A stretch of DNA of 64,000 nt from the NCBI RefSeq assembly GCF_000626675.1, contig NZ_CP006842.1:3286001-3350000 (forward strand). The letters run 5' to 3'. Position 1 is the stretch's first letter. The number at the start of each line of letters is the position of its first letter. Positions 1-64,000 of the stretch are shown here, one piece after another. The notes below the pieces were generated by a model. That model was not told where the DNA came from. It ran no database searches and was given only the letters and a program-made list of their open reading frames with translations. The translations under genes were made by a program, and so were the position numbers. This DNA is from Corynebacterium glyciniphilum AJ 3170. Lineage in GTDB: Bacteria; Actinomycetota; Actinomycetes; Mycobacteriales; Mycobacteriaceae.

Positions 1-722
1 GCCCTGGCGAACCCCTTCTCCTCCCGGAGCTGTCGCCGCAGCGTGCGGGACGTTCTGGTCTCGGTCGCCACCCACACCGCCGCGTCTTGCGGAACCTCCA
101 TTCCGGACAACACCTCCGGCAGCCCACTGGGGGCGACGCCGTTACCGGTGCCCGACAACCAGACGCAGTCAACGTCCCCGCACGTCGGGGAGATCTCGTA
201 GCCCTCGTCCCTGACCTCACAGACCAGGGTGGATGCCATTCCCGCCGGGGCAGTCTCGCAGATGCGCAGCGCGGCGGGCAGCCCCGGCTCATCACAGAAG
301 AGGAACTGACGGGTGGCACCGTCTGGGCGCCGGTAGACCTCCACCGGCTCGGTCAGCCCGACCTCACCACCCACGTCGACGGAGGTCGCCCAGGTGGTCG
401 CGACGCCGTTGCCGTGAACGACGAAATCAATGTCCACCTCGCCGGGGCGCCAGTCACGGATGGTGTAGGTCCGCATCTCCGAAGGCTCCACTCCATCCCC
501 GTAGACCCAGCCCCGCCCCTCCAACACGGGAAGGCGGACGGCATCGCGGGGAGCGTCAGGAAAGAAGACCCTGACCCATTCGTCGCCGACACCCGTGGTG
601 GGATAGTCGGCCATGTCCGGTCCGCCAAGACTAATCCGCACCATGGCCTTGCCCACCCGGGTTACCGCGGTGACCTCCGCCCGATGGATACGGGGCTCGA
701 CGGACTTCCCACCTGCATTCAC
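1..722 (-). CDS. Siderophore-interacting protein (FAD-dependent ferric-siderophore reductase), C-terminus cut by window edge
   Basis: About 240 codons are present; the C-terminal part lies beyond base 1. I read it on the minus strand from a GTG at 722 with an AGGAG ribosome site six bases upstream. The N-terminal half carries the SIP-family flavin-binding stretch RTYTIRDWRPGEVDIDFVVH. Further on are a FLFCDEPGLPAA segment and WLSGTGNGVAPS, typical of the NAD(P)H-binding half. SIP proteins use FAD and a pyridine nucleotide to reduce Fe(III) bound to an imported siderophore in the cytoplasm. It is divergent from an iron-type binding lipoprotein, with an iron-box-like palindrome between them, so iron-repressed expression is likely. 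Family assignment is secure; the siderophore is unknown. Confidence 0.88.
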   Translation of the reverse strand, partial: MNAGGKSVEPRIHRAEVTAVTRVGKAMVRISLGGPDMADYPTTGVGDEWVRVFFPDAPRDAVRLPVLEGRGWVYGDGVEPSEMRTYTIRDWRPGEVDIDFVVHGNGVATTWATSVDVGGEVGLTEPVEVYRRPDGATRQFLFCDEPGLPAALRICETAPAGMASTLVCEVRDEGYEISPTCGDVDCVWLSGTGNGVAPSGLPEVLSGMEVPQDAAVWVATETRTSRTLRRQLREEKGFAR

Positions 723-779
723 TGCCAACTCCTACCTGTACCCCGCGGGTCACCCCGGGGAGATCTCCTCTGTCAGTAC

Positions 780-798
780 TAAGGTGACCCTACCCGAA
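780..798. promoter_or_regulatory. DtxR-type iron box between divergent SIP and lipoprotein genes
   Basis: The 19-mer TAAGGTGACCCTACCCGAA matches the corynebacterial DtxR consensus TWAGGTWAGSCTWACCTWA at 15 of 19 positions by my count. It sits 58 bases from the start of the SIP gene and 88 bases from the start of the lipoprotein gene, in the only intergenic gap of the divergent pair. Function is inferred from sequence and context only. Confidence 0.6.
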
Positions 799-885
799 GT
801 GATCTTCGCGCAGCGGACAGAGCTTGTCGTCCAGACGCCACAGGTTGGCCGCCACACGCATCACGGCGACATTAGCCTCAGCACC

Positions 886-1869
886 ATGACACTCAGAAGA
901 CGTTTCACCGGCCCACTGCTCGCCAGTCTCTGCGCCGTATCGCTGGCCAGTCTCTCCGCGTGCTCGACAGATGACGGCGACACCGGCACCGGGGCCGGCT
1001 CCGGGGCCGACACCATCACCTTCGACTACGCGGGCCAGCAGGTGGAGATCCCCGCCGACCCCCAGCGGGTCGTGTGCATCGAAACACGCCTCTGCCCGGA
1101 GTTCGCCGAGATCACGGGTCTCAACCTGGTCGCCACCCCGGAGATACCCGTAGAATCGGCGGAGGACAACGTGGTGAACGATGACCTTCCCGACTCGGTG
1201 ACCAGGTACAGCTTCGACACGACCGCCCCGGATGCCGAGGCCGTGGCGGACCTGGACCCCGACCTGATCATCACGACCGCCGCCTGGTTCGACACCTACG
1301 ACCGCGAGCAGCAGGAACGCCTGGAAGGCATCGCACCGGTGCTGGGACTCGACGGTGACCTGACGTCAACCTCCGCCACCGCCGGTGATGACGCCTGGTT
1401 GGCACCGCTGCTGGACCAGGCGGAGCAACTGGGGAAGAGAGAGGATGCTGAGCAGAGTATCCAGGAGTACCACCGGACCGTCGACGAAGGCGCCGAACGC
1501 CTCGCGGACTACGAGGGGAAAACCGTTGCCGTCGTCGCACTGCAGGACGACCAGTTCGTACTCGAGGACGAGAACCTCGTCCCGGAGGTCCTCACCGACC
1601 TCGGCTTCTCACTCCTCACCGACAGCGGGTCCCGTGAGGCCGACGGGTCCCTGAAGCTGTACAGCAAGGAAAACCTCAACATCCTCGCCGATGCCGACGT
1701 CATCCTGGTGCAGAATCCGGACTCCACCATCGCCGACGACGCGATCTGGAAGCGGTTGCCGGCGGTGGTGGACGGCAAGACCCCGCAACTCCTGTACAAC
1801 CACCGCGCGGGGTACTCCAAGGTCGGGGCGAACTTCGCCGAGTACATCGTCGACCAGCTCACCGCGTAG
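886..1869 (+). CDS. Iron-siderophore ABC transporter substrate-binding lipoprotein
   Basis: 327 residues. The start was chosen because MTLRRRF opens a clean lipoprotein signal peptide ending in a lipobox (LSAC, Cys about residue 24). A longer in-frame reading upstream has no signal features. No good Shine-Dalgarno precedes this ATG, so a leaderless or weakly led transcript is possible. The mature protein follows the FecB/FhuD periplasmic-binding pattern: VEIPADPQRVV near the N-terminus, DLDPDLIITTAAW in the middle and a C-terminal domain closing lobe two. It would bind a ferric siderophore outside the membrane. It is convergent with another binding protein only 11 bases downstream. No FecC/BtuC-type permease is nearby. 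Confidence 0.9.
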   Translation: MTLRRRFTGPLLASLCAVSLASLSACSTDDGDTGTGAGSGADTITFDYAGQQVEIPADPQRVVCIETRLCPEFAEITGLNLVATPEIPVESAEDNVVNDDLPDSVTRYSFDTTAPDAEAVADLDPDLIITTAAWFDTYDREQQERLEGIAPVLGLDGDLTSTSATAGDDAWLAPLLDQAEQLGKREDAEQSIQEYHRTVDEGAERLADYEGKTVAVVALQDDQFVLEDENLVPEVLTDLGFSLLTDSGSREADGSLKLYSKENLNILADADVILVQNPDSTIADDAIWKRLPAVVDGKTPQLLYNHRAGYSKVGANFAEYIVDQLTA

Positions 1870-1880
1870 CGGTCACACAC

Positions 1881-2969
1881 TCAGTCGAGCGAGTCGGACA
1901 CCGCACCGGCGATGTCGTCGACCGCCCAAGCGAGACTCAGCGGGGTGGACGTCGCCAGTGCCAGTCCCACGTCCGAGTCGGAGATCACGGTCGCATTCCC
2001 GCTGCCGACCGGCCCCCATGCCGCGAAGGAACGGTCCGTGGCGAGCGCGGCATCCCATTCCTCCTGACTGGTGGTGGTCACGTACGTGTCGGCGTCGGTA
2101 CTGATCAGGCGTTCCACGGCGACATTGAAGCTGGACACCCCGTCCGCCTCCCTCGCCAACGGATCGAGATCCGGTGACGGCACCATACCGAGCTTCTCCA
2201 GGGTCTTCACCCGAGGGTCCGCCTCCGAGAAGATCACCACCTGGCCGTCGTCGGGGAGAAAACCGTAGAAGAACGACACGCCGGAGAGTTCCGGATGCGC
2301 CTCCACGGTCTCCGCGAAGTGGTCGTCCAGGTCCCTGGTGACCGCCTCCGCCTCGGACGGACGGCCCAACGCCTGCCCCACCATCGTCAGGTGGTCTTCA
2401 GCAGACGTGCCCCAGGGCTCGTCAGGGAAGGCGACGGTCGGGGCGATGTCCGAGAGCCGCTGGTACTCCTCGGCCGTGATTCCGGAACTGATGGCGAGGA
2501 TGAGGTCAGGTTCCTGGGTCGCCACGAACTCCGTGTCGACCTCGCCGCGTTCCAGGGACGGTTCAGTGGCGGGCAGCGGCGCGCCGAGCTCTTCGACGGC
2601 CTCGCGGAACCAGGGGTGGAACTCCGCGCTGTCCCCTTCTCCTCCAGCGGGACCCTGTGCGACGGGCACCGTGCCGAGCTGCACGGCGAGGTCCGCACCC
2701 GCCCAACCGACGACAACGAGCCGCTCAGCCGGCTTCTCGATGGTGGTCTCGCCGTAGGCGTGCCCGATGGTGACCGGGAACGCCCCGTCCTCCGCCTCGG
2801 CGAAGACCCTCTCGCCGGAGCTGCCGGTGACGTCAGCGCCGTCACCGCCGTCGGACGACGAGCACCCCACGAGAACCGCACTCAGGACGAGGGCGGTGAG
2901 TAGGGCGGCCACGCCGACGAGGAACTCGGCCAGGCGCCGGCGGGGCGGAATGAATGATGTGGTCGACAT
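1881..2969 (-). CDS. Iron-siderophore substrate-binding lipoprotein, second gene of a tandem pair
   Basis: 362 residues, read from ATG at 2969 with GGAGG nine bases upstream, inside the end of the preceding gene. The signal peptide is long and hydrophobic, ending in a lipobox (VGC, Cys about residue 36) followed by a Ser/Asp/Gly-rich linker. FecB-type features include AERLVVVGWAGADLAVQLG, a TQEPDLILAISS segment and a QALGR helix. It lies 4 bases behind the 2974-3972 lipoprotein gene, so the two are surely co-transcribed. The two proteins are clearly different sequences, so this is not a recent duplication; different ligands or a bipartite receptor are both possible. Confidence 0.9.
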   Translation of the reverse strand: MSTTSFIPPRRRLAEFLVGVAALLTALVLSAVLVGCSSSDGGDGADVTGSSGERVFAEAEDGAFPVTIGHAYGETTIEKPAERLVVVGWAGADLAVQLGTVPVAQGPAGGEGDSAEFHPWFREAVEELGAPLPATEPSLERGEVDTEFVATQEPDLILAISSGITAEEYQRLSDIAPTVAFPDEPWGTSAEDHLTMVGQALGRPSEAEAVTRDLDDHFAETVEAHPELSGVSFFYGFLPDDGQVVIFSEADPRVKTLEKLGMVPSPDLDPLAREADGVSSFNVAVERLISTDADTYVTTTSQEEWDAALATDRSFAAWGPVGSGNATVISDSDVGLALATSTPLSLAWAVDDIAGAVSDSLD

Positions 2970-2973
2970 GATC

Positions 2974-3972
2974 TCAGGCCTCCAGCGGGGACAGGATCGT
3001 GTCCTCGATGACGTCCAGGTACGCCGTGGCGGACTCATAGTCGGTGACGAGCCCGTCGACCTCGACCACGTGGCCCTCCTGCGCGGCCTTGAGCTGCCGG
3101 AACAAGGTGTTGTCGATGATCTCCTGCATGACCGGGTCCACGGTTCCGTCGGCGAGCACCGGTACCAGGACAACGTCCGCGTCACCGAGCAGGGAGCCGA
3201 TGTTCTCCGTGGAATACTCCTCCCACCCCTTGGAGAACTCCCCGGTCGGGACAGACGACGCCGTACGCATCCCGACCTCCTCGTACACTGCTCCCAGAAT
3301 CCCGGAGGGGTAGTTGATGTAGAAGTTCGCGGAGTCCGCCATCGGACCGATCGAGGCGAAGGTGTACTCGTCGAGCACGTCCCGGTAGGTGTCCTGTATC
3401 TCGGCGAGCCGCTGCTCGTAGGTCGCCTTCGTCTCCGCCAGCGCGTCCTCGGCGTCGACCGCGGTGGCGATGTCACCGACGATGGCCTTCCAGTCACCCC
3501 GGGTCTCTCCCTCGACGATGACGGTGGGGGCGATCTCAGAGAGTTTTGCGTAGATGTCCTCGTCAACCTCAAGGACGTCCCCGACGATCACATCCGGATC
3601 AGCGGCGGCGACGGCCTCGATGTCCAGGTCGAAGAACGTTCCGACGGGCTCCGCCGACTCCACGAAATCCATCTGCTCGTCGGTGAACCCCTGCGCGTAG
3701 TCGCTGTAGTCCTGGGTCCCCACCGGGGTCACGCCCAGCGACTTCAATTGCCAGGGGGTGTCGTAGGAGACCGCGACAACCCGCTGCGGATCCTCGGGAA
3801 CCTCCACCTCACCGTAGGCGCTGTCGACAGTGTGAAGGCTGTCCCCGCTCTGTCCGTCGTCGGAGGTGCCGCAGGCCGTGGCGGCAATCAACATCCCCCC
3901 GGTCAGGGCCGTGGCCAGGATGCTCCTGCCCGGTACGCGCACCCGGCGCGTCACAGCGGCGGTTCTCTTCAT
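2974..3972 (-). CDS. Iron-siderophore substrate-binding lipoprotein, first gene of a tandem pair
   Basis: 332 residues from ATG 3972, preceded by GAGGAG at good spacing; longer in-frame readings lack signal-peptide character. A basic N-terminus, a hydrophobic stretch and the lipobox ATAC (Cys near residue 34) mark a lipoprotein. The mature part begins with VEVPEDPQRVVAVSYDTPW and contains AAADPDVIVGDVLEVDED, the usual FecB/FhuD layout of two lobes joined by a long helix. It is divergent from the ABC half-transporter genes at 4203 and co-transcribed with the lipoprotein gene behind it. I found no convincing iron box in the 230-base gap upstream. Confidence 0.9.
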   Translation of the reverse strand: MKRTAAVTRRVRVPGRSILATALTGGMLIAATACGTSDDGQSGDSLHTVDSAYGEVEVPEDPQRVVAVSYDTPWQLKSLGVTPVGTQDYSDYAQGFTDEQMDFVESAEPVGTFFDLDIEAVAAADPDVIVGDVLEVDEDIYAKLSEIAPTVIVEGETRGDWKAIVGDIATAVDAEDALAETKATYEQRLAEIQDTYRDVLDEYTFASIGPMADSANFYINYPSGILGAVYEEVGMRTASSVPTGEFSKGWEEYSTENIGSLLGDADVVLVPVLADGTVDPVMQEIIDNTLFRQLKAAQEGHVVEVDGLVTDYESATAYLDVIEDTILSPLEA

Positions 3973-4120
3973 GGTTGCTCCTCGTGTCTCCTGAAACGTG
4001 CAATGACCGTGATGGCATTCAGGTCCAGACGGTATCGAGTGGCAGCGTCCCGCAATGGACATGTTCCCCCTCGCATCGGACAATGCGCCTCGCCGGAAGC
4101 TCAGGCATTTCAGGCATTGT

Positions 4121-4150
4121 TGTCCGCTCTTGTCCGCTCTTGTCCGCTCT
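4121..4150. repeat. Three perfect tandem copies of a 10-base unit (TGTCCGCTCT) in a divergent promoter region
   Basis: Three copies of TGTCCGCTCT follow each other without interruption at 4121, 4131 and 4141. Just before them is a doubled 9-mer, TCAGGCATT, at 4101-4118. A 10-base period places each copy on the same face of the helix. The array lies between the divergent lipoprotein gene (starts 3972) and ABC gene (starts 4203), so it may be an activator or repressor binding array. Slippage without function is also possible. Confidence 0.85.
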
Positions 4151-4202
4151 GCGACGACACTCGTCCTCCCCGGTCCCGCCACCCGCCTTAGCGTGGACTC
4201 TC

Positions 4203-5852
4203 ATGCGGACCACCCAGATCGGCCAGCTCCCGGGGGATCTCTCAACCCTCACCACCGGAGGTATCCTGCGCATCGCGCTGACCCGCGACAGGCGCGCCGT
4301 ACGCCTGGCGCTCTGCACCGGCGGACTGGTCATCCACAACATCTGCGAGGCGGCCGTCCCTATCCTCATCGGGACCACCATCGACCGGGCCATCATACCC
4401 GGCGACGGTACCGGGCTGGTCACCTGGCTCGGTGTCCTGGCGGCGACGTTTCTGCTGATGTCACTGAGCTACCAACGTTCAATGCTCGGGATGGTGCGGG
4501 TCTACGGTCACGGCGAGCACGACCTGCGCCAACTCACCGTCAGCAGGGTCCTCCATCCCCGTCGGCACGCACCCCGTCCCACCGGGGAGGTTCTCTCCAT
4601 CGCCACCAACGACACCTTCCAGGTCGCCGGTGTCTCCTGGAGCATCGTGCAGCAACTGGCCACCGTCGCCGGGCTCCTCACCGCGGCCGGGGCGCTGCTG
4701 GTCATCTCCGTCCCCCTCGGCATAGGTGTCCTCGTCGGTGCCGTCGCCGTGCTGGCACTCATGCAGCGTCTCTCCCGGCCGATGTTCGCCCGCGGCCGCA
4801 CCGAACAACACGCCGTCGCCGCCGCCAGCGATGTCGCGACGGACGCCATGGCAGGCCTGCGGATTATCCGGGGACTCGGGGCGCAGGACGAGGTCAGCAG
4901 ACGCTACCGAACAGCCAGCGCCCACTCCCGTGACACCGCTGTCGCCTCCGCGGTTTCCCTGCGCAGTTATGACGCGGTGAGTGAGATCGTCTCCCTGGTC
5001 TATCTGGCGGCGCTCACCTTCACCGCCGGGTGGATGACCATCGGTGGCACAATCACCCCCGGTGATCTCGTGACCGTCATCGGCCTGGCGCAGTTCCTCA
5101 AGGGGACGCTGGCCCATATCGGCACTTTCGGCGCGAACTGGGCGTACAAGCGCGCCTCCGCCGCCCGGTTGCACACGTTCCTGGCCGAGAAGTTCCAGTT
5201 GCCCGCCGGCCTCGAGCACCAGGCGACAGACAGAGAACATACCGCCCCGCTCACCCTCACCTGGTCCTCACCTGAGGGGACCGTGGTGAAGGCGACCCCC
5301 GGACGGCTGGTCGGCCTCCGTGTCCCGGACGCCGCCGCGGCCCAGCATGCCGTCGACCGCCTCGGGTTCCGCTCCGCACCGTGCCGCGGGGAGCTCACGC
5401 TCGGTGGAGAGGATGCCCTCGACATCGGCCCCGACCGGTGGCGGCGTATCGTCACCGTCCCCCCACGCGACTCCACCCTGTTCACCGGATCTCTGCGGGA
5501 GAATGTCACCTTCGACGACACGTCACCGGCCCCGGCGGTCACCGCCGCCACCGCGCTCGACGACGTGATCGACCACCTCGGCGGCGTCGAGGCCCCGGTC
5601 GGCGAGGGTGGACACCGGCTTTCCGGCGGACAACGCCAGCGCGTGGCGTTGGCCCGGGCGCTCCACACCACCGGCCCTGTCCTCGTCCTCGACGAACCCA
5701 CGACCTCGCTGGATCCGGTGACCGCCCGTGATGTTGCGGTAGGCCTCGCCCGCCTCGCGTCCGCAGCCGGCCCCGGCGGGGCCCGGTCCATCGTGGTCAT
5801 CACCTCCGACCACGCTCTCCTCGACCTCTGCGATGAGGTGGTGGAACTGTGA
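4203..5852 (+). CDS. ABC half-transporter (exporter fold, IrtAB-like), subunit with degenerate Walker A
   Basis: 549 residues: an N-terminal type-1 exporter-fold membrane domain (about residues 20-310, six membrane helices) fused to a nucleotide-binding domain. The position of Walker A reads GLRVPDAAAA (bases 5313-5342), with no GxxGxGKS/T and no lysine. The signature LSGGQRQR (residues 473-480), Walker B VLVLDEP and a switch histidine (SDHA) are intact. It can therefore contribute a signature motif but cannot bind ATP conventionally. It overlaps the next gene by GTGA and should form a heterodimer with it. The ATG at 4203 lacks an obvious ribosome site; it fits the start of the membrane domain. 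IrtAB/YbtPQ relatives import siderophores despite the exporter fold, and the setting favours that role. Confidence 0.88.
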   Translation: MRTTQIGQLPGDLSTLTTGGILRIALTRDRRAVRLALCTGGLVIHNICEAAVPILIGTTIDRAIIPGDGTGLVTWLGVLAATFLLMSLSYQRSMLGMVRVYGHGEHDLRQLTVSRVLHPRRHAPRPTGEVLSIATNDTFQVAGVSWSIVQQLATVAGLLTAAGALLVISVPLGIGVLVGAVAVLALMQRLSRPMFARGRTEQHAVAAASDVATDAMAGLRIIRGLGAQDEVSRRYRTASAHSRDTAVASAVSLRSYDAVSEIVSLVYLAALTFTAGWMTIGGTITPGDLVTVIGLAQFLKGTLAHIGTFGANWAYKRASAARLHTFLAEKFQLPAGLEHQATDREHTAPLTLTWSSPEGTVVKATPGRLVGLRVPDAAAAQHAVDRLGFRSAPCRGELTLGGEDALDIGPDRWRRIVTVPPRDSTLFTGSLRENVTFDDTSPAPAVTAATALDDVIDHLGGVEAPVGEGGHRLSGGQRQRVALARALHTTGPVLVLDEPTTSLDPVTARDVAVGLARLASAAGPGGARSIVVITSDHALLDLCDEVVEL

Positions 5853-7582
5853 ACACCACCGCTGTCCGGCTCCCCGAGGCGTCCGTCCGCGACACCGGAC
5901 GCGCCGTCCTCGCCCTGGTGCGTCCACGGTTGCGGACGCTCGGCGCCGTCGTCGTCCTGCTCACCCTCGGCTCCGGCACGGCGCTCGCCGTCCCCGCTCT
6001 CCAGGGACGCGTCGTCGACGACGTCATCGCTGGAGCGGGTCTCGCCCGCGTCGGTCTGACCGTCGGAGGAATCATCCTGACCGGCGTCGTGGCCGCACTG
6101 CTGATCCTCTGGGGAGGACGCCAGCTGGTGACCGCGCTCCAAGGAACGCTGGCTGAACTCCGGGAGGACGTACTCGACGCCGCCGTGAACCTCGACCCGG
6201 GGGATGTGAAGTCCGCCGGCAGTTCCGACGTCGTCTCCCGCGTCACCGGGGACGTCGAGTCCGTCACCGGTGCCGTCACCGAGGTACTCCCCCGCGCCAC
6301 CCAGGCTCTGTTCACCCTGATCGTCACCGCGCTCGGGTTCGCCGTACTGGACCCGTGGCTTGCACTCGCCGCACTGGTGGCGATACCTGTCCAAGTCCTC
6401 TCCGGGGTCGTGTTCCTGCGCAGGTCACGCCCGCTGTACATCCGCCAACAGCGGATGGATGCCGAACGCGGTCAGGCGCTGATCGAGACCGTGAACGGGA
6501 CCGCCACAGTCCGCGCCCATGCGCAGGATGAGGCCCGTCTGGGCCTCATCGCCGAGCGCAGTCTCGCCTCGGTGGAGATCGGGCGGGAGGCGACGAAGGT
6601 CCGCAACGTCTTCAACGGCGGACTGAACACCGCCGAATTCCTCGGCCTCGCGGCGATCCTCGCCGTAGGGTTCTGGCGGGTCGACGCAGGGATGCTGACG
6701 GTGGGTGGCGCTACCGCCGGTGCCCTGTTCTTCCAGCGGATCTTCGCGCCGGTGAGCATCCTGCTCGCCAGCATCGACGACCTTCAACGTGCCGAGGTCG
6801 GCCTGTCCCGCCTCGTCGGTGTCCTCCAGGTTCCACGTGTTGACGGACCGTCGCGCCCGGTGCAGGACACGGACGTCCGCATCAACGGCCTGTCCTTCCG
6901 CTACCCCGGTGCCGACCGGGAGAATCTCGAGAACATCTCCCTCACCATCCCCGCCGGGCGCCACGTGGTGTTGGTCGGCGCATCCGGGTCAGGGAAGTCG
7001 ACCCTGGCGCGGCTCATCGCCGGCACACTGCCCCCCGACACCGGCACTGCCCTCATCGGAGGAGTTGATGCGACGGTGGCGACGTCATCCTCAGGCGCGC
7101 CCGCGACGGTTCTGGTCACCCAGGAGATCCACCGGTTCTCCGGGACCGTCGCCGACAACCTCCGACTCGTTGCGCCGGAGGCCACCGACGCCGAGCTGAC
7201 CACGGCGTTGACAGCGGTGCACGCACAGTGGCTCGAGCACCTCGGTCTCGATCACGACGGGCCCCTCCACGAGTCAGCGGTCCAGCAGATAGCGCTGGCC
7301 CGGGTCCTGCTCGCCGACCCACCGGTGGTCGTTCTCGATGAAGCCACCGCTTATGCCGGAACCGGTCGTGACCTGAACGCTCTCGACGCTGCTGTCGGCG
7401 CCGTCGTCGCGGGACGGACGTCCGTGATCGTCGCGCACCGGCTGACCCAGGCCCGGGACGCCGACCTGGTGGTCGTCCTCGACTCCGGCCGAATCGCCGA
7501 GTCGGGCACCCACGACGAGCTGGTGCGACGTAACGGACGTTATGCACGACTCTGGGACGCCTGGCGAACCTCGACACGCTGA
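5849..7582 (+). CDS. ABC half-transporter (exporter fold, IrtAB-like), subunit with intact Walker A and degenerate signature
   Basis: 577 residues from GTG 5849, overlapping the previous stop by four bases, so translationally coupled to it. Six-helix membrane domain, then a nucleotide-binding domain with a perfect Walker A (GASGSGKST, bases 6977-7003), Walker B VVVLDEAT and the H-loop VIVAHRL. The LSGGQ signature is replaced by ESAVQQ (bases about 7270-7287). This is the mirror image of its partner. Together they make one canonical ATP site: this Walker A/B with the partner's LSGGQ. The composite makes it likely that the pair works only as a heterodimer. Likely role is siderophore import next to three binding lipoproteins and a SIP reductase; export of a siderophore is the main alternative. 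Confidence 0.88.
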   Translation: MNTTAVRLPEASVRDTGRAVLALVRPRLRTLGAVVVLLTLGSGTALAVPALQGRVVDDVIAGAGLARVGLTVGGIILTGVVAALLILWGGRQLVTALQGTLAELREDVLDAAVNLDPGDVKSAGSSDVVSRVTGDVESVTGAVTEVLPRATQALFTLIVTALGFAVLDPWLALAALVAIPVQVLSGVVFLRRSRPLYIRQQRMDAERGQALIETVNGTATVRAHAQDEARLGLIAERSLASVEIGREATKVRNVFNGGLNTAEFLGLAAILAVGFWRVDAGMLTVGGATAGALFFQRIFAPVSILLASIDDLQRAEVGLSRLVGVLQVPRVDGPSRPVQDTDVRINGLSFRYPGADRENLENISLTIPAGRHVVLVGASGSGKSTLARLIAGTLPPDTGTALIGGVDATVATSSSGAPATVLVTQEIHRFSGTVADNLRLVAPEATDAELTTALTAVHAQWLEHLGLDHDGPLHESAVQQIALARVLLADPPVVVLDEATAYAGTGRDLNALDAAVGAVVAGRTSVIVAHRLTQARDADLVVVLDSGRIAESGTHDELVRRNGRYARLWDAWRTSTR

Positions 7583-7585
7583 GGC

Positions 7586-7632
7586 GACCACTCCCGGGTG
7601 CTCTGAAGCGCCCAGACCACCCGGGAGTGGTC
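7586..7632. terminator. Bidirectional hairpin between convergent ABC and fadD genes
   Basis: GACCACTCCCGGGTG (7586-7600) and CACCCGGGAGTGGTC (7618-7632) form a perfect 15-bp stem with a 17-base loop. It extends outward by one more C-G pair. There is no T-tract, as is common for actinobacterial hairpin terminators. It is centred in the gap between convergent genes. Confidence 0.75.
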
Positions 7633-7651
7633 GTCCCAGCACCCCGTGCAC

Positions 7652-9364
7652 CTACCCCATCATCTGTTCCCGCACCTCCACGCGGCGCACCTTCCCCAGC
7701 TGGTCGGCGGGCAGTTCCTCGAACACCTGGAAGACGCGTGGCACCTTGTAGCGCGCCAGACCGTCCCTGCAGTGGTCCTTCACCACGTCCTCGTCCAGCC
7801 TCGCCCCGTCCGCCAGGACGATGCCGGCGGCGACGGTCTCTGAACCGTCGTCCCTCGGCAGCCCGACGACGCTGGCCTGGGCGACCGACGGGTGTTCGGT
7901 GAGCACTTCCTCCACTTCCGCGGGATAGACGTTGAACCCACCGGTAACGATCATCTCCTTGATGCGCGAGACGATCTTGACGAAACCGTCGGTCTCCTTC
8001 ACCGCCATGTCTCCGGTGCGGAACCATCCGTCAGCGAACGCCTTCTCGTTGGCGTCCGGACGGTTGAGGTAGCCACCGAAGACCTGCGGCCCCTTGACCA
8101 CCAGCTCACCGGCCTCCCCGTCGGGCAGTTCGCGGCTGGGGTCATCCTGGTCGACGACACGCACATCGGTGTCGGGGAAGGGGATGCCGACGTAACCGGG
8201 ACGGCGGTCGGTGCTCATCGGATTCCCGATGACGATCGGCGAGGTCTCCGTGAGCCCGTACCCCTCGACCAGAAGCCCGCCGGTCATGTTCTCCCACCGC
8301 TTCACCAGCTCCACCGGCAGACCCGAGGCGCCGGAGAAACTGGCCTTGACCCCGGAGATGTCGATCTTCTGCTGCTCGGCGATGTCCATGATCGTCTGGT
8401 ACAGCGCAGGAACACCAGGCACCCAGGTGGGCTTCTGCTTCTTCATCGCCGACGCCAGCAGCGGTTTCTCCGGTGCCGGGAGCAGAAGGACGGTGCCACC
8501 GATCAGCGGGCCGAGGGTGATGTTCATCGTCAGCCCGTAGGCGTGGAAAATCGGCAGTGCGGCAAGCATTCGCTCGGGCTGCTCGCCCTGCCCCAGCCCG
8601 GGAACCCAGGCGACTCCCTGAATGATGTTGGCGCACAGATTGGCGTGGGACAGCGCCGCGCCCTTCGGGGTTCCCGTCGTGCCCGAGGTGTACAGCACGA
8701 TCGCCGGGTCGGCAGGCGCCACGTCTGCGGTCTCGATCAGCGCGCGGCCCTCGGATTCGGAGGCGTCCTTGACCAGGTCGGACCATTCGGTGAGGCCGTC
8801 GGTGTTGCCCTGCAGTTTGTCCCGCATGGCCTTGACCGGCTTGACCGGGAGTTTCAGTGCCGCACGCAGGTAGAACGGCATGGCACGGGTGACGGTGACC
8901 GGGATGATCTGCTCGAGCGGGGCGACGGTGCGCAGTTCACGGGCGACCTCCACTGCCTTGTCCCAGAAGATGCCGACCTTGGCACGGTGGTCCTTGAAGG
9001 CGACGGCAAGTTCCCGGGCGGTGTAGAGCGGATTGTGCAGCGTGGCCGTGGCACCGAGGGAGAGTACCGCGTAGAAGCTGACGAGTGCCTGCGGGCAGTT
9101 CGGCAGGGCGATCGCCACTCGGTCGCCTCTTCGGACACCACGGTTGTGCAGCATTGAAGCGGTCTTGCGGACCTGCCGTCCGTACTCGGCGTAGGTGAGA
9201 GTGGTACCGAAGAACGTCATGGCGGGACGATCGGGCCAGGTCCGCACCGCGTGGTCGAAGACGTCCGCGAGGGTGCGCTCGTCAGCACCGGCGTAATCCA
9301 GTTCGGCGCTGGTCCATTCGGGGTAGTACTGCTGCCAGGTCCTGTGGCTGGTGCTGTCGCTCAT
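7652..9364 (-). CDS. Long-chain fatty-acid--CoA ligase (AMP-forming, FadD type)
   Basis: 570 residues, normal length for the family. The ANL-superfamily phosphate-binding motif YTSGTTGTPKGAALSH lies near residue 220. Further motifs are GYGLTETSP (A5 region), GWFRTGDMA and the hinge region VSRIKEMIVTGGFNVYP. It activates a fatty acid with ATP to an acyl-adenylate, then transfers it to CoA, on the cytoplasmic side of the membrane. It is transcribed alone, towards the ABC genes, with a hairpin between. The chain-length range cannot be read from sequence. The neighbouring SDR and quinone oxidoreductase genes suggest a lipid-use setting. Confidence 0.92.
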   Translation of the reverse strand: MSDSTSHRTWQQYYPEWTSAELDYAGADERTLADVFDHAVRTWPDRPAMTFFGTTLTYAEYGRQVRKTASMLHNRGVRRGDRVAIALPNCPQALVSFYAVLSLGATATLHNPLYTARELAVAFKDHRAKVGIFWDKAVEVARELRTVAPLEQIIPVTVTRAMPFYLRAALKLPVKPVKAMRDKLQGNTDGLTEWSDLVKDASESEGRALIETADVAPADPAIVLYTSGTTGTPKGAALSHANLCANIIQGVAWVPGLGQGEQPERMLAALPIFHAYGLTMNITLGPLIGGTVLLLPAPEKPLLASAMKKQKPTWVPGVPALYQTIMDIAEQQKIDISGVKASFSGASGLPVELVKRWENMTGGLLVEGYGLTETSPIVIGNPMSTDRRPGYVGIPFPDTDVRVVDQDDPSRELPDGEAGELVVKGPQVFGGYLNRPDANEKAFADGWFRTGDMAVKETDGFVKIVSRIKEMIVTGGFNVYPAEVEEVLTEHPSVAQASVVGLPRDDGSETVAAGIVLADGARLDEDVVKDHCRDGLARYKVPRVFQVFEELPADQLGKVRRVEVREQMMG

Positions 9365-9453
9365 ACTGTGTCAGGTTACGCCTGTAAGATAGGTCACCCT
9401 CCCTGCGCTCATGACGCTCATGGCGCAGTCACCACCACCGAGAGGTCACCATC

Positions 9454-9882
9454 ATGTCCACCTGGCTTAATCCCTACCTGAAGTTCCGTGACACCGCTGC
9501 GGACGCCTTAGCTTTCTATGCCGAGGTCTTCGGCGGCAAGGCAGACACCCTCACCTTCGGCCAGGCAGGTGCCGCCGACACCACGGAGCGTGAGCCCCTG
9601 GTGATGCACGGTCACCTGGAAACCCCCGACGGGTGGACGTTCATGGCCTGCGACACCGCCGACACCGACCCCCGTGAGTTCGACGCACCGCCGGTCGACC
9701 TCTGCATCGGCGGCGACGTCGAGGAGTACGACAAGGTCGCCGGCTGGTTCGAGGGCCTGTCCGACGGAGGCATCGTCGTGCTCCCGCTGGAGAAGCAGAT
9801 GTGGGGCGACTGGTTCGGCCAGGTCCGCGACAAGTTCGGGGTCTCCTGGATGGTGAACGTCTCCTCCGGCGAGCAGTCCTGA
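9454..9882 (+). CDS. VOC-superfamily (PhnB/glyoxalase-like) protein
   Basis: 142 residues from ATG 9454 (GAGAGG upstream). It starts WLNPYLKFRDTAADALAFYAEVFGG, the usual opening of PhnB/'3-demethylubiquinone-9 3-methyltransferase-like' VOC proteins, with a beta-alpha-beta-beta-beta fold repeated twice. GGIVVLPLEKQMWGDWFGQV and DKFGVSWMVNV are the standard C-terminal blocks of this group. Members are small cytoplasmic dimers and most have no proven reaction. It is convergent with a TetR gene and divergent from fadD, with no operon partner. Family is secure, function unknown. Confidence 0.85.
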   Translation: MSTWLNPYLKFRDTAADALAFYAEVFGGKADTLTFGQAGAADTTEREPLVMHGHLETPDGWTFMACDTADTDPREFDAPPVDLCIGGDVEEYDKVAGWFEGLSDGGIVVLPLEKQMWGDWFGQVRDKFGVSWMVNVSSGEQS

Positions 9883-9907
9883 CCCACTGTCCCACCCCGT
9901 GCAGACG

Positions 9908-10522
9908 TCACTCCAGGTCACGTCCCACGCAGCGCAGTGCTAACTGCGCATAGAAGTCCGCGATCTCATCCGGGCTGATGTAGACACCGTCACGGTACCA
10001 GCGCGCAATGTCGACTCCCATCGACAACAACGCTTCCGTGCAGGTGCGGGAATCCGGTGTGTGGAACTCCCCTTCCGCCACACCGGCATCCACGATGTCC
10101 CGCAGACGCGCCGTGACCTCGCGCCGCAAGGCGGACACCACCACGGCGTGGTCGGGTGACAATGACGCAAGTTCGTAGTTCACGACCCTTGCCCCGGTGT
10201 GTTCGAGTGCATGGTAGCGGGCGAAGGCCGACATCACCGACGCCAGCCGCTGCGGGGCAGGGCCCTCCGGGAGGTCAGCCTCCTCCATCATCTCCAGCGT
10301 GCGCAGGTGTCCGTCGTGCATGAGCTGGTACAGCAGCTCCTCCTTCGACGGGAAGTGGACGTACACGGCCGCAGGACTCATCCCCGCCGCACCCGCGATG
10401 TCCCGGGTGGTGGTGCCGTGGAAGCCGCGCTCGGCGAAAGCTTCTGTGGCGGCAGCCAGGAGTCGGTCTCTGGCTCCGGCGGCATGGGCTGTCGGATTGT
10501 CGTCAGTCTGGCCATCAGTCAC
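9908..10522 (-). CDS. TetR-family transcriptional regulator
   Basis: 204 residues from GTG 10522 with GGGAGAAG upstream. The N-terminal helix-turn-helix reads TTRDIAGAAGMSPAAVYVHF followed by PSKEELLYQL, typical TetR. The C-terminal ligand domain resembles the TetR_C regulators of acyl-CoA or steroid metabolism but is not specific. It is divergent from an SDR and quinone oxidoreductase pair, and a 16-bp palindrome lies in the shared 266-base gap. The simplest reading is a repressor of that pair and of itself, released by a pathway metabolite. Confidence 0.92.
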   Translation of the reverse strand: MTDGQTDDNPTAHAAGARDRLLAAATEAFAERGFHGTTTRDIAGAAGMSPAAVYVHFPSKEELLYQLMHDGHLRTLEMMEEADLPEGPAPQRLASVMSAFARYHALEHTGARVVNYELASLSPDHAVVVSALRREVTARLRDIVDAGVAEGEFHTPDSRTCTEALLSMGVDIARWYRDGVYISPDEIADFYAQLALRCVGRDLE

Positions 10523-10655
10523 TGTCGTCTTCTCCCTCGGGCGGCATGGTCATCGGTCCGGGCTGCAATGCGACCAATCAACCCCCGTACGGAGTGGGTC
10601 AGCTCACGGATGCAAGGTTGACGTGGTGGGCATCACAGTGCACAGTAGAGCCTAC

Positions 10656-10671
10656 CTAAGCGACTGCTTAG
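10656..10671. promoter_or_regulatory. Palindromic TetR-type operator candidate
   Basis: CTAAGC-GACT-GCTTAG is a perfect inverted repeat with 6-bp arms and a 4-base centre. It is one of the few AT-containing palindromes in the gap between the divergent TetR gene (start 10522) and SDR gene (start 10789). Size and form suit a TetR dimer. Confidence 0.6.
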
Positions 10672-10788
10672 TAGGTACCCCGCACCGCCGGGTTGACTGC
10701 ACCGGTCACCACTCCACCGTCAGCCGGGACCCCGCCCGAGCCACGCCCCCGGCGCGAACGGACAGCACCCGAAAGGACACCACGCAGG

Positions 10789-11616
10789 ATGACAGAAGCA
10801 CACCACGCCGGACAGTCGGCGGCGTTCACCACAGAAGGCTCGACGGTCGTCGTGACCGGGGCCGGCAACGGCATCGGGGCGGCACTGGCCCGCAGCCTCG
10901 CACGGCACGGCGCCCGGGTGGTCGTCTCTGACCTCGACGAGGCTGGTGCGGCGCACACCGGCCAGGACATCATCGACACCGGAGGTGAAGCACTCGTCGT
11001 CGCCGGGGACGCCGCCTCCGAGGAGGGGGTGACCTCCCTCGTGGAACGTGCCCGCGGGACCTACGGCGAGATCGACGCATGGTTCGCCAATGCCGGGGTT
11101 GACCTGGGTCACGGTCTCGACGCCGCCGAGGCAGACTGGGACACGTCCGTCCAGGTCAACATGATGGCCCACGTCCGGGCGGCGAAGCTGCTGGTACCCG
11201 GCTGGGCCGAACGCGGCCACGGACGCTTCGTGGTGACCGCATCAGCGGCGGGGCTGCTGACGATGCTGGGTGCGCCCGCCTACTCGGCGACGAAGCACGG
11301 TGCCGTGGCATTCGCCGAATGGCTCTCAGCCACGTACCGGCACCGGGGTGTCGTCGTCCAGGCCATCTGCCCACAGGGTGTCCAGACCCGCATGCTCGCC
11401 GGCACCGGCCCCTACCAGGAACTCCTCGGCCGGGACACTGCCCTCACACCGGAGCAGGTGGCCGACACCGTCATGGAGGCCCTCCAGGGTGATGACTTCT
11501 ATATTCTCCCGCACCCCGAGGTCGCCGACTACTACACAATGCGGGCCACGACACCGGACCGGTGGCTCAAAGGCATGAACAAGATCGCCCGGACCATCGA
11601 AAGCAAGGAGCAGTAA
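10789..11616 (+). CDS. Short-chain dehydrogenase/reductase (SDR)
   Basis: 275 residues from ATG 10789, with AAAGGA about ten bases upstream. This start puts the Rossmann motif TGAGNGIGAALA near residue 25, as in classical SDRs; the longer reading adds a low-complexity tail. The catalytic serine lies in VTASAAGLL and the Tyr-Lys pair in YSATKHG. It would oxidise or reduce a hydroxyl/keto group with NAD(P)(H) in the cytoplasm; the substrate is not evident. Its stop overlaps the start of the quinone oxidoreductase gene (TAATG), so the two are coupled, probably under the adjacent TetR regulator. Confidence 0.9.
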   Translation: MTEAHHAGQSAAFTTEGSTVVVTGAGNGIGAALARSLARHGARVVVSDLDEAGAAHTGQDIIDTGGEALVVAGDAASEEGVTSLVERARGTYGEIDAWFANAGVDLGHGLDAAEADWDTSVQVNMMAHVRAAKLLVPGWAERGHGRFVVTASAAGLLTMLGAPAYSATKHGAVAFAEWLSATYRHRGVVVQAICPQGVQTRMLAGTGPYQELLGRDTALTPEQVADTVMEALQGDDFYILPHPEVADYYTMRATTPDRWLKGMNKIARTIESKEQ

Positions 11617-12599
11617 TGAAAGCATGGCAGGTACCCGAGCTCGGTGAACCGTCCCAGGTTCTCACCGCTGTCGACATGGACATCCCGGAGCCCGGCTCCG
11701 GGCAGGTGGTGGTCAAGACACGCGCCACCGCCTCCAATTTCCCGGACGTCCTGATGTGCCGGGGTAAATACCAGGTCCGCCCCGACCTCCCGTTCACCCC
11801 CGGTGTCGAACTGTGCGGTGACGTCACCGCCGTCGGAGAAGGGGTCGACGGGCTCGCCGTCGGTGACCGGGTCTACGGCACATCAGAACTCCCCCACGGT
11901 GGATTCGCCGAGTATGCCGTACTCAGCGCCGCGACGTGTTTCCCTGCGCCTGAGTCGCTTGAGGACGGGCAGGCAGCGTCACTGTTCATCGGCTACCAGA
12001 CGGCATGGTTCGCACTGCACCGCCGGACGCAGCTCAAGGCCGGCGAGACACTGCTCGTCCACGCCGCAGCCGGCGGCGTGGGTAGTGCAGCCGTCCAGAT
12101 CGGCAAAGCCGCAGGCGCCCGCGTTATCGGCGTGGTCGGCGGGTCGGACAAAGCGGAGATCGCCCGGCAGCTGGGGGCGGACGTCGTGGTCGACCGCCAC
12201 GCCGAGGACTTCGTGGCCGTGGTGAAGGAGGAGACAGGCGGGCGCGGCGCTGACGTCGTCTTCGATCCGGTCGGCGGGGACACCTACCGACGTTCCACCA
12301 AGTGCATCGCGTTCGAAGGGCGGATCGTGCTGATCGGTTTCGCCGGTGGTGAGATCCAGGAGGTGGCGCTGAATCATGCGCTGATCAAGAACTACTCGAT
12401 CCTGGGCCTGCACTGGGGCCTCTACAACACGTTCGACCCCAACACGGTGCGCCACTGCCATGAGGAACTGACGGTACTGGCGAACGAGAGAAAGGTCGCC
12501 CCCCTGGTCAGCGAGCATCTCAGCTTCGACGAGGTGCCGGACGGTCTGCAACGACTGGCGGACGGCACGACGGTCGGACGCGTGGTCTACCAGGCCTGA
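11616..12599 (+). CDS. NADPH:quinone oxidoreductase family (zinc-less MDR)
   Basis: 327 residues from ATG 11616, with AAGGAG upstream and the start overlapping the SDR stop. GroES-like N-terminal domain (PFTPGVELCGDVTAVGEGVDG) and a Rossmann domain with AAAGGVGSAAVQIGKAAGA near residue 145. The structural and catalytic zinc cysteines of alcohol dehydrogenases are absent, placing it in the quinone oxidoreductase / enoyl reductase-like branch of the MDR superfamily. It probably reduces a quinone or an alpha,beta-unsaturated carbonyl with NADPH. It is followed by a clear rho-independent terminator, ending the two-gene operon. Confidence 0.9.
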   Translation: MKAWQVPELGEPSQVLTAVDMDIPEPGSGQVVVKTRATASNFPDVLMCRGKYQVRPDLPFTPGVELCGDVTAVGEGVDGLAVGDRVYGTSELPHGGFAEYAVLSAATCFPAPESLEDGQAASLFIGYQTAWFALHRRTQLKAGETLLVHAAAGGVGSAAVQIGKAAGARVIGVVGGSDKAEIARQLGADVVVDRHAEDFVAVVKEETGGRGADVVFDPVGGDTYRRSTKCIAFEGRIVLIGFAGGEIQEVALNHALIKNYSILGLHWGLYNTFDPNTVRHCHEELTVLANERKVAPLVSEHLSFDEVPDGLQRLADGTTVGRVVYQA

Positions 12600-12610
12600 G
12601 TACACCGGAA

Positions 12611-12640
12611 GACGCCCTGTCACTGGCAGGGCGTCTTTTC
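12611..12640 (+). terminator. Rho-independent terminator after the SDR/quinone oxidoreductase operon
   Basis: GACGCCCTG (12611-12619) pairs perfectly with CAGGGCGTC (12627-12635) over a 7-base loop, followed directly by TTTT. Classical intrinsic terminator. Confidence 0.9.
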
Positions 12641-12671
12641 ACGTCCGGCGAAAGATTTGTTTGCGAAATCT

Positions 12672-12695
12672 CTTGACATTGACGTCAGTGTAAAG
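12672..12695. promoter_or_regulatory. 24-bp palindromic operator over the symporter promoter
   Basis: The element is centred on TGACGTCA (12680-12687) and has 10 of 12 symmetric base pairs matched; half-sites read TTgACAtTGAC and its mirror. It overlaps the putative -35 hexamer TTGACA (12673-12678). The TetR gene 14271-14879 immediately follows the symporter gene and is the obvious candidate to bind here. Confidence 0.7.
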
Positions 12696-12701
12696 TGAAA
12701 T
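12673..12701 (+). promoter_or_regulatory. Probable sigma-A promoter of the symporter gene
   Basis: TTGACA at 12673-12678 is a perfect -35. With a 17-base spacer, TGAAAT at 12696-12701 matches TATAAT at 4 of 6. It lies 43 bases upstream of the ATG at 12744 and is covered by the palindrome, which would make it repressible. Confidence 0.5.
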
Positions 12702-12743
12702 CGGTGTGACCCACCGCACACCACACCTGTAAAGGGTCACCCC

Positions 12744-14222
12744 ATGACACGACAGTTCACAGCGGACCGCTCCGCGAAGGAGCCAGGACGTAAGGCACAC
12801 TCCAAACTCCTCGCCGCCGGTCTGGCCGGCAGCTCCATTGAATGGTACGACTTCTTCATCTACGGAACAGCCGCCGCACTGGTGTTCCCCACGGTGTTCT
12901 TTCCCGAGGTCACCCCACTGATCGGCACCTTGTTGTCCTTCAGCACCTTCGCCGTCGGTTTCATCGCCCGCCCGATCGGAGGCATCCTCGCCGGCCACTA
13001 CGGCGACAAGGTCGGCCGCAAGCCCATGGTCATCATCACCCTCACCGCCATGGCGGTGGCCACTTTCCTCATCGGCTGCCTGCCCTCCCAGGCCGCCATC
13101 GGAGCGGCAGCACCGATCCTGCTGGTGACAATGCGACTCATCCAGGGGCTGGCATGCGGTGGTCAGTGGGGCGGCATCGTCCTGCTGCTGACCGAGTCCG
13201 CGGGGCCCAAGAAGCGCGGCTTCTCGGGAACCTTCGGCCAGATGGGTGTTCCGCTCGGCCTGTTCCTGGGCAATCTCATGATGATCGGCTGCAGCCTGGC
13301 AATGTCCGACGACGCCTTCATCAGCTGGGGTTGGCGCATCCCGTTCCTGTGTTCGGCCCTGCTCATTCCGGTCGTCGCCTACATCCACCTCAAGGTCGAG
13401 GATTCCCCGGAGTTCAAGGAGCTCAAGGAAGAGGTCGCCGATGTCCGGGCGGATTCCGGCCAGGCCGCAGTCGCCCAGGCCCCACTGCGGGAGGCTCTCA
13501 CGAAGCACTGGCGCACGATCCTGCTGGGTGCCGGTCTACTCGCCGGGACAAATTCAGCGTTCTACGTGTCCATCGCCGGCTTCCTGTCTTTCGGGACCGC
13601 CGCGCCCGACGACAACGGCCTGGGCATGGACCGCAACACGGTCTTAACGGCGATCATGATCGCCTCGATCCTTATGCCGCTCCTGATCATGTACACCGGA
13701 AAACTGTCCGATTCCATCGGACGCCGTCCCCTCATCATCGCAGGCGCCACGCTTCTGGTTGTCTGGGCTTTCCCGTTCTTCTGGCTCGCGGAAACCGCAT
13801 CCGCACCGCTACTCGTCGTCGCCATGTTCATCAGTTCCGTCGGGCAGGCTCTGATCTTCGGACCGCTCGCAGCATTCATGGCCGAACTCTTCGAGCCCCG
13901 GATCCGCTACTCCGGGGCGTCCCTGGCCTACCAGATCGCCGCCGTCGCGGTCTCCGGTGTTGCTCCTCTGGTCATGACCTGGCTGATCGCCGCGACTGAC
14001 GGAGGTACCTGGGGCGTGTCGATCTACATGATTGCCATGGCCGCCATCAACATTTTCTGTGCCTGGTACCTCCCGGAGACCAACCCAGAATTCGTTCGTA
14101 ACGATCCCCATGCCGTCCCCGGCATCGAGCACACCTACGCCCCTCCCACCGGCGCTTTTACCGATGCCCCTGTCGAACCCGGCGACTTCGAGACGCCGAC
14201 GGCTTCACCGGTCGCACGGTAA
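12744..14222 (+). CDS. MFS transporter, metabolite:H+ symporter (MHS) family
   Basis: 492 residues from ATG 12744 with AAAGGG upstream. Twelve membrane helices. The signature of the MHS group (ShiA/ProP/KgtP-like) is plain: SSIEWYDFFIYG in helix 1, FIARPIGGILAGHYGDKVGR between helices 2 and 3, and SDSIGRRPL in the central loop. Members couple uptake of small organic acids, shikimate or betaines to proton entry. The substrate cannot be chosen from sequence. The C-terminus is a 35-residue acidic, proline-rich cytoplasmic tail. It is preceded by a palindromic operator and followed by a TetR gene, so substrate-induced expression is likely. Confidence 0.92.
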   Translation: MTRQFTADRSAKEPGRKAHSKLLAAGLAGSSIEWYDFFIYGTAAALVFPTVFFPEVTPLIGTLLSFSTFAVGFIARPIGGILAGHYGDKVGRKPMVIITLTAMAVATFLIGCLPSQAAIGAAAPILLVTMRLIQGLACGGQWGGIVLLLTESAGPKKRGFSGTFGQMGVPLGLFLGNLMMIGCSLAMSDDAFISWGWRIPFLCSALLIPVVAYIHLKVEDSPEFKELKEEVADVRADSGQAAVAQAPLREALTKHWRTILLGAGLLAGTNSAFYVSIAGFLSFGTAAPDDNGLGMDRNTVLTAIMIASILMPLLIMYTGKLSDSIGRRPLIIAGATLLVVWAFPFFWLAETASAPLLVVAMFISSVGQALIFGPLAAFMAELFEPRIRYSGASLAYQIAAVAVSGVAPLVMTWLIAATDGGTWGVSIYMIAMAAINIFCAWYLPETNPEFVRNDPHAVPGIEHTYAPPTGAFTDAPVEPGDFETPTASPVAR

Positions 14223-14270
14223 CCGCCTGTAGACTTACCCCTATCGGGTGACTTTGCCGAAGGGGACACC

Positions 14271-14879
14271 ATGACCAGTGAGAACCGACAGCGCGCCAAC
14301 CGCCGGGCGTCCGGAAACCTCCGACGCCAGGAACTACTCGCCGCTGCCGCAGAATGTTTCGACGACGTCGGTTACGCCGCCGTGACGATCGAGATGATCA
14401 CCCGCCGAGCGGGGACCTCCCGTCCGACGTTCTACGTTTACTTCAAGTCCAAGGACGAGGTTTTCCTGGCACTGGTCGAACAGGTCGGAACCGAGCTGAT
14501 CGAGGCACAGTTCCTCGACGGGCTCGAAGAGGAAAGCGCGGCGGCCATCATCGCCGCCACCACCCGCGCCTACATCGACGCGATCTTCGCCAATGGCGGC
14601 CTGGTGGGGATGATCGAGCTGGCCGCCAAAGTCGACCCCGAGGTGAGCGCAGTCTGGTCGCGTGTACCGGAACTCACGGTGAGGCGATACAGCCGCTTCC
14701 TCGGCTCCCTCAGTGACGACGAAGCGGACCTGGCTGTGCCGGCAGGAAGACTAGCCCACATCCTCCGGGACGGCATTCACTCCGGAGCGATGCGGCTGTC
14801 CGGTGCCGATGACAGCACCAAGGAAGAGTTCACCCACGACCAGATCGCCACCGCGCTGCGTTTGACGGGGTTGGGGTAG
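14271..14879 (+). CDS. TetR-family transcriptional regulator
   Basis: 202 residues from ATG 14271 (GAAGGGG upstream). The helix-turn-helix is VTIEMITRRAGTSRPTFYVY followed by FKSKDEVFLALV. It starts 48 bases after the symporter stop with no terminator between, so it is probably co-transcribed and feeds back on the symporter through the palindrome at 12672-12695. The ligand domain shows no family-specific motif that I recognise; the symporter's substrate, or a CoA derivative of it, is the natural inducer guess. Confidence 0.92.
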   Translation: MTSENRQRANRRASGNLRRQELLAAAAECFDDVGYAAVTIEMITRRAGTSRPTFYVYFKSKDEVFLALVEQVGTELIEAQFLDGLEEESAAAIIAATTRAYIDAIFANGGLVGMIELAAKVDPEVSAVWSRVPELTVRRYSRFLGSLSDDEADLAVPAGRLAHILRDGIHSGAMRLSGADDSTKEEFTHDQIATALRLTGLG

Positions 14880-14922
14880 GCGGGGCGACAGACTAGAGAC
14901 CGCCCCGGGGCGGAGGCCCACC

Positions 14923-14938
14923 TTCAGCAACGATTCAG
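14923..14938 (+). promoter_or_regulatory. Phased TTCAG direct repeats upstream of the response regulator gene
   Basis: TTCAG occurs at 14923-14927 and 14934-14938, 11 bases apart, and the first copy extends to TTCAGCAA. The same arrangement precedes the PepSY gene at 17026. OmpR-type regulators bind direct repeats with one helical turn spacing, so this is a plausible autoregulatory site. Confidence 0.5.
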
Positions 14939-14962
14939 CCTGGTCATGCAAGACTGGACTCC

Positions 14963-15640
14963 ATGCGGATTCTGCTGGTGGATGACGAGAAACGGCTCGC
15001 CGACGGTGTGCGCCGCGGCCTGGAGGCCGAAGGCATGGTCGTCGATGTCGCCCATGACGGCGCGACCGGGCTGGATATGGCGTCCGACGCCGACTACGAC
15101 GTCATCGTTCTCGACGTGATGATGCCCGGCATGAACGGCTACCGCGTCTGCCACGCCCTGCGCGCCGACGGCGACCACACCCCCGTCCTGTTCCTCACCG
15201 CGAAAGACGGCGAATGGGACGAGGTCGAGGGCCTGGACACCGGCGGGGACGACTGGCTGACCAAACCGTTCTCGTTCCCTGTGCTGATCGCCCGCCTCCG
15301 CGCGCTGGCGCGGCGCGGGGCCCGGGAACGCCCCGCGGTCCTCGAGGCCGGGGACTTGAGACTTGATCCGTCCGCCCGGCAGGCGTTCCGCGGCGATCAG
15401 GAGATCACCCTCACGGCCCGCGAGATGGCGGTGCTGGACTTCCTGCTGCGCCGTCGCGGGGAGGTCGTGACCCGCCAGGAGATCATCGCCAATATCTGGG
15501 GCGACTCCTTCACTGGCGACGCCAACATCATCGAGGTCTACATCGGGCACCTGCGCGCCAAAGTCGACCGGCCTTTCCACCGACAGGCCATCGAGACGGT
15601 ACGCGGCGTAGGCTACCGCCTGTCCGGAACAGGGGGCTGA
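14963..15640 (+). CDS. OmpR-family response regulator
   Basis: 225 residues. The receiver domain (1-118) has the acidic pair DD in ILLVDDEKR, the phospho-acceptor Asp in VIVLDVMMPG and the conserved Lys in WLTKPF. The winged-helix domain (130-225) ends with the standard ETVRGVGYRL block. It is followed after 3 bases by its sensor kinase. TTCAG repeats upstream of this gene and of the PepSY gene behind the kinase suggest it controls both. Its sequence resembles the MprA/TcrA-like group of actinobacteria, but I cannot name an orthologue with confidence. Confidence 0.95.
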   Translation: MRILLVDDEKRLADGVRRGLEAEGMVVDVAHDGATGLDMASDADYDVIVLDVMMPGMNGYRVCHALRADGDHTPVLFLTAKDGEWDEVEGLDTGGDDWLTKPFSFPVLIARLRALARRGARERPAVLEAGDLRLDPSARQAFRGDQEITLTAREMAVLDFLLRRRGEVVTRQEIIANIWGDSFTGDANIIEVYIGHLRAKVDRPFHRQAIETVRGVGYRLSGTGG

Positions 15641-15643
15641 GGC

Positions 15644-16993
15644 GTGTCCGGTACAGAACACAGTGCACGCTGCCGGGCACGCCACTCGATCCGCGCCCGG
15701 GTGACGGCGGGAGCGACCGCCATCGTCGCTCTCATCCTCGTCGTCAGTGCGGTGGTGGCCGTCCTGGTTCTTGGCCGTGTGCTCACCGCATCCGTCGAAG
15801 AGGCGGCGGAGCAGGATCTTGAGTCCCTGAGTTCACAGATCGAGAACGAACCGTCGCGGACAGCAAGCATCATCGCCGGAATCGACGACGACCAGCTCGT
15901 CCGGCTGGACAGTTCTGGCGGCACCGTGGTCAATGATGACGATGCCCACTTGCTCCCGGAAGCAGGCGAATCCTCCCGGCAGGTCACCGTCGATAACGAG
16001 CCGTACCTGGTGATAGCCGAGGAGACCGACACCGGGACGCTCACCGTCGCCCGCACCACCGAGCACGTCGACGAGACGGTCGGTGCGACGACGATCCTGC
16101 TGGCTATCGCCGTCCCACTGGTCATCGTGCTGGTGGGGGCGGTGGTGTGGATCGTGACCGGACGTGCACTGCGTCCGGTCGAGCGACTCCGCCGGCAGGT
16201 CGACAGCATCACCGCCGAGGAACTCTCCCGCCGGGTGGACGCCGGGGACGACGAGCTCGGGGCGCTGGCCGCCACCATGAACCGCATGCTTGCCCGGCTC
16301 GAGCACTCCCAGGCGGTGCAGCGCAGATTCGTCAGTGACGCCTCCCACGAACTCCGCTCGCCGCTGGCGACCATGCGCCAGCACGCAGAGCTGGGGGCGG
16401 CCTACCCGGACGCCACCTCCCTGCATGAACTCAGCGAAGTAGTCATCGATGAAGGGGAACGGATGCAGAACCTGGTCGAGGGTCTGCTGCTGCTCGCCCG
16501 GCTCGACGAGAACCACCGTCCGCCCACGGAACTGGTGGACCTCGATGACCTGCTGTTGGCGGAAGCAGACAGGCTGGGCAGGATCAGTAATCTCACCGTC
16601 GATGCGTCCGGCGTCGGCGCGGCCCAGGTGGTGGGTAACCCCCGACTTCTCGGGCGGGCTGTGCGCAACCTCGTCGACAATGCTGCGCGCCACGCAGAAT
16701 CGCGGGTCGTTCTTGGTCTCCGAAACGCCGAACGCACCGCTTCGGACGTGGTGTTCACCGTCGCCGACGACGGTGCCGGCGTCCCGGAGCACGACCGGGA
16801 ACGCATCTTCGACAGATTCGCCCGCCTGGATGAAGGACGTGCGCGCGACGCCGGCGGGAGCGGCCTGGGGCTCGCCATCGTTCAGGAGGTCGTCCAGGCA
16901 CATCACGGGCGTGTGACGGTGGGCGAGAGCACAGGAGAGCCAACACGCGGAGGTGCTGTCTTCACGGTCACTCTGCCGGCTGACGGGTCCTGA
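15644..16993 (+). CDS. Sensor histidine kinase (HAMP/HisKA/HATPase)
   Basis: 449 residues from GTG 15644, 3 bases behind the response regulator gene. Membrane helix 1 spans about residues 17-45, followed by a small extracytoplasmic domain of about 100 residues rich in acidic and polar groups. Helix 2 (about 150-172) leads into a HAMP linker. HisKA contains the phospho-acceptor histidine in SDASHELRSPLATMR; the ATPase domain has NLVDNAARHA (N box), DDGAGVP (G1) and GGSGLGLAIV (G2). All catalytic motifs are present. It probably senses an envelope signal, given the PepSY partner gene that follows. Confidence 0.95.
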   Translation: MSGTEHSARCRARHSIRARVTAGATAIVALILVVSAVVAVLVLGRVLTASVEEAAEQDLESLSSQIENEPSRTASIIAGIDDDQLVRLDSSGGTVVNDDDAHLLPEAGESSRQVTVDNEPYLVIAEETDTGTLTVARTTEHVDETVGATTILLAIAVPLVIVLVGAVVWIVTGRALRPVERLRRQVDSITAEELSRRVDAGDDELGALAATMNRMLARLEHSQAVQRRFVSDASHELRSPLATMRQHAELGAAYPDATSLHELSEVVIDEGERMQNLVEGLLLLARLDENHRPPTELVDLDDLLLAEADRLGRISNLTVDASGVGAAQVVGNPRLLGRAVRNLVDNAARHAESRVVLGLRNAERTASDVVFTVADDGAGVPEHDRERIFDRFARLDEGRARDAGGSGLGLAIVQEVVQAHHGRVTVGESTGEPTRGGAVFTVTLPADGS

Positions 16994-17025
16994 ACCCGGT
17001 GATGCGCCGCAGACCTGAAGGATCT

Positions 17026-17051
17026 TTCAGCAAGCTTCAGAAAGGGTTCAG
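17026..17051 (+). promoter_or_regulatory. Three phased TTCAG repeats upstream of the PepSY gene
   Basis: TTCAG lies at 17026-17030, 17036-17040 and 17047-17051 (spacings 10 and 11). The first copy extends to TTCAGCAA, identical to the copy upstream of the response regulator. The array sits where a -35 region would be for a start at 17075. Likely response-regulator binding site. Confidence 0.55.
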
Positions 17052-17074
17052 TACCTGGTAGACATAGTGAGGGC

Positions 17075-17722
17075 ATGTCAGAGAACACGCAGAACACAGC
17101 AACCACGGCACCCCGCTCCACGAAGCGTAAGGGCCTGATCATCGGCACCGGTGCCCTCGCCGCCCTGCTCCTCGCCGGAGGTGTCGCTTACGGCGTCGCG
17201 GAGAACTCCGAGGACGGCACCGGTGACAACGACGGCAGCCCCCGTACCGTCGCCGCCGAGAACCAGGCGGACAACGAGGGACCGCAGAACTCCCGGAGCA
17301 TGCCAGACGCCGCCTCGTTCCGGGATGCCGCGGAACAGGCCGTCGCCGAAGCCGGTGGCACCGGCGCCAGCTCCGTCGACATCGAAGGAAACGGGCACGA
17401 GGTCGAGGTTGAACTCGACAACGGCGGATCCGCAGAGGTCCATGTCGCCGCCGATGGTGCCATGCGCATCGAGACCGAGGACGCCGACCGGTTCGACCAG
17501 CAGGATCCGGTCCTTGACCTGGACACTCTCGACGATGTCATCGACGCAGCCCTGGCAGCGTCCGGTGAGGCCGGTGTCAGCGACGGCGTCGTGGACTCCG
17601 TCTCCGCCTCCGATGACCGGGGTGTGACCTACGAGGTCAGCGTCCAGGGGCAGGACGGACGCGAAGTCGACGTTGACCTGGCCGATGACTTCTCCGTGGT
17701 GGCCACCGACCTCGACGACTGA
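17075..17722 (+). CDS. PepSY-domain membrane-anchored exported protein
   Basis: 215 residues. A basic N-terminus (STKRKG) and one hydrophobic helix (about 20-42) anchor it, with the rest outside. Two PepSY-like repeats follow: about 75-125, containing DAASFRDAAEQAVAEAGG and VEVELDNGGSAEVHV, and about 140-210 with DTLDDVIDAALAASG and YEVSVQGQDGREVDVDL. PepSY domains are thought to act as protease inhibitors or envelope modulators. The protein is extremely acidic. Its position directly behind a two-component system and the shared TTCAG repeats mark it as a likely target, possibly feeding back on the kinase. Confidence 0.82.
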   Translation: MSENTQNTATTAPRSTKRKGLIIGTGALAALLLAGGVAYGVAENSEDGTGDNDGSPRTVAAENQADNEGPQNSRSMPDAASFRDAAEQAVAEAGGTGASSVDIEGNGHEVEVELDNGGSAEVHVAADGAMRIETEDADRFDQQDPVLDLDTLDDVIDAALAASGEAGVSDGVVDSVSASDDRGVTYEVSVQGQDGREVDVDLADDFSVVATDLDD

Positions 17723-17741
17723 TCGACGACTGATACCTACT

Positions 17742-17823
17742 ACCTCACGGCAGAAGTAGGCACCATCCTGTGCACGCGGATCACGGCTACCGCGTGCACA
17801 GGACGGTGCCTACTCTCGTGAGG
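17742..17823. terminator. Very long bidirectional hairpin between convergent PepSY and glf genes
   Basis: A 25-base arm at 17755-17779 pairs with 17790-17814 with a single A/G mismatch (G·U-tolerant in one transcript), around a 10-base loop. After a short internal loop the stem resumes with CCTCACG (17742-17748) against CGTGAGG (17817-17823). Over 30 paired bases sit in a 110-base gap between convergent genes. A transcription barrier is the likely role. Confidence 0.8.
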
Positions 17824-17832
17824 GCACGTCTC

Positions 17833-20116
<2,284 letters not shown>

Positions 20117-20151
20117 TTCGACCGTGGTCAGCGGGCGTATAGTCAACGTCC

Positions 20152-20724
20152 ATGACACCCGAACTTCTCGGCTTCCTCGAGCGTCTTTACGCCGATGGGC
20201 GGGATGTCGACGCCCGTCGGCCCGACCGTCTGGATCGACGCCGGAACCTCGAGCCGGAGAGCGCCGCCCTGCTGCGATCCCTCGTTGCCGGAGCCAACCC
20301 CGCTACAGTCCTCGAACTGGGCACCTCCAACGGCTATTCGACGATCTGGTTGGCCGATGTCGTGGCATTGACGACGGTGGACAATGACCCGCGCAGATCT
20401 GCCGACGCTGCCGAGAACCTCCACGCAGCTGGTGTCTCCGACCGGGTTCGACGCATCGTCGCTGACGGCGCCGAGATCCTGGCAGGCTCCGGGGACGGGG
20501 AATGGGAGTTCATCTTCCTCGATGCCGAGCGGTCTCTCTACGTCGACTGGTGGACCGAACTCCAGCGGACCCTCGCCGTCAACGGTCTGCTCGTCGTCGA
20601 CAACGTGTTGTCACACGCTGACCAGGTCGCCGAATTCCGCGCCCTGGTCGATACCGCCGAGGGTTTCCGCTCCCTGGTCCTCCCGGTGGGCGCAGGTCTG
20701 CTGGTGATCGCGCGGCAGGACTGA
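20152..20724 (+). CDS. SAM-dependent O-methyltransferase (class I, YrrM/COMT-like)
   Basis: 190 residues. The SAM-binding motif VLELGTSNGYSTIWLA is at about 60-75, the acidic ribose-binding residue is in TTVDNDPR, and FLDAERSLYVDWW and NGLLVVDNVLSH are the standard later blocks of the O-methyltransferase 3 family, which includes tRNA U34-hydroxyl methyltransferases such as TrmR and small catechol-type enzymes. Which of these it does is undecided. It is on the same strand and close behind the dehydrogenase gene, so co-transcription is likely. Confidence 0.85.
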   Translation: MTPELLGFLERLYADGRDVDARRPDRLDRRRNLEPESAALLRSLVAGANPATVLELGTSNGYSTIWLADVVALTTVDNDPRRSADAAENLHAAGVSDRVRRIVADGAEILAGSGDGEWEFIFLDAERSLYVDWWTELQRTLAVNGLLVVDNVLSHADQVAEFRALVDTAEGFRSLVLPVGAGLLVIARQD

Positions 20725-20759
20725 CCAGGGCCAGCGGTCCGGGAGCAGTGCGTGCGGCG

Positions 20760-21209
20760 TCAGAACCGCAGGACGGAGACCACTTCAGCGACACATACCG
20801 GGCGGTCGCCCCCTTCGCGTTCAATGGTCACCTGCGTAACTACCTGGTGTCCGCCGCCGGGCTCGACAGAGAGAATGTCGACACCTGCCCGGATCCTCGA
20901 ATCCACCGGCAGCGGGGCGGGAAAACGCACCTTGTTGGTGCCGTAATTGACGCCCATCGTCGTTCCCTCCACCGTGTAGACCTGCCACACCAGCATCGAG
21001 ACCAACGACAGCGTCAGGAAACCGTGGGCGATGGTCGATCCGAACGGGCCGTCTGCGGCGCGCTCGGGATCGACATGGATCCACTGGTGGTCACCGGTGG
21101 CGTCGGCGAACAGGTTGATCCTTTCCTGGTCGATCTCGAGCCAGTCACTGTAGCCGAGGTGTTCACCGACAGATGCCTTCAGCTCGTCAAGTCCGTTGAG
21201 CACACGCAT
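20760..21209 (-). CDS. MaoC-like hydratase (hot-dog fold)
   Basis: 149 residues from ATG 21209 with GGGGAGG upstream. The R-specific enoyl hydratase motif is clear: INLFADATGDHQWIHVDPER with the catalytic Asp-His arrangement, then GSTIAHGFLTLSL. The usual single-domain length fits. It would hydrate trans-2-enoyl-CoA to (R)-3-hydroxyacyl-CoA. It follows an SDR gene by 14 bases; an SDR plus a MaoC hydratase is the standard pair for moving acyl chains between 3-keto, 3-hydroxy and enoyl states in lipid or polyhydroxyalkanoate metabolism. Confidence 0.92.
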   Translation of the reverse strand: MRVLNGLDELKASVGEHLGYSDWLEIDQERINLFADATGDHQWIHVDPERAADGPFGSTIAHGFLTLSLVSMLVWQVYTVEGTTMGVNYGTNKVRFPAPLPVDSRIRAGVDILSVEPGGGHQVVTQVTIEREGGDRPVCVAEVVSVLRF

Positions 21210-21223
21210 CGTCTCGCCTCCCC

Positions 21224-21976
21224 CTAGGCCTTCGGTCCGCCGGCGACGTACAGCACCTGGCCCGAGACGTATCCGGCACCGTCGCTGGCGAAGAAGCTGA
21301 CGGCGTGGGCGATATCGGCCGGAACACCGGCGCGCTGGACGGGGACCTCCTTGGCCACGGCGGCCTTGAAGTCGTCGAAGCTCACCCCCACCCGCTCTGC
21401 GGTTGCCTCGGTCATCTCGGTGGCGATGAAACCAGGGGCGACGGCGTTCGCCGTGACGCCGAACTTCCCGAGCTCGATGGCGAGGGTCTTGGTGAGCCCC
21501 TGCATACCCGCCTTCGCCGCCGAGTAGTTGACCTGGCCACGGTTGCCCAGCGCCGAGGTCGACGACAGGTTGATGATGCGCCCCCACCCTTCCTTGGTCT
21601 GGTAGGCCTGCACCGCGCGAGACATGAGGAAAGCACCCCGCAGGTGGACGTCCATCACCGCGTCCCAGTCATCCGTCGTCATCTTGAACAGCAGATTGTC
21701 GCGGATGATGCCGGCGTTGTTGACCAGGACGGTCGGAGCGCCGAGTTCGGCTGCGACACGCTCGACGGCGGCCTGTACCGCTGCTTCATCGGCTACGTCG
21801 GCACCGACGGCGATGGCCTTGCCGCCGGCGGCGGTGATGCGCTCGACGACGGCCTGGCATGCCCCCTCGTCGAGATCGAGCACAGCCACGGCCAGGCCGT
21901 CATCGGCCAGACGTGCGGCGACTTCAGCACCGATTCCGCGGGCGGCGCCGGTGACGATTGCAGTGCGGTGGGACAT
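21224..21976 (-). CDS. 3-oxoacyl-reductase-like SDR (FabG/PhaB type)
   Basis: 250 residues from ATG 21976 with AAGGAG upstream; longer readings lack a ribosome site. TGAARGIGAEVAARL at the N-terminus binds NAD(P). NNAGIIRDNLLFKM, the catalytic Ser in INLSSTSALG and the YSAAKAGMQGLTK Tyr-Lys motif are all canonical for FabG-like ketoreductases. The downstream MaoC hydratase is co-transcribed. Probable reaction is 3-oxoacyl-CoA or -ACP to (R)-3-hydroxyacyl with NADPH. A housekeeping fabG elsewhere in the genome would make this an accessory lipid enzyme. Confidence 0.92.
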   Translation of the reverse strand: MSHRTAIVTGAARGIGAEVAARLADDGLAVAVLDLDEGACQAVVERITAAGGKAIAVGADVADEAAVQAAVERVAAELGAPTVLVNNAGIIRDNLLFKMTTDDWDAVMDVHLRGAFLMSRAVQAYQTKEGWGRIINLSSTSALGNRGQVNYSAAKAGMQGLTKTLAIELGKFGVTANAVAPGFIATEMTEATAERVGVSFDDFKAAVAKEVPVQRAGVPADIAHAVSFFASDGAGYVSGQVLYVAGGPKA

Positions 21977-22093
21977 ACATGCTCCTTGTCTGATTACGCG
22001 GACCCGGAAAGACCCTGTGACAGGCAATACTACTAGGAATCATGTTGCCTCGTAGATATTATGGGGAAATAATCCCCGACGACCTTCAGAGTG

Positions 22094-22996
22094 TCAGAAC
22101 CACTGCTCCAGCACCTCAGCGACACCGTCGTCGTCATTCGAGGACGTGCAGTGGTCGGCGATGGCGGTCACTTCATCGACCGCGTTACCCATGGCCACGC
22201 CCATCCCCGCCCACTGGAGCATCGCCACATCATTGGGCATGTCCCCGAACGCCACGACGCGTGAAGGGTCGAGCGCGGGAACGGCCCGCCGCCCCGCCCC
22301 CGCCGCGCCGTCATCCACGTCCCCCAACGCGTGCGCCACACCGGACAGCTTCGAGACACCGGGCACATTGATCTCCAGCAGTCCCCCGCTGAAGGACCAG
22401 GTCACGTGCGCGACTGTCGGATCAACGACCGGGTTGACCAGGTCGAAAAGCTCGGAACTCTCCATCGCCTCGTGGCGCACCAGCAACTTCACCGCCGGTA
22501 CGGCGCACAGGGCGTCCAGCGGCTCCACCGAGTGTTCCTCAGTGTCCCAGGCGTGCGGATACTCCGGCTGCACGGCGAAAAGTTCGTCGGCACGGTCAAA
22601 GGCGCTGCGTCCCGCACGCTCCGCCGCGAAAGTCACCGGCGGCAACCCCTGGTCAGCCAGCCAGGGCCCCGTCGCCTCCGAAATAGTGGCGGTGACCTGG
22701 GACAGAACGCCCGCCGGCAGCTCTGCGGCGTAGGTGATCCGGTCAGCGGCCGAATCATAGACCACGGCCCCATTGGCGCACACACACATCGGCCGCAGCC
22801 CCAGCTGCTCAATCACCGGAAGCATCCACCGGGCGGGCCGACCTGAGGCAGGAATGAACGTCGCCCCGGCGGATACCAGGCGGTTGATCACGGCGCAGGC
22901 GCGTGGCGACACACGCTCAGCGGAGGTGACAAGCGTGCCGTCGAGGTCGCTGACGACCAACGTCGGCGCAGCCGGTACAGCCGGTGAGGCGGTCAC
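22094..22996 (-). CDS. HAD-superfamily (Cof-type) phosphatase
   Basis: 300 residues from GTG 22996, directly abutting the stop of the acyltransferase gene upstream, so co-translated. The four HAD motifs are visible: SDLDGTLVTS (nucleophile Asp), ASGRP (motif II), a lysine in AVKLLVRHE and GDMPNDVAML with GVAMGNA near the C-terminus (motif IV). The large C2-type cap between motifs II and III places it in the Cof/YbiV group, which dephosphorylates sugar phosphates, FMN or similar. It is third in a serS-acyltransferase-phosphatase series on the minus strand. Substrate unknown. Confidence 0.93.
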   Translation of the reverse strand: MTASPAVPAAPTLVVSDLDGTLVTSAERVSPRACAVINRLVSAGATFIPASGRPARWMLPVIEQLGLRPMCVCANGAVVYDSAADRITYAAELPAGVLSQVTATISEATGPWLADQGLPPVTFAAERAGRSAFDRADELFAVQPEYPHAWDTEEHSVEPLDALCAVPAVKLLVRHEAMESSELFDLVNPVVDPTVAHVTWSFSGGLLEINVPGVSKLSGVAHALGDVDDGAAGAGRRAVPALDPSRVVAFGDMPNDVAMLQWAGMGVAMGNAVDEVTAIADHCTSSNDDDGVAEVLEQWF

Positions 22997-23908
22997 CTAA
23001 CGTCCCAGCTTCCCGCGGAGCCGCCCCAGCAGGGACTTCTTCTTCTCCGGAGTCACGCCTGCCGCTTTCTCCGCGTCCCGGCGGATCCGCTCTTCCCTAC
23101 GCTTCGCCGCGTCTTCCCGGTCTTTCATCGTCGCTTCGTCCAGCGACGGTGCCGACCCGCCCAACGACGCAGGCATCCAGTACTCGCCGTCCTCGAACGG
23201 TCCGAACACCTCGGCGTAACGCGCACGGGACGTGTCGAGGATCTCGACCATCGACTCGTGGAGACGGTCGGTGGCTTCCCGCGACGAGCCACTGAGGTCC
23301 ACCGGCTCACCGACGGAAAGGATCAGCGAGGCGTCCTTCGGACGCCAGATCGGCTTCCGCCCCTTCGTCCAGATACGCTGCGATCCCCACAACACCACCG
23401 GGATCAACGGAACCCCGGCGTCCTGCGCGATGCGGGCGGCACCATCCTTGAACTCCTTGATCTCGAACGAGCGGGAGATGGTGGCCTCCGGGAATATTCC
23501 GATGAGCTCCCCACCTGCAGCACGACGGGTCGCCTCACGCACCGAACCGCCGCCGTCAGCACGGTCCACCGGGATGTGGTGGCAGCCCGACATGGCGGGA
23601 CCGGCGACCGGGTTGTCCCAGATCTCCTTCTTCGCCATGAACCGCACCAGTCGTCCCCCGTTCATCGCCGAGGGGATACCGCCGAAGACGAAGTCCCAGT
23701 AACCGGTGTGGTTCACCGCCAGCACCGCCCCACCGTCGGTGGGAATGCGCTCCGGGTGGTAGATCTCGACCTTCAGCCGCTGGACATAACGCATCCAGAA
23801 CTTCGCGAGGGGGATGATCACCCGCCCGTAGAACAGCTCCTTCGATTCCGGGTGGGCGGGTGTGTCAGGCACACCCGTAGGGATCTCGAAGCCTTTGGGA
23901 ATCCACAT
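22997..23908 (-). CDS. 1-acyl-sn-glycerol-3-phosphate acyltransferase-like (PlsC family)
   Basis: 303 residues. The acyltransferase HX4D motif is in VNHTGYWDFVF (about residue 65). HIPVDRADGG, a variant of the EGT block (IFPEATIS) and PVVLWGSQRIW complete the PlsC set. It would acylate lysophosphatidate or a related lipid at the membrane. The C-terminal 45 residues are highly charged and Lys/Arg rich (REERIRRDAEKAAG), unusual for PlsC and perhaps a membrane- or partner-binding tail. It lies between serS and a HAD phosphatase gene in one direction; that series is kept in corynebacteria to my recollection. Confidence 0.9.
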   Translation of the reverse strand: MWIPKGFEIPTGVPDTPAHPESKELFYGRVIIPLAKFWMRYVQRLKVEIYHPERIPTDGGAVLAVNHTGYWDFVFGGIPSAMNGGRLVRFMAKKEIWDNPVAGPAMSGCHHIPVDRADGGGSVREATRRAAGGELIGIFPEATISRSFEIKEFKDGAARIAQDAGVPLIPVVLWGSQRIWTKGRKPIWRPKDASLILSVGEPVDLSGSSREATDRLHESMVEILDTSRARYAEVFGPFEDGEYWMPASLGGSAPSLDEATMKDREDAAKRREERIRRDAEKAAGVTPEKKKSLLGRLRGKLGR

Positions 23909-23964
23909 GCCGTGTTATGTCTCCTTGTTGTGTTGCGCGGTCGTTGCCGGGGTCACGTCACGGC

Positions 23965-25233
23965 TCACCTCGGGGTCAGGACGTCCTTCCCCACGAAGGG
24001 TCGCAGGGCCTCGGGCACGACGACTGAACCGTCCGCCTGCTGGTTGTTCTCCAGGATCGCGACAAGCCAGCGGGTGGTGGCGAGGGTGCCGTTGAGGGTG
24101 GCGGCCGTCTGCGCCTTGCCGTCCTCATCACGGTAGCGGGTCTTGAGGCGCCGCGCCTGGAAAGTGGTGCAGTTGGACGTGGAAGTCAGCTCACGGTAGG
24201 CGCTCTGGGTCGGGACCCATGCCTCCGTGTCGAACTTACGGGACGCCGAAGAACCGAGGTCGCCACCGGCCACGTCGATCACGCGGTAGGGGACCTGCAC
24301 GGCGGCGAGCATGTCCTTCTCCATCGCCAGCAGCTCCTGGTGCTGCTGTTCGGCATCCTCCGGACGGCAGTAGACGAACATCTCGACCTTGTCGAACTGG
24401 TGCACGCGCAGGATACCGCGGGTGTCCTTGCCGTAAGAGCCGGCCTCGCGACGGAAGCAGGACGACCAGCCGGCGTACCGCACCGGCCCGTCCGACAGGT
24501 CGATGATCTCGTCCTTGTGGTACCCGGCCAGCGCCACCTCGCTGGTGCCGACGAGATACATGTCGTCCGCCTCGAGCCGGTAGATCTCGTCGGCGTGCGC
24601 ACCGAGGAAACCGGTGCCGGCCATAATCTCCGGACGCACCAACACCGGCGGGATCATCAGCTGGAAGCCGTGGTCACGCGCCTTCTGCGCCGCCAGCTGC
24701 AGCATGCCGAGCTGGAGCAGCGCCCCGTCACCGGTGAGGAAGTAGAAACGGGCGCCCGATACCTTCGCGCCCCGTTCCATGTCGATCAGCCCGAGGGACT
24801 CCCCGAGCTCGAGGTGGTCCTTCGGCTCGAAGTCGAACTCGCGGGGTTCACCGATGTGCTCCAGCACCACGAAGTCGTCCTCCCCACCGGCCGGAGCGCC
24901 GGAGACGACATTCGACAGTCGCATCTGCAGGTCCTGCACATCCGACTCCGCAGCCGACTGTGCGTCCTCAAGTTCCTTCACCGCGGCAGAACGGGTCTTG
25001 CCCTCCGCACGCAGGGACGCGCGTTCCTCGTCCGACGCATCCTTCATGGCCTTGCCCATGGACTTCGAGAATGCCTTCTGCTCAGCCCGAGCCGTGTCAG
25101 CTGCAGCGATGGCCTCGCGGCGACGCTGGTCAGCGTCCAGGAGCCGATCGACGAGCGCCGGGTCCTCGCCGCGGGTGCGCTGGGATTCACGGACGACGTC
25201 AGGGTTCTCCCGCAGGAACTTGAGATCAATCAT
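23965..25233 (-). CDS. serS: Seryl-tRNA synthetase
   Basis: 422 residues, full length. The N-terminal coiled-coil arm (about 30-100) binds the long variable arm of tRNA-Ser. Class II motif 2 is [20 protein letters not shown] and motif 3 lies in [31 protein letters not shown] is the usual serine-pocket block. It charges tRNA-Ser, and tRNA-Sec if present, in the cytoplasm. It is followed by an acyltransferase and a phosphatase on the same strand. I see no T-box or other leader structure in the 81 bases upstream. Confidence 0.98.
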
Positions 25234-25314
25234 GCCTCGTAGTTTAGCTACAGTGGATTCAACCGTGTGCAGCGCTGTCCGGCACTGCCTGAGATTTTCC
25301 GGTGATGTCTACTG

Positions 25315-26412
25315 ATGTCCAGTCCCCGTGAGAGAATGCGTGTTATGCCGTCCAGCACCCCGCCCTCCGCATCCGACCGTCCTGCCGACGCACGCGCCCG
25401 CAAAGGCCGCCGCAGGACGGTCACCGTGCTACTCACGGCCGCCCTCGCCGGCGCAGTGGGCGCCGGGGCGTACGAGTACTTCGCGCCGCAGGGGGCAACC
25501 GTGGTCGCACAGCGCGGGGCGGACCGGACCGAGGAGGCCCCGGAACTGGTGGCGTTCACCGACGCCGACACCGCCGACTGCGTGAACTGGTCCCAGGACG
25601 GCGACATCGCCACCGACTTCGCGGTCGTGGACTGCGCCTCACCGCACCGCTTCGAGGTCTCCACCCGTGAAGACCTCTCGCAGTACCCGACCAGCGAGTT
25701 CGGGCCGGACGCCCCGCAGCCCGACCTGGAGCGGCAGGGACAGCTGACCTCCGAACTGTGCGAAGGCCCGACCCGCACCTACCTCGACGGCCGTCTCGAC
25801 CCGCAGGGACGGTACTCCATCGTCCCCATTCTGCCGCCGGAGGCCGCGTGGGACGGCGGCGACCGCACAATGCTGTGCGGGGTGGCCGTGCCCCAGGCCG
25901 ACGGCAACTATGCCGAAGCCACGGGCCGCGCCGCGGAGACCGACCAGTCACCCGCTGAACCGGCGGAGACCTGCATGCGCGCCCAGGGTGATGCGGTGGA
26001 CGTCGCTGACTGTGACCGCCCGTACTCCTGGCAGGTGACCTCGGTGGTGAATCTCGGGGATACCTTCAATGGGGCGTGGCCGACGATTGAGCAGCAGAAC
26101 GACCATCTCGACGACGTGTGTACCGCAGCTGCCATCGAGTTCCTCGGCGGCGGAGACGACGAGAACCTCTACCAGTCCACGCTGACTCCGTTCTGGACGA
26201 CCCTTCCGCAGGAGTCCTGGAACGCCGGGTCACGCACCGTCAACTGTGCGCTGACCAAGGCCCGCGAGGGTGGCGGCTTCGCCGACCTGCAGGGAGATGT
26301 CCGCGGCGACTTCACCATCGACGGCAATCCGCCGGCGGACCAGCCTGAACGTAATCCGCGCCGCGACAACAACAGCAACTCCGATTCCGCCTCCGGCAGC
26401 GAGGCACCGTGA
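25315..26412 (+). CDS. Septum-formation-domain membrane protein
   Basis: Up to 365 residues. In-frame ATGs lie at 25315, 25336 and 25345; none has a strong ribosome site and the third keeps the whole recognisable protein, so the true start may be downstream of the one given. A basic N-terminus is followed by one membrane helix (VTVLLTAALAGAVGAGAY), with the rest outside. The exported part has paired cysteines in blocks such as DTADCVNWSQ and DFAVVDCASPHRFEV, the pattern of the actinobacterial 'septum formation' domain, repeated in the C-terminal half (AETCMRAQGDAVDVADCDRP). The tail is disordered and Asn/Asp/Ser rich. Role in division is by family name only. Overlaps the next gene by GTGA. 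Confidence 0.8.
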   Translation: MSSPRERMRVMPSSTPPSASDRPADARARKGRRRTVTVLLTAALAGAVGAGAYEYFAPQGATVVAQRGADRTEEAPELVAFTDADTADCVNWSQDGDIATDFAVVDCASPHRFEVSTREDLSQYPTSEFGPDAPQPDLERQGQLTSELCEGPTRTYLDGRLDPQGRYSIVPILPPEAAWDGGDRTMLCGVAVPQADGNYAEATGRAAETDQSPAEPAETCMRAQGDAVDVADCDRPYSWQVTSVVNLGDTFNGAWPTIEQQNDHLDDVCTAAAIEFLGGGDDENLYQSTLTPFWTTLPQESWNAGSRTVNCALTKAREGGGFADLQGDVRGDFTIDGNPPADQPERNPRRDNNSNSDSASGSEAP

Positions 26413-26756
26413 TCGACGTCAGTGACGACGACTTCGAGGAACTCGTCGACCGCGGTCTCCGCCTCATACCGCGACAGCTCCTTGACGCGCTCGACAATGT
26501 CGCCATCGTCGTGGAGGACCACAATGACGAGGACCCGTCGATCCTCGGGCTCTACCATGGCGTGGCGCTGACGGAACGCTCCGTGGAGTGGCCCACATTC
26601 CTCCCGGACAAGATCAGCATCTACAAAGATGCCCTCTGTCGCTACTGTTCCACCCACGACCAGCTCGTCGAGGAAGTGGCGGTCACCGTGGTCCACGAGA
26701 TCGGCCACCATTTCGGCATCGACGACGCGCGCCTGCACGAACTCGGCTGGGGTTAG
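26409..26756 (+). CDS. Zincin-like metallopeptidase (DUF1025 type)
   Basis: 115 residues from GTG 26409, overlapping the septum-formation gene by four bases. The zinc motif HEIGHHFGI (HExxH plus following His) stands near the C-terminus, and DPSILGLYHGVALTER and PDKISIYKDAL are the family's conserved blocks. The protein is small, soluble and cytoplasmic. This group is widespread in actinobacteria and mostly uncharacterised. Coupling to a division-related membrane protein is suggestive but not proof of shared function. It is convergent with the phosphatase gene 12 bases away. Confidence 0.9.
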   Translation: MIDVSDDDFEELVDRGLRLIPRQLLDALDNVAIVVEDHNDEDPSILGLYHGVALTERSVEWPTFLPDKISIYKDALCRYCSTHDQLVEEVAVTVVHEIGHHFGIDDARLHELGWG

Positions 26757-26768
26757 CCCCGTCCCGCG

Positions 26769-27704
26769 TCAGCCCCTCCCTGCCCGGGGCGGCTCACCGT
26801 GACCGGCCCAGTCCGTGACCTTCCACCCGTCGGCGACCACCTCGCTGAGATCCTCCGGACGGAGGGACCCACCGAGGTCGGGGACCTCGAGATCCACCCG
26901 CAGCGTGTTGGGCAGCAGCGTGCGCACCGCAAACTCGGGATCGACCCTCCCCAGGTAGGCGGCGATCAGGCGGATCACCGCACCGTGGCTGACGACCGCC
27001 AGATCCGACCCGGCGCGCTGTGCGGTGGACAGCACCGGCAGCAGGGTTCCCAGGTACCGTCCGACGACCTCTCGTCCGGTGGAAGCTCCCGGGACGGGCA
27101 GGTCCATCGATCCACCCAACCATTCGGCGAAGGTGCGGTGGTAGCCGTAGTGCGCGTCCGGATCCATCCTCATCTCGTACTGCCCCGCCGGAATCTCGGA
27201 GATCCCGGGTACCGCGCCCGGCATCACCAGAGGAAGCGGCCGGTGCAGCGCTGCCGCAGCGCCGTCGGTCAGCGTGGGACGAGTCCCCGTGCCGCCTCCG
27301 AGAGCGGCCGGAGCTCCCGCGGTCGTGGACTCTTCCGGGCCTTCCTCCCCGTGGGCGAGCCCGTCGGTGACCTCCAGCTCGGCCAGTTGTGACAGGGCGT
27401 CGGCGAAGTCACTGCCCGGCGCGGTGCGTTCCAGATGCAGCCCTCGGCCACTGCCGCCGAGGGCGATTCCGGCGGCGGTCTGACGGGCCCGCAACGCCTG
27501 CGAGGACACCATCGCCAGCGGGGCGTCCTGCCTGTCCCGCTCTTCGGCCCGATCGCCGGCCCATTCTCTGGCGAGTCGTTCCCCCGCGGCACGCGCCTGC
27601 GACCATCCGAGTTCGGTCAGCGCAGCGCCCGGCAGGCTGGTGTCCAGGGCATGGTTGACATTCGACGTGGTCTGCCCGTGGCGGATCAGCAGCAGCCGGC
27701 TCAC
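26769..27704 (-). CDS. Histidine phosphatase (phosphoglycerate-mutase superfamily)
   Basis: 311 residues. The start is a GTG at 27704 overlapping the pheA stop (GTGA), which puts the catalytic LLIRHGQTTSN at the very N-terminus; the longer reading places foreign sequence before it. The second histidine is in VVSHGAVIRLIAAYLG near residue 240. An insert of about 60 residues (rich in Gly, Thr and Ala) separates the halves, longer than in most relatives. It probably dephosphorylates a small metabolite in the cytoplasm. The pheA-phosphatase order matches what I recall from C. glutamicum. Confidence 0.9.
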   Translation of the reverse strand: MSRLLLIRHGQTTSNVNHALDTSLPGAALTELGWSQARAAGERLAREWAGDRAEERDRQDAPLAMVSSQALRARQTAAGIALGGSGRGLHLERTAPGSDFADALSQLAELEVTDGLAHGEEGPEESTTAGAPAALGGGTGTRPTLTDGAAAALHRPLPLVMPGAVPGISEIPAGQYEMRMDPDAHYGYHRTFAEWLGGSMDLPVPGASTGREVVGRYLGTLLPVLSTAQRAGSDLAVVSHGAVIRLIAAYLGRVDPEFAVRTLLPNTLRVDLEVPDLGGSLRPEDLSEVVADGWKVTDWAGHGEPPRAGRG

Positions 27705-28654
27705 GGCTGACCACCGTCCCCCAGTCCCCTCAGCCCCTGAATCCACTCCCAGGAGGCGGCGTAGTCGGGTGGCACGGAGCCGTCGGGACCGTCGACACCG
27801 CCGACCCACCCTTCCTGTGGCCAGGACCCGAGGAACCGGATGCGGTCGCAGTAGCGGTGCAGTCCCGCCAGTGCTTCAGCGACGGCGTCATCCTGCAGAT
27901 GACCGACGAGTTCCACGTGGAAGTTGTAGGTGCCCGCCTTCTCCCGGGTCGGGCGCGACTCGATGCGTGACATGTCGACACGGCGGGTGGCCAGCTCCAT
28001 CAGCGCCATCACCAGCGACGCCGGCACATTGGGAACCTGCAGGACAATGGCCGTGCGGTCATGTCCGGTGCGGGCGGTCGGCTCCTGAGGCAGGCCCACA
28101 AGGACGAAACGTGTGTGTGCCCCGGCAACGTCTGCGACGCCCTCAGCGACGGTCTCCAGCCCGTGGAGGGCACCGGCACGTGCCGGTGCCGCCGCGGCGT
28201 CCGCCTCACCCGCGGCGACAGCGGCAGCGGCGGCGCCGTTGGAGCTTGCGGGGATGAACTCTGCGTGGGGCAGATGTTCGGCGGCCCACCGCCACACCTG
28301 TGCCTGTGCGACGGGGTGAGTGGTGAACGTCCGGACGTCCTCGAGCCGGGTGCCGGGCCGTACGAGGATCGAGAACACGACAGGGACATCGTGTTCCCGC
28401 AGGATCTGCACCGGTGCTCCGTCAGCCAGGGAGTCGAAGGTCTGCGTGACCGGGCCGTCGACGCTGCTTTCCAGCGCGACGACGGCCCGGTCCACCTCGC
28501 CACACCGGACCAGGTCGAGTGCCTCCGCCGGGGAGGCTACGGTGCGGTGGGCGACATCCTCCGGCAGGTGGCCGGCGGCCGTCAGGTTCAGGACGGCCTG
28601 TTCGGTGAAGGTTCCGCGTGGGCCGAGATAGGCCACCGTCTCGATGTCGCTCAT
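27701..28654 (-). CDS. pheA: Prephenate dehydratase
   Basis: 317 residues. It opens with VAYLGPRGTFTEQAVLNL, the prephenate dehydratase signature, and carries the catalytic region near NGAAAAAVAAGEADAA, somewhat alanine-enriched. The C-terminal ACT domain, containing NVPASLVMALMELATRRVDM and the ESRPTREKAGTYNF block (normally ESRP), binds phenylalanine for feedback inhibition. There is no chorismate mutase domain, as usual in corynebacteria. It converts prephenate to phenylpyruvate. It is divergent from an amidase gene with a short palindrome in the 36-base gap, and translationally coupled to the phosphatase gene behind. Confidence 0.96.
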   Translation of the reverse strand: MSDIETVAYLGPRGTFTEQAVLNLTAAGHLPEDVAHRTVASPAEALDLVRCGEVDRAVVALESSVDGPVTQTFDSLADGAPVQILREHDVPVVFSILVRPGTRLEDVRTFTTHPVAQAQVWRWAAEHLPHAEFIPASSNGAAAAAVAAGEADAAAAPARAGALHGLETVAEGVADVAGAHTRFVLVGLPQEPTARTGHDRTAIVLQVPNVPASLVMALMELATRRVDMSRIESRPTREKAGTYNFHVELVGHLQDDAVAEALAGLHRYCDRIRFLGSWPQEGWVGGVDGPDGSVPPDYAASWEWIQGLRGLGDGGQP

Positions 28655-28663
28655 GACACCAAC

Positions 28664-28680
28664 CTACCGGGCGCCGGTAG
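28664..28680. promoter_or_regulatory. Short palindrome between divergent pheA and amidase genes
   Basis: CTACCGG-GCG-CCGGTAG, perfect 7-bp arms around 3 bases, fills much of the 36-base gap between the two starts. It could be an operator or a small hairpin in the 5' end of one transcript. Confidence 0.4.
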
Positions 28681-28690
28681 TGTGACCGAC

Positions 28691-30127
28691 ATGAAACCCC
28701 CACCACCCAGGGAAGGCGCTGCCGGCACGGACGGCACCGGCAGTACCGCCAGTGCCGGCAGTACCGAGGCCGTGTCGCTGCGACTCGCGCGCCTGAGCGC
28801 ACGCACCGGATTGTCCCCCGAAGAACTGGGGGTGGCCAGGATCTACGACAGGGCTCACGAAGATCGTCGGGAGCACGGCCCGCTGCGCGGACTGGACGTT
28901 CTGGTCAAGGACCTCAACCGGGTCGGCGGTGAGGTCACGACCTTCGGCTCTGTCGGACACGCCGTGGTGGCGGAGACCGACGACACCGCCGTGACCCGGC
29001 TGTTGGAGGAAGGTGCCAGACTGGTCGGTGCCAGCGTCACCGCCGAATTCGGGGCGACGGTCTACACCGAACCCGCGCACGGTCCTGGGCCGGTGAATCC
29101 GATCGACCGGCGAATGACGTCCGGCGGGTCCTCGTCCGGCGCTGCGGTGGCCGTGGCACGGGGCATCGTCGACGTCGCCCACGCCAGCGACGGCGGCGGG
29201 TCAATCCGCGTGCCCGCCGCAGCCGTGGGACTACCCGGGCTGAAACCCGCACACAACGTGGACAACGGCGGTCTGCCGAATCCGGCGGCGCAGGGATTCA
29301 TCGCCCGCGATCTCGACCTCACCGCCCGCGCCTACGGGATCTCCGGGAGGTCTTCCCCGTCCTCCCCGCCGTCCCCGACGCGCCCGCTACGGCTGGGGCA
29401 CACCAACCGTCCGTTCCACACCACCACCGCAGTAGAGCCGACGGTAGCCAACGCCACGGCGGCAGCCGCGTCTCTTCTGGTCACCCACCCCGCTGTCAGC
29501 GGTGTCCGACCGGTGACGGCCCCGTACCCGGTGGAGCACTTCGACGTGTACTCGCGCGTCATGGCGGCCCGGTGCCGCGACCTGCCTGATCCTGCGACGA
29601 CGATGCCGACGTGGTTGAGGCAACAGGGCCTGGACCTCACCCCTGCTGAGATCGCCGCCGCCACCGACGCGGTGTCTGCACTGCCCGGGGATATCCTCAC
29701 TGCATGGGACGGTGACGCCGACGGACCTGTGGACGTGGTCGTAACTCCGATGCTGGCATGTGCCCCACCCCGGATCGGCGCCTTCTCCCGCGCACCGGGA
29801 CCGGAGACCCGTGATCCCGCTGCAGACTTCCAGGCGCAGACCGCGTGGACGCCCTGGGCCACACTCTGGAACCTCACGGGGTGGGCGGGGCTCTCCGTGC
29901 CCCTGGTGTCCCCCGACGCCGCGCCCGGTCGGTGGCCGGTCTCGGTACACCTGGGCGCTGTCGCCGACCGGGTCTCTGCGGCTGAACTCCTGGACCTGGC
30001 ACACCACCTGCAGGAGACCATGGCGCGGATGGTGGACGCCGACGCATCCGTGCTCGACGCCGTCACCCTTGCCGGCCCCGGTGATCTCGATGCATTGATC
30101 GAGGCCCCCTCCAGGGACGGGCAATGA
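28691..30127 (+). CDS. Amidase (amidase-signature family)
   Basis: 478 residues from ATG 28691; the longer reading overlaps pheA on the other strand. The Ser-cisSer-Lys triad is recognisable: Lys in VLVKDLN, cis-Ser in [14 protein letters not shown] and nucleophile Ser in [21 protein letters not shown]. It hydrolyses an amide bond of unknown substrate; GatA-type function is unlikely because gatB/C are absent nearby and the N-terminus is different. The first 25 residues are a Gly/Ser/Thr/Ala-rich stretch that may not be translated or may be disordered. It overlaps the next gene by ATGA. Confidence 0.9.
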
Positions 30128-30876
30128 AGCGGTCCGATCAACGTGCGCTCCGGTGGGAGCTGGTCATCGTCCTCGCTGTCACCTTCGGTGCCTCCGGGGT
30201 TCGCTCGGCGTTACGGCTCCTCGAGGCAGCCACGATGCCGGAAGACCTCAACGAACAGAGCACCACTCTCAATGCTCGCCAGTCGACCCTGACCTGGCTC
30301 GATCCCGCATTCCAGTTGGTCTCCACCGGTGTTCTCGTCGCATGGGGCGGGTTGGCGCTGTTCCTGCTGCTACGGCATGTTCCTCCCGCATTGTCCGGGG
30401 TACCTGGGAGCTCCTTCCGCCCCCGGTGGCGCGACGCCCTCCCCGGGGCCGGCCTGGCCGCACTGATAGGTATCCCCGGGCTGGCCTTCTATGTCGGAGC
30501 GGTTCAGCTGGGGCTGTCCAAGGAGGTCATCCCGACCGGATTGGACCGCAGCATCCAGGACCTGCTGCTGCTGATCCTGAACTCCTGGGCGAACGGCTTC
30601 GCCGAGGAGATCCTCGTGGTGGCATGGCTGTGCTGCCGACTCCGCCAACTCCGGGTGCCGTGGGTGTGGATCTTCCTGGCATCGGCGGTACTGCGCGGAA
30701 GCTACCATCTCTACCAGGGGTATTCCGCCGGTCTGGGCAACATGGTGATGGGGCTGGTGTTTGTCTGGTTCTTCTATCGCACCGGCCGGGTGTGGCCGTT
30801 GATCATCGCACACGGGGTGATCGACACCGTGGCGTTCGTGGGCTACCAGATACTGGGCTCCACGCCGGGCCTGTGA
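30124..30876 (+). CDS. CPBP-family intramembrane protease-like protein
   Basis: 250 residues, about seven membrane helices. The CPBP (Rce1-like) motifs are present but altered: the glutamate pair is in NGFAEEILVVAW, where the usual EExxxR lacks the arginine; motif 2 is GSYHLYQGY and motif 3 is IAHGVIDTVAF. The two glutamates and two histidines thought to be catalytic are all there. Possible roles are membrane-protein processing or self-immunity to a bacteriocin; neither is shown by context. Translationally coupled to the amidase gene and followed by a strong bidirectional hairpin. Confidence 0.82.
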   Translation: MKRSDQRALRWELVIVLAVTFGASGVRSALRLLEAATMPEDLNEQSTTLNARQSTLTWLDPAFQLVSTGVLVAWGGLALFLLLRHVPPALSGVPGSSFRPRWRDALPGAGLAALIGIPGLAFYVGAVQLGLSKEVIPTGLDRSIQDLLLLILNSWANGFAEEILVVAWLCCRLRQLRVPWVWIFLASAVLRGSYHLYQGYSAGLGNMVMGLVFVWFFYRTGRVWPLIIAHGVIDTVAFVGYQILGSTPGL

Positions 30877-30924
30877 AGTCCGCAGGTCGGTGTACCCGTG
30901 TGCCCCCTCATGCCACTGACACGA

Positions 30925-30982
30925 TCTGAGTCACCGCACAGAACAGAAAACGCCTCCGAATCGTTCTGGGCGGTGACTCAGA
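30925..30982. terminator. Bidirectional hairpin between convergent CPBP and acyl-CoA ligase genes
   Basis: A 20-base arm at 30925-30944 (beginning TCTGAGTCACCGC) pairs with 30963-30982 with one mismatch around an 18-base loop. No T-tract. It lies in the gap between two convergent genes. Confidence 0.75.
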
Positions 30983-31010
30983 CGACAACACCGGAACCGG
31001 ACGGCGTCGC

Positions 31011-32657
31011 TCAGCCGAAGGCCTCCAGCTCCCGCTTGACGACCTTACCGATCGGGTTGCGCGGCAGCGGCTGGTCCATCAGCACCACGTCGCGCGGGAC
31101 AGCCGGAGCCATGAAGTTCTCCCGCACATGGGTGCGGATGTCGTCCTCACTCAGGTCGGCGGACCCGTCAGTGACGACATACGCCTTGACGCGCTGGAAC
31201 TTCTCGTCGTCTTCCACCCCGACACAGTAGGACTCCGCGACACCGTCTACCCGGTCAATGATGTCGGACACAGAGGTCGGCCAGATGTTCTCTCCACCGA
31301 CGATGATCATGTCGTTATTGCGCCCCAGCACGCGCAGGCGGCCGGTCTGCGGATCAATGACGCCCTTGTCACCGAGGTCCAGCATCCCGTCGCGGTAATC
31401 GGGCTTGTCCCGGTTACCGAGGTATCCCTTCATCGACATCGCATTGTGGGCGTGGATGATACCGACCTCGCCGGGAGCCACCGGTTTCCCGGTCTCCGGG
31501 TCGAGCAGTTCCAGGCGGCCGTTCCAGACCCGGTGTCCGGCGGTAAGCGGATCTTCCGTGAGATCCTCCGGGGTAGCGTAGGCCACGAGCAGGCCTTCGG
31601 TGGAACCGTAGCCGCTGGACAGGATGTTGCCGTAGCGCTCCTGCAGACCGCGCACGAGGTCTTCGCTCATGGCGTTCCCGGCGTTGAGGATCCACGTCAT
31701 CGTCGACAGGTCATAGGATCCGTCGTCCACGGCCAGAACGTCCTTGAGGAAGACCGCAGAGCTGAGCATGCCGGTGCACTTGTAGTCCTGCACCTGCTTC
31801 AGGACAACGTCCGGCTTGAAGACACGCTGAGTGACCAGGGTGCAGCCCGCGGTGATCGCCAGGACCGCGGCGCCCCAGCCGAGCACGTGGAAAAGGCTGG
31901 CGGTGAGCTGGAGCCGGTCACCGGCCTTGACCCCCAGGCCCTTGAGCACGGGGCCGAGGACGCCGACGGGGAAACTGGGTTCCGTGTGCTGGACAGCCTT
32001 CGGCGTTCCGCTGGTACCGGAGGACATCAGGATGACCCCACCCTGATTCGGACGTCCCGGGAACGCGTTGTCGTGGTCACCCGGGTTTGCCCAGAAGTCC
32101 TCGATGGTCGGGTAGTCAATGTCCGTACGGTGCCCCTCGGCGGCGTCCGCGTGGACGAGGGTCGCGCCGAAGTCACTGAGATCTTCAGGAAAACGGTCGT
32201 CGAACTCGGAGTCGTAGAAGATGACGTCGAGCTTGTGCTCCCGGACGATCTCGGCGATCTGGTTCTTACTGGCCCCGACGTTCAGCAGGAACACGGTGTA
32301 GCCGAGGTAGCCCTTGGCCGCCAGGGGGAAGAGGAACCCACGGCCGTTGCGGGCCATGATGCCGACACGGCTGTCGGAGGTGATGCCGTGGCTGGCCAGC
32401 GTGTGAGCGGTGAGCCGGGAGTATTTGGCCAACTCCTGGTACGTCAGCTCACCGTCGTCGTCGACGAGAGCCAGACGCGAGGGGAAACGGGCGGCGGACC
32501 CCTCAAGGAGACCGGCGAGACTGGTGCCGTAACGTCCCAGTGCCTTGGCCACCCCCAGGCCACTGGCAAGATTGGATCCCTTGAGGAATCCGGTGTCTAC
32601 GAAGGCCTTGGCTCCCTTTGCAGCACCTTTGAGGTCATAGGACAGCTGTTCAAACAC
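31011..32657 (-). CDS. AMP-dependent acyl-CoA synthetase (FadD-like)
   Basis: 548 residues from GTG 32657 with AGGAG five bases upstream; the longer reading has no ribosome site. The ATP-binding loop is LMSSGTSGTPKAV, the A5 block is GYGSTEGLL and the hinge is NNDMIIVGGENIWP. N-terminal 50 residues are Gly/Ala-rich helices (KGAAKGAKAFVDTGF) of the kind found in FadD enzymes of mycolate bacteria. It activates a fatty acid to acyl-CoA or acyl-AMP. Transcribed alone from a long AT-richer divergent region. It differs clearly from the 7652-9364 ligase. Confidence 0.9.
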   Translation of the reverse strand: MFEQLSYDLKGAAKGAKAFVDTGFLKGSNLASGLGVAKALGRYGTSLAGLLEGSAARFPSRLALVDDDGELTYQELAKYSRLTAHTLASHGITSDSRVGIMARNGRGFLFPLAAKGYLGYTVFLLNVGASKNQIAEIVREHKLDVIFYDSEFDDRFPEDLSDFGATLVHADAAEGHRTDIDYPTIEDFWANPGDHDNAFPGRPNQGGVILMSSGTSGTPKAVQHTEPSFPVGVLGPVLKGLGVKAGDRLQLTASLFHVLGWGAAVLAITAGCTLVTQRVFKPDVVLKQVQDYKCTGMLSSAVFLKDVLAVDDGSYDLSTMTWILNAGNAMSEDLVRGLQERYGNILSSGYGSTEGLLVAYATPEDLTEDPLTAGHRVWNGRLELLDPETGKPVAPGEVGIIHAHNAMSMKGYLGNRDKPDYRDGMLDLGDKGVIDPQTGRLRVLGRNNDMIIVGGENIWPTSVSDIIDRVDGVAESYCVGVEDDEKFQRVKAYVVTDGSADLSEDDIRTHVRENFMAPAVPRDVVLMDQPLPRNPIGKVVKRELEAFG

Positions 32658-33048
32658 TGTCGCTCCTTTTCTGAGTCTGTCGTTCGGTGGTCTCGGTGGT
32701 CTCGTACTCAGTCGTCTCGTGCTCCCCGTGAAACGTACGCGCGGCATGACGAAAGGCGGACGTCGGGTCGGCGCGCCAGGGCCGGGGTCGGCAAACTACT
32801 TTCGCCTACCATACCGGGCCGACGCCGTTCGGCGTTACCCGGCCGTCCCCGGCGCGGGCGACACACTCAGCCACATGCACAACAAATGCAACTTTAGCCA
32901 CAGGGGTTACATTCTGGAGGATTAGTCGATAAAGTCACGCTAATGTAACGTCGTTGTCCCAGGAAACGGTTTAGAACACCGGATCCGTCTACGGCTTGTC
33001 GGGGACACGTCGGGACACATGACACGTTTCAGGAGAGGAACCTCAGAA
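32658..33048. other. Long divergent intergenic region with an 8-bp inverted repeat
   Basis: 391 bases without a credible gene, separating the acyl-CoA ligase (leftward) and the SGNH hydrolase (rightward). The stretch about 32880-32990 is distinctly AT-richer than its surroundings. GTTACATT (32906-32913) is mirrored by AATGTAAC (32942-32949), 28 bases apart. At 33001-33022 the near-repeat GGGGACACGTC/GGGACACAT precedes the AGGAGAGG ribosome site of the hydrolase. I could not settle on promoter hexamers. Confidence 0.5.
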
Positions 33049-33915
33049 ATGAGCGCACGACACCGCACGGCCTCGCGGGCAGGCCGCCGCATCGCCGGAC
33101 TTGCAGCCGCCGCAGTGGCCACCGTCGCCGCCCTGTCCGGCACGCTGCTCTCGGCACCGGAGAGCCAGGCCGCCCCCGGTAACACCGTTGTCCTCGGCGA
33201 CTCCATCGTCGCCAACCCGGACATCTATAACTACCTCGCCGGCAAGGGTCTCCCCTTGCCTGACCCGATCCTCAGCGGTTCCGGTTGCGGCACAGACAAC
33301 CGGTTCGCCAACTCCTACGGCCAGGCATCCGGCAAGCACGTCGACAACTACTCCTGTGCCGGCGGTTCCTACCGCACCGGTGGCATGCACGTCACCGAGC
33401 AGGCAGACCGCGCCAACCGCGGCGGCGCCCTGAACGCCGGCACCAACGAGGTCGTCATCTGGGCAGGCGCCAACGACACCTACCCCTACATCCTCGGCGA
33501 CAAGCTGCCGGTCCCGCAGATCGAGCGCCAGCTGCGCGATTCGGTGAACCGCACCGTCTCCCACGTCAAGCGTCTCGCGCCCAACGCCAACGTGAAGGTG
33601 CTCGGCTTCCCGCACATCACCAACGGCGCCGGTCAGGTCTGCCCGATCAACGTCATCCCGAACGTGCAGGTTCCGAGCGCGCTGATCCAGATCTCCGATG
33701 TCGAGTGGGCCCTGGAACGGGGACTGCGCGACGGCGCCACCAGCGCCGGCGGCAACTTCGTCGATCTCAAGGGGCCGAGCCGCGGCCACGAGATGTGCTC
33801 GAATGACCGGTGGGTCGTCGGCCTGATCGACACCACCTCGGAGCGTCGTAACCTCCCGCTGCACATGACCGACACCGGTCTGCGCGCCATGGGACGCGCC
33901 GCCGCGAACGCCTGA
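33049..33915 (+). CDS. Secreted SGNH/GDSL-type hydrolase
   Basis: 288 residues from ATG 33049 with AGGAGAGG upstream. A classical signal peptide (Arg-rich, then a long Ala/Val helix) ends near SQAAPG, so the enzyme is exported. VVLGDSIVANPD carries the nucleophile Ser block; WAGANDTYPY gives the block III GxND; PLHMTDTGLR is the likely His-containing block V. Six or more cysteines suggest disulfides. The family hydrolyses lipid or cell-wall esters; mycolate ester hydrolysis is a reasonable guess in this genus but unsupported. Followed by a strong hairpin. Confidence 0.88.
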   Translation: MSARHRTASRAGRRIAGLAAAAVATVAALSGTLLSAPESQAAPGNTVVLGDSIVANPDIYNYLAGKGLPLPDPILSGSGCGTDNRFANSYGQASGKHVDNYSCAGGSYRTGGMHVTEQADRANRGGALNAGTNEVVIWAGANDTYPYILGDKLPVPQIERQLRDSVNRTVSHVKRLAPNANVKVLGFPHITNGAGQVCPINVIPNVQVPSALIQISDVEWALERGLRDGATSAGGNFVDLKGPSRGHEMCSNDRWVVGLIDTTSERRNLPLHMTDTGLRAMGRAAANA

Positions 33916-33935
33916 CACTTCCTAGTGTCCCCGCC

Positions 33936-33976
33936 ACCGGGGCCCGACGGTCTTCTTCTGACCGTCGGGCCCCGGT
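33936..33976. terminator. 17-bp perfect hairpin after the SGNH hydrolase gene
   Basis: Bases 33936-33952 and 33960-33976 are perfect reverse complements (17 bp, very GC-rich) around the loop TTCTTCT. A smaller hairpin, GACACT/AGTGTC at 33914-33929, precedes it and overlaps the stop codon. The long stem ends 17 bases before the next gene's ATG, so it could also sit in that gene's leader. Confidence 0.75.
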
Positions 33977-33993
33977 TGCTTACGCTGGGACAC

Positions 33994-35202
33994 ATGAAGC
34001 TGGACGGAATGACGTTGCTGGAGGGCCCTCGAAGCCGACGGATGGTGCTGGAGTACATTCTCGCCTGCGAGGAACGCCACGTCCGCGACAACGGGGAAAC
34101 AGCACAGGCGCTGTGGGGCATGGTCCGACAGGCTGCCGACCACCTGGTTCCCGTCCCTGAGGCCCGGACATACGCGTTCTGGTCGTCTGCTACCCCCGAC
34201 AGCCCGTCACGAATCTACGAGGCCCCTGCCTCCCCACCGGACCCGGATTCCAGAATCACCCCGGAACGGGTTGCCGAGCAGATCCGCCGTACAACCCTGC
34301 TGCCCCCGGACCCCGCTCTGCTACTGGCCGCACTCACCGCGTCGGTCGAATCCGCCGCGTACTGGCGGCACCCCGTGGGCCAGGATGTCCTCGCCAACGT
34401 TTCCTCCGTGCGCGAGGCGCTGAAGAAGGCGGCCCGCCTCATCGCGGAATCTTCAGATACCCGTTGGTGGTCTACCCCAGCCGACCTTGCCGACCAGTGG
34501 TTCGTCTACTGGGGCAACAGCAGTGAGCCGGCCCCGAGCACACGACGCCGTGGGCTCAGTGACTGCGACTTCCTCGAGAAGCTCACGTCCTGGCGAATCG
34601 ACCAGAAACGGATGGAAGAGAAGTACCGTCGGTCGGCAACCGAATCACCCCTCTCCGGCTCCGGGGGAGCATGGTGGACAACGCCTCCCGCGCCGGCGAT
34701 CCCCTCAACCAGGATATTTCCCGGAACAGACATGCCGGCGGGAGTTCCGCTCCAGGAGGACCGTTTCGGCGACATGGCCCATGCCTTCTCTTACACGCCG
34801 CCGCCGAATCCTCGCATCTACGAGATCAACGAGCCGGCGGACTGGGTCCGCCTGTGCGATGAGTTTCCCCTCGATCAGACGTATACGCTACGGAGGGAAT
34901 GGTTCAGAGTCACCGGTCGTGACGGCCGATGGATAGTACCGGACTGGTCTGCAGTTGCGGAGAAGTGGGAGGCCGTCCATCTGACGGTCGCCGGATACCT
35001 GCGAACCGCCACCCGTGCAGTTCCGGTGGGCGCTCCTCCCGACGGCAACCTGTCTCCGGCACCTGCGGAGACAATGATGGCCGGTTGGTCACCGGACGAG
35101 ACCTGGTGGTTCCGGGAGCGCGAGGCAGGGCCGTTTACCGGTGGCGCCCGTCGGTGGACTGACCACGGCGCCGGCGAACTTGCTCCAGACGTCGGAGAGT
35201 AG
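33994..35202 (+). CDS. Hypothetical protein of unknown function
   Basis: 402 residues from ATG 33994; the ribosome site is poor (GGGA). I recognise no domain. It is soluble, with no signal peptide or membrane helix, and unusually rich in Trp (for example SSDTRWWSTPADLADQWFVY and ETWWFREREAG), Pro and Arg. The N-terminal 110 residues look helical (SRRMVLEYILACEERHV); the middle carries short WWxTP-like repeats (RWWSTP, AWWTTP). Codon use matches its neighbours, so it is a real gene. The short gap after the SGNH hydrolase contains a terminator-like hairpin, so it may be independently expressed. Repeated WW motifs hint at a binding rather than enzymatic role. Confidence 0.75.
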   Translation: MKLDGMTLLEGPRSRRMVLEYILACEERHVRDNGETAQALWGMVRQAADHLVPVPEARTYAFWSSATPDSPSRIYEAPASPPDPDSRITPERVAEQIRRTTLLPPDPALLLAALTASVESAAYWRHPVGQDVLANVSSVREALKKAARLIAESSDTRWWSTPADLADQWFVYWGNSSEPAPSTRRRGLSDCDFLEKLTSWRIDQKRMEEKYRRSATESPLSGSGGAWWTTPPAPAIPSTRIFPGTDMPAGVPLQEDRFGDMAHAFSYTPPPNPRIYEINEPADWVRLCDEFPLDQTYTLRREWFRVTGRDGRWIVPDWSAVAEKWEAVHLTVAGYLRTATRAVPVGAPPDGNLSPAPAETMMAGWSPDETWWFREREAGPFTGGARRWTDHGAGELAPDVGE

Positions 35203-35208
35203 TCCCGG

Positions 35209-36300
35209 TCAGTTGACCGTGTCCGCCAGCAGCGGTGTCAACGTCTCCACCGCCCACTGCGTCGAGAGGGGCCCTGGATAGGCGACCGCCCACGCCAGAT
35301 TGCCCTCGTAGTGCTTCCCGTTGGCCTCGAAAGAGGGGTCGTTGCCCTCCTTGAACGCATTGTTGCTGATGACCAGAACCCGGTCCTCCTGGACAGCCGG
35401 GATGCTGCTGAAGACCGCGCTGTCCTCGAGTTCACCGATCCGCCCGTCGGAATTGTCGAGGACGATGACGACATCGGCCGCCAGGTCGTCGACCCGTTCC
35501 CCGCTGAGCTGCACGCCCTGCAGATCCGCCGTGTCCGCGTCCTCATCGAACCCCATGTCGCTGAACAGCGTCGCAGCATCACCGCCGGCCGGGTTGAGCA
35601 GCCTCATTTCATCGAGTCCGAAGTACTGGATCAATGACACGGTCCTGCCGGCGAACTCCGGATGATCCTTGCGGACGGCGGCCACGGCATCCTCGGTCTT
35701 CTGGACGACCTCGTCGGCCCGCTCCTCCTCCCCGAGGGCCTCGCCCAGGTTGATGAGGGTCTGCTGCCAGTTGCCCGCGATGTCTTCCTGAGTTTCGGCA
35801 GCGATCACCGGCGCGATGCCCGACAACTGGTCGTAGACATCCTTCAGGTCCAGCTGACTGGCGATGATCAGATCCGGTTCTGCCGCCGCAAGCTCCTCCA
35901 TCGGAGGCATCCCGGTCTCGGTGTACTCGAAGGTCGCCGCCGGATCACTCTTCAGCGCGTCGAGCGTCCACGTCTCCTGCTTGACGGTGTTCTCCGGCAC
36001 GATCACCGGAACCTCACCCATCGAAGCGACAATGTCAGTGTCCTTGTACCCCACCGCGGCAATACGTTCCGGACGGGCATCGAGGGTGCTGTCACCCCAG
36101 GGCGAGGTGAACGTTACCGGCGTGAAATCCTCATCGGCGGTGGAAACGTCATTTCCCCCGTCACCGGAGGAACACGCTGCAGACACCAACGACAGGGTGG
36201 CGACGAGAGCGACAAGCGATGACCGTACCGAGGTCCGCACCCCGGTGCGACGGTCTCTGCTCCGCCCGACACCACGTCCGGGCACCGTCGTGACAGTCAT
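35209..36300 (-). CDS. Iron-siderophore substrate-binding lipoprotein
   Basis: 363 residues from ATG 36300 with AGGAG upstream. The signal peptide is long and basic (twelve Arg within the first 30 residues), with the lipobox VSAAC near residue 45 and an SSGDGGND linker. FecB-type features: DARPERIAAVGYKDTDIVAS, AAAEPDLIIASQLDLKDVYD and SSIPAVQEDRVLVISNN. No permease or ATPase gene is adjacent, so it must work with components encoded elsewhere. An iron-box-like palindrome lies 80 bases upstream. It is the fourth of five such lipoproteins in the window. Confidence 0.9.
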   Translation of the reverse strand: MTVTTVPGRGVGRSRDRRTGVRTSVRSSLVALVATLSLVSAACSSGDGGNDVSTADEDFTPVTFTSPWGDSTLDARPERIAAVGYKDTDIVASMGEVPVIVPENTVKQETWTLDALKSDPAATFEYTETGMPPMEELAAAEPDLIIASQLDLKDVYDQLSGIAPVIAAETQEDIAGNWQQTLINLGEALGEEERADEVVQKTEDAVAAVRKDHPEFAGRTVSLIQYFGLDEMRLLNPAGGDAATLFSDMGFDEDADTADLQGVQLSGERVDDLAADVVIVLDNSDGRIGELEDSAVFSSIPAVQEDRVLVISNNAFKEGNDPSFEANGKHYEGNLAWAVAYPGPLSTQWAVETLTPLLADTVN

Positions 36301-36380
36301 GGGGAAACTCCTCCTCAGTCAGGCAACGTCGCCACGTCGCAGCGACACGGCGCAGGCACGCCGACCGACTTATCGTACAC

Positions 36381-36399
36381 CCAGGAAAGGCTTCCCTGA
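36381..36399. promoter_or_regulatory. DtxR-type iron box upstream of an iron-binding lipoprotein gene
   Basis: CCAGGAAAGGCTTCCCTGA matches TWAGGTWAGSCTWACCTWA at 14 of 19 by my count and is itself palindromic (CAGG-AAG-CTT-CCTG). It sits 81 bases upstream of the lipoprotein ATG at 36300. Confidence 0.5.
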
Positions 36400-36418
36400 C
36401 CACCCGCGGAGTCCGTTT

Positions 36419-36844
36419 TCACCGCTTACGCTTCGCGGCGCCCTTCCCGTTCTTCCCGTTCTTCCCGTTCTTCTTCGCCGCTTCCGCCATCCGGGCGGCA
36501 CGATTCGCCGCGCGGACCACGGGAATGAGACTGACGAGGACAATCACGAACGGAACAACTCCCAGGGCAGTCACCCACGCGCCGTCGAAGATGAACGACA
36601 GGATGATGATCACCACGGCCAGCACGGAGGTTCCCAACGTCACCGTCCTCGCCAGTGGAGCCGCTGCCTCGTGACCCGCCGTCCACGCGTCATCGCTGGC
36701 CTTCGTGGCGGCCGTCCGGATCCCCACCGCTCCGGATCGTGGCAGGTCGCCTCGGGCAGCGGCTTTCGTCACCTGCGAGATGACCATGGACAGAACCACC
36801 GCCATGACCGCCGGAAACGCCACTGCCATCAATGCATCACTCAT
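36419..36844 (-). CDS. SdpI-family small membrane protein
   Basis: 141 residues from ATG 36844 (AGGATG upstream; an ATG nine bases earlier is also possible). Three membrane helices: about 5-25, 67-88 and 92-110. Between the first two lies GIRTAATKASDDAWTAGHEA, which matches the SdpI family block (GiRt..t..S..aW...H). SdpI of Bacillus gives immunity to a killing toxin; most relatives are unstudied. The tail is a lysine-rich run with a repeated GKN unit encoded by a 9-base repeat. Divergent from the LCP gene. Confidence 0.7.
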   Translation of the reverse strand: MSDALMAVAFPAVMAVVLSMVISQVTKAAARGDLPRSGAVGIRTAATKASDDAWTAGHEAAAPLARTVTLGTSVLAVVIIILSFIFDGAWVTALGVVPFVIVLVSLIPVVRAANRAARMAEAAKKNGKNGKNGKGAAKRKR

Positions 36845-36899
36845 GAGCAGCATCCTACGGGACTCCGTTTTCCACCCGTCCAGCCCGTAGTATGTCCCC

Positions 36900-38180
36900 A
36901 TGTCACCAACCCCGCCCGACAACGACGGCCGCTCCGGAGACCCTGTCGCCCGTGACAGGCATGGTCGGCCGATCCTTGACCGTTACGGGCGCCCCGTGCC
37001 CCGTCGCTCCTCGGGCGCGGTCCCGCCACCGCAGGACGCCACCCGCGCCTACGGAGGGGAACACCGACCAGAATCCCGGCACCGGGCGGCAGGCCAGCAT
37101 CAGGCTCAGCCGCCGCAGTACCGGCGGCAGCCGGAGCAGCCACCGCAGGCAGCCCCGTACCAACCGCCCAGGCAGGAGCGCGAGCCCCAACGTCCGTATG
37201 GGCAGCAGCCGCCTCCCGAGCAACCGTCCGGGCCACCACCGCGGTCCCGGCGACCACGCAAGCGTCGGCGGATCCGTCCCCTGCGGATCATCGGCGCGCT
37301 GCTCCTGGTGATCGTCCTGGTCGCCGGCGGTACCGCATGGTGGGTCGACTCTAATCTCAACCGGGTCGACGCGCTCACCAACTACGAGGGCCGCATCGGC
37401 AACACCTCAGGAACGAACTGGCTGCTCGTGGGCTCCGATTCCCGGGCCGGGATGAGCGAGGAGGACGGTGAACGCTACGCCGCCGGCGATCTCTCCGACG
37501 GCGGCGCACGAACCGACACCATCATCGTCGTCCATGTCCCCTCCTTCGGCGGCAAGCCGACCATGGTGTCCATCCCCCGCGACTCCTATGTGTCGATCCC
37601 CGGCTACGGAGAGGGGAAGATCAACTCCGCGTTCTCCTTCGGCGGCCCGCAGCTCCTGCAGCAGACCGTCGAGGGTGCCACCGGCATGCGCATGGACCAC
37701 TACATGGAGATCGGGTTCGGCGGCTTCGGGAAGATCGTCGACGCTGTCGGCGGAGTGGAACTCTGCCCGGCCGACGCCATCGACGACCCGATGGCCGGAC
37801 TGAACGTCGAGGCAGGCTGCCAGGAGATGGACGGGCCGACGGCGCTGGGCTACGTGCGTACCCGCTACACCTCAGCCAACGGTGACCTGGACCGGGTGGA
37901 ACGCCAGCGTGAGTTCCTCAACGCCGTGGTCTCGAAGGTGGGCTCGTTCGGCACGCTCGCCAACCCTTTCCGCGCCCTTCCCCTGATCAACGCGTTCTCC
38001 GACGCCCTGACCGTGGATGAGAGCGACCATGTGTGGCACCTCGCACGCCTCGCGCTCGGCATGATCCGCGGCGCGGACCAGCAGACCGTCCCGGTGGGCG
38101 GATTCGCCGATACGGATGCCGGGAGCGTGGTCCTCTGGGACGACGGAGCTGCCGAGGAACTCTTCAGCGACCTGCGCTGA
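36900..38180 (+). CDS. LytR-CpsA-Psr (LCP) family cell-wall glycopolymer ligase
   Basis: 426 residues. A disordered cytoplasmic N-terminus of about 125 residues is rich in Pro, Gln and Arg; one membrane helix follows (LRIIGALLLVIVLVAGGTAW). The extracellular LCP domain has the conserved blocks LLVGSDSRAG, ARTDTIIVVH, SIPRDSYVSIPGYG, KINSAFSFGG and GYVRTRYT with DLDRVERQ, including the arginines that bind the polyprenyl pyrophosphate. In mycolate bacteria these enzymes attach arabinogalactan to peptidoglycan. The C-terminal LytR_C domain is absent, so this is a short form. Confidence 0.93.
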   Translation: MSPTPPDNDGRSGDPVARDRHGRPILDRYGRPVPRRSSGAVPPPQDATRAYGGEHRPESRHRAAGQHQAQPPQYRRQPEQPPQAAPYQPPRQEREPQRPYGQQPPPEQPSGPPPRSRRPRKRRRIRPLRIIGALLLVIVLVAGGTAWWVDSNLNRVDALTNYEGRIGNTSGTNWLLVGSDSRAGMSEEDGERYAAGDLSDGGARTDTIIVVHVPSFGGKPTMVSIPRDSYVSIPGYGEGKINSAFSFGGPQLLQQTVEGATGMRMDHYMEIGFGGFGKIVDAVGGVELCPADAIDDPMAGLNVEAGCQEMDGPTALGYVRTRYTSANGDLDRVERQREFLNAVVSKVGSFGTLANPFRALPLINAFSDALTVDESDHVWHLARLALGMIRGADQQTVPVGGFADTDAGSVVLWDDGAAEELFSDLR

Positions 38181-38187
38181 GCAGTCT

Positions 38188-38685
38188 CTAGTTCAGGACG
38201 GCGAGCGCGGCGTCGTAGTCGGGCTCGGTGGTGATCTCCGGGACCAACTGTGAGTGCAGGACGGTTCCGTCGGTGTCCAGGACAACCACCGAGCGGCCCA
38301 GCAGACCGGCGAGCGGGGAGTCCGTGAGAGTCACACCGAAGTCCTCGCCGAAGGAGGAGCGGAAGGCGGACGTGGGCTCCACGTTCTCGATGCCCTCCGC
38401 GGCGCAGAACCGTGCCAGCGCGAAAGGGAGGTCCTTCGAGACGGAGACGACGGCGGTGTTCTCCAGGTCGGTGGCCCGCTTGTTGAACTCCCGCTCGGAC
38501 GCGGCGCAGACGCCGGTGTCGACCGAGGGGAAGATGTTCAGCACCACGCGCTTGCCGCGGAGCGAGTCGCCGTTGACGTCCTTGAGCTCCGCGGACACGG
38601 TGGTGAAGTTGGGGGCCTGCTCGCCGACTGCGGGCAGGTCACCGACGGTGTGGGCAGGGGTTCCTTGGAATGCGGTATCAGCCAT
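38188..38685 (-). CDS. tpx: Thiol peroxidase (atypical 2-Cys peroxiredoxin)
   Basis: 165 residues from ATG 38685, which gives the standard Tpx length. The peroxidatic cysteine is in [18 protein letters not shown] (family pattern PSxDTxVC) and the resolving cysteine in [14 protein letters not shown]. It reduces peroxides at the expense of thioredoxin in the cytoplasm. The last stretch before the stop is shared as a short gap with the convergent LCP gene. It follows the 38713-39654 gene by 27 bases on the same strand. Confidence 0.95.
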
Positions 38686-38712
38686 GCCACCCATGGTGGC
38701 ATACATTGCCGA

Positions 38713-39654
38713 TCAGCGGATCGTGACCTCGCGGGCGATGATCGTCTGACGCGACTTCTGCTCGTCTGCAGTGAGGCTCCCACCGTCCGCGATCTCGGAC
38801 AGCGCCGTCGAGATGCGGGCGTCCAGTTCCTGCAGCGGTGCGGCGAATTCGCTGGCATCCATGGTGTTGTCCAGGTCGAATACCGGGACGAGAACGCCGT
38901 GGGTGCGGAATACGCCGGCGAAACGCGTGTCCTCGCCGAGGTTCAGCTGGCCTGCGGCATGGACACGGGCGAGTGCCGGGAGCAGCTGCGCCTCCGTCTC
39001 CGGGCGAACCCAGCGGATGTGCGCCTTCTCGCCCGGGTCGATCCACCAGGCGGATCCGGTGATCTCGGCGTCCACCCGCGTGCTCGGCAGAACCGAGGCA
39101 TTGGCCTGGTCAAGGGAAGCGACAACCTGCGGGTTGTCTCGCTGGTCCTCGGTGAGCCACCAATTGAAGTCGTCGCGCACCTCGATCGTCGGCTTCTGGT
39201 CAGCGACCAGGAGGGAGGACAGCTCCGGCTCGGACCCGTCGGCGACGGCGACCTCCAGGCTGCTGCCCGGTGCCGCATCCTTGGCCCAGTTCAGGGCGAA
39301 AGCCAGATCACGGTTGGGGTTGTCACCGCGGTGCTGGGTCTGCAGGGCGACCAGTGCCTCGCCACCCTCCTCCTCAGCACGGACCAGTGCTGCCGCGGCC
39401 CCGGGCAGGACGGTGCAGATCGTCACCGTGCGGGTGAAACCGGCGTCCTTCTCCGTCTCCGCGGTGAAGTGCGCGGAGGGGACGAATTCCTGCAGCGCGA
39501 TCAGATCAGCCTCGGCAGCGAAACCGTCGTAGGGCCGAGGGTCGCGCTCCAACGCGGCACGCTCGGCGGCACGCTTGGCTAGCTTCGCCTGGCGACGGCT
39601 CATGCCCTCAGGCAGATCGTCCTGGTTCTTGTTCTTCCTGTTCTTCTTAGCCAC
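38713..39654 (-). CDS. Conserved actinobacterial protein (DUF5926-like)
   Basis: 313 residues. A highly basic N-terminus (AKKNRKNKNQDD) and a helix rich in Arg/Lys/Ala (RRQAKLAKRAAERAALERDP) precede a globular part with no known catalytic motif. It corresponds, as far as I can tell, to the DUF5926 proteins conserved across actinobacteria, which have no assigned function. It is soluble with no signal peptide. The start ATG at 39654 is close to a glycerophosphodiesterase stop on the same strand, so three to four genes may be co-transcribed. Confidence 0.75.
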   Translation of the reverse strand: MAKKNRKNKNQDDLPEGMSRRQAKLAKRAAERAALERDPRPYDGFAAEADLIALQEFVPSAHFTAETEKDAGFTRTVTICTVLPGAAAALVRAEEEGGEALVALQTQHRGDNPNRDLAFALNWAKDAAPGSSLEVAVADGSEPELSSLLVADQKPTIEVRDDFNWWLTEDQRDNPQVVASLDQANASVLPSTRVDAEITGSAWWIDPGEKAHIRWVRPETEAQLLPALARVHAAGQLNLGEDTRFAGVFRTHGVLVPVFDLDNTMDASEFAAPLQELDARISTALSEIADGGSLTADEQKSRQTIIAREVTIR

Positions 39655-39671
39655 GGCCCACAGTCTAGCGG

Positions 39672-40445
39672 TCAGTGAAAACCCACGGCACCGTCGAGCG
39701 TCCGACGGGCGCGGTCGGGGTAATCAGTGGCGGCCCACCTGACACCGTGACGGTGCAGCCAGAGAAGATCGTCCTGCCGGTTGGCGGTGAAAACGTACGT
39801 GCGCTCACCTGCGCCGACCACGTGCTGAGGCGCTTGTCGTGCGCGGTACACCGAGAACCCCTGCGACGGGGCGACACCCATCGGCTCGAGGTGCTTCAGC
39901 ATGCGCCACAGGAGGTACTCCTTCCGCAGGTAGATCCGGTGGATCTGCGGATTCAGGGAGGAGAAGCGTGCCAGAGAGCCATGGTCGAAGGAGATCAGGT
40001 GGACCAGAGTGTCCGGTCCGCCGTCCGCCAGACCGACAGCATGCAGTTCGCGGTTCATCGCCGCCTCGAGGCGTCCGTCCCGCTCTCCGAGGCTGCCTAA
40101 CCGTTTGGTCTCGACGAAGAGCTCAGGCCGGTAGTCACTGGTCTGTACGTCACGGATGAACTCGAGCATTTCCCGCAGTGTCGGGATACGTTGGGGACGG
40201 TGTGCCGTTCCCACGTTGAGCTCCCGGAGTTGTGCCAAGGGCATCGCGGCGACGGCGCCGACCCCGTCGGACGTGCGGTCGACCGTGGCGTCGTGGATAA
40301 CCACGGGTACCCCGTCGGCAGTGAGTCGAATATCACACTCGATACCGTCCGCCCGCTGGTCAACGGCGAGTTCATAGGCGTCAAGGGTCAGTTCGGGCCG
40401 GTAGCCGCTCGCCCCGCGGTGCGCGATGATCTTCACGTCCCCCAT
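39672..40445 (-). CDS. Glycerophosphodiester phosphodiesterase
   Basis: 257 residues from ATG 40445; this start puts the catalytic IIAHRGASGYRPELT at residue 6, where it belongs in cytoplasmic UgpQ-type enzymes. The family's HRGxxxxxPENT reads PELT here. GIECDIRLTADGVPVVIHD supplies the metal-binding Glu-Asp and the second His. It hydrolyses glycerophosphodiesters to glycerol 3-phosphate and an alcohol. There is no signal peptide. Divergent from a patatin-like phospholipase gene 53 bases away; the two may work in the same lipid turnover. Confidence 0.93.
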   Translation of the reverse strand: MGDVKIIAHRGASGYRPELTLDAYELAVDQRADGIECDIRLTADGVPVVIHDATVDRTSDGVGAVAAMPLAQLRELNVGTAHRPQRIPTLREMLEFIRDVQTSDYRPELFVETKRLGSLGERDGRLEAAMNRELHAVGLADGGPDTLVHLISFDHGSLARFSSLNPQIHRIYLRKEYLLWRMLKHLEPMGVAPSQGFSVYRARQAPQHVVGAGERTYVFTANRQDDLLWLHRHGVRWAATDYPDRARRTLDGAVGFH

Positions 40446-40498
40446 TGTTACCCGATCCGGCCCATGGTGCGGACCGCCGCACTGTAGTATGGCTCCCC

Positions 40499-41443
40499 GT
40501 GGCAGATTTTCCGGCAGGTGTCCGACCCCCTCTGCACGGGGGCCCGGCACGGGACGTCCCGAGCAGGTCGGTCAGCGACACCGCGCTGGTATTCGAGGGT
40601 GGGGCGATGCGTGCCGCATTCTCCTCGGCGATGGTGCAGGCCCTGCTGGAGGAAGGCATCCAGTTCGACTGGGCCTACGGCAATTCAGCATCGGCCGTGC
40701 ACGTGGCCACCTACCTCTCGAACGACACCCGATTGGCACGCGACTACTTCACGGTGTTCCCCGGAGACCCGCTCTTCGGCGGGATCCGCCCGTTCCTCCG
40801 TGGCGACGGATTCTTCAACGCGCGGTACATCTTCGGCCCCGACGCCCAGGTCGAGGACCGGAGCATGGTGCCGGACTGGGATGCGATCATGTCGAGCCCC
40901 GGAAACTTCCGTATCTCCGGCTTCAACGGCCGCAGCGGCGAAACGGTGCACTGGTCGCGGGAGGACATGCACGGCCTGGATGATTTCCTGCGCCATGCCC
41001 GCGCCTCGGCGTCGCTGCCGATCGTCATGCCGCCGACGAAGATCGGCACAGAGGTCTACTTCGACGGTGCGTTCGGCTCCACCGGAGGCATCCCGGTGGA
41101 CTCCGCGATCGAGATGGAAGGCTTCGACCGGTTCCTCGTGGTGATGACGCGCACCCGGTCCTACCGCAAGAGCGCCTCGAAGTTCACCTGGTTCGTGAAG
41201 CGGGCGTTTCCCCAGTACCCGGCGCTGGCGCAGTCGATGCTGGACCGGCACGCGCGGTACAACCGGACACGGGACTGGATTTTCGAGCAGGAGAGACGCG
41301 GCAAGGCGTACATCTTCGCTCCGCACCGGATGCCCCTGGGTAACGGGACACGCAAGCTCAACGAACTGGCCGAGACCTACGAGGCAGGACTGGCACAGGC
41401 CCGGGAAGAGATGCCGCTGATCCGGCGCTTCCTGCGGGTCTGA
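40499..41443 (+). CDS. Patatin-like phospholipase with altered nucleophile elbow
   Basis: 314 residues from GTG 40499; the longer reading overlaps the divergent gene. The oxyanion block is VFEGGAMRAAFSSAMVQALL and the catalytic Asp is in VYFDGAFG, as in YjjU-type patatins. The nucleophile region reads YGNSASAVHVA, i.e. G-x-S-x-S instead of the usual G-x-S-x-G, and the oxyanion loop has GGAMRA rather than GGGxRG. The serine is present, so the enzyme may be active with unusual geometry, or it may have lost activity. Neighbours suggest phospholipid turnover. Confidence 0.85.
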   Translation: MADFPAGVRPPLHGGPARDVPSRSVSDTALVFEGGAMRAAFSSAMVQALLEEGIQFDWAYGNSASAVHVATYLSNDTRLARDYFTVFPGDPLFGGIRPFLRGDGFFNARYIFGPDAQVEDRSMVPDWDAIMSSPGNFRISGFNGRSGETVHWSREDMHGLDDFLRHARASASLPIVMPPTKIGTEVYFDGAFGSTGGIPVDSAIEMEGFDRFLVVMTRTRSYRKSASKFTWFVKRAFPQYPALAQSMLDRHARYNRTRDWIFEQERRGKAYIFAPHRMPLGNGTRKLNELAETYEAGLAQAREEMPLIRRFLRV

Positions 41444-41444
41444 G

Positions 41445-41466
41445 GGGCGCGGCGAACGCGGCGCCC
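41445..41466. terminator. Small hairpin between convergent patatin and ldh genes
   Basis: GGGCGC (41445-41450) pairs with GCGCCC (41461-41466) around a 10-base loop, spanning the 22-base gap. Weak stem, no T-tract. Confidence 0.35.
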
Positions 41467-42431
41467 TAGAGGCCGAACACCCCCGCATCATCCATGACCT
41501 GCTGCAACGTATCCGCCGAGGTGTCGAGCTGACCCTGCTCGGTATCGTCCAGGCCGAGTTCAATAACCTCCCGGATACCCCGACGGTTGATCACAGCCGG
41601 CGTTCCGATGTAGATCGCGGGTGCGTCGTCGCGACCGTACTGGCCGTCGACCAGCGCAGACACCGGCAGGACGACGTCCTCATTGCGCAGGACGGCCCGA
41701 CTGATCCTTGCCATCCCGACGCCGATGCCGAAACTGGTGGACCCCTTCGCGTTGATGATCTCGTAGGCGGCGTCACGGGTGCGCCGGAAGATCTCGCTGA
41801 CGCTTTCCCCACCGTCCGGCGACTGCGCCAGCCGGACGGGCAACGGCACACCGGCGACAGAGCCCGCGGACAGGACCGGAAGTTCAGTGTCCCCGTGCTC
41901 GCCGATGACATAGGCGTGAACCGACGTCGGGGAGACCTGGAAGTACTCTCCCAGGGCAGACCGGAACCGGGCTGTGTCGAGAATGGTGCCGGAACCGATG
42001 ACCTGGTTCGACGGCACCCCGGCGATCCTCCACGTCGCATACGAGAGGATGTCGACCGGGTTGGACGCCACCAGGTAGATACCGTCGAAGCCGGAGTCAC
42101 GGACCTGGCTGACGATGTCCTGGAATATGGACACGTTCTTACCGACGAGGTCCAGGCGGGTCTCCCCGGGTTTCTGCGCGGCACCGGCGCAGATACAGAC
42201 GATGGAAGCGTCGGCGCAGTCGGAGTAGTCGCCCTGGGTGACCCGGGTTCCATGGCCGGACCAGGGCACCGCGTGGTTGAGATCCTGGACGTGGCCCCAG
42301 GTCTTGCGTTCGTCCACGTCGATGATGACGAGATGGTCGCAAAGCCCCTGGTTCACCAGTGCGTAGGCGTAGGCCACGCCCACGTCCCCTGCCCCGATCA
42401 GAACGATCCTCGTACCTGCGCTGGTTCTCAT
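41466..42431 (-). CDS. ldh: L-lactate dehydrogenase
   Basis: 321 residues from ATG 42431 with AGGAG upstream. NAD-binding [20 protein letters not shown], substrate-binding block [14 protein letters not shown], and catalytic histidine in [11 protein letters not shown]; the arginine that separates lactate from malate enzymes lies in the KPGETR loop, where the glutamine typical of LDH is next to it (AAQKPGETR). It reduces pyruvate to L-lactate with NADH when oxygen is short. Monocistronic, leftward, divergent from sodA across 225 bases. Confidence 0.96.
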
Positions 42432-42656
42432 GGCTGCTCCTGTGAGTGTCGGTCGGCGTGCGTGGGCCACGGTGAATCAATCCCCAGCCTACGCGGCGGT
42501 AAGGAACACTGCAGGTGGGATAGCCTTTAGTGAGTACATTCATATGTTCATGACATTGAACTCCTTAATTCAATAGGTAAATCATTGCGAGGCGCACGGA
42601 AACTGACCACACTGGTGGACGGACAAACGATTACCGACAATGAAAGGATCGAGAAC

Positions 42657-43259
42657 ATGGCTGTGTACGAGCTTCCCGACCTCCCCTACGACTACGACGC
42701 CCTCGAGCCGCACATCTCCGCCGAGATCATGCAGTTGCACCACGACAAGCACCACGCCACCTACGTCGCCGGCGCCAACACCGCCCTCGACGCCCTGGAA
42801 AAGGCCCGCGAAGAAGGCACCAACCCCGACCAGATCCGCGCCCTGTCCAAAAACCTCGCGTTCAACCTGGGCGGCCACACCAACCACTCCATCTTCTGGA
42901 AGAACCTCTCGCCCAACGGCGGCGGCGAGCCCACCGGCGAACTCGCCGAGGCCATCGCCCGCGACTTCGGCTCCTTCGACAAGTTCAAAGACCAGTTCTC
43001 CTCGGCAGCACTGGGCCTCTACGGCTCCGGCTGGGCCGTACTGGGCTACGACCACATCGCCGGACGCCTGGTCGTCGAGCAGCTCACCGACCAGCAGGGC
43101 AACATCTCGGTCAACCTCACCCCGCTGCTGATGCTCGACATGTGGGAGCACGCCTTCTACCTGCAGTACAAGAACGTCAAGGCTGACTACGTCAAGGCCG
43201 TGTGGAACGTCTTCAACTGGGACGACGTCGCCGAGCGCTACGCCGCCGCCAAGGCCTAG
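42657..43259 (+). CDS. sodA: Superoxide dismutase (Mn/Fe type)
   Basis: 200 residues from ATG 42657 with AAAGGA upstream. Metal ligands are visible: His in LHHDKHH, His in [12 protein letters not shown], and Asp and His in [15 protein letters not shown]. The GGHxNH block and YGSGWAVL favour the manganese form, as usual in corynebacteria. It removes superoxide in the cytoplasm. Codon bias is extreme (nearly all third positions C), a sign of high expression. An inverted repeat ATTGAA-N8-TTCAAT lies upstream at 42555-42574 in the AT-rich promoter region. Followed by a clear terminator. Confidence 0.97.
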
Positions 43260-43308
43260 ACCGACATCTCGATCAGAGCCTGAACCGTCGCCGGCATCCG
43301 TCCGGCCG

Positions 43309-43340
43309 ACCCCGCCCCTCTTCTGTGGCGGGGTTTCCTT
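43309..43340 (+). terminator. Rho-independent terminator after sodA
   Basis: ACCCCGCC (43309-43316) pairs with GGCGGGGT (43327-43334) over a 10-base loop, followed by TTTCCTT. Confidence 0.8.
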
Positions 43341-43360
43341 ATGCAGGTAGGGTGTCGCAT

Positions 43361-43882
43361 GTGAGCAGGAAGAAGAACCCGAAGAGCAGGAACGCCAGCA
43401 CCCCTGCCACTCTCGCCCTTGAGGCCGCAGGGACGCCGTTCACCGTCCACACCTTCACCCATACCCCCGGGGTCACGGACTTCGGTGGGGAGGCCGCCGC
43501 CGCACTCGGAGACGTCGAACCCGGGCATATCTGCAAGACTCTCCTGGTCAGCCTCGATGGTGGCCCCCGGTCGGGAGCTCTCGCCGTGACCGTCGTCCCG
43601 GTGACAATGACCCTCGATCTGAAAGCAGTCGCCGCCTCTTTCGGCGCGAAGAAAGCGTCGATGGCCGATCCGTCCGCCGCTGAGCGTTCCACCGGCTACA
43701 TCGTCGGCGGTATCAGTCCGTTCGGCCAGAAGAAGTCACTGCCCACCGTGATCGACGCCAGCATCCTCGACTGCCCCACGATCCTCGTCTCCGGGGGACG
43801 CCGCGGGCTCGACATCGAAATCGCTCCCGAAGATCTCGTGGAGGTACTCGGGGCGGAGTCCGCTGCCGTCGGTCGCAGCTGA
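43361..43882 (+). CDS. Aminoacyl-tRNA deacylase (YbaK/EbsC family)
   Basis: 173 residues from GTG 43361 with AGGTAGGG upstream. The YbaK fold is recognisable from TPATLALEAAGTPFTVHTF at the start, HICKTLLVSLDGG, KKASMADPSAAERSTGYIVGG, with the conserved Lys and the GGISPFGQKKSLPTVID block. This is the Cys-tRNA(Pro)/Cys-tRNA(Cys) deacylase group, which clears misacylated tRNA in trans. The first 20 residues are basic and likely disordered. It is convergent with msrA. Confidence 0.93.
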   Translation: MSRKKNPKSRNASTPATLALEAAGTPFTVHTFTHTPGVTDFGGEAAAALGDVEPGHICKTLLVSLDGGPRSGALAVTVVPVTMTLDLKAVAASFGAKKASMADPSAAERSTGYIVGGISPFGQKKSLPTVIDASILDCPTILVSGGRRGLDIEIAPEDLVEVLGAESAAVGRS

Positions 43883-43893
43883 CGCCGGATTAC

Positions 43894-44583
43894 CTAGCCG
43901 CAGGTCACCCCGGTGGCATGGACCGGGCAGTAGCCGCCCGGATTCTTGTCCAGATACTGCTGATGCTCATCTTCGGCACGGTAGTACTCCCCGGCCGGGG
44001 TCTCCGACAGCAGCGACACCTCCGTGGTGACGGCGCCGTAGCCTGCCTCGGCGAGCTTCTCCCCGTAGGCCTCCACCTCAGCGGCGGCGATGTCGCGCTG
44101 CTCCGGGGTGGTTGCGTAGATGACGGAGCGGTACTGGGACCCGACGTCGTTGCCCTGACGGTCGCCCTGCGTCGGATCATGGTTCTCCAGCCCCGTCCGG
44201 ATCACCGTGCGCAGATCAACGCGCTCCGGGTCGAATACCACGTCGACGACCTCGGAATGCCCCGTGCGTCCGGTGCAGACCTCACGGTAGGTGGGGTTGG
44301 GGGTGTAACCCCCGGCGTACCCCACCGAGGTGGACTCCACCCCGTCCAACTGCCAGAACAACTTCTCGGCTCCCCAGAAGCACCCCAGGCCGATCACCAC
44401 GTGCTCCTGCCCGTCTTTCCACGGCCCGGTGACGGGTGTGCCGAGAACCGTGTGGGGGCGGGGGTTCTCCAGCACGGGATGACGTCCACCGGACAATGCG
44501 GTGTCGGCGGTCGGCCGGTCCACACGGAACGGTCCGCCCGACTGTGCTGCGTTCATGGCGAGAATACGGTCAAGGAAGCTCAT
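43894..44583 (-). CDS. msrA: Peptide-methionine (S)-S-oxide reductase
   Basis: 229 residues. The catalytic motif GLGCFWGAEKLFW is near residue 70, with GYAGGYTPNPTYREVCTG and NHDPTQGDRQGNDVGSQYRS following; the C-terminal cysteines in GGYCPVHATGVTCG resolve the sulfenic acid. An N-terminal extension of about 50 residues before the fold is normal for actinobacterial MsrA. It repairs oxidised methionine with thioredoxin. Its start overlaps the stop of the RecB-like nuclease gene (ATGA). The sodA-deacylase-msrA cluster matches the C. glutamicum order to my recollection. Confidence 0.97.
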   Translation of the reverse strand: MSFLDRILAMNAAQSGGPFRVDRPTADTALSGGRHPVLENPRPHTVLGTPVTGPWKDGQEHVVIGLGCFWGAEKLFWQLDGVESTSVGYAGGYTPNPTYREVCTGRTGHSEVVDVVFDPERVDLRTVIRTGLENHDPTQGDRQGNDVGSQYRSVIYATTPEQRDIAAAEVEAYGEKLAEAGYGAVTTEVSLLSETPAGEYYRAEDEHQQYLDKNPGGYCPVHATGVTCG

Positions 44584-46274
44584 ACCCAGTCCAACGGTTG
44601 AGACAGCGCAGGGATTCCCGGCGCACCCCGACGCAACCAGTTCCGGACGGCGGCGGTGGCGAAACAGTCATCCGCGTTGTACCTCTCCAACGTCCGCTGG
44701 GCCGCGGATGCCGCCGCCCCGTCCCCGCCGACGGCCACCTCAAACAGGCCCACGGCCACCCGCCCGTCGACGTCCTCCTGGCTGAAGGTAAAACCGGCCA
44801 ACGGGGCCATGGCCTTGAGCCCCAGCGACGAGTTCGCCGCGACAGCCGTCCGTACCAGACCGAACACGTCTACCCAGTGGTCTGACGCCAGGAACTCGTT
44901 GACCTCGTCCAGGGAGGGCATGATCGCCTCCCTGCCGTCGTCGAGAGGGTACGTGGTGCCGCCGTAGCGTCCCGCGTAGTGACGCAGCCAGTGGTTTTCG
45001 CCCTGCTGGGAGTAGCAGTACACGCGGCAGGCCCGCCCCTCCCTGGCGGCGGCGGCCCGTCGTGCCGACAGCCAGGTCCAGAAGGACGCCACGTGGCGTC
45101 CGCCGTCACCGGCCGACCCGAAATCAGTGAAGGAGCGGTAGACCGACCCGTCGAACGTGCCCCACAGGAACGTCCCGCGACTAGGGTGCGCCTCCATGTC
45201 CACGTCGATCTCGACGGCATCGGCGAGCTCGTCGGCCATCGGCACCTCGCCGTCCACCAGTCGCTCCGGCATGCGGAAGGGGTGCCCGCACCACAGGTCG
45301 GTCCGCACGATCCACCGACGCAACGGCCGTCGCAGGTAGCCCACCCCGGCCAGCCAGGCAGTCGCCAACGCCGATGTTTCCCCACCGTCCGCCGTCGCCA
45401 GTTCGGCAAGGGTGTCGATGCCCCGCTCGCGCCACCGCGCGGCTCTGTCACCCGGCAACATCAGGCTGAGGTCCCCGGTCTGGAGGAGCCGGGCCCGGCA
45501 GTGGTTGTGGAACTCGCAGGTACCGCACTCCCGCACCCGCGTCGGCTCATCCGGCACCGGTGCCTCCAGGGCACGGACCAGTCCCGGAACCACCCGCTCC
45601 GCAGGAATGACAAGACACTGCGTCAGGTCGGCACCGATGAACCCCACGTCACCGGAACCGAGACCGAGGACCTCCAGCAGCACGTGCGCCACCGCGACCT
45701 TCTGCGAGTCCACCGGCGTGCTGCGGTGCTTCAGCCCCACCGGCACGGGACGGGCCAGGCCCAATACCGCCACGTCCACCACACGCACCCCGGCGCTCCG
45801 GGTCGTCGTTTTCGCGGACACCGTATGCCCTGTCACCGCGACAGGCATATAGGTCATGTCCGTCGCCGGACCGGAGCCGCTGTCCGTCCGGACCAGCAGG
45901 TCGATATCGCAGGCCAGAGCACCATCCGCCAGACGACCACCGACGATGAGTCTGGTCCCGGCGGCGAGTGCCTCCAGCGTCTGTTCCTCGGCGGTATCGT
46001 CGTCGGTCACGTCGACACGGGTGGGGACGAGACGCTCACCGAAACGGGGACTCCGGGGCAGCGCCGCGGCGACTGCCTCGCGTCGCCACCGGGAGCGACA
46101 CCGACCGACAGCGCGATCGATCACCGCACCAGACGTCAGTTCCGCCGAGACCCGTCCCGAGGACACGGCACGGTTGAGCACCCGGCGGTGCCGACATCCG
46201 GTCAAATCCGCCGGGGTGACTGGCGCCGCGACCTCCGTCGTGCCAACGGCCTCACAGCCCTCATGCTCCCACAT
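44580..46274 (-). CDS. TM0106-family RecB-like nuclease with Fe-S cluster and RNase H-like domain
   Basis: 564 residues from ATG 46274; the longer reading is low-scoring sequence. The N-terminal part is a PD-(D/E)XK (RecB/Cas4-like) domain framed by four cysteines: one in ADLTGCRHRR near residue 27 and three in CGTCEFHNHC near 265, the arrangement of AddB/Cas4 iron-sulfur nucleases. The C-terminal half carries an RNase H-like 3'-5' exonuclease domain with acidic residues in AVEIDVDMEAHPS and RYNADDCFATAAV. Members of this family are suspected DNA repair nucleases. Translationally coupled to msrA, suggesting an oxidative-damage role, though this is inference. Confidence 0.88.
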   Translation of the reverse strand: MWEHEGCEAVGTTEVAAPVTPADLTGCRHRRVLNRAVSSGRVSAELTSGAVIDRAVGRCRSRWRREAVAAALPRSPRFGERLVPTRVDVTDDDTAEEQTLEALAAGTRLIVGGRLADGALACDIDLLVRTDSGSGPATDMTYMPVAVTGHTVSAKTTTRSAGVRVVDVAVLGLARPVPVGLKHRSTPVDSQKVAVAHVLLEVLGLGSGDVGFIGADLTQCLVIPAERVVPGLVRALEAPVPDEPTRVRECGTCEFHNHCRARLLQTGDLSLMLPGDRAARWRERGIDTLAELATADGGETSALATAWLAGVGYLRRPLRRWIVRTDLWCGHPFRMPERLVDGEVPMADELADAVEIDVDMEAHPSRGTFLWGTFDGSVYRSFTDFGSAGDGGRHVASFWTWLSARRAAAAREGRACRVYCYSQQGENHWLRHYAGRYGGTTYPLDDGREAIMPSLDEVNEFLASDHWVDVFGLVRTAVAANSSLGLKAMAPLAGFTFSQEDVDGRVAVGLFEVAVGGDGAAASAAQRTLERYNADDCFATAAVRNWLRRGAPGIPALSQPLDWV

Positions 46275-46358
46275 ACGCCCACATACTATTGAGTAGACTG
46301 GCACAGAGAAAACGGCCGACAGAAGCGGCACGACAACAGCTACGGGAGCATATCGATC

Positions 46359-46967
46359 ATGGGAATTCTCAGCTCGGCACGACGGCGACGCCACGAGAAA
46401 CGGGCGAGCTACAAAGCAGCGAAGGTCCAGGCCCGGACCGAGGCACGCGAGACGGCCAAGCTGGACAGGAAGAAGGAGGCCTACCTGCAGAAGATGGCCC
46501 GCAAGGTCCGTAAGCAGGAGAGCCGTGACCTCAAGAGCCAGCGTAAGCACGACGCGAAACTCGCCGAAGCCACTGTCGAGCAGATCAAGGCGGGGCGGTT
46601 CAACGCCAAGACGGTGCTGCGTTATACCGGGGCTCTCCGGGTGTTGCTGCCTGTCGCCATTCCGTTGGTCTACCGGGCATTCACTCAGTTGTCCCAGGGG
46701 AGCACGGGTCGTGGGACCACTGCCGAGTTCTCCAATTTCGTCGGTGTCGGTGCGCCTCAGCGTGCACGAATCGCCGACCTGCGCACCCGACTCGAGCGCG
46801 GAAACGTGCCCTCCGGTTTCGCCAAGGACGCGAACGCCAGGCTCGACGAGTTGGAGAATTCCCTCGATAATGCCTCCGGAATGTCGGACTCACAGACCAG
46901 TAACCTCACGTCCAGCGTTTCCACAGAGTTGGACCTGATCGACCGACAGTTCGCCGAAAAGGCCTGA
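46359..46967 (+). CDS. DUF6474-like protein with basic coiled-coil N-terminus
   Basis: 202 residues. The first 85 are extraordinarily basic and helical (for example RRRRHEKRASYKAAKVQART), forming a likely long helix or coiled coil. A short hydrophobic stretch follows (VLRYTGALRVLLPVAIPLVY), possibly one membrane helix, then a helical, acidic C-terminus. It resembles the DUF6474 proteins of Corynebacteriales; no function is known. It is divergent from the nuclease gene and 157 bases upstream of the Lsr2 gene. Confidence 0.75.
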   Translation: MGILSSARRRRHEKRASYKAAKVQARTEARETAKLDRKKEAYLQKMARKVRKQESRDLKSQRKHDAKLAEATVEQIKAGRFNAKTVLRYTGALRVLLPVAIPLVYRAFTQLSQGSTGRGTTAEFSNFVGVGAPQRARIADLRTRLERGNVPSGFAKDANARLDELENSLDNASGMSDSQTSNLTSSVSTELDLIDRQFAEKA

Positions 46968-47017
46968 GCCTTCCCATAAGCGAATAGTCGGTATATACCC
47001 CTCCCTGAATACAGAGG

Positions 47018-47047
47018 GTGACAATTAGTCAGCACCTCCGCTACACT
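47018..47047 (+). promoter_or_regulatory. Probable promoter of the Lsr2 gene
   Basis: GTGACA (47018-47023, 5/6 to TTGACA), an 18-base spacer and TACACT (47042-47047, 4/6). It lies in a distinctly AT-rich 157-base region, 78 bases upstream of the ATG, as expected for a nucleoid protein that binds AT-rich DNA including its own promoter. Confidence 0.45.
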
Positions 47048-47124
47048 TCCGGATAACGGCATGTACCAGTGCCACAATTTCACTGTCAAAAAGTGTAATC
47101 GTCCAGAAGGAAGCAAAGGAAACC

Positions 47125-47481
47125 ATGGCACGCAGAGAAGTCACCCAGTTCTTCGACGACCTCGACAACACGCCGCTCACCGCGGATGAGGTGAACGTGG
47201 TGGAATTCAGCTACAAGGGGTCGACGTACGTTTTGGACCTGTCCGAGGAGAACGCCCAGAAGTTCGCGGACACCATCGAGCCCTACATCGCCGCCGGAAC
47301 GAAGGTCACCCGTACCCGCGGTCGCGGCCGTCCTTCCAGCAACGCCGGAAAGTCCGATTCAGGCCGTAACCGTCGCATCCGTGAGTGGGCACGTGACAAC
47401 GGTCTCTCGGTCTCCAGCCGTGGCCAGATCGCCCGCGAGGTCATCGAGGCCTACGAGTCGGCCAACCCGTCTGACCGCTGA
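47125..47481 (+). CDS. Lsr2-family nucleoid-associated silencer protein
   Basis: 118 residues from ATG 47125 with AGGAAAC upstream. The N-terminal dimerisation domain reads REVTQFFDDLDNTPL through VEFSYKGSTYVLDLSEENA; the C-terminal DNA-binding domain is IREWARDNGLSVSSRGQIA followed by REVIEAY. Classical Lsr2 has RGR in the AT-hook-like loop; here it is RGQ, with an extra RGRGRP in the linker (about residues 75-80) that could serve as a second hook. It would coat AT-rich, often foreign, DNA and silence it, like CgpS in C. glutamicum. Convergent with the response regulator gene. Confidence 0.92.
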   Translation: MARREVTQFFDDLDNTPLTADEVNVVEFSYKGSTYVLDLSEENAQKFADTIEPYIAAGTKVTRTRGRGRPSSNAGKSDSGRNRRIREWARDNGLSVSSRGQIAREVIEAYESANPSDR

Positions 47482-47501
47482 ATCGGCTGCTGAATCAGCC
47501 G

Positions 47502-48146
47502 TCACAGCATCCCCGCCTCGCGCGCGGCGGCAACCGCGGACGTACGCGATCGCACGCCCAGTTTGTCGTAGACATGGGCGAGGTGGGATTTCACCGTCGC
47601 CTCGGAAAGAAAAAGCTCTGCGCCGATGTCACGGTTCGATTTTCCCTGCGACACCGCCTGGAGAACCTCGAGTTCCCGCGCGGACAACGATGTCGCAGGG
47701 TCTTTCTCCCTGTGCCGCAGGCGGTGGGCAACAGCACCTGACAAAGCAGTCGCCCCCTGCGCCGCAGAACGCACCGCGCTGATCAATTCCGCCGGCGGTG
47801 AATCTTTCAGCAGATAACCCACTGCCCCGGCTTCGACGGCGCCGAGAATCTCAACGTCAGTGTCGTAATTCGTGACGACCAACACATTGGGCGGATCGGG
47901 GAGGTGCCGGATCCTCGCCGTCGCCTGGGCCCCGGTTTCCGCGTCACGCCCCGCCGTTCCTGCGCCGAACCGCAGGTCCATGAGAACGACATCCACCGAC
48001 ATATCGGCCGCCGCCTTCACTGCACCGTCCGCAGTATCCACTTCACCGACGATGTCGATGTCCGCCGCACTCTCCAGTACGGCGCGTAACCCCATTCTCA
48101 CGATCTCGTGATCGTCCGCCAACAGGACACGAATCATTCCGCCCAT
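47502..48146 (-). CDS. hrrA: NarL/LuxR-type response regulator, HrrA/ChrA-like
   Basis: 214 residues from ATG 48146, chosen over the ATG nine bases later because AGGAGG stands seven bases upstream. The receiver domain has LLADDHE, the phospho-Asp in DVVLMDLRFG and VLVVTNYDTDVEILGAVEAG; the LuxR-type HTH is LSARELEVLQAVSQGKSNRD with SEATVKSHLAHVYDKLGVRS. The receiver is strikingly similar, from memory, to HrrA/ChrA of corynebacteria, which respond to haem and control haem use and respiration. Position close to sodA and msrA also fits hrrSA in C. glutamicum. Symbol given on that basis. Confidence 0.85.
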   Translation of the reverse strand: MGGMIRVLLADDHEIVRMGLRAVLESAADIDIVGEVDTADGAVKAAADMSVDVVLMDLRFGAGTAGRDAETGAQATARIRHLPDPPNVLVVTNYDTDVEILGAVEAGAVGYLLKDSPPAELISAVRSAAQGATALSGAVAHRLRHREKDPATSLSARELEVLQAVSQGKSNRDIGAELFLSEATVKSHLAHVYDKLGVRSRTSAVAAAREAGML

Positions 48147-48203
48147 TCCGCGGCCTCCTCCGTCTCCGGTCGTGGCACTTTCCCGTCCCACTTTTCGCCC
48201 ATC

Positions 48204-49445
48204 CTACAATCCCGGTGCGACGGGGCGAGGTGTCTTATGGGGAAGCGGAACCTCCACCGCAATGGCCGTGCCCGATCCGACGGCACTCTCCACCTCCAGG
48301 GTGCCGCCGAGTTCCTCCACCCGGCGCCGCATCGTGACCAGCCCGATATGCCCCTCCTCCGCACGCTCCGCCAGCGTCACACCTACCGCCGCCACATCAA
48401 AGCCCGAACCGTCGTCGACGACGTCAAGCCGCACAGCGTCCGGATTCACCGACAGCGTAATCAGCGCCCGCGAGGCACCGGCGTGCTGGCAGACATTCGC
48501 CACCGCCGACTGGGCGACCCGTAGCAGCACGGCTTCCACGGCCACCGGCAGGTCCGCCGCATGGTCCTCCGCCTCTTCGCTTTCCATGCTCACCGTAAGA
48601 TCCCCCTCCGACTCCCCGGACGCGGCCTCCGCCAGACGCCCCAGCGCGTCCACCAACGATCCACCGTCCAGGTCGGACGGTTGTAGTGCCGCAATCATCG
48701 CCCGTGTCTCCCGGAGGCTGTCGGCCGCGACGTCCCGCGCCTGGATCACCCGCTCCACCGGAGGCTCGCCCCCGGTGACACTCTGCCGGACGTCCCGTTC
48801 AGCGGCGTGCAGCAACATCTGGATACTCGACAGCCCCTGCGCCACCGTGTCGTGGATCTCGTGCGCCAGACGCTCACGCTCCTCCACTACCCCCGCCTGC
48901 CGTTCAGACTCGGCGAGAAGCCCCCGGGTCCGCACAAGCTCATCGATGAGCCGACGACGGTCCTCGCTGACGACGTACAACCCTTCCACCGTCACACCGA
49001 TCGCCATGGCCACCAGACCCGAGAGCACCGGCCCCAGCACCGCCCCCGTAGACGGGCCCGCTACTGCCACGGACAGCCCGGCCGCGACGACCGTCACCAC
49101 CCCCGTGGCCATCACGCCCCACCACATCGGCAGGAGGTACAGATAGAGGGCGAACAGGGCGATGGCCAGATAGGCCGCCGTAGCCTCCTGTACCGCCAGC
49201 ACGATCCACAGCACGCTCAGGACCGTCAACCACGTCACCCGGCGCGGAAGCGCGACCGACACTGGTCGTGACAACCCTGCCGCCGCAACCAGAGCGAAAG
49301 GCACCGCCGTGACGGCGACCACCGTCGGCGGACCGGCCTCCCGTCCTGCGGCCGACCAGACCGTGACCGCCAGCAGCAGACCGACGAGTACGGCGATACC
49401 ACCCCGCATCAGTACCGAATCACGTACCGCCACTTCCTTGCCCAT
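48204..49445 (-). CDS. hrrS: Sensor histidine kinase, HrrS/ChrS-like
   Basis: 413 residues from ATG 49445. Six or so membrane helices fill residues 12-150 with very short loops, so the signal is probably sensed in the membrane, as proposed for haem by HrrS. The HisKA_3 dimerisation domain has the phospho-acceptor in RLAHEIHDTVAQGLSSIQML; the ATPase domain has SAVANVCQHAGASRALITL and DDGSGFD, then HIGLVTMRRRVEELGG. All catalytic motifs are present. It precedes its regulator by 57 bases and is divergent from the YidC gene, only 22 bases between starts. Confidence 0.88.
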   Translation of the reverse strand: MGKEVAVRDSVLMRGGIAVLVGLLLAVTVWSAAGREAGPPTVVAVTAVPFALVAAAGLSRPVSVALPRRVTWLTVLSVLWIVLAVQEATAAYLAIALFALYLYLLPMWWGVMATGVVTVVAAGLSVAVAGPSTGAVLGPVLSGLVAMAIGVTVEGLYVVSEDRRRLIDELVRTRGLLAESERQAGVVEERERLAHEIHDTVAQGLSSIQMLLHAAERDVRQSVTGGEPPVERVIQARDVAADSLRETRAMIAALQPSDLDGGSLVDALGRLAEAASGESEGDLTVSMESEEAEDHAADLPVAVEAVLLRVAQSAVANVCQHAGASRALITLSVNPDAVRLDVVDDGSGFDVAAVGVTLAERAEEGHIGLVTMRRRVEELGGTLEVESAVGSGTAIAVEVPLPHKTPRPVAPGL

Positions 49446-49467
49446 GGGAACACAGTATCCTCGACAC

Positions 49468-50853
49468 GTGGAGTTCATCGAGTACCCGGTATCCGCAGTG
49501 ATGAAACTGTGGCATATGGCGTTGACCGCCATGGGGGTTGCGGACGCGACGGCATGGACGGCGTCTATCGCCCTGCTGGTGCTTACCGTCAGGCTCATCC
49601 TGGTACCGTTCGCCTACCGTGCCTACCGCTCGACCCGCATTCTGGTGAATCTGCGCCCGGCGCTCGCCGCACTGGACGAGGAGTACAGGGACCGCCTCAG
49701 CCAGCCTGAACGCAAGGAGCTGATGAAAAAGCGGCGGGAGTTGCAGCTCGCCAACGGCTACCGGCTGCGGGACGGCTGCGTTCCGGCGCTGATCCAGATC
49801 CCCTTCTTCATCGGCCTCTACCGGATCCTGCTCCAGGTGGCCCGCCCCTCCGACCTGGAGGCAGCGTCCCACCCTGGTATCGGAGCGCTCAGCGGTGCGG
49901 ATGTCTCACACTTCCTCGACGCCGATATCCTCGACATTCCCCTCGCCGCGTACTCGACGATGTCCGATGAACAGTTCGCGTTCCTCGGCACCACCGGTAG
50001 CGACGTCTTCACGTTCGCCGTACCGCTGTGTATCACCGCCGCGGTGTTCACCACGCTGAACATGGCGTACTCCATCTACCGCAACTGGCTGACCCTCGAC
50101 GAGAACAACGGCACATCGCGGGCCATGTTCAAGCTCCTGTTCTTCATGGCACCGGTCGCGGTCCTGGTTCCGATCGTCTTCGGTCTGGCGGGACCTGCCC
50201 CGGCCGCCATCATGTGCTACTGGGTGATGAACAACCTGTGGACGATGACGCAGAACATCGGGCTGCACCTGGTGCTCGACCGACAGGTCCCCTACACCGA
50301 AGAGTTCCGCCAGCACCGTGCCGACGTCGGCGCTGCCCGTAAACAGCGCAGGAAAGAGATCCGGGAGGCGGAGAAGGCCTTCAGCGAACGCTCCCACGCA
50401 CGGTCCACTCGTATCAAGGAGCTGGATGCGACGTTGCGGCAATCCTCACTGGAATCGGTCCGCACGCAGGCGTCAGAGGAGCGCGACCGGCTGACCGCGG
50501 AGGAGGCCGCTGACCGGGAGTCGACCGACCAGCTCGTCAAACGGGAGAAGCTGGAGCGCGCCGAACGACGGGCACGTCAGCGGGCACTGCAACGGCAGGC
50601 CATCGCCGCGAAGAAGGCGGCGAAGGCTGCCGAGACCACGGAGTCCACGGAGTCCACGGAGTCCACGGAGTCCACGGAGTCCACCGGCGTCGGTGAGCCC
50701 GCGCCTGATAACACTGCCGGCGAGCCGGATATGACAGATTCCCCCGACGCCACCGCGCACTCCGCGACCCGCGGGGGCAGACACCGCCTACCCGAGCCGG
50801 ATGAGGATACTGGCCTCAGCCCCTACCGGGGACGGCACAGGCTCGACCGGTAA
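49468..50853 (+). CDS. YidC/Oxa1-family membrane protein insertase (paralogue)
   Basis: 461 residues from GTG 49468; the longer reading runs through the divergent kinase gene. The YidC core spans about 1-265 with five membrane helices and the conserved insertase blocks LIQIPFFIGLYRILL, NMAYSIYRNWL and CYWVMNNLWTMTQN. The C-terminal 195 residues are cytoplasmic, strongly charged and helical (RKEIREAEKAFSERSHARST), then a run of EST repeats and a disordered tail ending in RGRHRLDR. It lies away from rpmH-rnpA, where the primary yidC usually sits, so it is likely a second copy or a specialised one. Confidence 0.9.
   Translation: MEFIEYPVSAVMKLWHMALTAMGVADATAWTASIALLVLTVRLILVPFAYRAYRSTRILVNLRPALAALDEEYRDRLSQPERKELMKKRRELQLANGYRLRDGCVPALIQIPFFIGLYRILLQVARPSDLEAASHPGIGALSGADVSHFLDADILDIPLAAYSTMSDEQFAFLGTTGSDVFTFAVPLCITAAVFTTLNMAYSIYRNWLTLDENNGTSRAMFKLLFFMAPVAVLVPIVFGLAGPAPAAIMCYWVMNNLWTMTQNIGLHLVLDRQVPYTEEFRQHRADVGAARKQRRKEIREAEKAFSERSHARSTRIKELDATLRQSSLESVRTQASEERDRLTAEEAADRESTDQLVKREKLERAERRARQRALQRQAIAAKKAAKAAETTESTESTESTESTESTGVGEPAPDNTAGEPDMTDSPDATAHSATRGGRHRLPEPDEDTGLSPYRGRHRLDR
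50641..50685. repeat. Five tandem 9-base repeats inside the YidC coding region
   Basis: GAGTCCACG is repeated, with the last copy ending ACC, giving Glu-Ser-Thr five times in the cytoplasmic tail. Nine-base units keep frame, so copy number can vary without breaking the protein; a length polymorphism between strains is likely. Confidence 0.9.
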
Positions 50854-51038
50854 TAGAACCCCGTGCCGGGAATACACGGTCGGGTCCTCGTCTTGCCAGT
50901 CGTTCAGACCTCGCACGCCAGTATTCTTACCGTCTTTCTCGGTAGCCTGCTCACCCTGCTCCAGATCTCTTACGGTGTGTGCGGCACGGAGATCGACAAC
51001 GACCGCACAGAGTGGTTAGAACGGTTAGAGCGGCTGAG

Positions 51039-51090
51039 ACACCAGGGCTATGTCGGTGGCGGAGGGCACAGACCGACATAGCCCTGGTGT
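51039..51090. terminator. 19-bp perfect hairpin in the convergent YidC/ABC gap
   Basis: Bases 51039-51057 (ACACCAGGGCTATGTCGGT) and 51072-51090 are perfect reverse complements around a 14-base loop. It is the main feature of the 318-base gap (50854-51171) between convergent genes. The rest of that gap holds a 72-codon reading frame (50863-51081) that runs into the hairpin, and a doubled GGTTAGA at 51014-51028; I see no credible gene there. Confidence 0.7.
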
Positions 51091-51171
51091 GCTGCACGTT
51101 CCGAATACGCGCTCGCCGCGGACCGGCAACGTACACGACAGGAATCTGTTTCACCTCGGCGCGAGTGACTC

Positions 51172-52935
51172 TCAGTTGCCCTGGGTCTGTGCGGCCCACA
51201 GCCGGGAGTACTGTCCACCCGCTGCGAGCAGTTCCTCGTGGGTGCCGTCTTCAATGACCTGACCACGTTCCATGACCAGGATCCGGTCGCAGGACGCCGC
51301 CTGCGACAGCCGGTGGGCGATGACCATGCCGGTGCGCCCGGCGAGCGCGGCGTCGGCGGCGTGGTCGAGCAGGTGGGCGTGAGCGGAACCGGCTTCAGCT
51401 GTTGCCTCGTCGAGGATCGCCAATGCAGGATCGGCAAGCAGCAGACGAATCAGGGCGATGTGCTGGGACTGGGCTGCGGTCAACGGTGCTCCGCGGGGAC
51501 CGAGGTCGGTGTCCAGCCCCTGCGGCATCTGGTCAAGCAGGTCCTGCGCACCCGTGGCGGCGACGGCCTGGTTGATCAGCTCGTCACTGGTCCCGGGCGC
51601 AGCGAGGATGAGGTTTTCGCGCAGCGTTGCGGCGAAGATGTGGGTCTCTTGGCTGATCAGCGTGGTGTCGTCCGGAGCGGTGACCGTCCCCGCATCAGCT
51701 GTGTGGATACCGGCGAGGAGTGCGGCGACGGTGGTCTTCCCGGCACCTGAGGTTCCGACCACGGCCAAGTGTTCTCCCGGCGCGATGGTCACGGTGACGT
51801 CGTGCAGGACGTCCGGCCCCTCGGCATAGGCGAAAGTGACATGGTCGAGACCAGCACTGTCCCCCGCGGTGCCTGCCACCCGAGCGCTCTCACGACCGAC
51901 GTCGCTGTCATGGATGTCGACATCCGTCACCCCGACGATCCTCGCCAGTGACGCGGTGGCCAGCTGGAGGGTGTCGATCACGCTCATCAGGGAACGGATG
52001 GGCCCCTGTAGACGCAGGAAGAACAGCACGGCGGTGGTCGCCGCGCCGACGGTCACGGCTCCTTCACCGACCAGGTGGAAACCGAGGACCAGGACAACAC
52101 TGACGGCGACGGCAAAGGCCACGTCGATACGCCAGTTGAACATGGTGACCACGGTGCGGGCGCGTAGAGCCCATCCGGCGACGGCCCAGGACGCCCGACC
52201 GATGCGCCGGTTATGTGTGTCCGACAGGCGGAACGCCGTGACGGTGTCCACCCCGCGCAGCGCGGAGAGGAGGTGGTGGGCGCGGGTGCCGAATGCGAGT
52301 CGTTGCGCGGCATACATCGGCGGGGCGATCCGCATGTACCAGCGCAGCGTCATCCAGTACACCGGGAGCATCACCACGAGTATGATTCCGAACCTCCAGT
52401 CCAGCGCGCTCATTCCCGCGATGGTCAGCAGCAAGGTGAAGATCGTGGACGACAGCACCGGGACGACCTGCTGGAGCGCCTGGGACACCTGGGCGACGTC
52501 GTCGCTGGCGCGGCTGATCAGGTCGCCGGTGCCGGAACGTTCCACCCTCTGCTGGGGAAGGCGGAGTGCCGTGGCCACCAACCGTTCGCGTAGGCCCGCG
52601 AGAATCCGTTCGAAACTGCGCGCGGCCAGCAGAACCCCGAGGATTTGCAGCGCACCTCCCCCAACGATGGAGACAATGATAAGCAGGGCATAGTTCCACA
52701 ACGGGGAGGGGGCGTCATTGGTGATGTCGTCGACCACTCGGCCGAGAGTCGCCGGGGCGATGAGTTCAAGGGCGGCGGCAATGCCCGCGAAGACTGCGGC
52801 GAGGACCAGGATGATCCGGCGCCCACGGAGGGCCTCCCACAGGACAGCGGCGGTACGCCGTCCCGTGGCGGTGGGCAGACGGTCCCCGATGTCAACAGAA
52901 TCGGTGGCGCCCGCGGTGTCGGTTGTGTCAGCCAT
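51172..52935 (-). CDS. ABC half-transporter (exporter fold), subunit with intact Walker A and degenerate signature
   Basis: 587 residues from ATG 52935, overlapping the stop of the preceding half-transporter by 8 bases. Six-helix membrane domain (about 40-320), then a nucleotide-binding domain with GTSGAGKTT (bases 51730-51757), Walker B LAILDEAT and the H-loop MVIAHRLSQ. The signature is altered to PLTAAQSQ where LSGGQRQ is expected (about 51459-51489). Same composition as the 5849-7582 protein. With its partner it should form one canonical ATP site. The setting (SIP reductase, iron lipoprotein, iron box) points to siderophore import of IrtAB type. Confidence 0.88.
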   Translation of the reverse strand: MADTTDTAGATDSVDIGDRLPTATGRRTAAVLWEALRGRRIILVLAAVFAGIAAALELIAPATLGRVVDDITNDAPSPLWNYALLIIVSIVGGGALQILGVLLAARSFERILAGLRERLVATALRLPQQRVERSGTGDLISRASDDVAQVSQALQQVVPVLSSTIFTLLLTIAGMSALDWRFGIILVVMLPVYWMTLRWYMRIAPPMYAAQRLAFGTRAHHLLSALRGVDTVTAFRLSDTHNRRIGRASWAVAGWALRARTVVTMFNWRIDVAFAVAVSVVLVLGFHLVGEGAVTVGAATTAVLFFLRLQGPIRSLMSVIDTLQLATASLARIVGVTDVDIHDSDVGRESARVAGTAGDSAGLDHVTFAYAEGPDVLHDVTVTIAPGEHLAVVGTSGAGKTTVAALLAGIHTADAGTVTAPDDTTLISQETHIFAATLRENLILAAPGTSDELINQAVAATGAQDLLDQMPQGLDTDLGPRGAPLTAAQSQHIALIRLLLADPALAILDEATAEAGSAHAHLLDHAADAALAGRTGMVIAHRLSQAASCDRILVMERGQVIEDGTHEELLAAGGQYSRLWAAQTQGN

Positions 52936-54682
52936 GGGCCCCCTCCATGTCGATGACCCTGTCGCAGGCGGCGAGCAGAGTGGCAGACCCGCTGACCACC
53001 ACGGTGGTCCGGCCTTCCCGGACGGCAGCGAGTCGGCTGGCGATGGTGTGTTCAGTGATCGCGTCGACGGCGGTCGTCGGGTCGTGCAGGACGAGGATCG
53101 GTGCATCGACCGCAAGAGCTCGGGCCAGGGCGATGCGCTGACGTTGACCACCGGACAGGCGGGTACCGGATTCACCGACGCGGGTGTCCACTCCAGCGGG
53201 CAGACCGTCCACGATATCGGTACAAGATGCCGCGTACAGGGCACGGTCGCTCATGCCACCGGGTGCCGCCGTCGGGACGATGTTGTCGGCGATGGTGCCG
53301 TCGAAGATGTCGGCGTTGTGTGGCGAGGCAAGGACATACCTGCGGTAGGTGTCGACGGGGAGCGTCTCCGCCGGGACGGTGCGCGCACCGGAGATCAGGG
53401 TCACTCCGCGCGCCCCACTGGCCAGGGTGTCCACCAGATCGCGTGCATCGGCACCACCCGCACGGATACCGAGTAGCTCACCCGGAGCGGCACGGAAACC
53501 TTGGCTCTGAAGGCCCAGTGGTTTTTCGCTCAACCGTTTCACTTTCTCGTCGAGAGCACTCCCCGTATCGCGCCGGTCGTCAGCGTAGGGAGTCTTGAGC
53601 AGGTCAAGCACGCGCCCGGCGGAGGCGACGCCGGATGCCCAGATTGACCCGACGGAACGTGGCAGATTGGTCAGCGGGTTCATCATGAACTGTGTGACAC
53701 CAATGACGGCGATGAGGTCGCCGATGCTCAGCGCGCCCTGGATGGCCATGGCGGTCGCTGCAACGGTGAGACCAGCGATGAATACGCCGGAAACCACGTT
53801 CATGGAGCCGAAGTAGAGGCCGCGCGAATTCTGTACGGTCAGCGCCCCCTCCAGTGCATCCTGACTGACGCGGGTGTAGCGGTCGGTGGAGATCTCTTCG
53901 GCCCGGAGCCCTTTGATGGTGCGGTAGCCGGTGATCAGGTCGGATGCCTGTCCGGTGGCCGCTGCAACGCGGGCCTGTTGTTCCTTGCTGCGGCGCTGCA
54001 TCGGACGGCCTGCCAGTGTCATCACCCACAGCATCAGGGGAGCGCCCACTAAGACGGCCGAGCCCAGGGGCCAGGCGATGGTGAGCAGGATGACGCCACC
54101 GGCGACGATGGCGACGAGCTCGCCGACAGGGTACACACCGAGCTGCATCGTGAACGCCACGCGGAAGACGTCCCCGGTGGCGATGGAGAGGTCCGCGCCA
54201 CCGAGCTGCCGGCCCTTCATTCCTGCGGGATGCAGCAGGCGGTCGGTGACGGTCATCCGCAGCCGGTGCTGGACCGCCTGCATACCGTACTGGCCGCAGC
54301 GTGAACCGAACCGGGTAGCCAGGGAACTCACCAGCACAGCACTGATGACGATGAAACACCACAGGATCAGTTCGCGCGTGTCCTGGGTGGCTATGGCCCG
54401 GTCCACGGTGGTCCCTGCGGCGACGGGAAGCAGCGCACCGGCAACCTGACTGATTCCCAGGAGAACAGCCGCCGGAAGGGTGAATTTCTTCGCCCCGAGG
54501 ATGATTCGCCAGGTGAAGCGGGTCGGCGTGGTGGTCTGATCGTAGGGGACAACAGCATGCGCCGGTGGAGTGTTCGAGGCCTGGAAGAGCAGTGGCCACC
54601 GGATACCGAAGAGATGGCTGCGGAGAGCTTCACCGTCAGTGGCGGGCGCAGTCCCCGGAGCGGCACGTTTAGGCGGTGGCAT
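52928..54682 (-). CDS. ABC half-transporter (exporter fold), subunit with degenerate Walker A and B
   Basis: 584 residues from ATG 54682 with AAAGGA upstream. The first 50 residues are a hydrophilic extension; six membrane helices follow. In the nucleotide-binding domain Walker A reads GIRAGGADARDL with no lysine; Walker B is ILVLHDPT, where the Asp-Glu pair has become His-Asp; the switch histidine is lost (VVVSGSATLL). Only LSGGQRQR (bases 53138-53161) is perfect. It can therefore supply a signature motif to its partner but cannot hydrolyse ATP itself. More degenerate than the equivalent subunit at 4203-5852. Confidence 0.88.
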   Translation of the reverse strand: MPPPKRAAPGTAPATDGEALRSHLFGIRWPLLFQASNTPPAHAVVPYDQTTTPTRFTWRIILGAKKFTLPAAVLLGISQVAGALLPVAAGTTVDRAIATQDTRELILWCFIVISAVLVSSLATRFGSRCGQYGMQAVQHRLRMTVTDRLLHPAGMKGRQLGGADLSIATGDVFRVAFTMQLGVYPVGELVAIVAGGVILLTIAWPLGSAVLVGAPLMLWVMTLAGRPMQRRSKEQQARVAAATGQASDLITGYRTIKGLRAEEISTDRYTRVSQDALEGALTVQNSRGLYFGSMNVVSGVFIAGLTVAATAMAIQGALSIGDLIAVIGVTQFMMNPLTNLPRSVGSIWASGVASAGRVLDLLKTPYADDRRDTGSALDEKVKRLSEKPLGLQSQGFRAAPGELLGIRAGGADARDLVDTLASGARGVTLISGARTVPAETLPVDTYRRYVLASPHNADIFDGTIADNIVPTAAPGGMSDRALYAASCTDIVDGLPAGVDTRVGESGTRLSGGQRQRIALARALAVDAPILVLHDPTTAVDAITEHTIASRLAAVREGRTTVVVSGSATLLAACDRVIDMEGAHG

Positions 54683-54727
54683 GCATGGTCCTTTCAGGTC
54701 AACATGTCCAGTATGCCCGAAGCGACG

Positions 54728-54746
54728 GACGCCTCAACGAGGCGTC
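54728..54746 (-). terminator. Small hairpin between the SIP-fusion gene and the ABC genes
   Basis: GACGCCTC-AAC-GAGGCGTC, perfect 8-bp stem with a 3-base loop, in the 129-base gap between two leftward genes. No T-tract. It may reduce read-through so that the transporter genes are made at a different level, or stabilise a processed transcript. Confidence 0.4.
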
Positions 54747-54811
54747 GCCACCATCACCCCACCGGCACCACTACGCCGTTGCAGGTGGTACTCCTCTAAA
54801 GCTCCATGTTG

Positions 54812-56692
54812 CTACCGCCCTGTGGCAGTCAACGTGTAGATGGTCCGGTCCCAGCCGAACTTCTCTTTCCCCGAGGCCGTGACCCCCGCATCCTCGAAGA
54901 CCGCCGCCAACTCCTCATCGGTACGGTAACCCGAGCCCCAGACAGCGAGAGACAACACATCGTTCTCCGCGGCATGTTCATCGATGCGTCCGGTCACGTC
55001 GAACGTGTCCTCCACCGCAAGAACCTTTCCCGTCCGGTCCGCCAGGTGCGCAAGCAGGTGGGAGGCATCGACATCCGGCAATGTTCCCAGTAGATGTATC
55101 AGCAGAACAGCATCTGGCCGACTCCCCGGTGTCTCTCCCGCCAATTCACCGAACAATGATCCGGCCACCACCGAGATCCGCTCACGCTGTTCTGCGGTCA
55201 CACCACCCATGTCTGCCAGCGCCTTGGTAAGGAAATCTGCCTGCGAGGGTATCGCCACAATACTGATGCGCATACCCGCGTGCTCCTCAACCAGGGCCGC
55301 CGCCAGATTTGCTGCGCCGTTGCCGTGGAGCACCACGTGATCCAGATCTTTCACTGCCTCAGTTTCTGCCAGAGGACCCGCCTGGTAGCGGGCGAAATCC
55401 TCCATGCCTTCCTGCAGCTTGTCTTCATACCACTGTTCGGAACGGAGTCCACCGTAAGTCTGCCCGGTCACGGACCTGTACACGGCCTCACCGGTCACCA
55501 CCGCCTCGGTGAGACCCCGCCAGCCGAGTTCCAGACGGGCGTGCGCACCGTCGTGGTGGAGAACGGCGAGGACGTCGTCGACGGTCAGGAACTCTCCCGT
55601 CTCTGACAACGCAAAGTGCCCGGGTGAGGTCTCCAGCAGAATGTCCAGGGCGGCAAGATAACGCAGCAGTTTTCCTAGTGCCCGAGGGTTCGCCCCGGTC
55701 GTCTCAGCCAGGGCACCGACACTGGTGGTCCCGTGGAAAATGAGGTTCCCCAGGTCCAGGTCGGCGGCGGTACGGAGTGCGTAGGCAGGGCCGATTTCCG
55801 CCAGCTCGTGAAACGTCTCCCACGCTTCGGGGTTCGCTTCCGGATCAGGAATCGCCGGGTCGTCGTCGAGCGTCACGACCTCGCCCTGGCGCCAGTACCC
55901 GGTGAAGTCGATGTCCTTCTTGTCCATACCCCGCTCTGCGATGAGATGACGACGGATGTGCTTGACCGGACCGGATTCTCCGCCGATCCAGGCGAAAGCA
56001 TGCCCCTCCCACCAGTCCATGTTCTCCACGGCGTCAGTCAGCAACGTCGTCGTTCCTGCGGGTTGCCCGCCTCGAGGCAACCAGGTGACGTGTACACCCG
56101 GGAGCTGGCGCAGCGGAGCACGGTGGGAGGGTACAGCAATCTCAATGAACACCTGCGCCCGGGCGTCCTCCGGAAGACTTTCGAGCAGTCGGGCGATCGC
56201 GGGGATTGCGGTGTCTTCCCCGACCACGAGGAGCCAGTCGGCGTCGGGCAGCGCCGAGCTGGTCGGTGGGCCGGCAAAGTGCATGGTGTCACCGGGCGCG
56301 CAACGGTACGCCCAGTTGGTGGCGACGCCGACACCGTGCTTGACGAAATCCACGGTGAGTTCCGTTTGGCCCGTAGTCGAATTATCGAAAGCCCGTACGG
56401 TGTAGTCCTTGCCAATCGGACGCGGGTCCTTCGGTATCTCGATCGTCCCGTGCTTCTGAACCGGCAGCACAGGTTCATTCTCGCCAGGGTAGGGGAAGAA
56501 GAGTTTGATGCTGTCATCGAATCCGGTGCTGGTGAACGCCGGCAGTTCCATACCGTCACGGGTGAAGGCTCCGAGCTCGTCGCCGGTGAAAACAATGCGG
56601 CGCAATGCAGGTGTGATGTCCTCGATGCGCGAGACGTTCACCCTGCGCAGCGTGATGGGGTTGGTGGTGATGTCACGGTTGACGATCGGCAC
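54812..56692 (-). CDS. Siderophore-interacting reductase fused to an O-methyltransferase-like domain
   Basis: 626 residues, twice the usual SIP length. Residues 1-285 form a complete SIP: GKDYTVRAFDNSTTG (flavin block), FVKHGVGVATNWAY, WLLVVGEDTAIPAIARLL and the C-terminal WIGGESGPVKHIRRHL with FTGYWRQGE. Residues 300-385 resemble the winged-helix dimerisation domain of COMT-type O-methyltransferases (TTSVGALAETTGANPRALGK). Residues 430-626 resemble the SAM domain, but motif I reads VVLHGNGAANLAAA and the ribose-binding Asp is replaced (ISIVAIPSQ), so SAM binding is doubtful. No frameshift joins the two parts. Reduction of a ferric siderophore is the clear role; the second half may bind the ligand, or modify it. 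Confidence 0.85.
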   Translation of the reverse strand: MPIVNRDITTNPITLRRVNVSRIEDITPALRRIVFTGDELGAFTRDGMELPAFTSTGFDDSIKLFFPYPGENEPVLPVQKHGTIEIPKDPRPIGKDYTVRAFDNSTTGQTELTVDFVKHGVGVATNWAYRCAPGDTMHFAGPPTSSALPDADWLLVVGEDTAIPAIARLLESLPEDARAQVFIEIAVPSHRAPLRQLPGVHVTWLPRGGQPAGTTTLLTDAVENMDWWEGHAFAWIGGESGPVKHIRRHLIAERGMDKKDIDFTGYWRQGEVVTLDDDPAIPDPEANPEAWETFHELAEIGPAYALRTAADLDLGNLIFHGTTSVGALAETTGANPRALGKLLRYLAALDILLETSPGHFALSETGEFLTVDDVLAVLHHDGAHARLELGWRGLTEAVVTGEAVYRSVTGQTYGGLRSEQWYEDKLQEGMEDFARYQAGPLAETEAVKDLDHVVLHGNGAANLAAALVEEHAGMRISIVAIPSQADFLTKALADMGGVTAEQRERISVVAGSLFGELAGETPGSRPDAVLLIHLLGTLPDVDASHLLAHLADRTGKVLAVEDTFDVTGRIDEHAAENDVLSLAVWGSGYRTDEELAAVFEDAGVTASGKEKFGWDRTIYTLTATGR

Positions 56693-56789
56693 GGTGCTCC
56701 TCAGGGACCAGCATTGCGTAAAAGAAACAATTCACTGGCGGATGTTACGAGGCAACAGCGCTACCCGGTGAACCGGAAGCGCCAGGTAC

Positions 56790-58355
56790 TTAACGTGGCG
56801 GACGCCTCACGAATTCACGGGGGCTCATCCCCACCTCCTCCCGAAAGTCCCTGCTAAAAGCGCTGAGGTGCGTGTACCCCACCCGGCGTGCCGTCGCCGA
56901 CGGAGCCACCCCCTGGTCAAGCAGCTCCATGGCGCGACGGACCCGCGCGATTCTCCGCCACCGCCCGTACCCCCGTCCGGTCTCTTCCCGGAACCACCGG
57001 TTCACGGTTCTCGAGCTGACCCCGACGTCCTCGGCCCATTGTGGTGTCGTCGTCCTGCCGGCGAGATCGTCCAACGTCTTTTGTGCGATGAGCCGCGCAG
57101 CCGGCGTAACGGGCATCATGAGAGCGGCGTCCTCGATGTCACGCCGCCGCTGCACCAGCCCACCGAACACCTCGAGCACCTCCGTCGGGTCATACCCCTC
57201 AGGACGTAGCAGCGTGACGCTCGAGACAACATTGTGGAGCATGAACGCCTGCCACGTCGACGGCACTCGGGTCACGACGACGTCGTCCCCACGCACATCA
57301 AGCAGGTCTGCGGGAAACGCCATAGGAAGAGCAACCGCGCCGTCGTCCACCATCACCTCGTGGGAGTGGCCGGCCGGCATCCACACCGCGTCCCCGTCCG
57401 AGAGTTCGATATGCCGGTCGTCGACACTCACCCTCGCGGTCCCGCGGTACATCCATAACACCACATGGGTGTCCCGGTAGGTACGGCGTGCAGCCACAGA
57501 AGCAGGGATCGGTGGCGCCGTCCTTGCGGTCGAGGTACCGCCTGTGAGTGCATCTGCGAAGCGAGTCGTCCGTCGCTCCTCTGAAGCTCTCTCCCCATCT
57601 CCTACGGCGTTGTGCCCCTGAGCCCAACAGGCTGGCGTCTGCCCGAATCGGTCAGAAAAAGCACGGATGAACCCGTGGGAACTCGCGAATCCGACACGGT
57701 CAGCGGCCCAGGACACCGGATAGCCTGCGAGCAGATACTCGCGGGCGGCGTGCAGTCTCATCGCAGTGCGCCATGCACCAGGTGTCATTCCCGTTTCCTT
57801 GAGGAAGGCCCGTCGCAGACTCTGGACACTGATACCCACCGCCGACGCGAGATCACGCAGAAGCCTCGGGTCCGCCGGGAAACGCCACAGGTGCCGGGCA
57901 ATGCCTCCAGCAAGGGAGCTCGTCGGACACACAGGTGCTTCAGGCTGGTCGTCTCGCCGGTCCAGCTCCGCAAGTAACTCATCGCCGGTGTATCCGGGCG
58001 ATCGCATCGGTGATACCCAGGCGGCGAAATGGTGCAGAATCCAGGCATTCCAGGACGCGTCAACAGCAATGACAACCGGTGCCGAGAGATCCGTGACCGC
58101 CCACTCAGGAATAAGCACCGGAATAACGAGGCTGCCGACGTGCACGGTGATCTCGTAGGGGACGCCAGCCGGCACGACGAGACACTCGCCGGATCCGAAC
58201 TCGACCACACCGCCCGGGCTGCGCACCGTCGCGGTCCCCGTGTACACCCAGAGCGCGCAGTGTTGGGTCGCATGGGTCCTCTCCGCTTCATGCGCGCCAG
58301 GGAACCCCGGGGCGGACTTTTCGTCAAGCATCTGTACGTTCTCGTCCACCAACAT
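56790..58355 (-). CDS. Double AraC-type regulator (two cupin + HTH units in one chain)
   Basis: 521 residues from ATG 58355; ATG 58370 is also in frame but lies inside the iron box, and neither has a ribosome site. Unit 1: cupin about 30-85 (CALWVYTGTATV, ECLVVPAGVPYEITV), AraC HTH about 160-245 (LLRDLASAVGISVQSLRRAF, AADRVGFASSHGFIRAFSDR). Unit 2: cupin about 296-351 (VVLWMYRGTARV, DAVWMPAGHSHEVMV), HTH about 437-520 (WAEDVGVSSRTVNRWF, TARRVGYTHLSAFSRDFREE). The units align along their whole length, including ASWNAWILHHF and STWQAFMLHNV, showing an internal duplication. It probably senses a siderophore and activates the transport genes behind it and the lipoprotein in front. Confidence 0.85.
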   Translation of the reverse strand: MLVDENVQMLDEKSAPGFPGAHEAERTHATQHCALWVYTGTATVRSPGGVVEFGSGECLVVPAGVPYEITVHVGSLVIPVLIPEWAVTDLSAPVVIAVDASWNAWILHHFAAWVSPMRSPGYTGDELLAELDRRDDQPEAPVCPTSSLAGGIARHLWRFPADPRLLRDLASAVGISVQSLRRAFLKETGMTPGAWRTAMRLHAAREYLLAGYPVSWAADRVGFASSHGFIRAFSDRFGQTPACWAQGHNAVGDGERASEERRTTRFADALTGGTSTARTAPPIPASVAARRTYRDTHVVLWMYRGTARVSVDDRHIELSDGDAVWMPAGHSHEVMVDDGAVALPMAFPADLLDVRGDDVVVTRVPSTWQAFMLHNVVSSVTLLRPEGYDPTEVLEVFGGLVQRRRDIEDAALMMPVTPAARLIAQKTLDDLAGRTTTPQWAEDVGVSSRTVNRWFREETGRGYGRWRRIARVRRAMELLDQGVAPSATARRVGYTHLSAFSRDFREEVGMSPREFVRRPPR

Positions 58356-58358
58356 GCA

Positions 58359-58377
58359 TAAGGGAAGCATATCCTTA
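58359..58377. promoter_or_regulatory. Strong DtxR-type iron box between regulator and lipoprotein genes
   Basis: TAAGGGAAGCATATCCTTA matches TWAGGTWAGSCTWACCTWA at 16 of 19 by my count and is near-palindromic. It lies 3 bases before the chosen regulator start and 44 bases before the lipoprotein GTG, so DtxR with iron could shut both directions. Confidence 0.75.
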
Positions 58378-58420
58378 CCACGCCACTCTCCTGACACCCG
58401 CACATCCGAAGGACCACACC

Positions 58421-59404
58421 GTGACCGCACGAACCATCCGCAAGACATCACGCTTAGTCGCTGCCATCGTCGGGATTTCACTCACGATGACGCTCGTCGC
58501 CTGCGGCAGTGACGCTGACGATGATGACCGCGTCGCCGCGACGCACGCAAACAGCGACTACTACCCACACACGCAAACCACGGCCTTCGGGGACGCCACC
58601 ATCGAGGCGCAACCCAAACGTGTGCTCGCACTCACCCCGACCGCCGCCGACGAACTCCTCGCACTTGGCATCACCCCCATCGCCGTCGGTACGGATCCCG
58701 ACCAACTGGACGTCACCGCACCCTGGATCGCCGATGACATCCGCGACCTCTCCGACGCAGACCTGGTCGCTAACGCCAGAGACGTCAATGCGGAAAATGT
58801 GGCGAACACTGAGCCAGACCTGATCATCGGGGCTCCCTGGCAGTTCAGTGACGCATCCGTCTGGGAAAGGATCAACTCCATCGCGCCGACAATCATCCCG
58901 GCGACCGCTGATGCTGCCAACGTCGGCTGGGAAGCTTCGCTACGCACCACGGCCGAGGCGGTTGGTATGGAAGACAAGGCCGATGACATCATCACGGAGG
59001 TCAAGACCGAGTACAAAGGCGCCGCGGGAGACGTGCCCGCGGGGAAGACCTATAACTTCACCGGCTACAGCGAAAGCATGGATTTCTTCTCCGGGAATGG
59101 CTCGGTCTTCCAGCTCTTCGGGTTATCTCCGTCCGACAGCCAGGACGACTCCCAAACCCGGTCCGCCTTGTCGGTGGAGAACACCGACCAGCTCACCGGC
59201 GACCTGCTCGCGATATGGCCTCAGACCGACACTGACCGCAGAGCACTCGACGACAACCAGGCATTCCAACAGCTACCCGCAGTTGAAAACGACGCCGTGT
59301 ACTACGCCGATACACAGGATGCGAACGCCATCAACGCTGCCGGACCACATTCGCTGCGGTGGTTCCTGGACCGGATCACCCCGACGGTGAAGAAACTCGG
59401 CTAG
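58421..59404 (+). CDS. Iron-siderophore substrate-binding lipoprotein
   Basis: 327 residues from GTG 58421 with GAAGGA upstream. Signal peptide with lipobox LVAC near residue 27 and an acidic linker (GSDADDDD). FecB-type features: IEAQPKRVLALTPTAADELL, ANTEPDLIIGAPWQF, and INSIAPTIIPATADAANVG. It is divergent from the double AraC regulator across a strong iron box and is the obvious receptor for the transporter encoded on the other strand. Fifth of the five iron lipoproteins in the window. Third positions are slightly less GC-rich than in the neighbours. Confidence 0.92.
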   Translation: MTARTIRKTSRLVAAIVGISLTMTLVACGSDADDDDRVAATHANSDYYPHTQTTAFGDATIEAQPKRVLALTPTAADELLALGITPIAVGTDPDQLDVTAPWIADDIRDLSDADLVANARDVNAENVANTEPDLIIGAPWQFSDASVWERINSIAPTIIPATADAANVGWEASLRTTAEAVGMEDKADDIITEVKTEYKGAAGDVPAGKTYNFTGYSESMDFFSGNGSVFQLFGLSPSDSQDDSQTRSALSVENTDQLTGDLLAIWPQTDTDRRALDDNQAFQQLPAVENDAVYYADTQDANAINAAGPHSLRWFLDRITPTVKKLG

Positions 59405-59429
59405 ACGCCCCAGGCAATCACTGTCTTAT

Positions 59430-60116
59430 TCAGATGCTGTACATCATCGGTGCGGTGTACAGCAGCTGCTTGGCGAGCTCCCGCGCCGTTTCCAGCGGAG
59501 TGACCGTCCGGTTCATCTTCGCCCCGGCGATACCGCCGTCGAGGAAGACCATCAACTGGTCGGCGAGCGTACGGGAGGCGTAACCGAACTTCTCGGTGAG
59601 CAGGTCCGCCATGGTGTCTCGACACCAGCGGCGGTGTTCGAGTGCAGCAGCACGGATACGATGCTCACTGTCGGTGTCCGGCCGCGGGTACTCGCTGGCC
59701 GCGTTCTGGAAGTGGGATCCGCGGTAGTTCTCCCCCGGCTGATCCGCGATACACATGTCGAAGAATGCGAGGATACGGTCCTCGGGCTTCGGACGGTCGT
59801 CACACATCTTCTCCCAGCGTTCACGCCAGTCCTTGTCCAGTTCCTCGAGGTAGGACACCACGAGATTGTCCTTCGAACCGAACAGCGAGTAGAGACTCGC
59901 CTTTGCCACGTCCGCGTCCCGAAGAATCCGGTCGATACCGATGACACGGATACCTTCGGTGGTGAAGAGGTGCGTAGCGCTCCCCAGCAGTCGCTGCCGC
60001 GGCCCCGGACGATTCCGCCGGCGTGACGTTGAAGGGACCTTCGCCGCCTTCGACTTTTTCTCTTTGGACGGGGACGCGTCGCTGCCGTCGGTCGTCGTGG
60101 AACCGGAGCCGGCCAT
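59430..60116 (-). CDS. TetR-family transcriptional regulator
   Basis: 228 residues from ATG 60116 with GGAGGG upstream. A 37-residue Ser/Lys-rich N-terminal extension precedes the helix-turn-helix (IRVIGIDRILRDADVAKASL, YSLFGSKDNLVV). The rest resembles the YcdC/AcrR-like group with a conserved DMCIADQPGENYRGSHFQNA block, in which relatives respond to small toxic compounds. No target gene is evident; it is convergent with the lipoprotein gene. A truncated copy is excluded because the ligand domain is complete. Confidence 0.9.
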   Translation of the reverse strand: MAGSGSTTTDGSDASPSKEKKSKAAKVPSTSRRRNRPGPRQRLLGSATHLFTTEGIRVIGIDRILRDADVAKASLYSLFGSKDNLVVSYLEELDKDWRERWEKMCDDRPKPEDRILAFFDMCIADQPGENYRGSHFQNAASEYPRPDTDSEHRIRAAALEHRRWCRDTMADLLTEKFGYASRTLADQLMVFLDGGIAGAKMNRTVTPLETARELAKQLLYTAPMMYSI

Positions 60117-60245
60117 GTCGTCCCTCCATATGTGCGGGGTAGTTCTGTCGACGGGACATACCCGCCGTTCCTGCCGTATTTTACACACGCCGGTGCCGCC
60201 ACCGACACACTGTCAGCAGCGGCACCGGGTCGTGCCGACGCACGC

Positions 60246-61151
60246 CTACTTAGACGTCGGACGCACGACCATCATCGGGCACGGCGCATACTGCAGGAGA
60301 GCCCGTGACGTGGATCCGAGAAGCATGCCCCGGAACCCGCCCCGACCGTGGGAGCCGAGGACCAGCAACTGGGCGTCGTCAGCATTGTCCTTGAGGACCT
60401 GGATCGGGCGGTCGCGATCAACCACCTCCTCAACCTTGACATCCGGGTACTTCTCCCGCATCGGAGCGATTTCATCCTGGAGGATCTTCCGTTCCTGCGC
60501 GGACATCGAGTCGAGCTGGCTCTGTACCGCTGCCAGGCCGACGAGACTCGTCTGAACCTGGGCGTCCGCCCAGCTGTGGACCGCCCGCAGGGTCGCGCCG
60601 CGGGCGTCTGCTTCGCGGAACGCATACTCCAGAGCCTTGCGCGAGACATCCGAACCATCGACGCCGACGACGACCGGGCCGTACTTGTTGTTTACCGTGA
60701 CATCGTTGTCCTTACGCACAACGACCACGGGGCTCGACGCATGAGAGACGACGGCCGACGAGACTGAGCCCAAGACGAGCCCGGAGAGCCCGCCGAGGCC
60801 GCGGGAGCCCATGACGACGATGTCAGCTTCCTCGGACAGCTGCAGCAGAAGATCGATGGGAGTGGACTCAGCAATGTAGTAGCTGACCTCGATGTTCTCG
60901 TCGAAACTGCGAACCAGCTCGCGCGCTTCGTTGATCTTTGCCATCGCCTCCTCTTCGAGCTGGTCGTAAAGCTCCTGGGGAGGGATCATGCCATCCGCGT
61001 ACATGAACTGGGGCATGGTGTAGGCCGTGACGAGCTTCAACGGCGCGCTTCGCTTGGCTGCTGCGTTGGCTGCCCACGCGACAGCTGCGGCCCCTGCGTC
61101 AGAGCCGTCAACAGCGACGACGATTTCATTGGTGGCCTTGGCGTCCGACAT
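60246..61151 (-). CDS. Universal stress protein, two tandem UspA domains
   Basis: 301 residues from ATG 61151 with AAAGGGG upstream. Domain 1 (about 8-145) ends with the ATP-binding pattern GSRGLGGLSGLVLGSVS and SPVVVVRK; domain 2 (about 160-300) with GSHGRGGFRGMLLGSTS and CPMMVVRP. Both keep the G-x2-G-x9-G-S/T motif, so ATP binding is expected. In mycolate bacteria tandem Usp proteins accumulate in stationary phase or low oxygen. Monocistronic as far as can be seen. Confidence 0.95.
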   Translation of the reverse strand: MSDAKATNEIVVAVDGSDAGAAAVAWAANAAAKRSAPLKLVTAYTMPQFMYADGMIPPQELYDQLEEEAMAKINEARELVRSFDENIEVSYYIAESTPIDLLLQLSEEADIVVMGSRGLGGLSGLVLGSVSSAVVSHASSPVVVVRKDNDVTVNNKYGPVVVGVDGSDVSRKALEYAFREADARGATLRAVHSWADAQVQTSLVGLAAVQSQLDSMSAQERKILQDEIAPMREKYPDVKVEEVVDRDRPIQVLKDNADDAQLLVLGSHGRGGFRGMLLGSTSRALLQYAPCPMMVVRPTSK

Positions 61152-61307
61152 CTCGGAACCCCTTTCAGGTCGGTGACTTCCATCCACTGCCCATTATCCC
61201 CCGGGGGGAGGTTCACCGCAGAAAACCTCCCATTCAGGGGTAGACCACACCACCCCGGGTGGTCCGGGCGGGGGTGGGTATACTTAGTCGGCGCCGTAAG
61301 ATCCCGA

Positions 61308-61430
61308 TCAGGGTTTCGGCGCCCCCGGAGCGTTGCTCGGGAAGAGTAGTTCGTAGACGAACTCCACAGCCCCGAGGACGGCCTGGCCGATGGTTGTCTG
61401 AAGAAAATCGACGATCTGTGAAATATCCAT
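61308..61430 (-). CDS. Possible 40-residue amphipathic membrane-active protein
   Basis: Bases 61430 to 61308 encode 40 residues beginning MDISQIVDFLQTTIGQAVLG and ending in a Pro/Ala-rich tail. The first 30 form an amphipathic or membrane helix with acidic residues on one face. The start and size resemble the small corynebacterial porin polypeptides (PorA/PorH class), though I see no clear sequence match. The codons are less GC-biased at third positions than in neighbours, and there is no good ribosome site, so chance remains possible. It lies alone in the gap between the Usp gene and the pseudouridine synthase gene. Confidence 0.4.
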   Translation of the reverse strand: MDISQIVDFLQTTIGQAVLGAVEFVYELLFPSNAPGAPKP

Positions 61431-61526
61431 GGACAGGAGCTTAGCCTGCGAAATCCACCCCTCCCAATAGTCGACGGGCTCAACCCGTCACGCGTCCGGG
61501 TCGATGCAGAAGCGCCTGCACTGGAG

Positions 61527-62564
61527 GTGGTGCAGCACCTGATCGCCAGCCAGCAACACCACGACCCGACGGACGACATCAACGCCGTACTAAGACGCTT
61601 CAGCGATGGGTCCGTCCGTCTGGACGACGGACGAGCCCTCGCTCCCGACGATGTGGTGCCGGCGGGCGTATTCATCTGGTTCTACCGACGGCCTGCACCC
61701 GAACGTCATGTGCCGGGAGAGCTACGTGAGCTATACCGGGATGAACGCTTGCTGGTCGTCGACAAGCCGCCGTTTATGTCGACCCTGCCGCGCGGACAGC
61801 ACATCACCGAGACCGCTGTCGTGCGCGCACGACGGCAGTTCGGGATCAACTCCCTCTCACCGGCCCACCGGCTCGACCGGCTCACACGAGGCGTACTTCT
61901 GTTCACGATGACCCAGGACGTCCGTGGCGCATACCAGCGCCTCTTTGAGAGCCGGAGTGTGCGTAAAACGTACGAAGCCGTGACACCTGTGCCGGCCGGG
62001 TGGGGCGAACTGCTCGCCCCCGGGGAATTTAACCGGGAGGACTCGGTCTTTCTTCCGGTCCCCGCAGGAGCCTTCGGGCATGGCAGCACCTCTGGGTTCT
62101 ACCCCGAGCCCTCCCCTGAGCGCCCGTGGGTCCTCCGCCATCATATGGTGAAACTGCGCGGACGGATGGCCACCTATCTGACAGACGATGAGCCGAATGC
62201 AGAGACAAGAGTAACCGGTGTCCGTCTGGTGGGTGCCGACAATGACATCGGGAAAACTGCTGAGAGTAAGGCGAGTTCTGTTCCCCGGATTGTGTGGACG
62301 CTGGAGCCGCATAGCGGGAGAACACACCAACTGCGGGTAAACATGAGGCTGTTCGGTACCCCGATAGTCTCTGACCCTTTGTACGGAGAATTGAGCGATG
62401 CAGCTCTGTGGGACGTCGACGGGAAAATGCCGTTCGTACCGTCAGTCGCCGACGAAGACTTCAACCACCCCATGGGATTGACCGCGGTTGCTCTGTCGTT
62501 GTCTGACCCGTTCAGTGGTGACCACCGCAGCTTCCACAGCTCCTACACCCCACACAACCTCTGA
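61527..62564 (+). CDS. RluA-family pseudouridine synthase
   Basis: At least 345 residues. The catalytic block SPAHRLDRLTRGVLLF carries the essential Asp; LLVVDKPPFMST precedes it and PHSGRTHQLRVNM follows, all typical of RluA/RluC/RluD enzymes acting on rRNA or tRNA uridines. The start is uncertain: the frame is open from 61422 and codes for plausible family sequence (PIVDGLNPSRVRVDAEAP) before the first usable codon, GTG 61527. There is no ATG, GTG or TTG in that upstream part, so either a CTG near 61446 is used or the N-terminus is short. An S4-like N-terminal domain is largely absent. Confidence 0.88.
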   Translation: MVQHLIASQQHHDPTDDINAVLRRFSDGSVRLDDGRALAPDDVVPAGVFIWFYRRPAPERHVPGELRELYRDERLLVVDKPPFMSTLPRGQHITETAVVRARRQFGINSLSPAHRLDRLTRGVLLFTMTQDVRGAYQRLFESRSVRKTYEAVTPVPAGWGELLAPGEFNREDSVFLPVPAGAFGHGSTSGFYPEPSPERPWVLRHHMVKLRGRMATYLTDDEPNAETRVTGVRLVGADNDIGKTAESKASSVPRIVWTLEPHSGRTHQLRVNMRLFGTPIVSDPLYGELSDAALWDVDGKMPFVPSVADEDFNHPMGLTAVALSLSDPFSGDHRSFHSSYTPHNL

Positions 62565-62638
62565 AAACCACCACCCCACCCCCCCGCCGGGGCCGGGCGG
62601 CCAGCCGCACCCCCCGGACCACACACACCCACACACAC

Positions 62639-62689
62639 AAAAAAAGAGAGGCCCCAGCAGCCAGCCACAAAGCTGACCACCGGGACCTC
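62639..62689 (-). terminator. Rho-independent terminator of the rRNA operon
   Basis: On the minus strand GAGGTCCC pairs with GGGGCCTC (plus strand 62682-62689 and 62648-62655), followed by seven Ts read from the A-run at 62639-62645. It lies about 13 bases beyond the 3' end of 5S rRNA. Confidence 0.85.
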
Positions 62690-62701
62690 CCCAGACACTT
62701 A

Positions 62702-62821
62702 ATGCCGGCGGCGTCCTACTCTCCCACACCCTCCCGGGTGCAGTACCATCGGCGCAGGCAGGCTTAGCTTCCGGGTTCGGAAAGGGACCGGGCGTGACCC
62801 CACCGCTAAAACCACCGACAA
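62702..62821 (-). rRNA. rrf: 5S ribosomal RNA
   Basis: About 120 bases on the minus strand. The strongly conserved core CCGAACCCGGAAGCTAAG and the later GCGCCGATGGTACTGCA, then GGGAGAGTAGGACGCCGCC, are those of actinobacterial 5S rRNA. Ends are estimated to within a few bases from the closing helix between its termini. Confidence 0.95.
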
Positions 62822-62984
62822 ACACACACGAAACAAACACACACCCAACCCCGCCAACAAACCCTCCCCAGGGACAAAACCCCACAAAAGAGAAGCCAAC
62901 AGACTGGTGCACTGTGCCGTTCCAGACACTGCACAATGAACGCGAAAATACCTTCACACTACTACACAACAGAACCACTCGTTA
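62822..62984 (-). other. 23S-5S intergenic spacer of the rRNA operon
   Basis: About 163 bases, low in G on the plus strand and rich in A and C. It contains no tRNA that I can fold. An open frame across it (from 62794) is a chance reading of spacer and rRNA. Confidence 0.7.

Positions 62985-64000
<1,016 letters not shown>

Follow-up and report, generated by a model that had tools for sequence, protein, structure and literature searches.

Five genes of Corynebacterium glyciniphilum AJ 3170 raise the question of whether they act as one system for a siderophore and, if so, how the siderophore would cross the membrane when the only transporter in the locus is an ABC pair of exporter fold. The genes lie within the 64,000-nucleotide stretch of DNA analysed here (the window), which comes from a genome of 3.57 Mb. 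A first-pass annotation had proposed a new siderophore system made of a lipoprotein receptor, a double AraC sensor, a fusion of a SIP-type reductase to a methyltransferase and an ABC pair with one ATP site, and every part that it named is present with the position, domains and direction that it gave (Table 1). We asked what the parts are, whether they belong together, and what they would do.

Layout and control of the locus

Table 1. Features of the siderophore locus, in window coordinates
Feature	Position	Strand	Basis
Long hairpin flanked by the stop codons of ABC1 and yidC	51039..51090		RNA fold
ABC1, exporter-fold ABC half-transporter (TMD+NBD)	51172..52935	-	Pfam ABC_membrane and ABC_tran
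ABC2, exporter-fold ABC half-transporter	52928..54682	-	Pfam
SIP-MT, fusion of a SIP-type flavin ferric-siderophore reductase with an O-methyltransferase-fold domain	54812..56692	-	
araC, tandemly duplicated AraC regulator (cupin-HTH-cupin-HTH)	56790..~58355	-	Pfam
Candidate operator of DtxR type (iron box), separating the divergent araC and lipoprotein genes	58359..58377		16/19 to a relaxed consensus
Putative siderophore-binding lipoprotein	58421..59404	+	Pfam Peripla_BP_2, lipobox LVAC

The lipoprotein gene is divergent from the four genes on the minus strand, where araC is followed directly by SIP-MT after a gap of 97 bases, SIP-MT by ABC2 after 129 bases; the end of ABC2 and the beginning of ABC1 share 8 bases. 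The unit is bounded on one side by a TetR gene at 59430 and on the other by the strong hairpin before yidC. The stems of this hairpin, which lies between two converging genes, are about 19 bp long, and the fold of 51030-51100 has energies of -42.8 and -47.3 kcal/mol (z of -6.7 and -7.5) on the two strands. The hairpin is probably a bidirectional terminator and the edge of the unit.

The iron box had been described as strong. It is the best site in the window and, judged by its sequence, a credible predicted operator of DtxR type, but its strength was overstated, since it reaches 16/19 to a relaxed consensus and a strict DtxR consensus has no match within three mismatches in the window or in the genome. 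A Fur-type consensus has no match in the window. The relaxed form was adopted with knowledge of the site, once the strict one had given nothing, so that the results for the window and the genome (two genome sites within three mismatches versus none for a reversed-pattern control) are not fully independent; a pattern loosened after seeing the box matched the box alone without mismatch, which is circular. The promoters of relatives provide a cleaner test because it is made on other loci. Of 31 loci, 29 have a sequence scoring at least 14/19 in front of the SIP gene, versus about 1.6% of 3902 background windows, a background that itself includes promoters. This set of 31 contains loci with SIP alone and the broken locus L074 and leaves out the near copies of the window L046 and L078; the two failures are L062 and L074. 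In relatives the box precedes the SIP gene, and here it lies between the divergent araC and lipoprotein starts. The box of Corynebacterium sp. CNJ-954 scores 15/19, and nothing can be read from its conservation, as the intergenic sequence around it is mostly conserved as well. The source genome encodes two DtxR-family C-terminal domains. Its only other site matching the relaxed consensus, G000:C1:2875585-2875603, falls within a gap of 38 bases and precedes by 17 bases the first start codon of a frame of 893 codons (from 2875621). This frame matches SIP and, downstream of that, an ABC ATPase query, and is possibly an IrtA-like protein.

The lipoprotein matches Peripla_BP_2 with 56.6 bits, and its best solved relative is YfiY (3tny, E 1.6e-14); its solved relatives bind siderophores. 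Its identity to the binding proteins of other loci is at most 42%, except for CNJ-954 copy A and C. glyciniphilum, and in many loci the window lipoprotein as query retrieves no match at E 1e-5. A second siderophore-binding-protein gene in the window, at 35227-36222(-), encodes a product 25% identical to the lipoprotein studied here. The AraC protein has two HTH_18 stretches, and its two halves align over 235 residues with 31% identity (E 5e-27), identifying it as a tandem duplication; the choice among ATG start candidates at 58370, 58355 and 58331 is uncertain. Full-length doubled relatives are present in the family alignment, and a double-AraC protein named from C. variabile is 60% identical to the one studied here. 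The doubled AraC gene adjoins the SIP gene in 22 of the 27 full-length SIP-MT loci listed and is also found in four SIP loci without the methyltransferase-like half (L071-L073, L077).

The neighbourhood in relatives

Loci for comparison were chosen by their SIP-MT match alone, which gave at least 33. After loci with SIP but no methyltransferase-like half (L071-L073, L077), with broken frames (L074) or with most of the gene missing (L078) were left out, 27 remained, of which 23 have at least 11 kb of downstream sequence, the near copy L046 among them. These 23 SIP-MT loci contain a double AraC gene in 20 cases, a binding protein in all 23 by a loose criterion, FecC and FecD in 18 each, FecE in 13, a Fes-like esterase in 7, ABC2 in 19 and ABC1 in 18. 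FecE is undercounted where frames merge, and the doubled AraC gene of L062, one gene away, was missed by the distance rule. The full cassette, as in Streptomyces sp. SID13726 (L060), reads araC divergent from SIP-MT, binding protein, FecC, FecD, FecE, (Fes), ABC2 and ABC1; the closest model is an Fe(3+)-siderophore permease for its FecC and enterochelin esterase for its esterase, and neither match reaches the curated cut-off.

A binding protein and the ABC pair without FecCDE are found in the window, in both CNJ-954 copies and in Brevibacterium aurantiacum XU54. Placed on a SIP-MT tree of the window, 24 of the 27 loci (L064, L066 and L067 were out) and one outgroup, with 10 of 23 inner branches open, this state takes three changes, at least two of them forced by well-supported branches; L047, L062 and L075, which also show no FecCD within range, were left unlabelled in this test.

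The nearest named relatives at the locus are CNJ-954 and C. glyciniphilum DE0385. CNJ-954 (L046) has the same gene order between the same flanks. The same tetR-yidC site of DE0385 (L078/L097) has a broken lipoprotein gene and retains ABC2 and ABC1, 89 and 91% identical, but it has lost araC and most of SIP-MT, so that the unit is dispensable in that strain. The SIP-MT relative of C. variabile NBRC 15286 (L074/L086) is broken up into several frames. Matches at E <=1e-100 occur in 6 of 242 genomes of the genus, the source genome included, and in 1 of 395 other genomes drawn evenly from the phylum (three candidates scored per genome shown), so the cassette is patchy in distribution and not common. 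Many actinobacterial genera have the same parts next to one another, and the five genes form a real unit. The comparative analysis bears out the proposal that they act together in the uptake, sensing and cytoplasmic handling of a siderophore: actinobacterial loci share the gene neighbourhood, 29 of 31 related promoters carry the iron-box-like sequence, and purifying selection acts on the genes. A neighbourhood without conservation had been named in the first-pass annotation as a refuting result, and the loci compared show the opposite.

The siderophore repertoire of the source genome is rich, with 9 FAD_binding_9 and 24 Peripla_BP_2 matches. A second siderophore cluster occupies positions 1-3930 of the window. 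It shows matches to SIP and to binding proteins, at 889-1488(+), 1920-2780(-) and 3058-3927(-), and contains an iron-box-like site of 15/19 at 780-798. A single Streptomyces Fes query, run with no positive control, found no match in the window, in the loci compared with it from the same genome or in the genome as a whole.

The fused reductase, the ABC pair and the direction of transport

SIP-MT matches FAD_binding_9, SIP and Methyltransf_2 above the Pfam cut-off and Dimerisation just below it. Its SIP half, FAD_binding_9 plus SIP, matches solved ferric-siderophore reductases and has the fold of the solved members, and its C-terminal half matches solved structures of the DnrK/RdmB O-methyltransferase fold. 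Relatives number 479 at E <=0.001 among 7996 candidates scored; the best 120 of these cover 96-100% of the query, and 118 of the 120 have all four Pfam domains. The source genome encodes a further SIP fusion (G000:C1:561079-562998), 31% identical to SIP-MT over residues 2-616, which matches SIP, FAD_binding_9 and Dimerisation and is without Methyltransf_2.

The motifs of the ABC pair are divided between its members. In ABC1, Walker A, Walker B and the H-switch are intact and LTAAQ stands where LSGGQ is expected; ABC2 keeps LSGGQ and has no Walker A, a Walker B that ends in D-P, no catalytic glutamate and no H-switch. These motifs confirm the first-pass reading of the pair as one-site. The signature of ABC1 is lost in 25/25 aligned sequences and the Walker A of ABC2 in 24/24, in alignments that include the near copies L046 and L078, with L085 (ABC2) and the broken L067 falling below the coverage limit. 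As far as the motifs tell, the one-site state is family-wide, and one composite ATP site can work because the complementary motifs of ABC1 and ABC2 are intact. The usual degenerate ABC heterodimer, of the TM287/288 type, keeps Walker A in both NBDs. The pair resembles that type in having one NBD with a degenerate signature and the other degenerate in catalytic residues, but degeneration goes further here, with ABC2 lacking Walker A. The first-pass view of every part as unusual within its family does not hold for these features: doubled AraC relatives adjoin SIP genes and the fusion is shared by SIP-MT relatives, making both family traits, as is the one-site pair.

Would so reduced a cassette still function? 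A decaying remnant without function in this strain would fit the absence here of the FecCDE genes that most relatives have, as well as the losses at the syntenic DE0385 locus, but we consider this highly improbable, because all five reading frames are open and purifying selection acts on all five genes. Against CNJ-954, dN/dS is 0.11-0.21 over the five (0.11 for ABC1), compared with 0.155 for yidC and 0.060 for tetR in the flanks, and the methyltransferase-like half alone gives 0.195. Activity of that half as a methyltransferase modifying the siderophore in the cytoplasm, the processing suggested by the first-pass annotation, is very unlikely for another reason. In SAM-dependent O-methyltransferases, acidic residues of motif I and of beta-2 bind SAM. 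When 62 SIP-MT relatives are aligned to DnrK, the motif I acid is lost in all 62 and the beta-2 acid in 61, and the GDF position is without D in all 62, two of them gapped there; moreover, the RUSTI-type relative L071 has SIP without this half. Since the expected SAM-site carboxylates are gone across the family, methylation is unlikely; the half looks dead by its motifs and most likely serves dimerisation or siderophore binding. At residues 572-578 of the full-length protein, this half carries an E-H-x-x-E-x-D stretch in which H573, E576 and D578 are invariant in 62/62 relatives; the E and D are shared with DnrK and the H is not.

The rival that bears most on the mechanism concerns the direction of transport. 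When the ABC pair was used in profile searches of solved structures, the best 60 matches of each protein were mostly exporters of ABCB/ABCC kind; IrtAB and YbtPQ were absent among them, which is uninformative either way. The sequence neither separates import from export nor places the pair near IrtAB or YbtPQ. It is possible that the lipoprotein works with FecCDE proteins encoded elsewhere and that the pair exports the emptied siderophore or its breakdown products, a reading that we take seriously without favoring it. The exporter fold and the mostly exporter matches speak for it, as do the position of the pair beside a FecCDE importer in most relatives and the 14 FecCD matches of the source genome, none of them in the window, where FecC, FecD and FecE queries also found no match. 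The lipoprotein could use such sets, the nearest of which is 47-63% identical to the cluster-type FecCDE. However, no cluster-type FecCDE copy was found in the source genome, and keeping the pair without FecCDE requires at least two changes on the SIP-MT tree. Furthermore, siderophore importers of exporter fold exist, namely YbtPQ and IrtAB, as described in an excerpt of PMC8386196. Putative import of the siderophore by the ABC pair is our preferred reading, and because the pair is the only transporter left in the locus, it most likely carries the siderophore in. We further speculate that an importer of exporter fold with a single ATP site, fed by a binding protein and with one NBD lacking Walker A, replaced FecCDE more than once and delivers to a reductase whose dead methyltransferase domain became a siderophore-binding part; this larger proposal is tentative and, taken as a whole, rather unlikely.

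Proposed function and relation to known systems

Taken together, these features make it likely that the locus is a stripped-down actinobacterial cassette for siderophore uptake and reduction, the ligand being probably foreign and perhaps a catecholate; Fes, the main hint at catecholate, is in only 7 of the 23 loci. Besides this scarcity of Fes, points that weigh against the reading are the failure of the strict iron-box consensus, the mostly exporter matches of the ABC pair, the FecCD sets elsewhere in the genome, the dispensability of the unit in DE0385 and the low identity of the lipoprotein to its counterparts in most other loci. At low iron, a DtxR-type repressor would leave the shared operator, allowing both divergent transcripts to start. 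The lipoprotein would then bind the ferric siderophore outside the membrane, and the AraC protein with its two cupins would probably bind siderophore inside the cell and activate the genes. Most likely, the ABC1/ABC2 heterodimer would carry the siderophore in, powered by the single complete ATP site formed by the Walker motifs of ABC1 and the LSGGQ of ABC2. The flavin SIP domain would reduce Fe(III), releasing the iron, and the methyltransferase-fold half may contribute dimerisation or siderophore binding, most likely without methylation. If this is true, an exporter-fold ABC pair and a lipoprotein receptor form a natural minimal system for importing siderophores, and ferric-siderophore reductases of many actinobacterial genera carry a misleading annotation as fused methyltransferases; both points would correct the annotation of such genes.

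The system is not new in kind, contrary to the first-pass annotation, since related clusters have been described in C. variabile (PMC3219685) and in cheese actinobacteria (PMC5526665), as far as the excerpts of these papers extend. The siu/sii clusters of C. variabile DSM 44702 resemble the locus in uniting a binding protein, a SIP protein and an AraC regulator in one cluster; DtxR operators are predicted for them, and joint control was proposed. Unlike the locus, their description, in the portion available, has no fused methyltransferase-like half, doubled AraC or one-site ABC pair (PMC3219685). In ActinoRUSTI of cheese actinobacteria, a siderophore reductase gene lies directly downstream of an AraC gene, as here, binding proteins are present, and the genes are induced in competition with Penicillium; according to the same partial text, ActinoRUSTI is horizontally mobile and has permeases and an ATPase of FecCDE kind (PMC5526665), of which the locus studied here has none. 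Movement of siderophore transport genes among cheese bacteria is also reported in an excerpt of PMC5719810. Two of our loci, L071 and L072, identified by gene order as RUSTI-like, share the doubled AraC, and L071 differs in having SIP without the methyltransferase-like half. The iut locus of C. diphtheriae was considered and rejected as a counterpart, being described in the part of PMC13001254 at hand as a Mn/Zn/Fe binding protein, an ATP-binding protein and permeases.

The apparently dead methyltransferase half is the part for which we found no description: no paper on a SIP-methyltransferase fusion appeared in the literature searched, which took in few subscription journals. DnrK and RdmB share the fold of this half but differ from it in the SAM-site carboxylates. 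The full cassette of Streptomyces sp. SID13726 likewise has the double AraC, SIP-MT, a binding protein, ABC2, ABC1 and an iron-box-like sequence, and differs in also having FecC, FecD, FecE and a Fes-like esterase and in the partner of its divergent araC, which is SIP-MT there and the lipoprotein gene here. IrtAB and YbtPQ are systems that may work alike: both are ABC heterodimers of exporter fold, and IrtAB also includes a SIP-type reductase. IrtA, however, carries its SIP domain on the ABC protein itself, and the SIP domain of the locus belongs to a protein of its own. Sequence searches do not favor the IrtAB or YbtPQ families, and the likeness would be one of mechanism.
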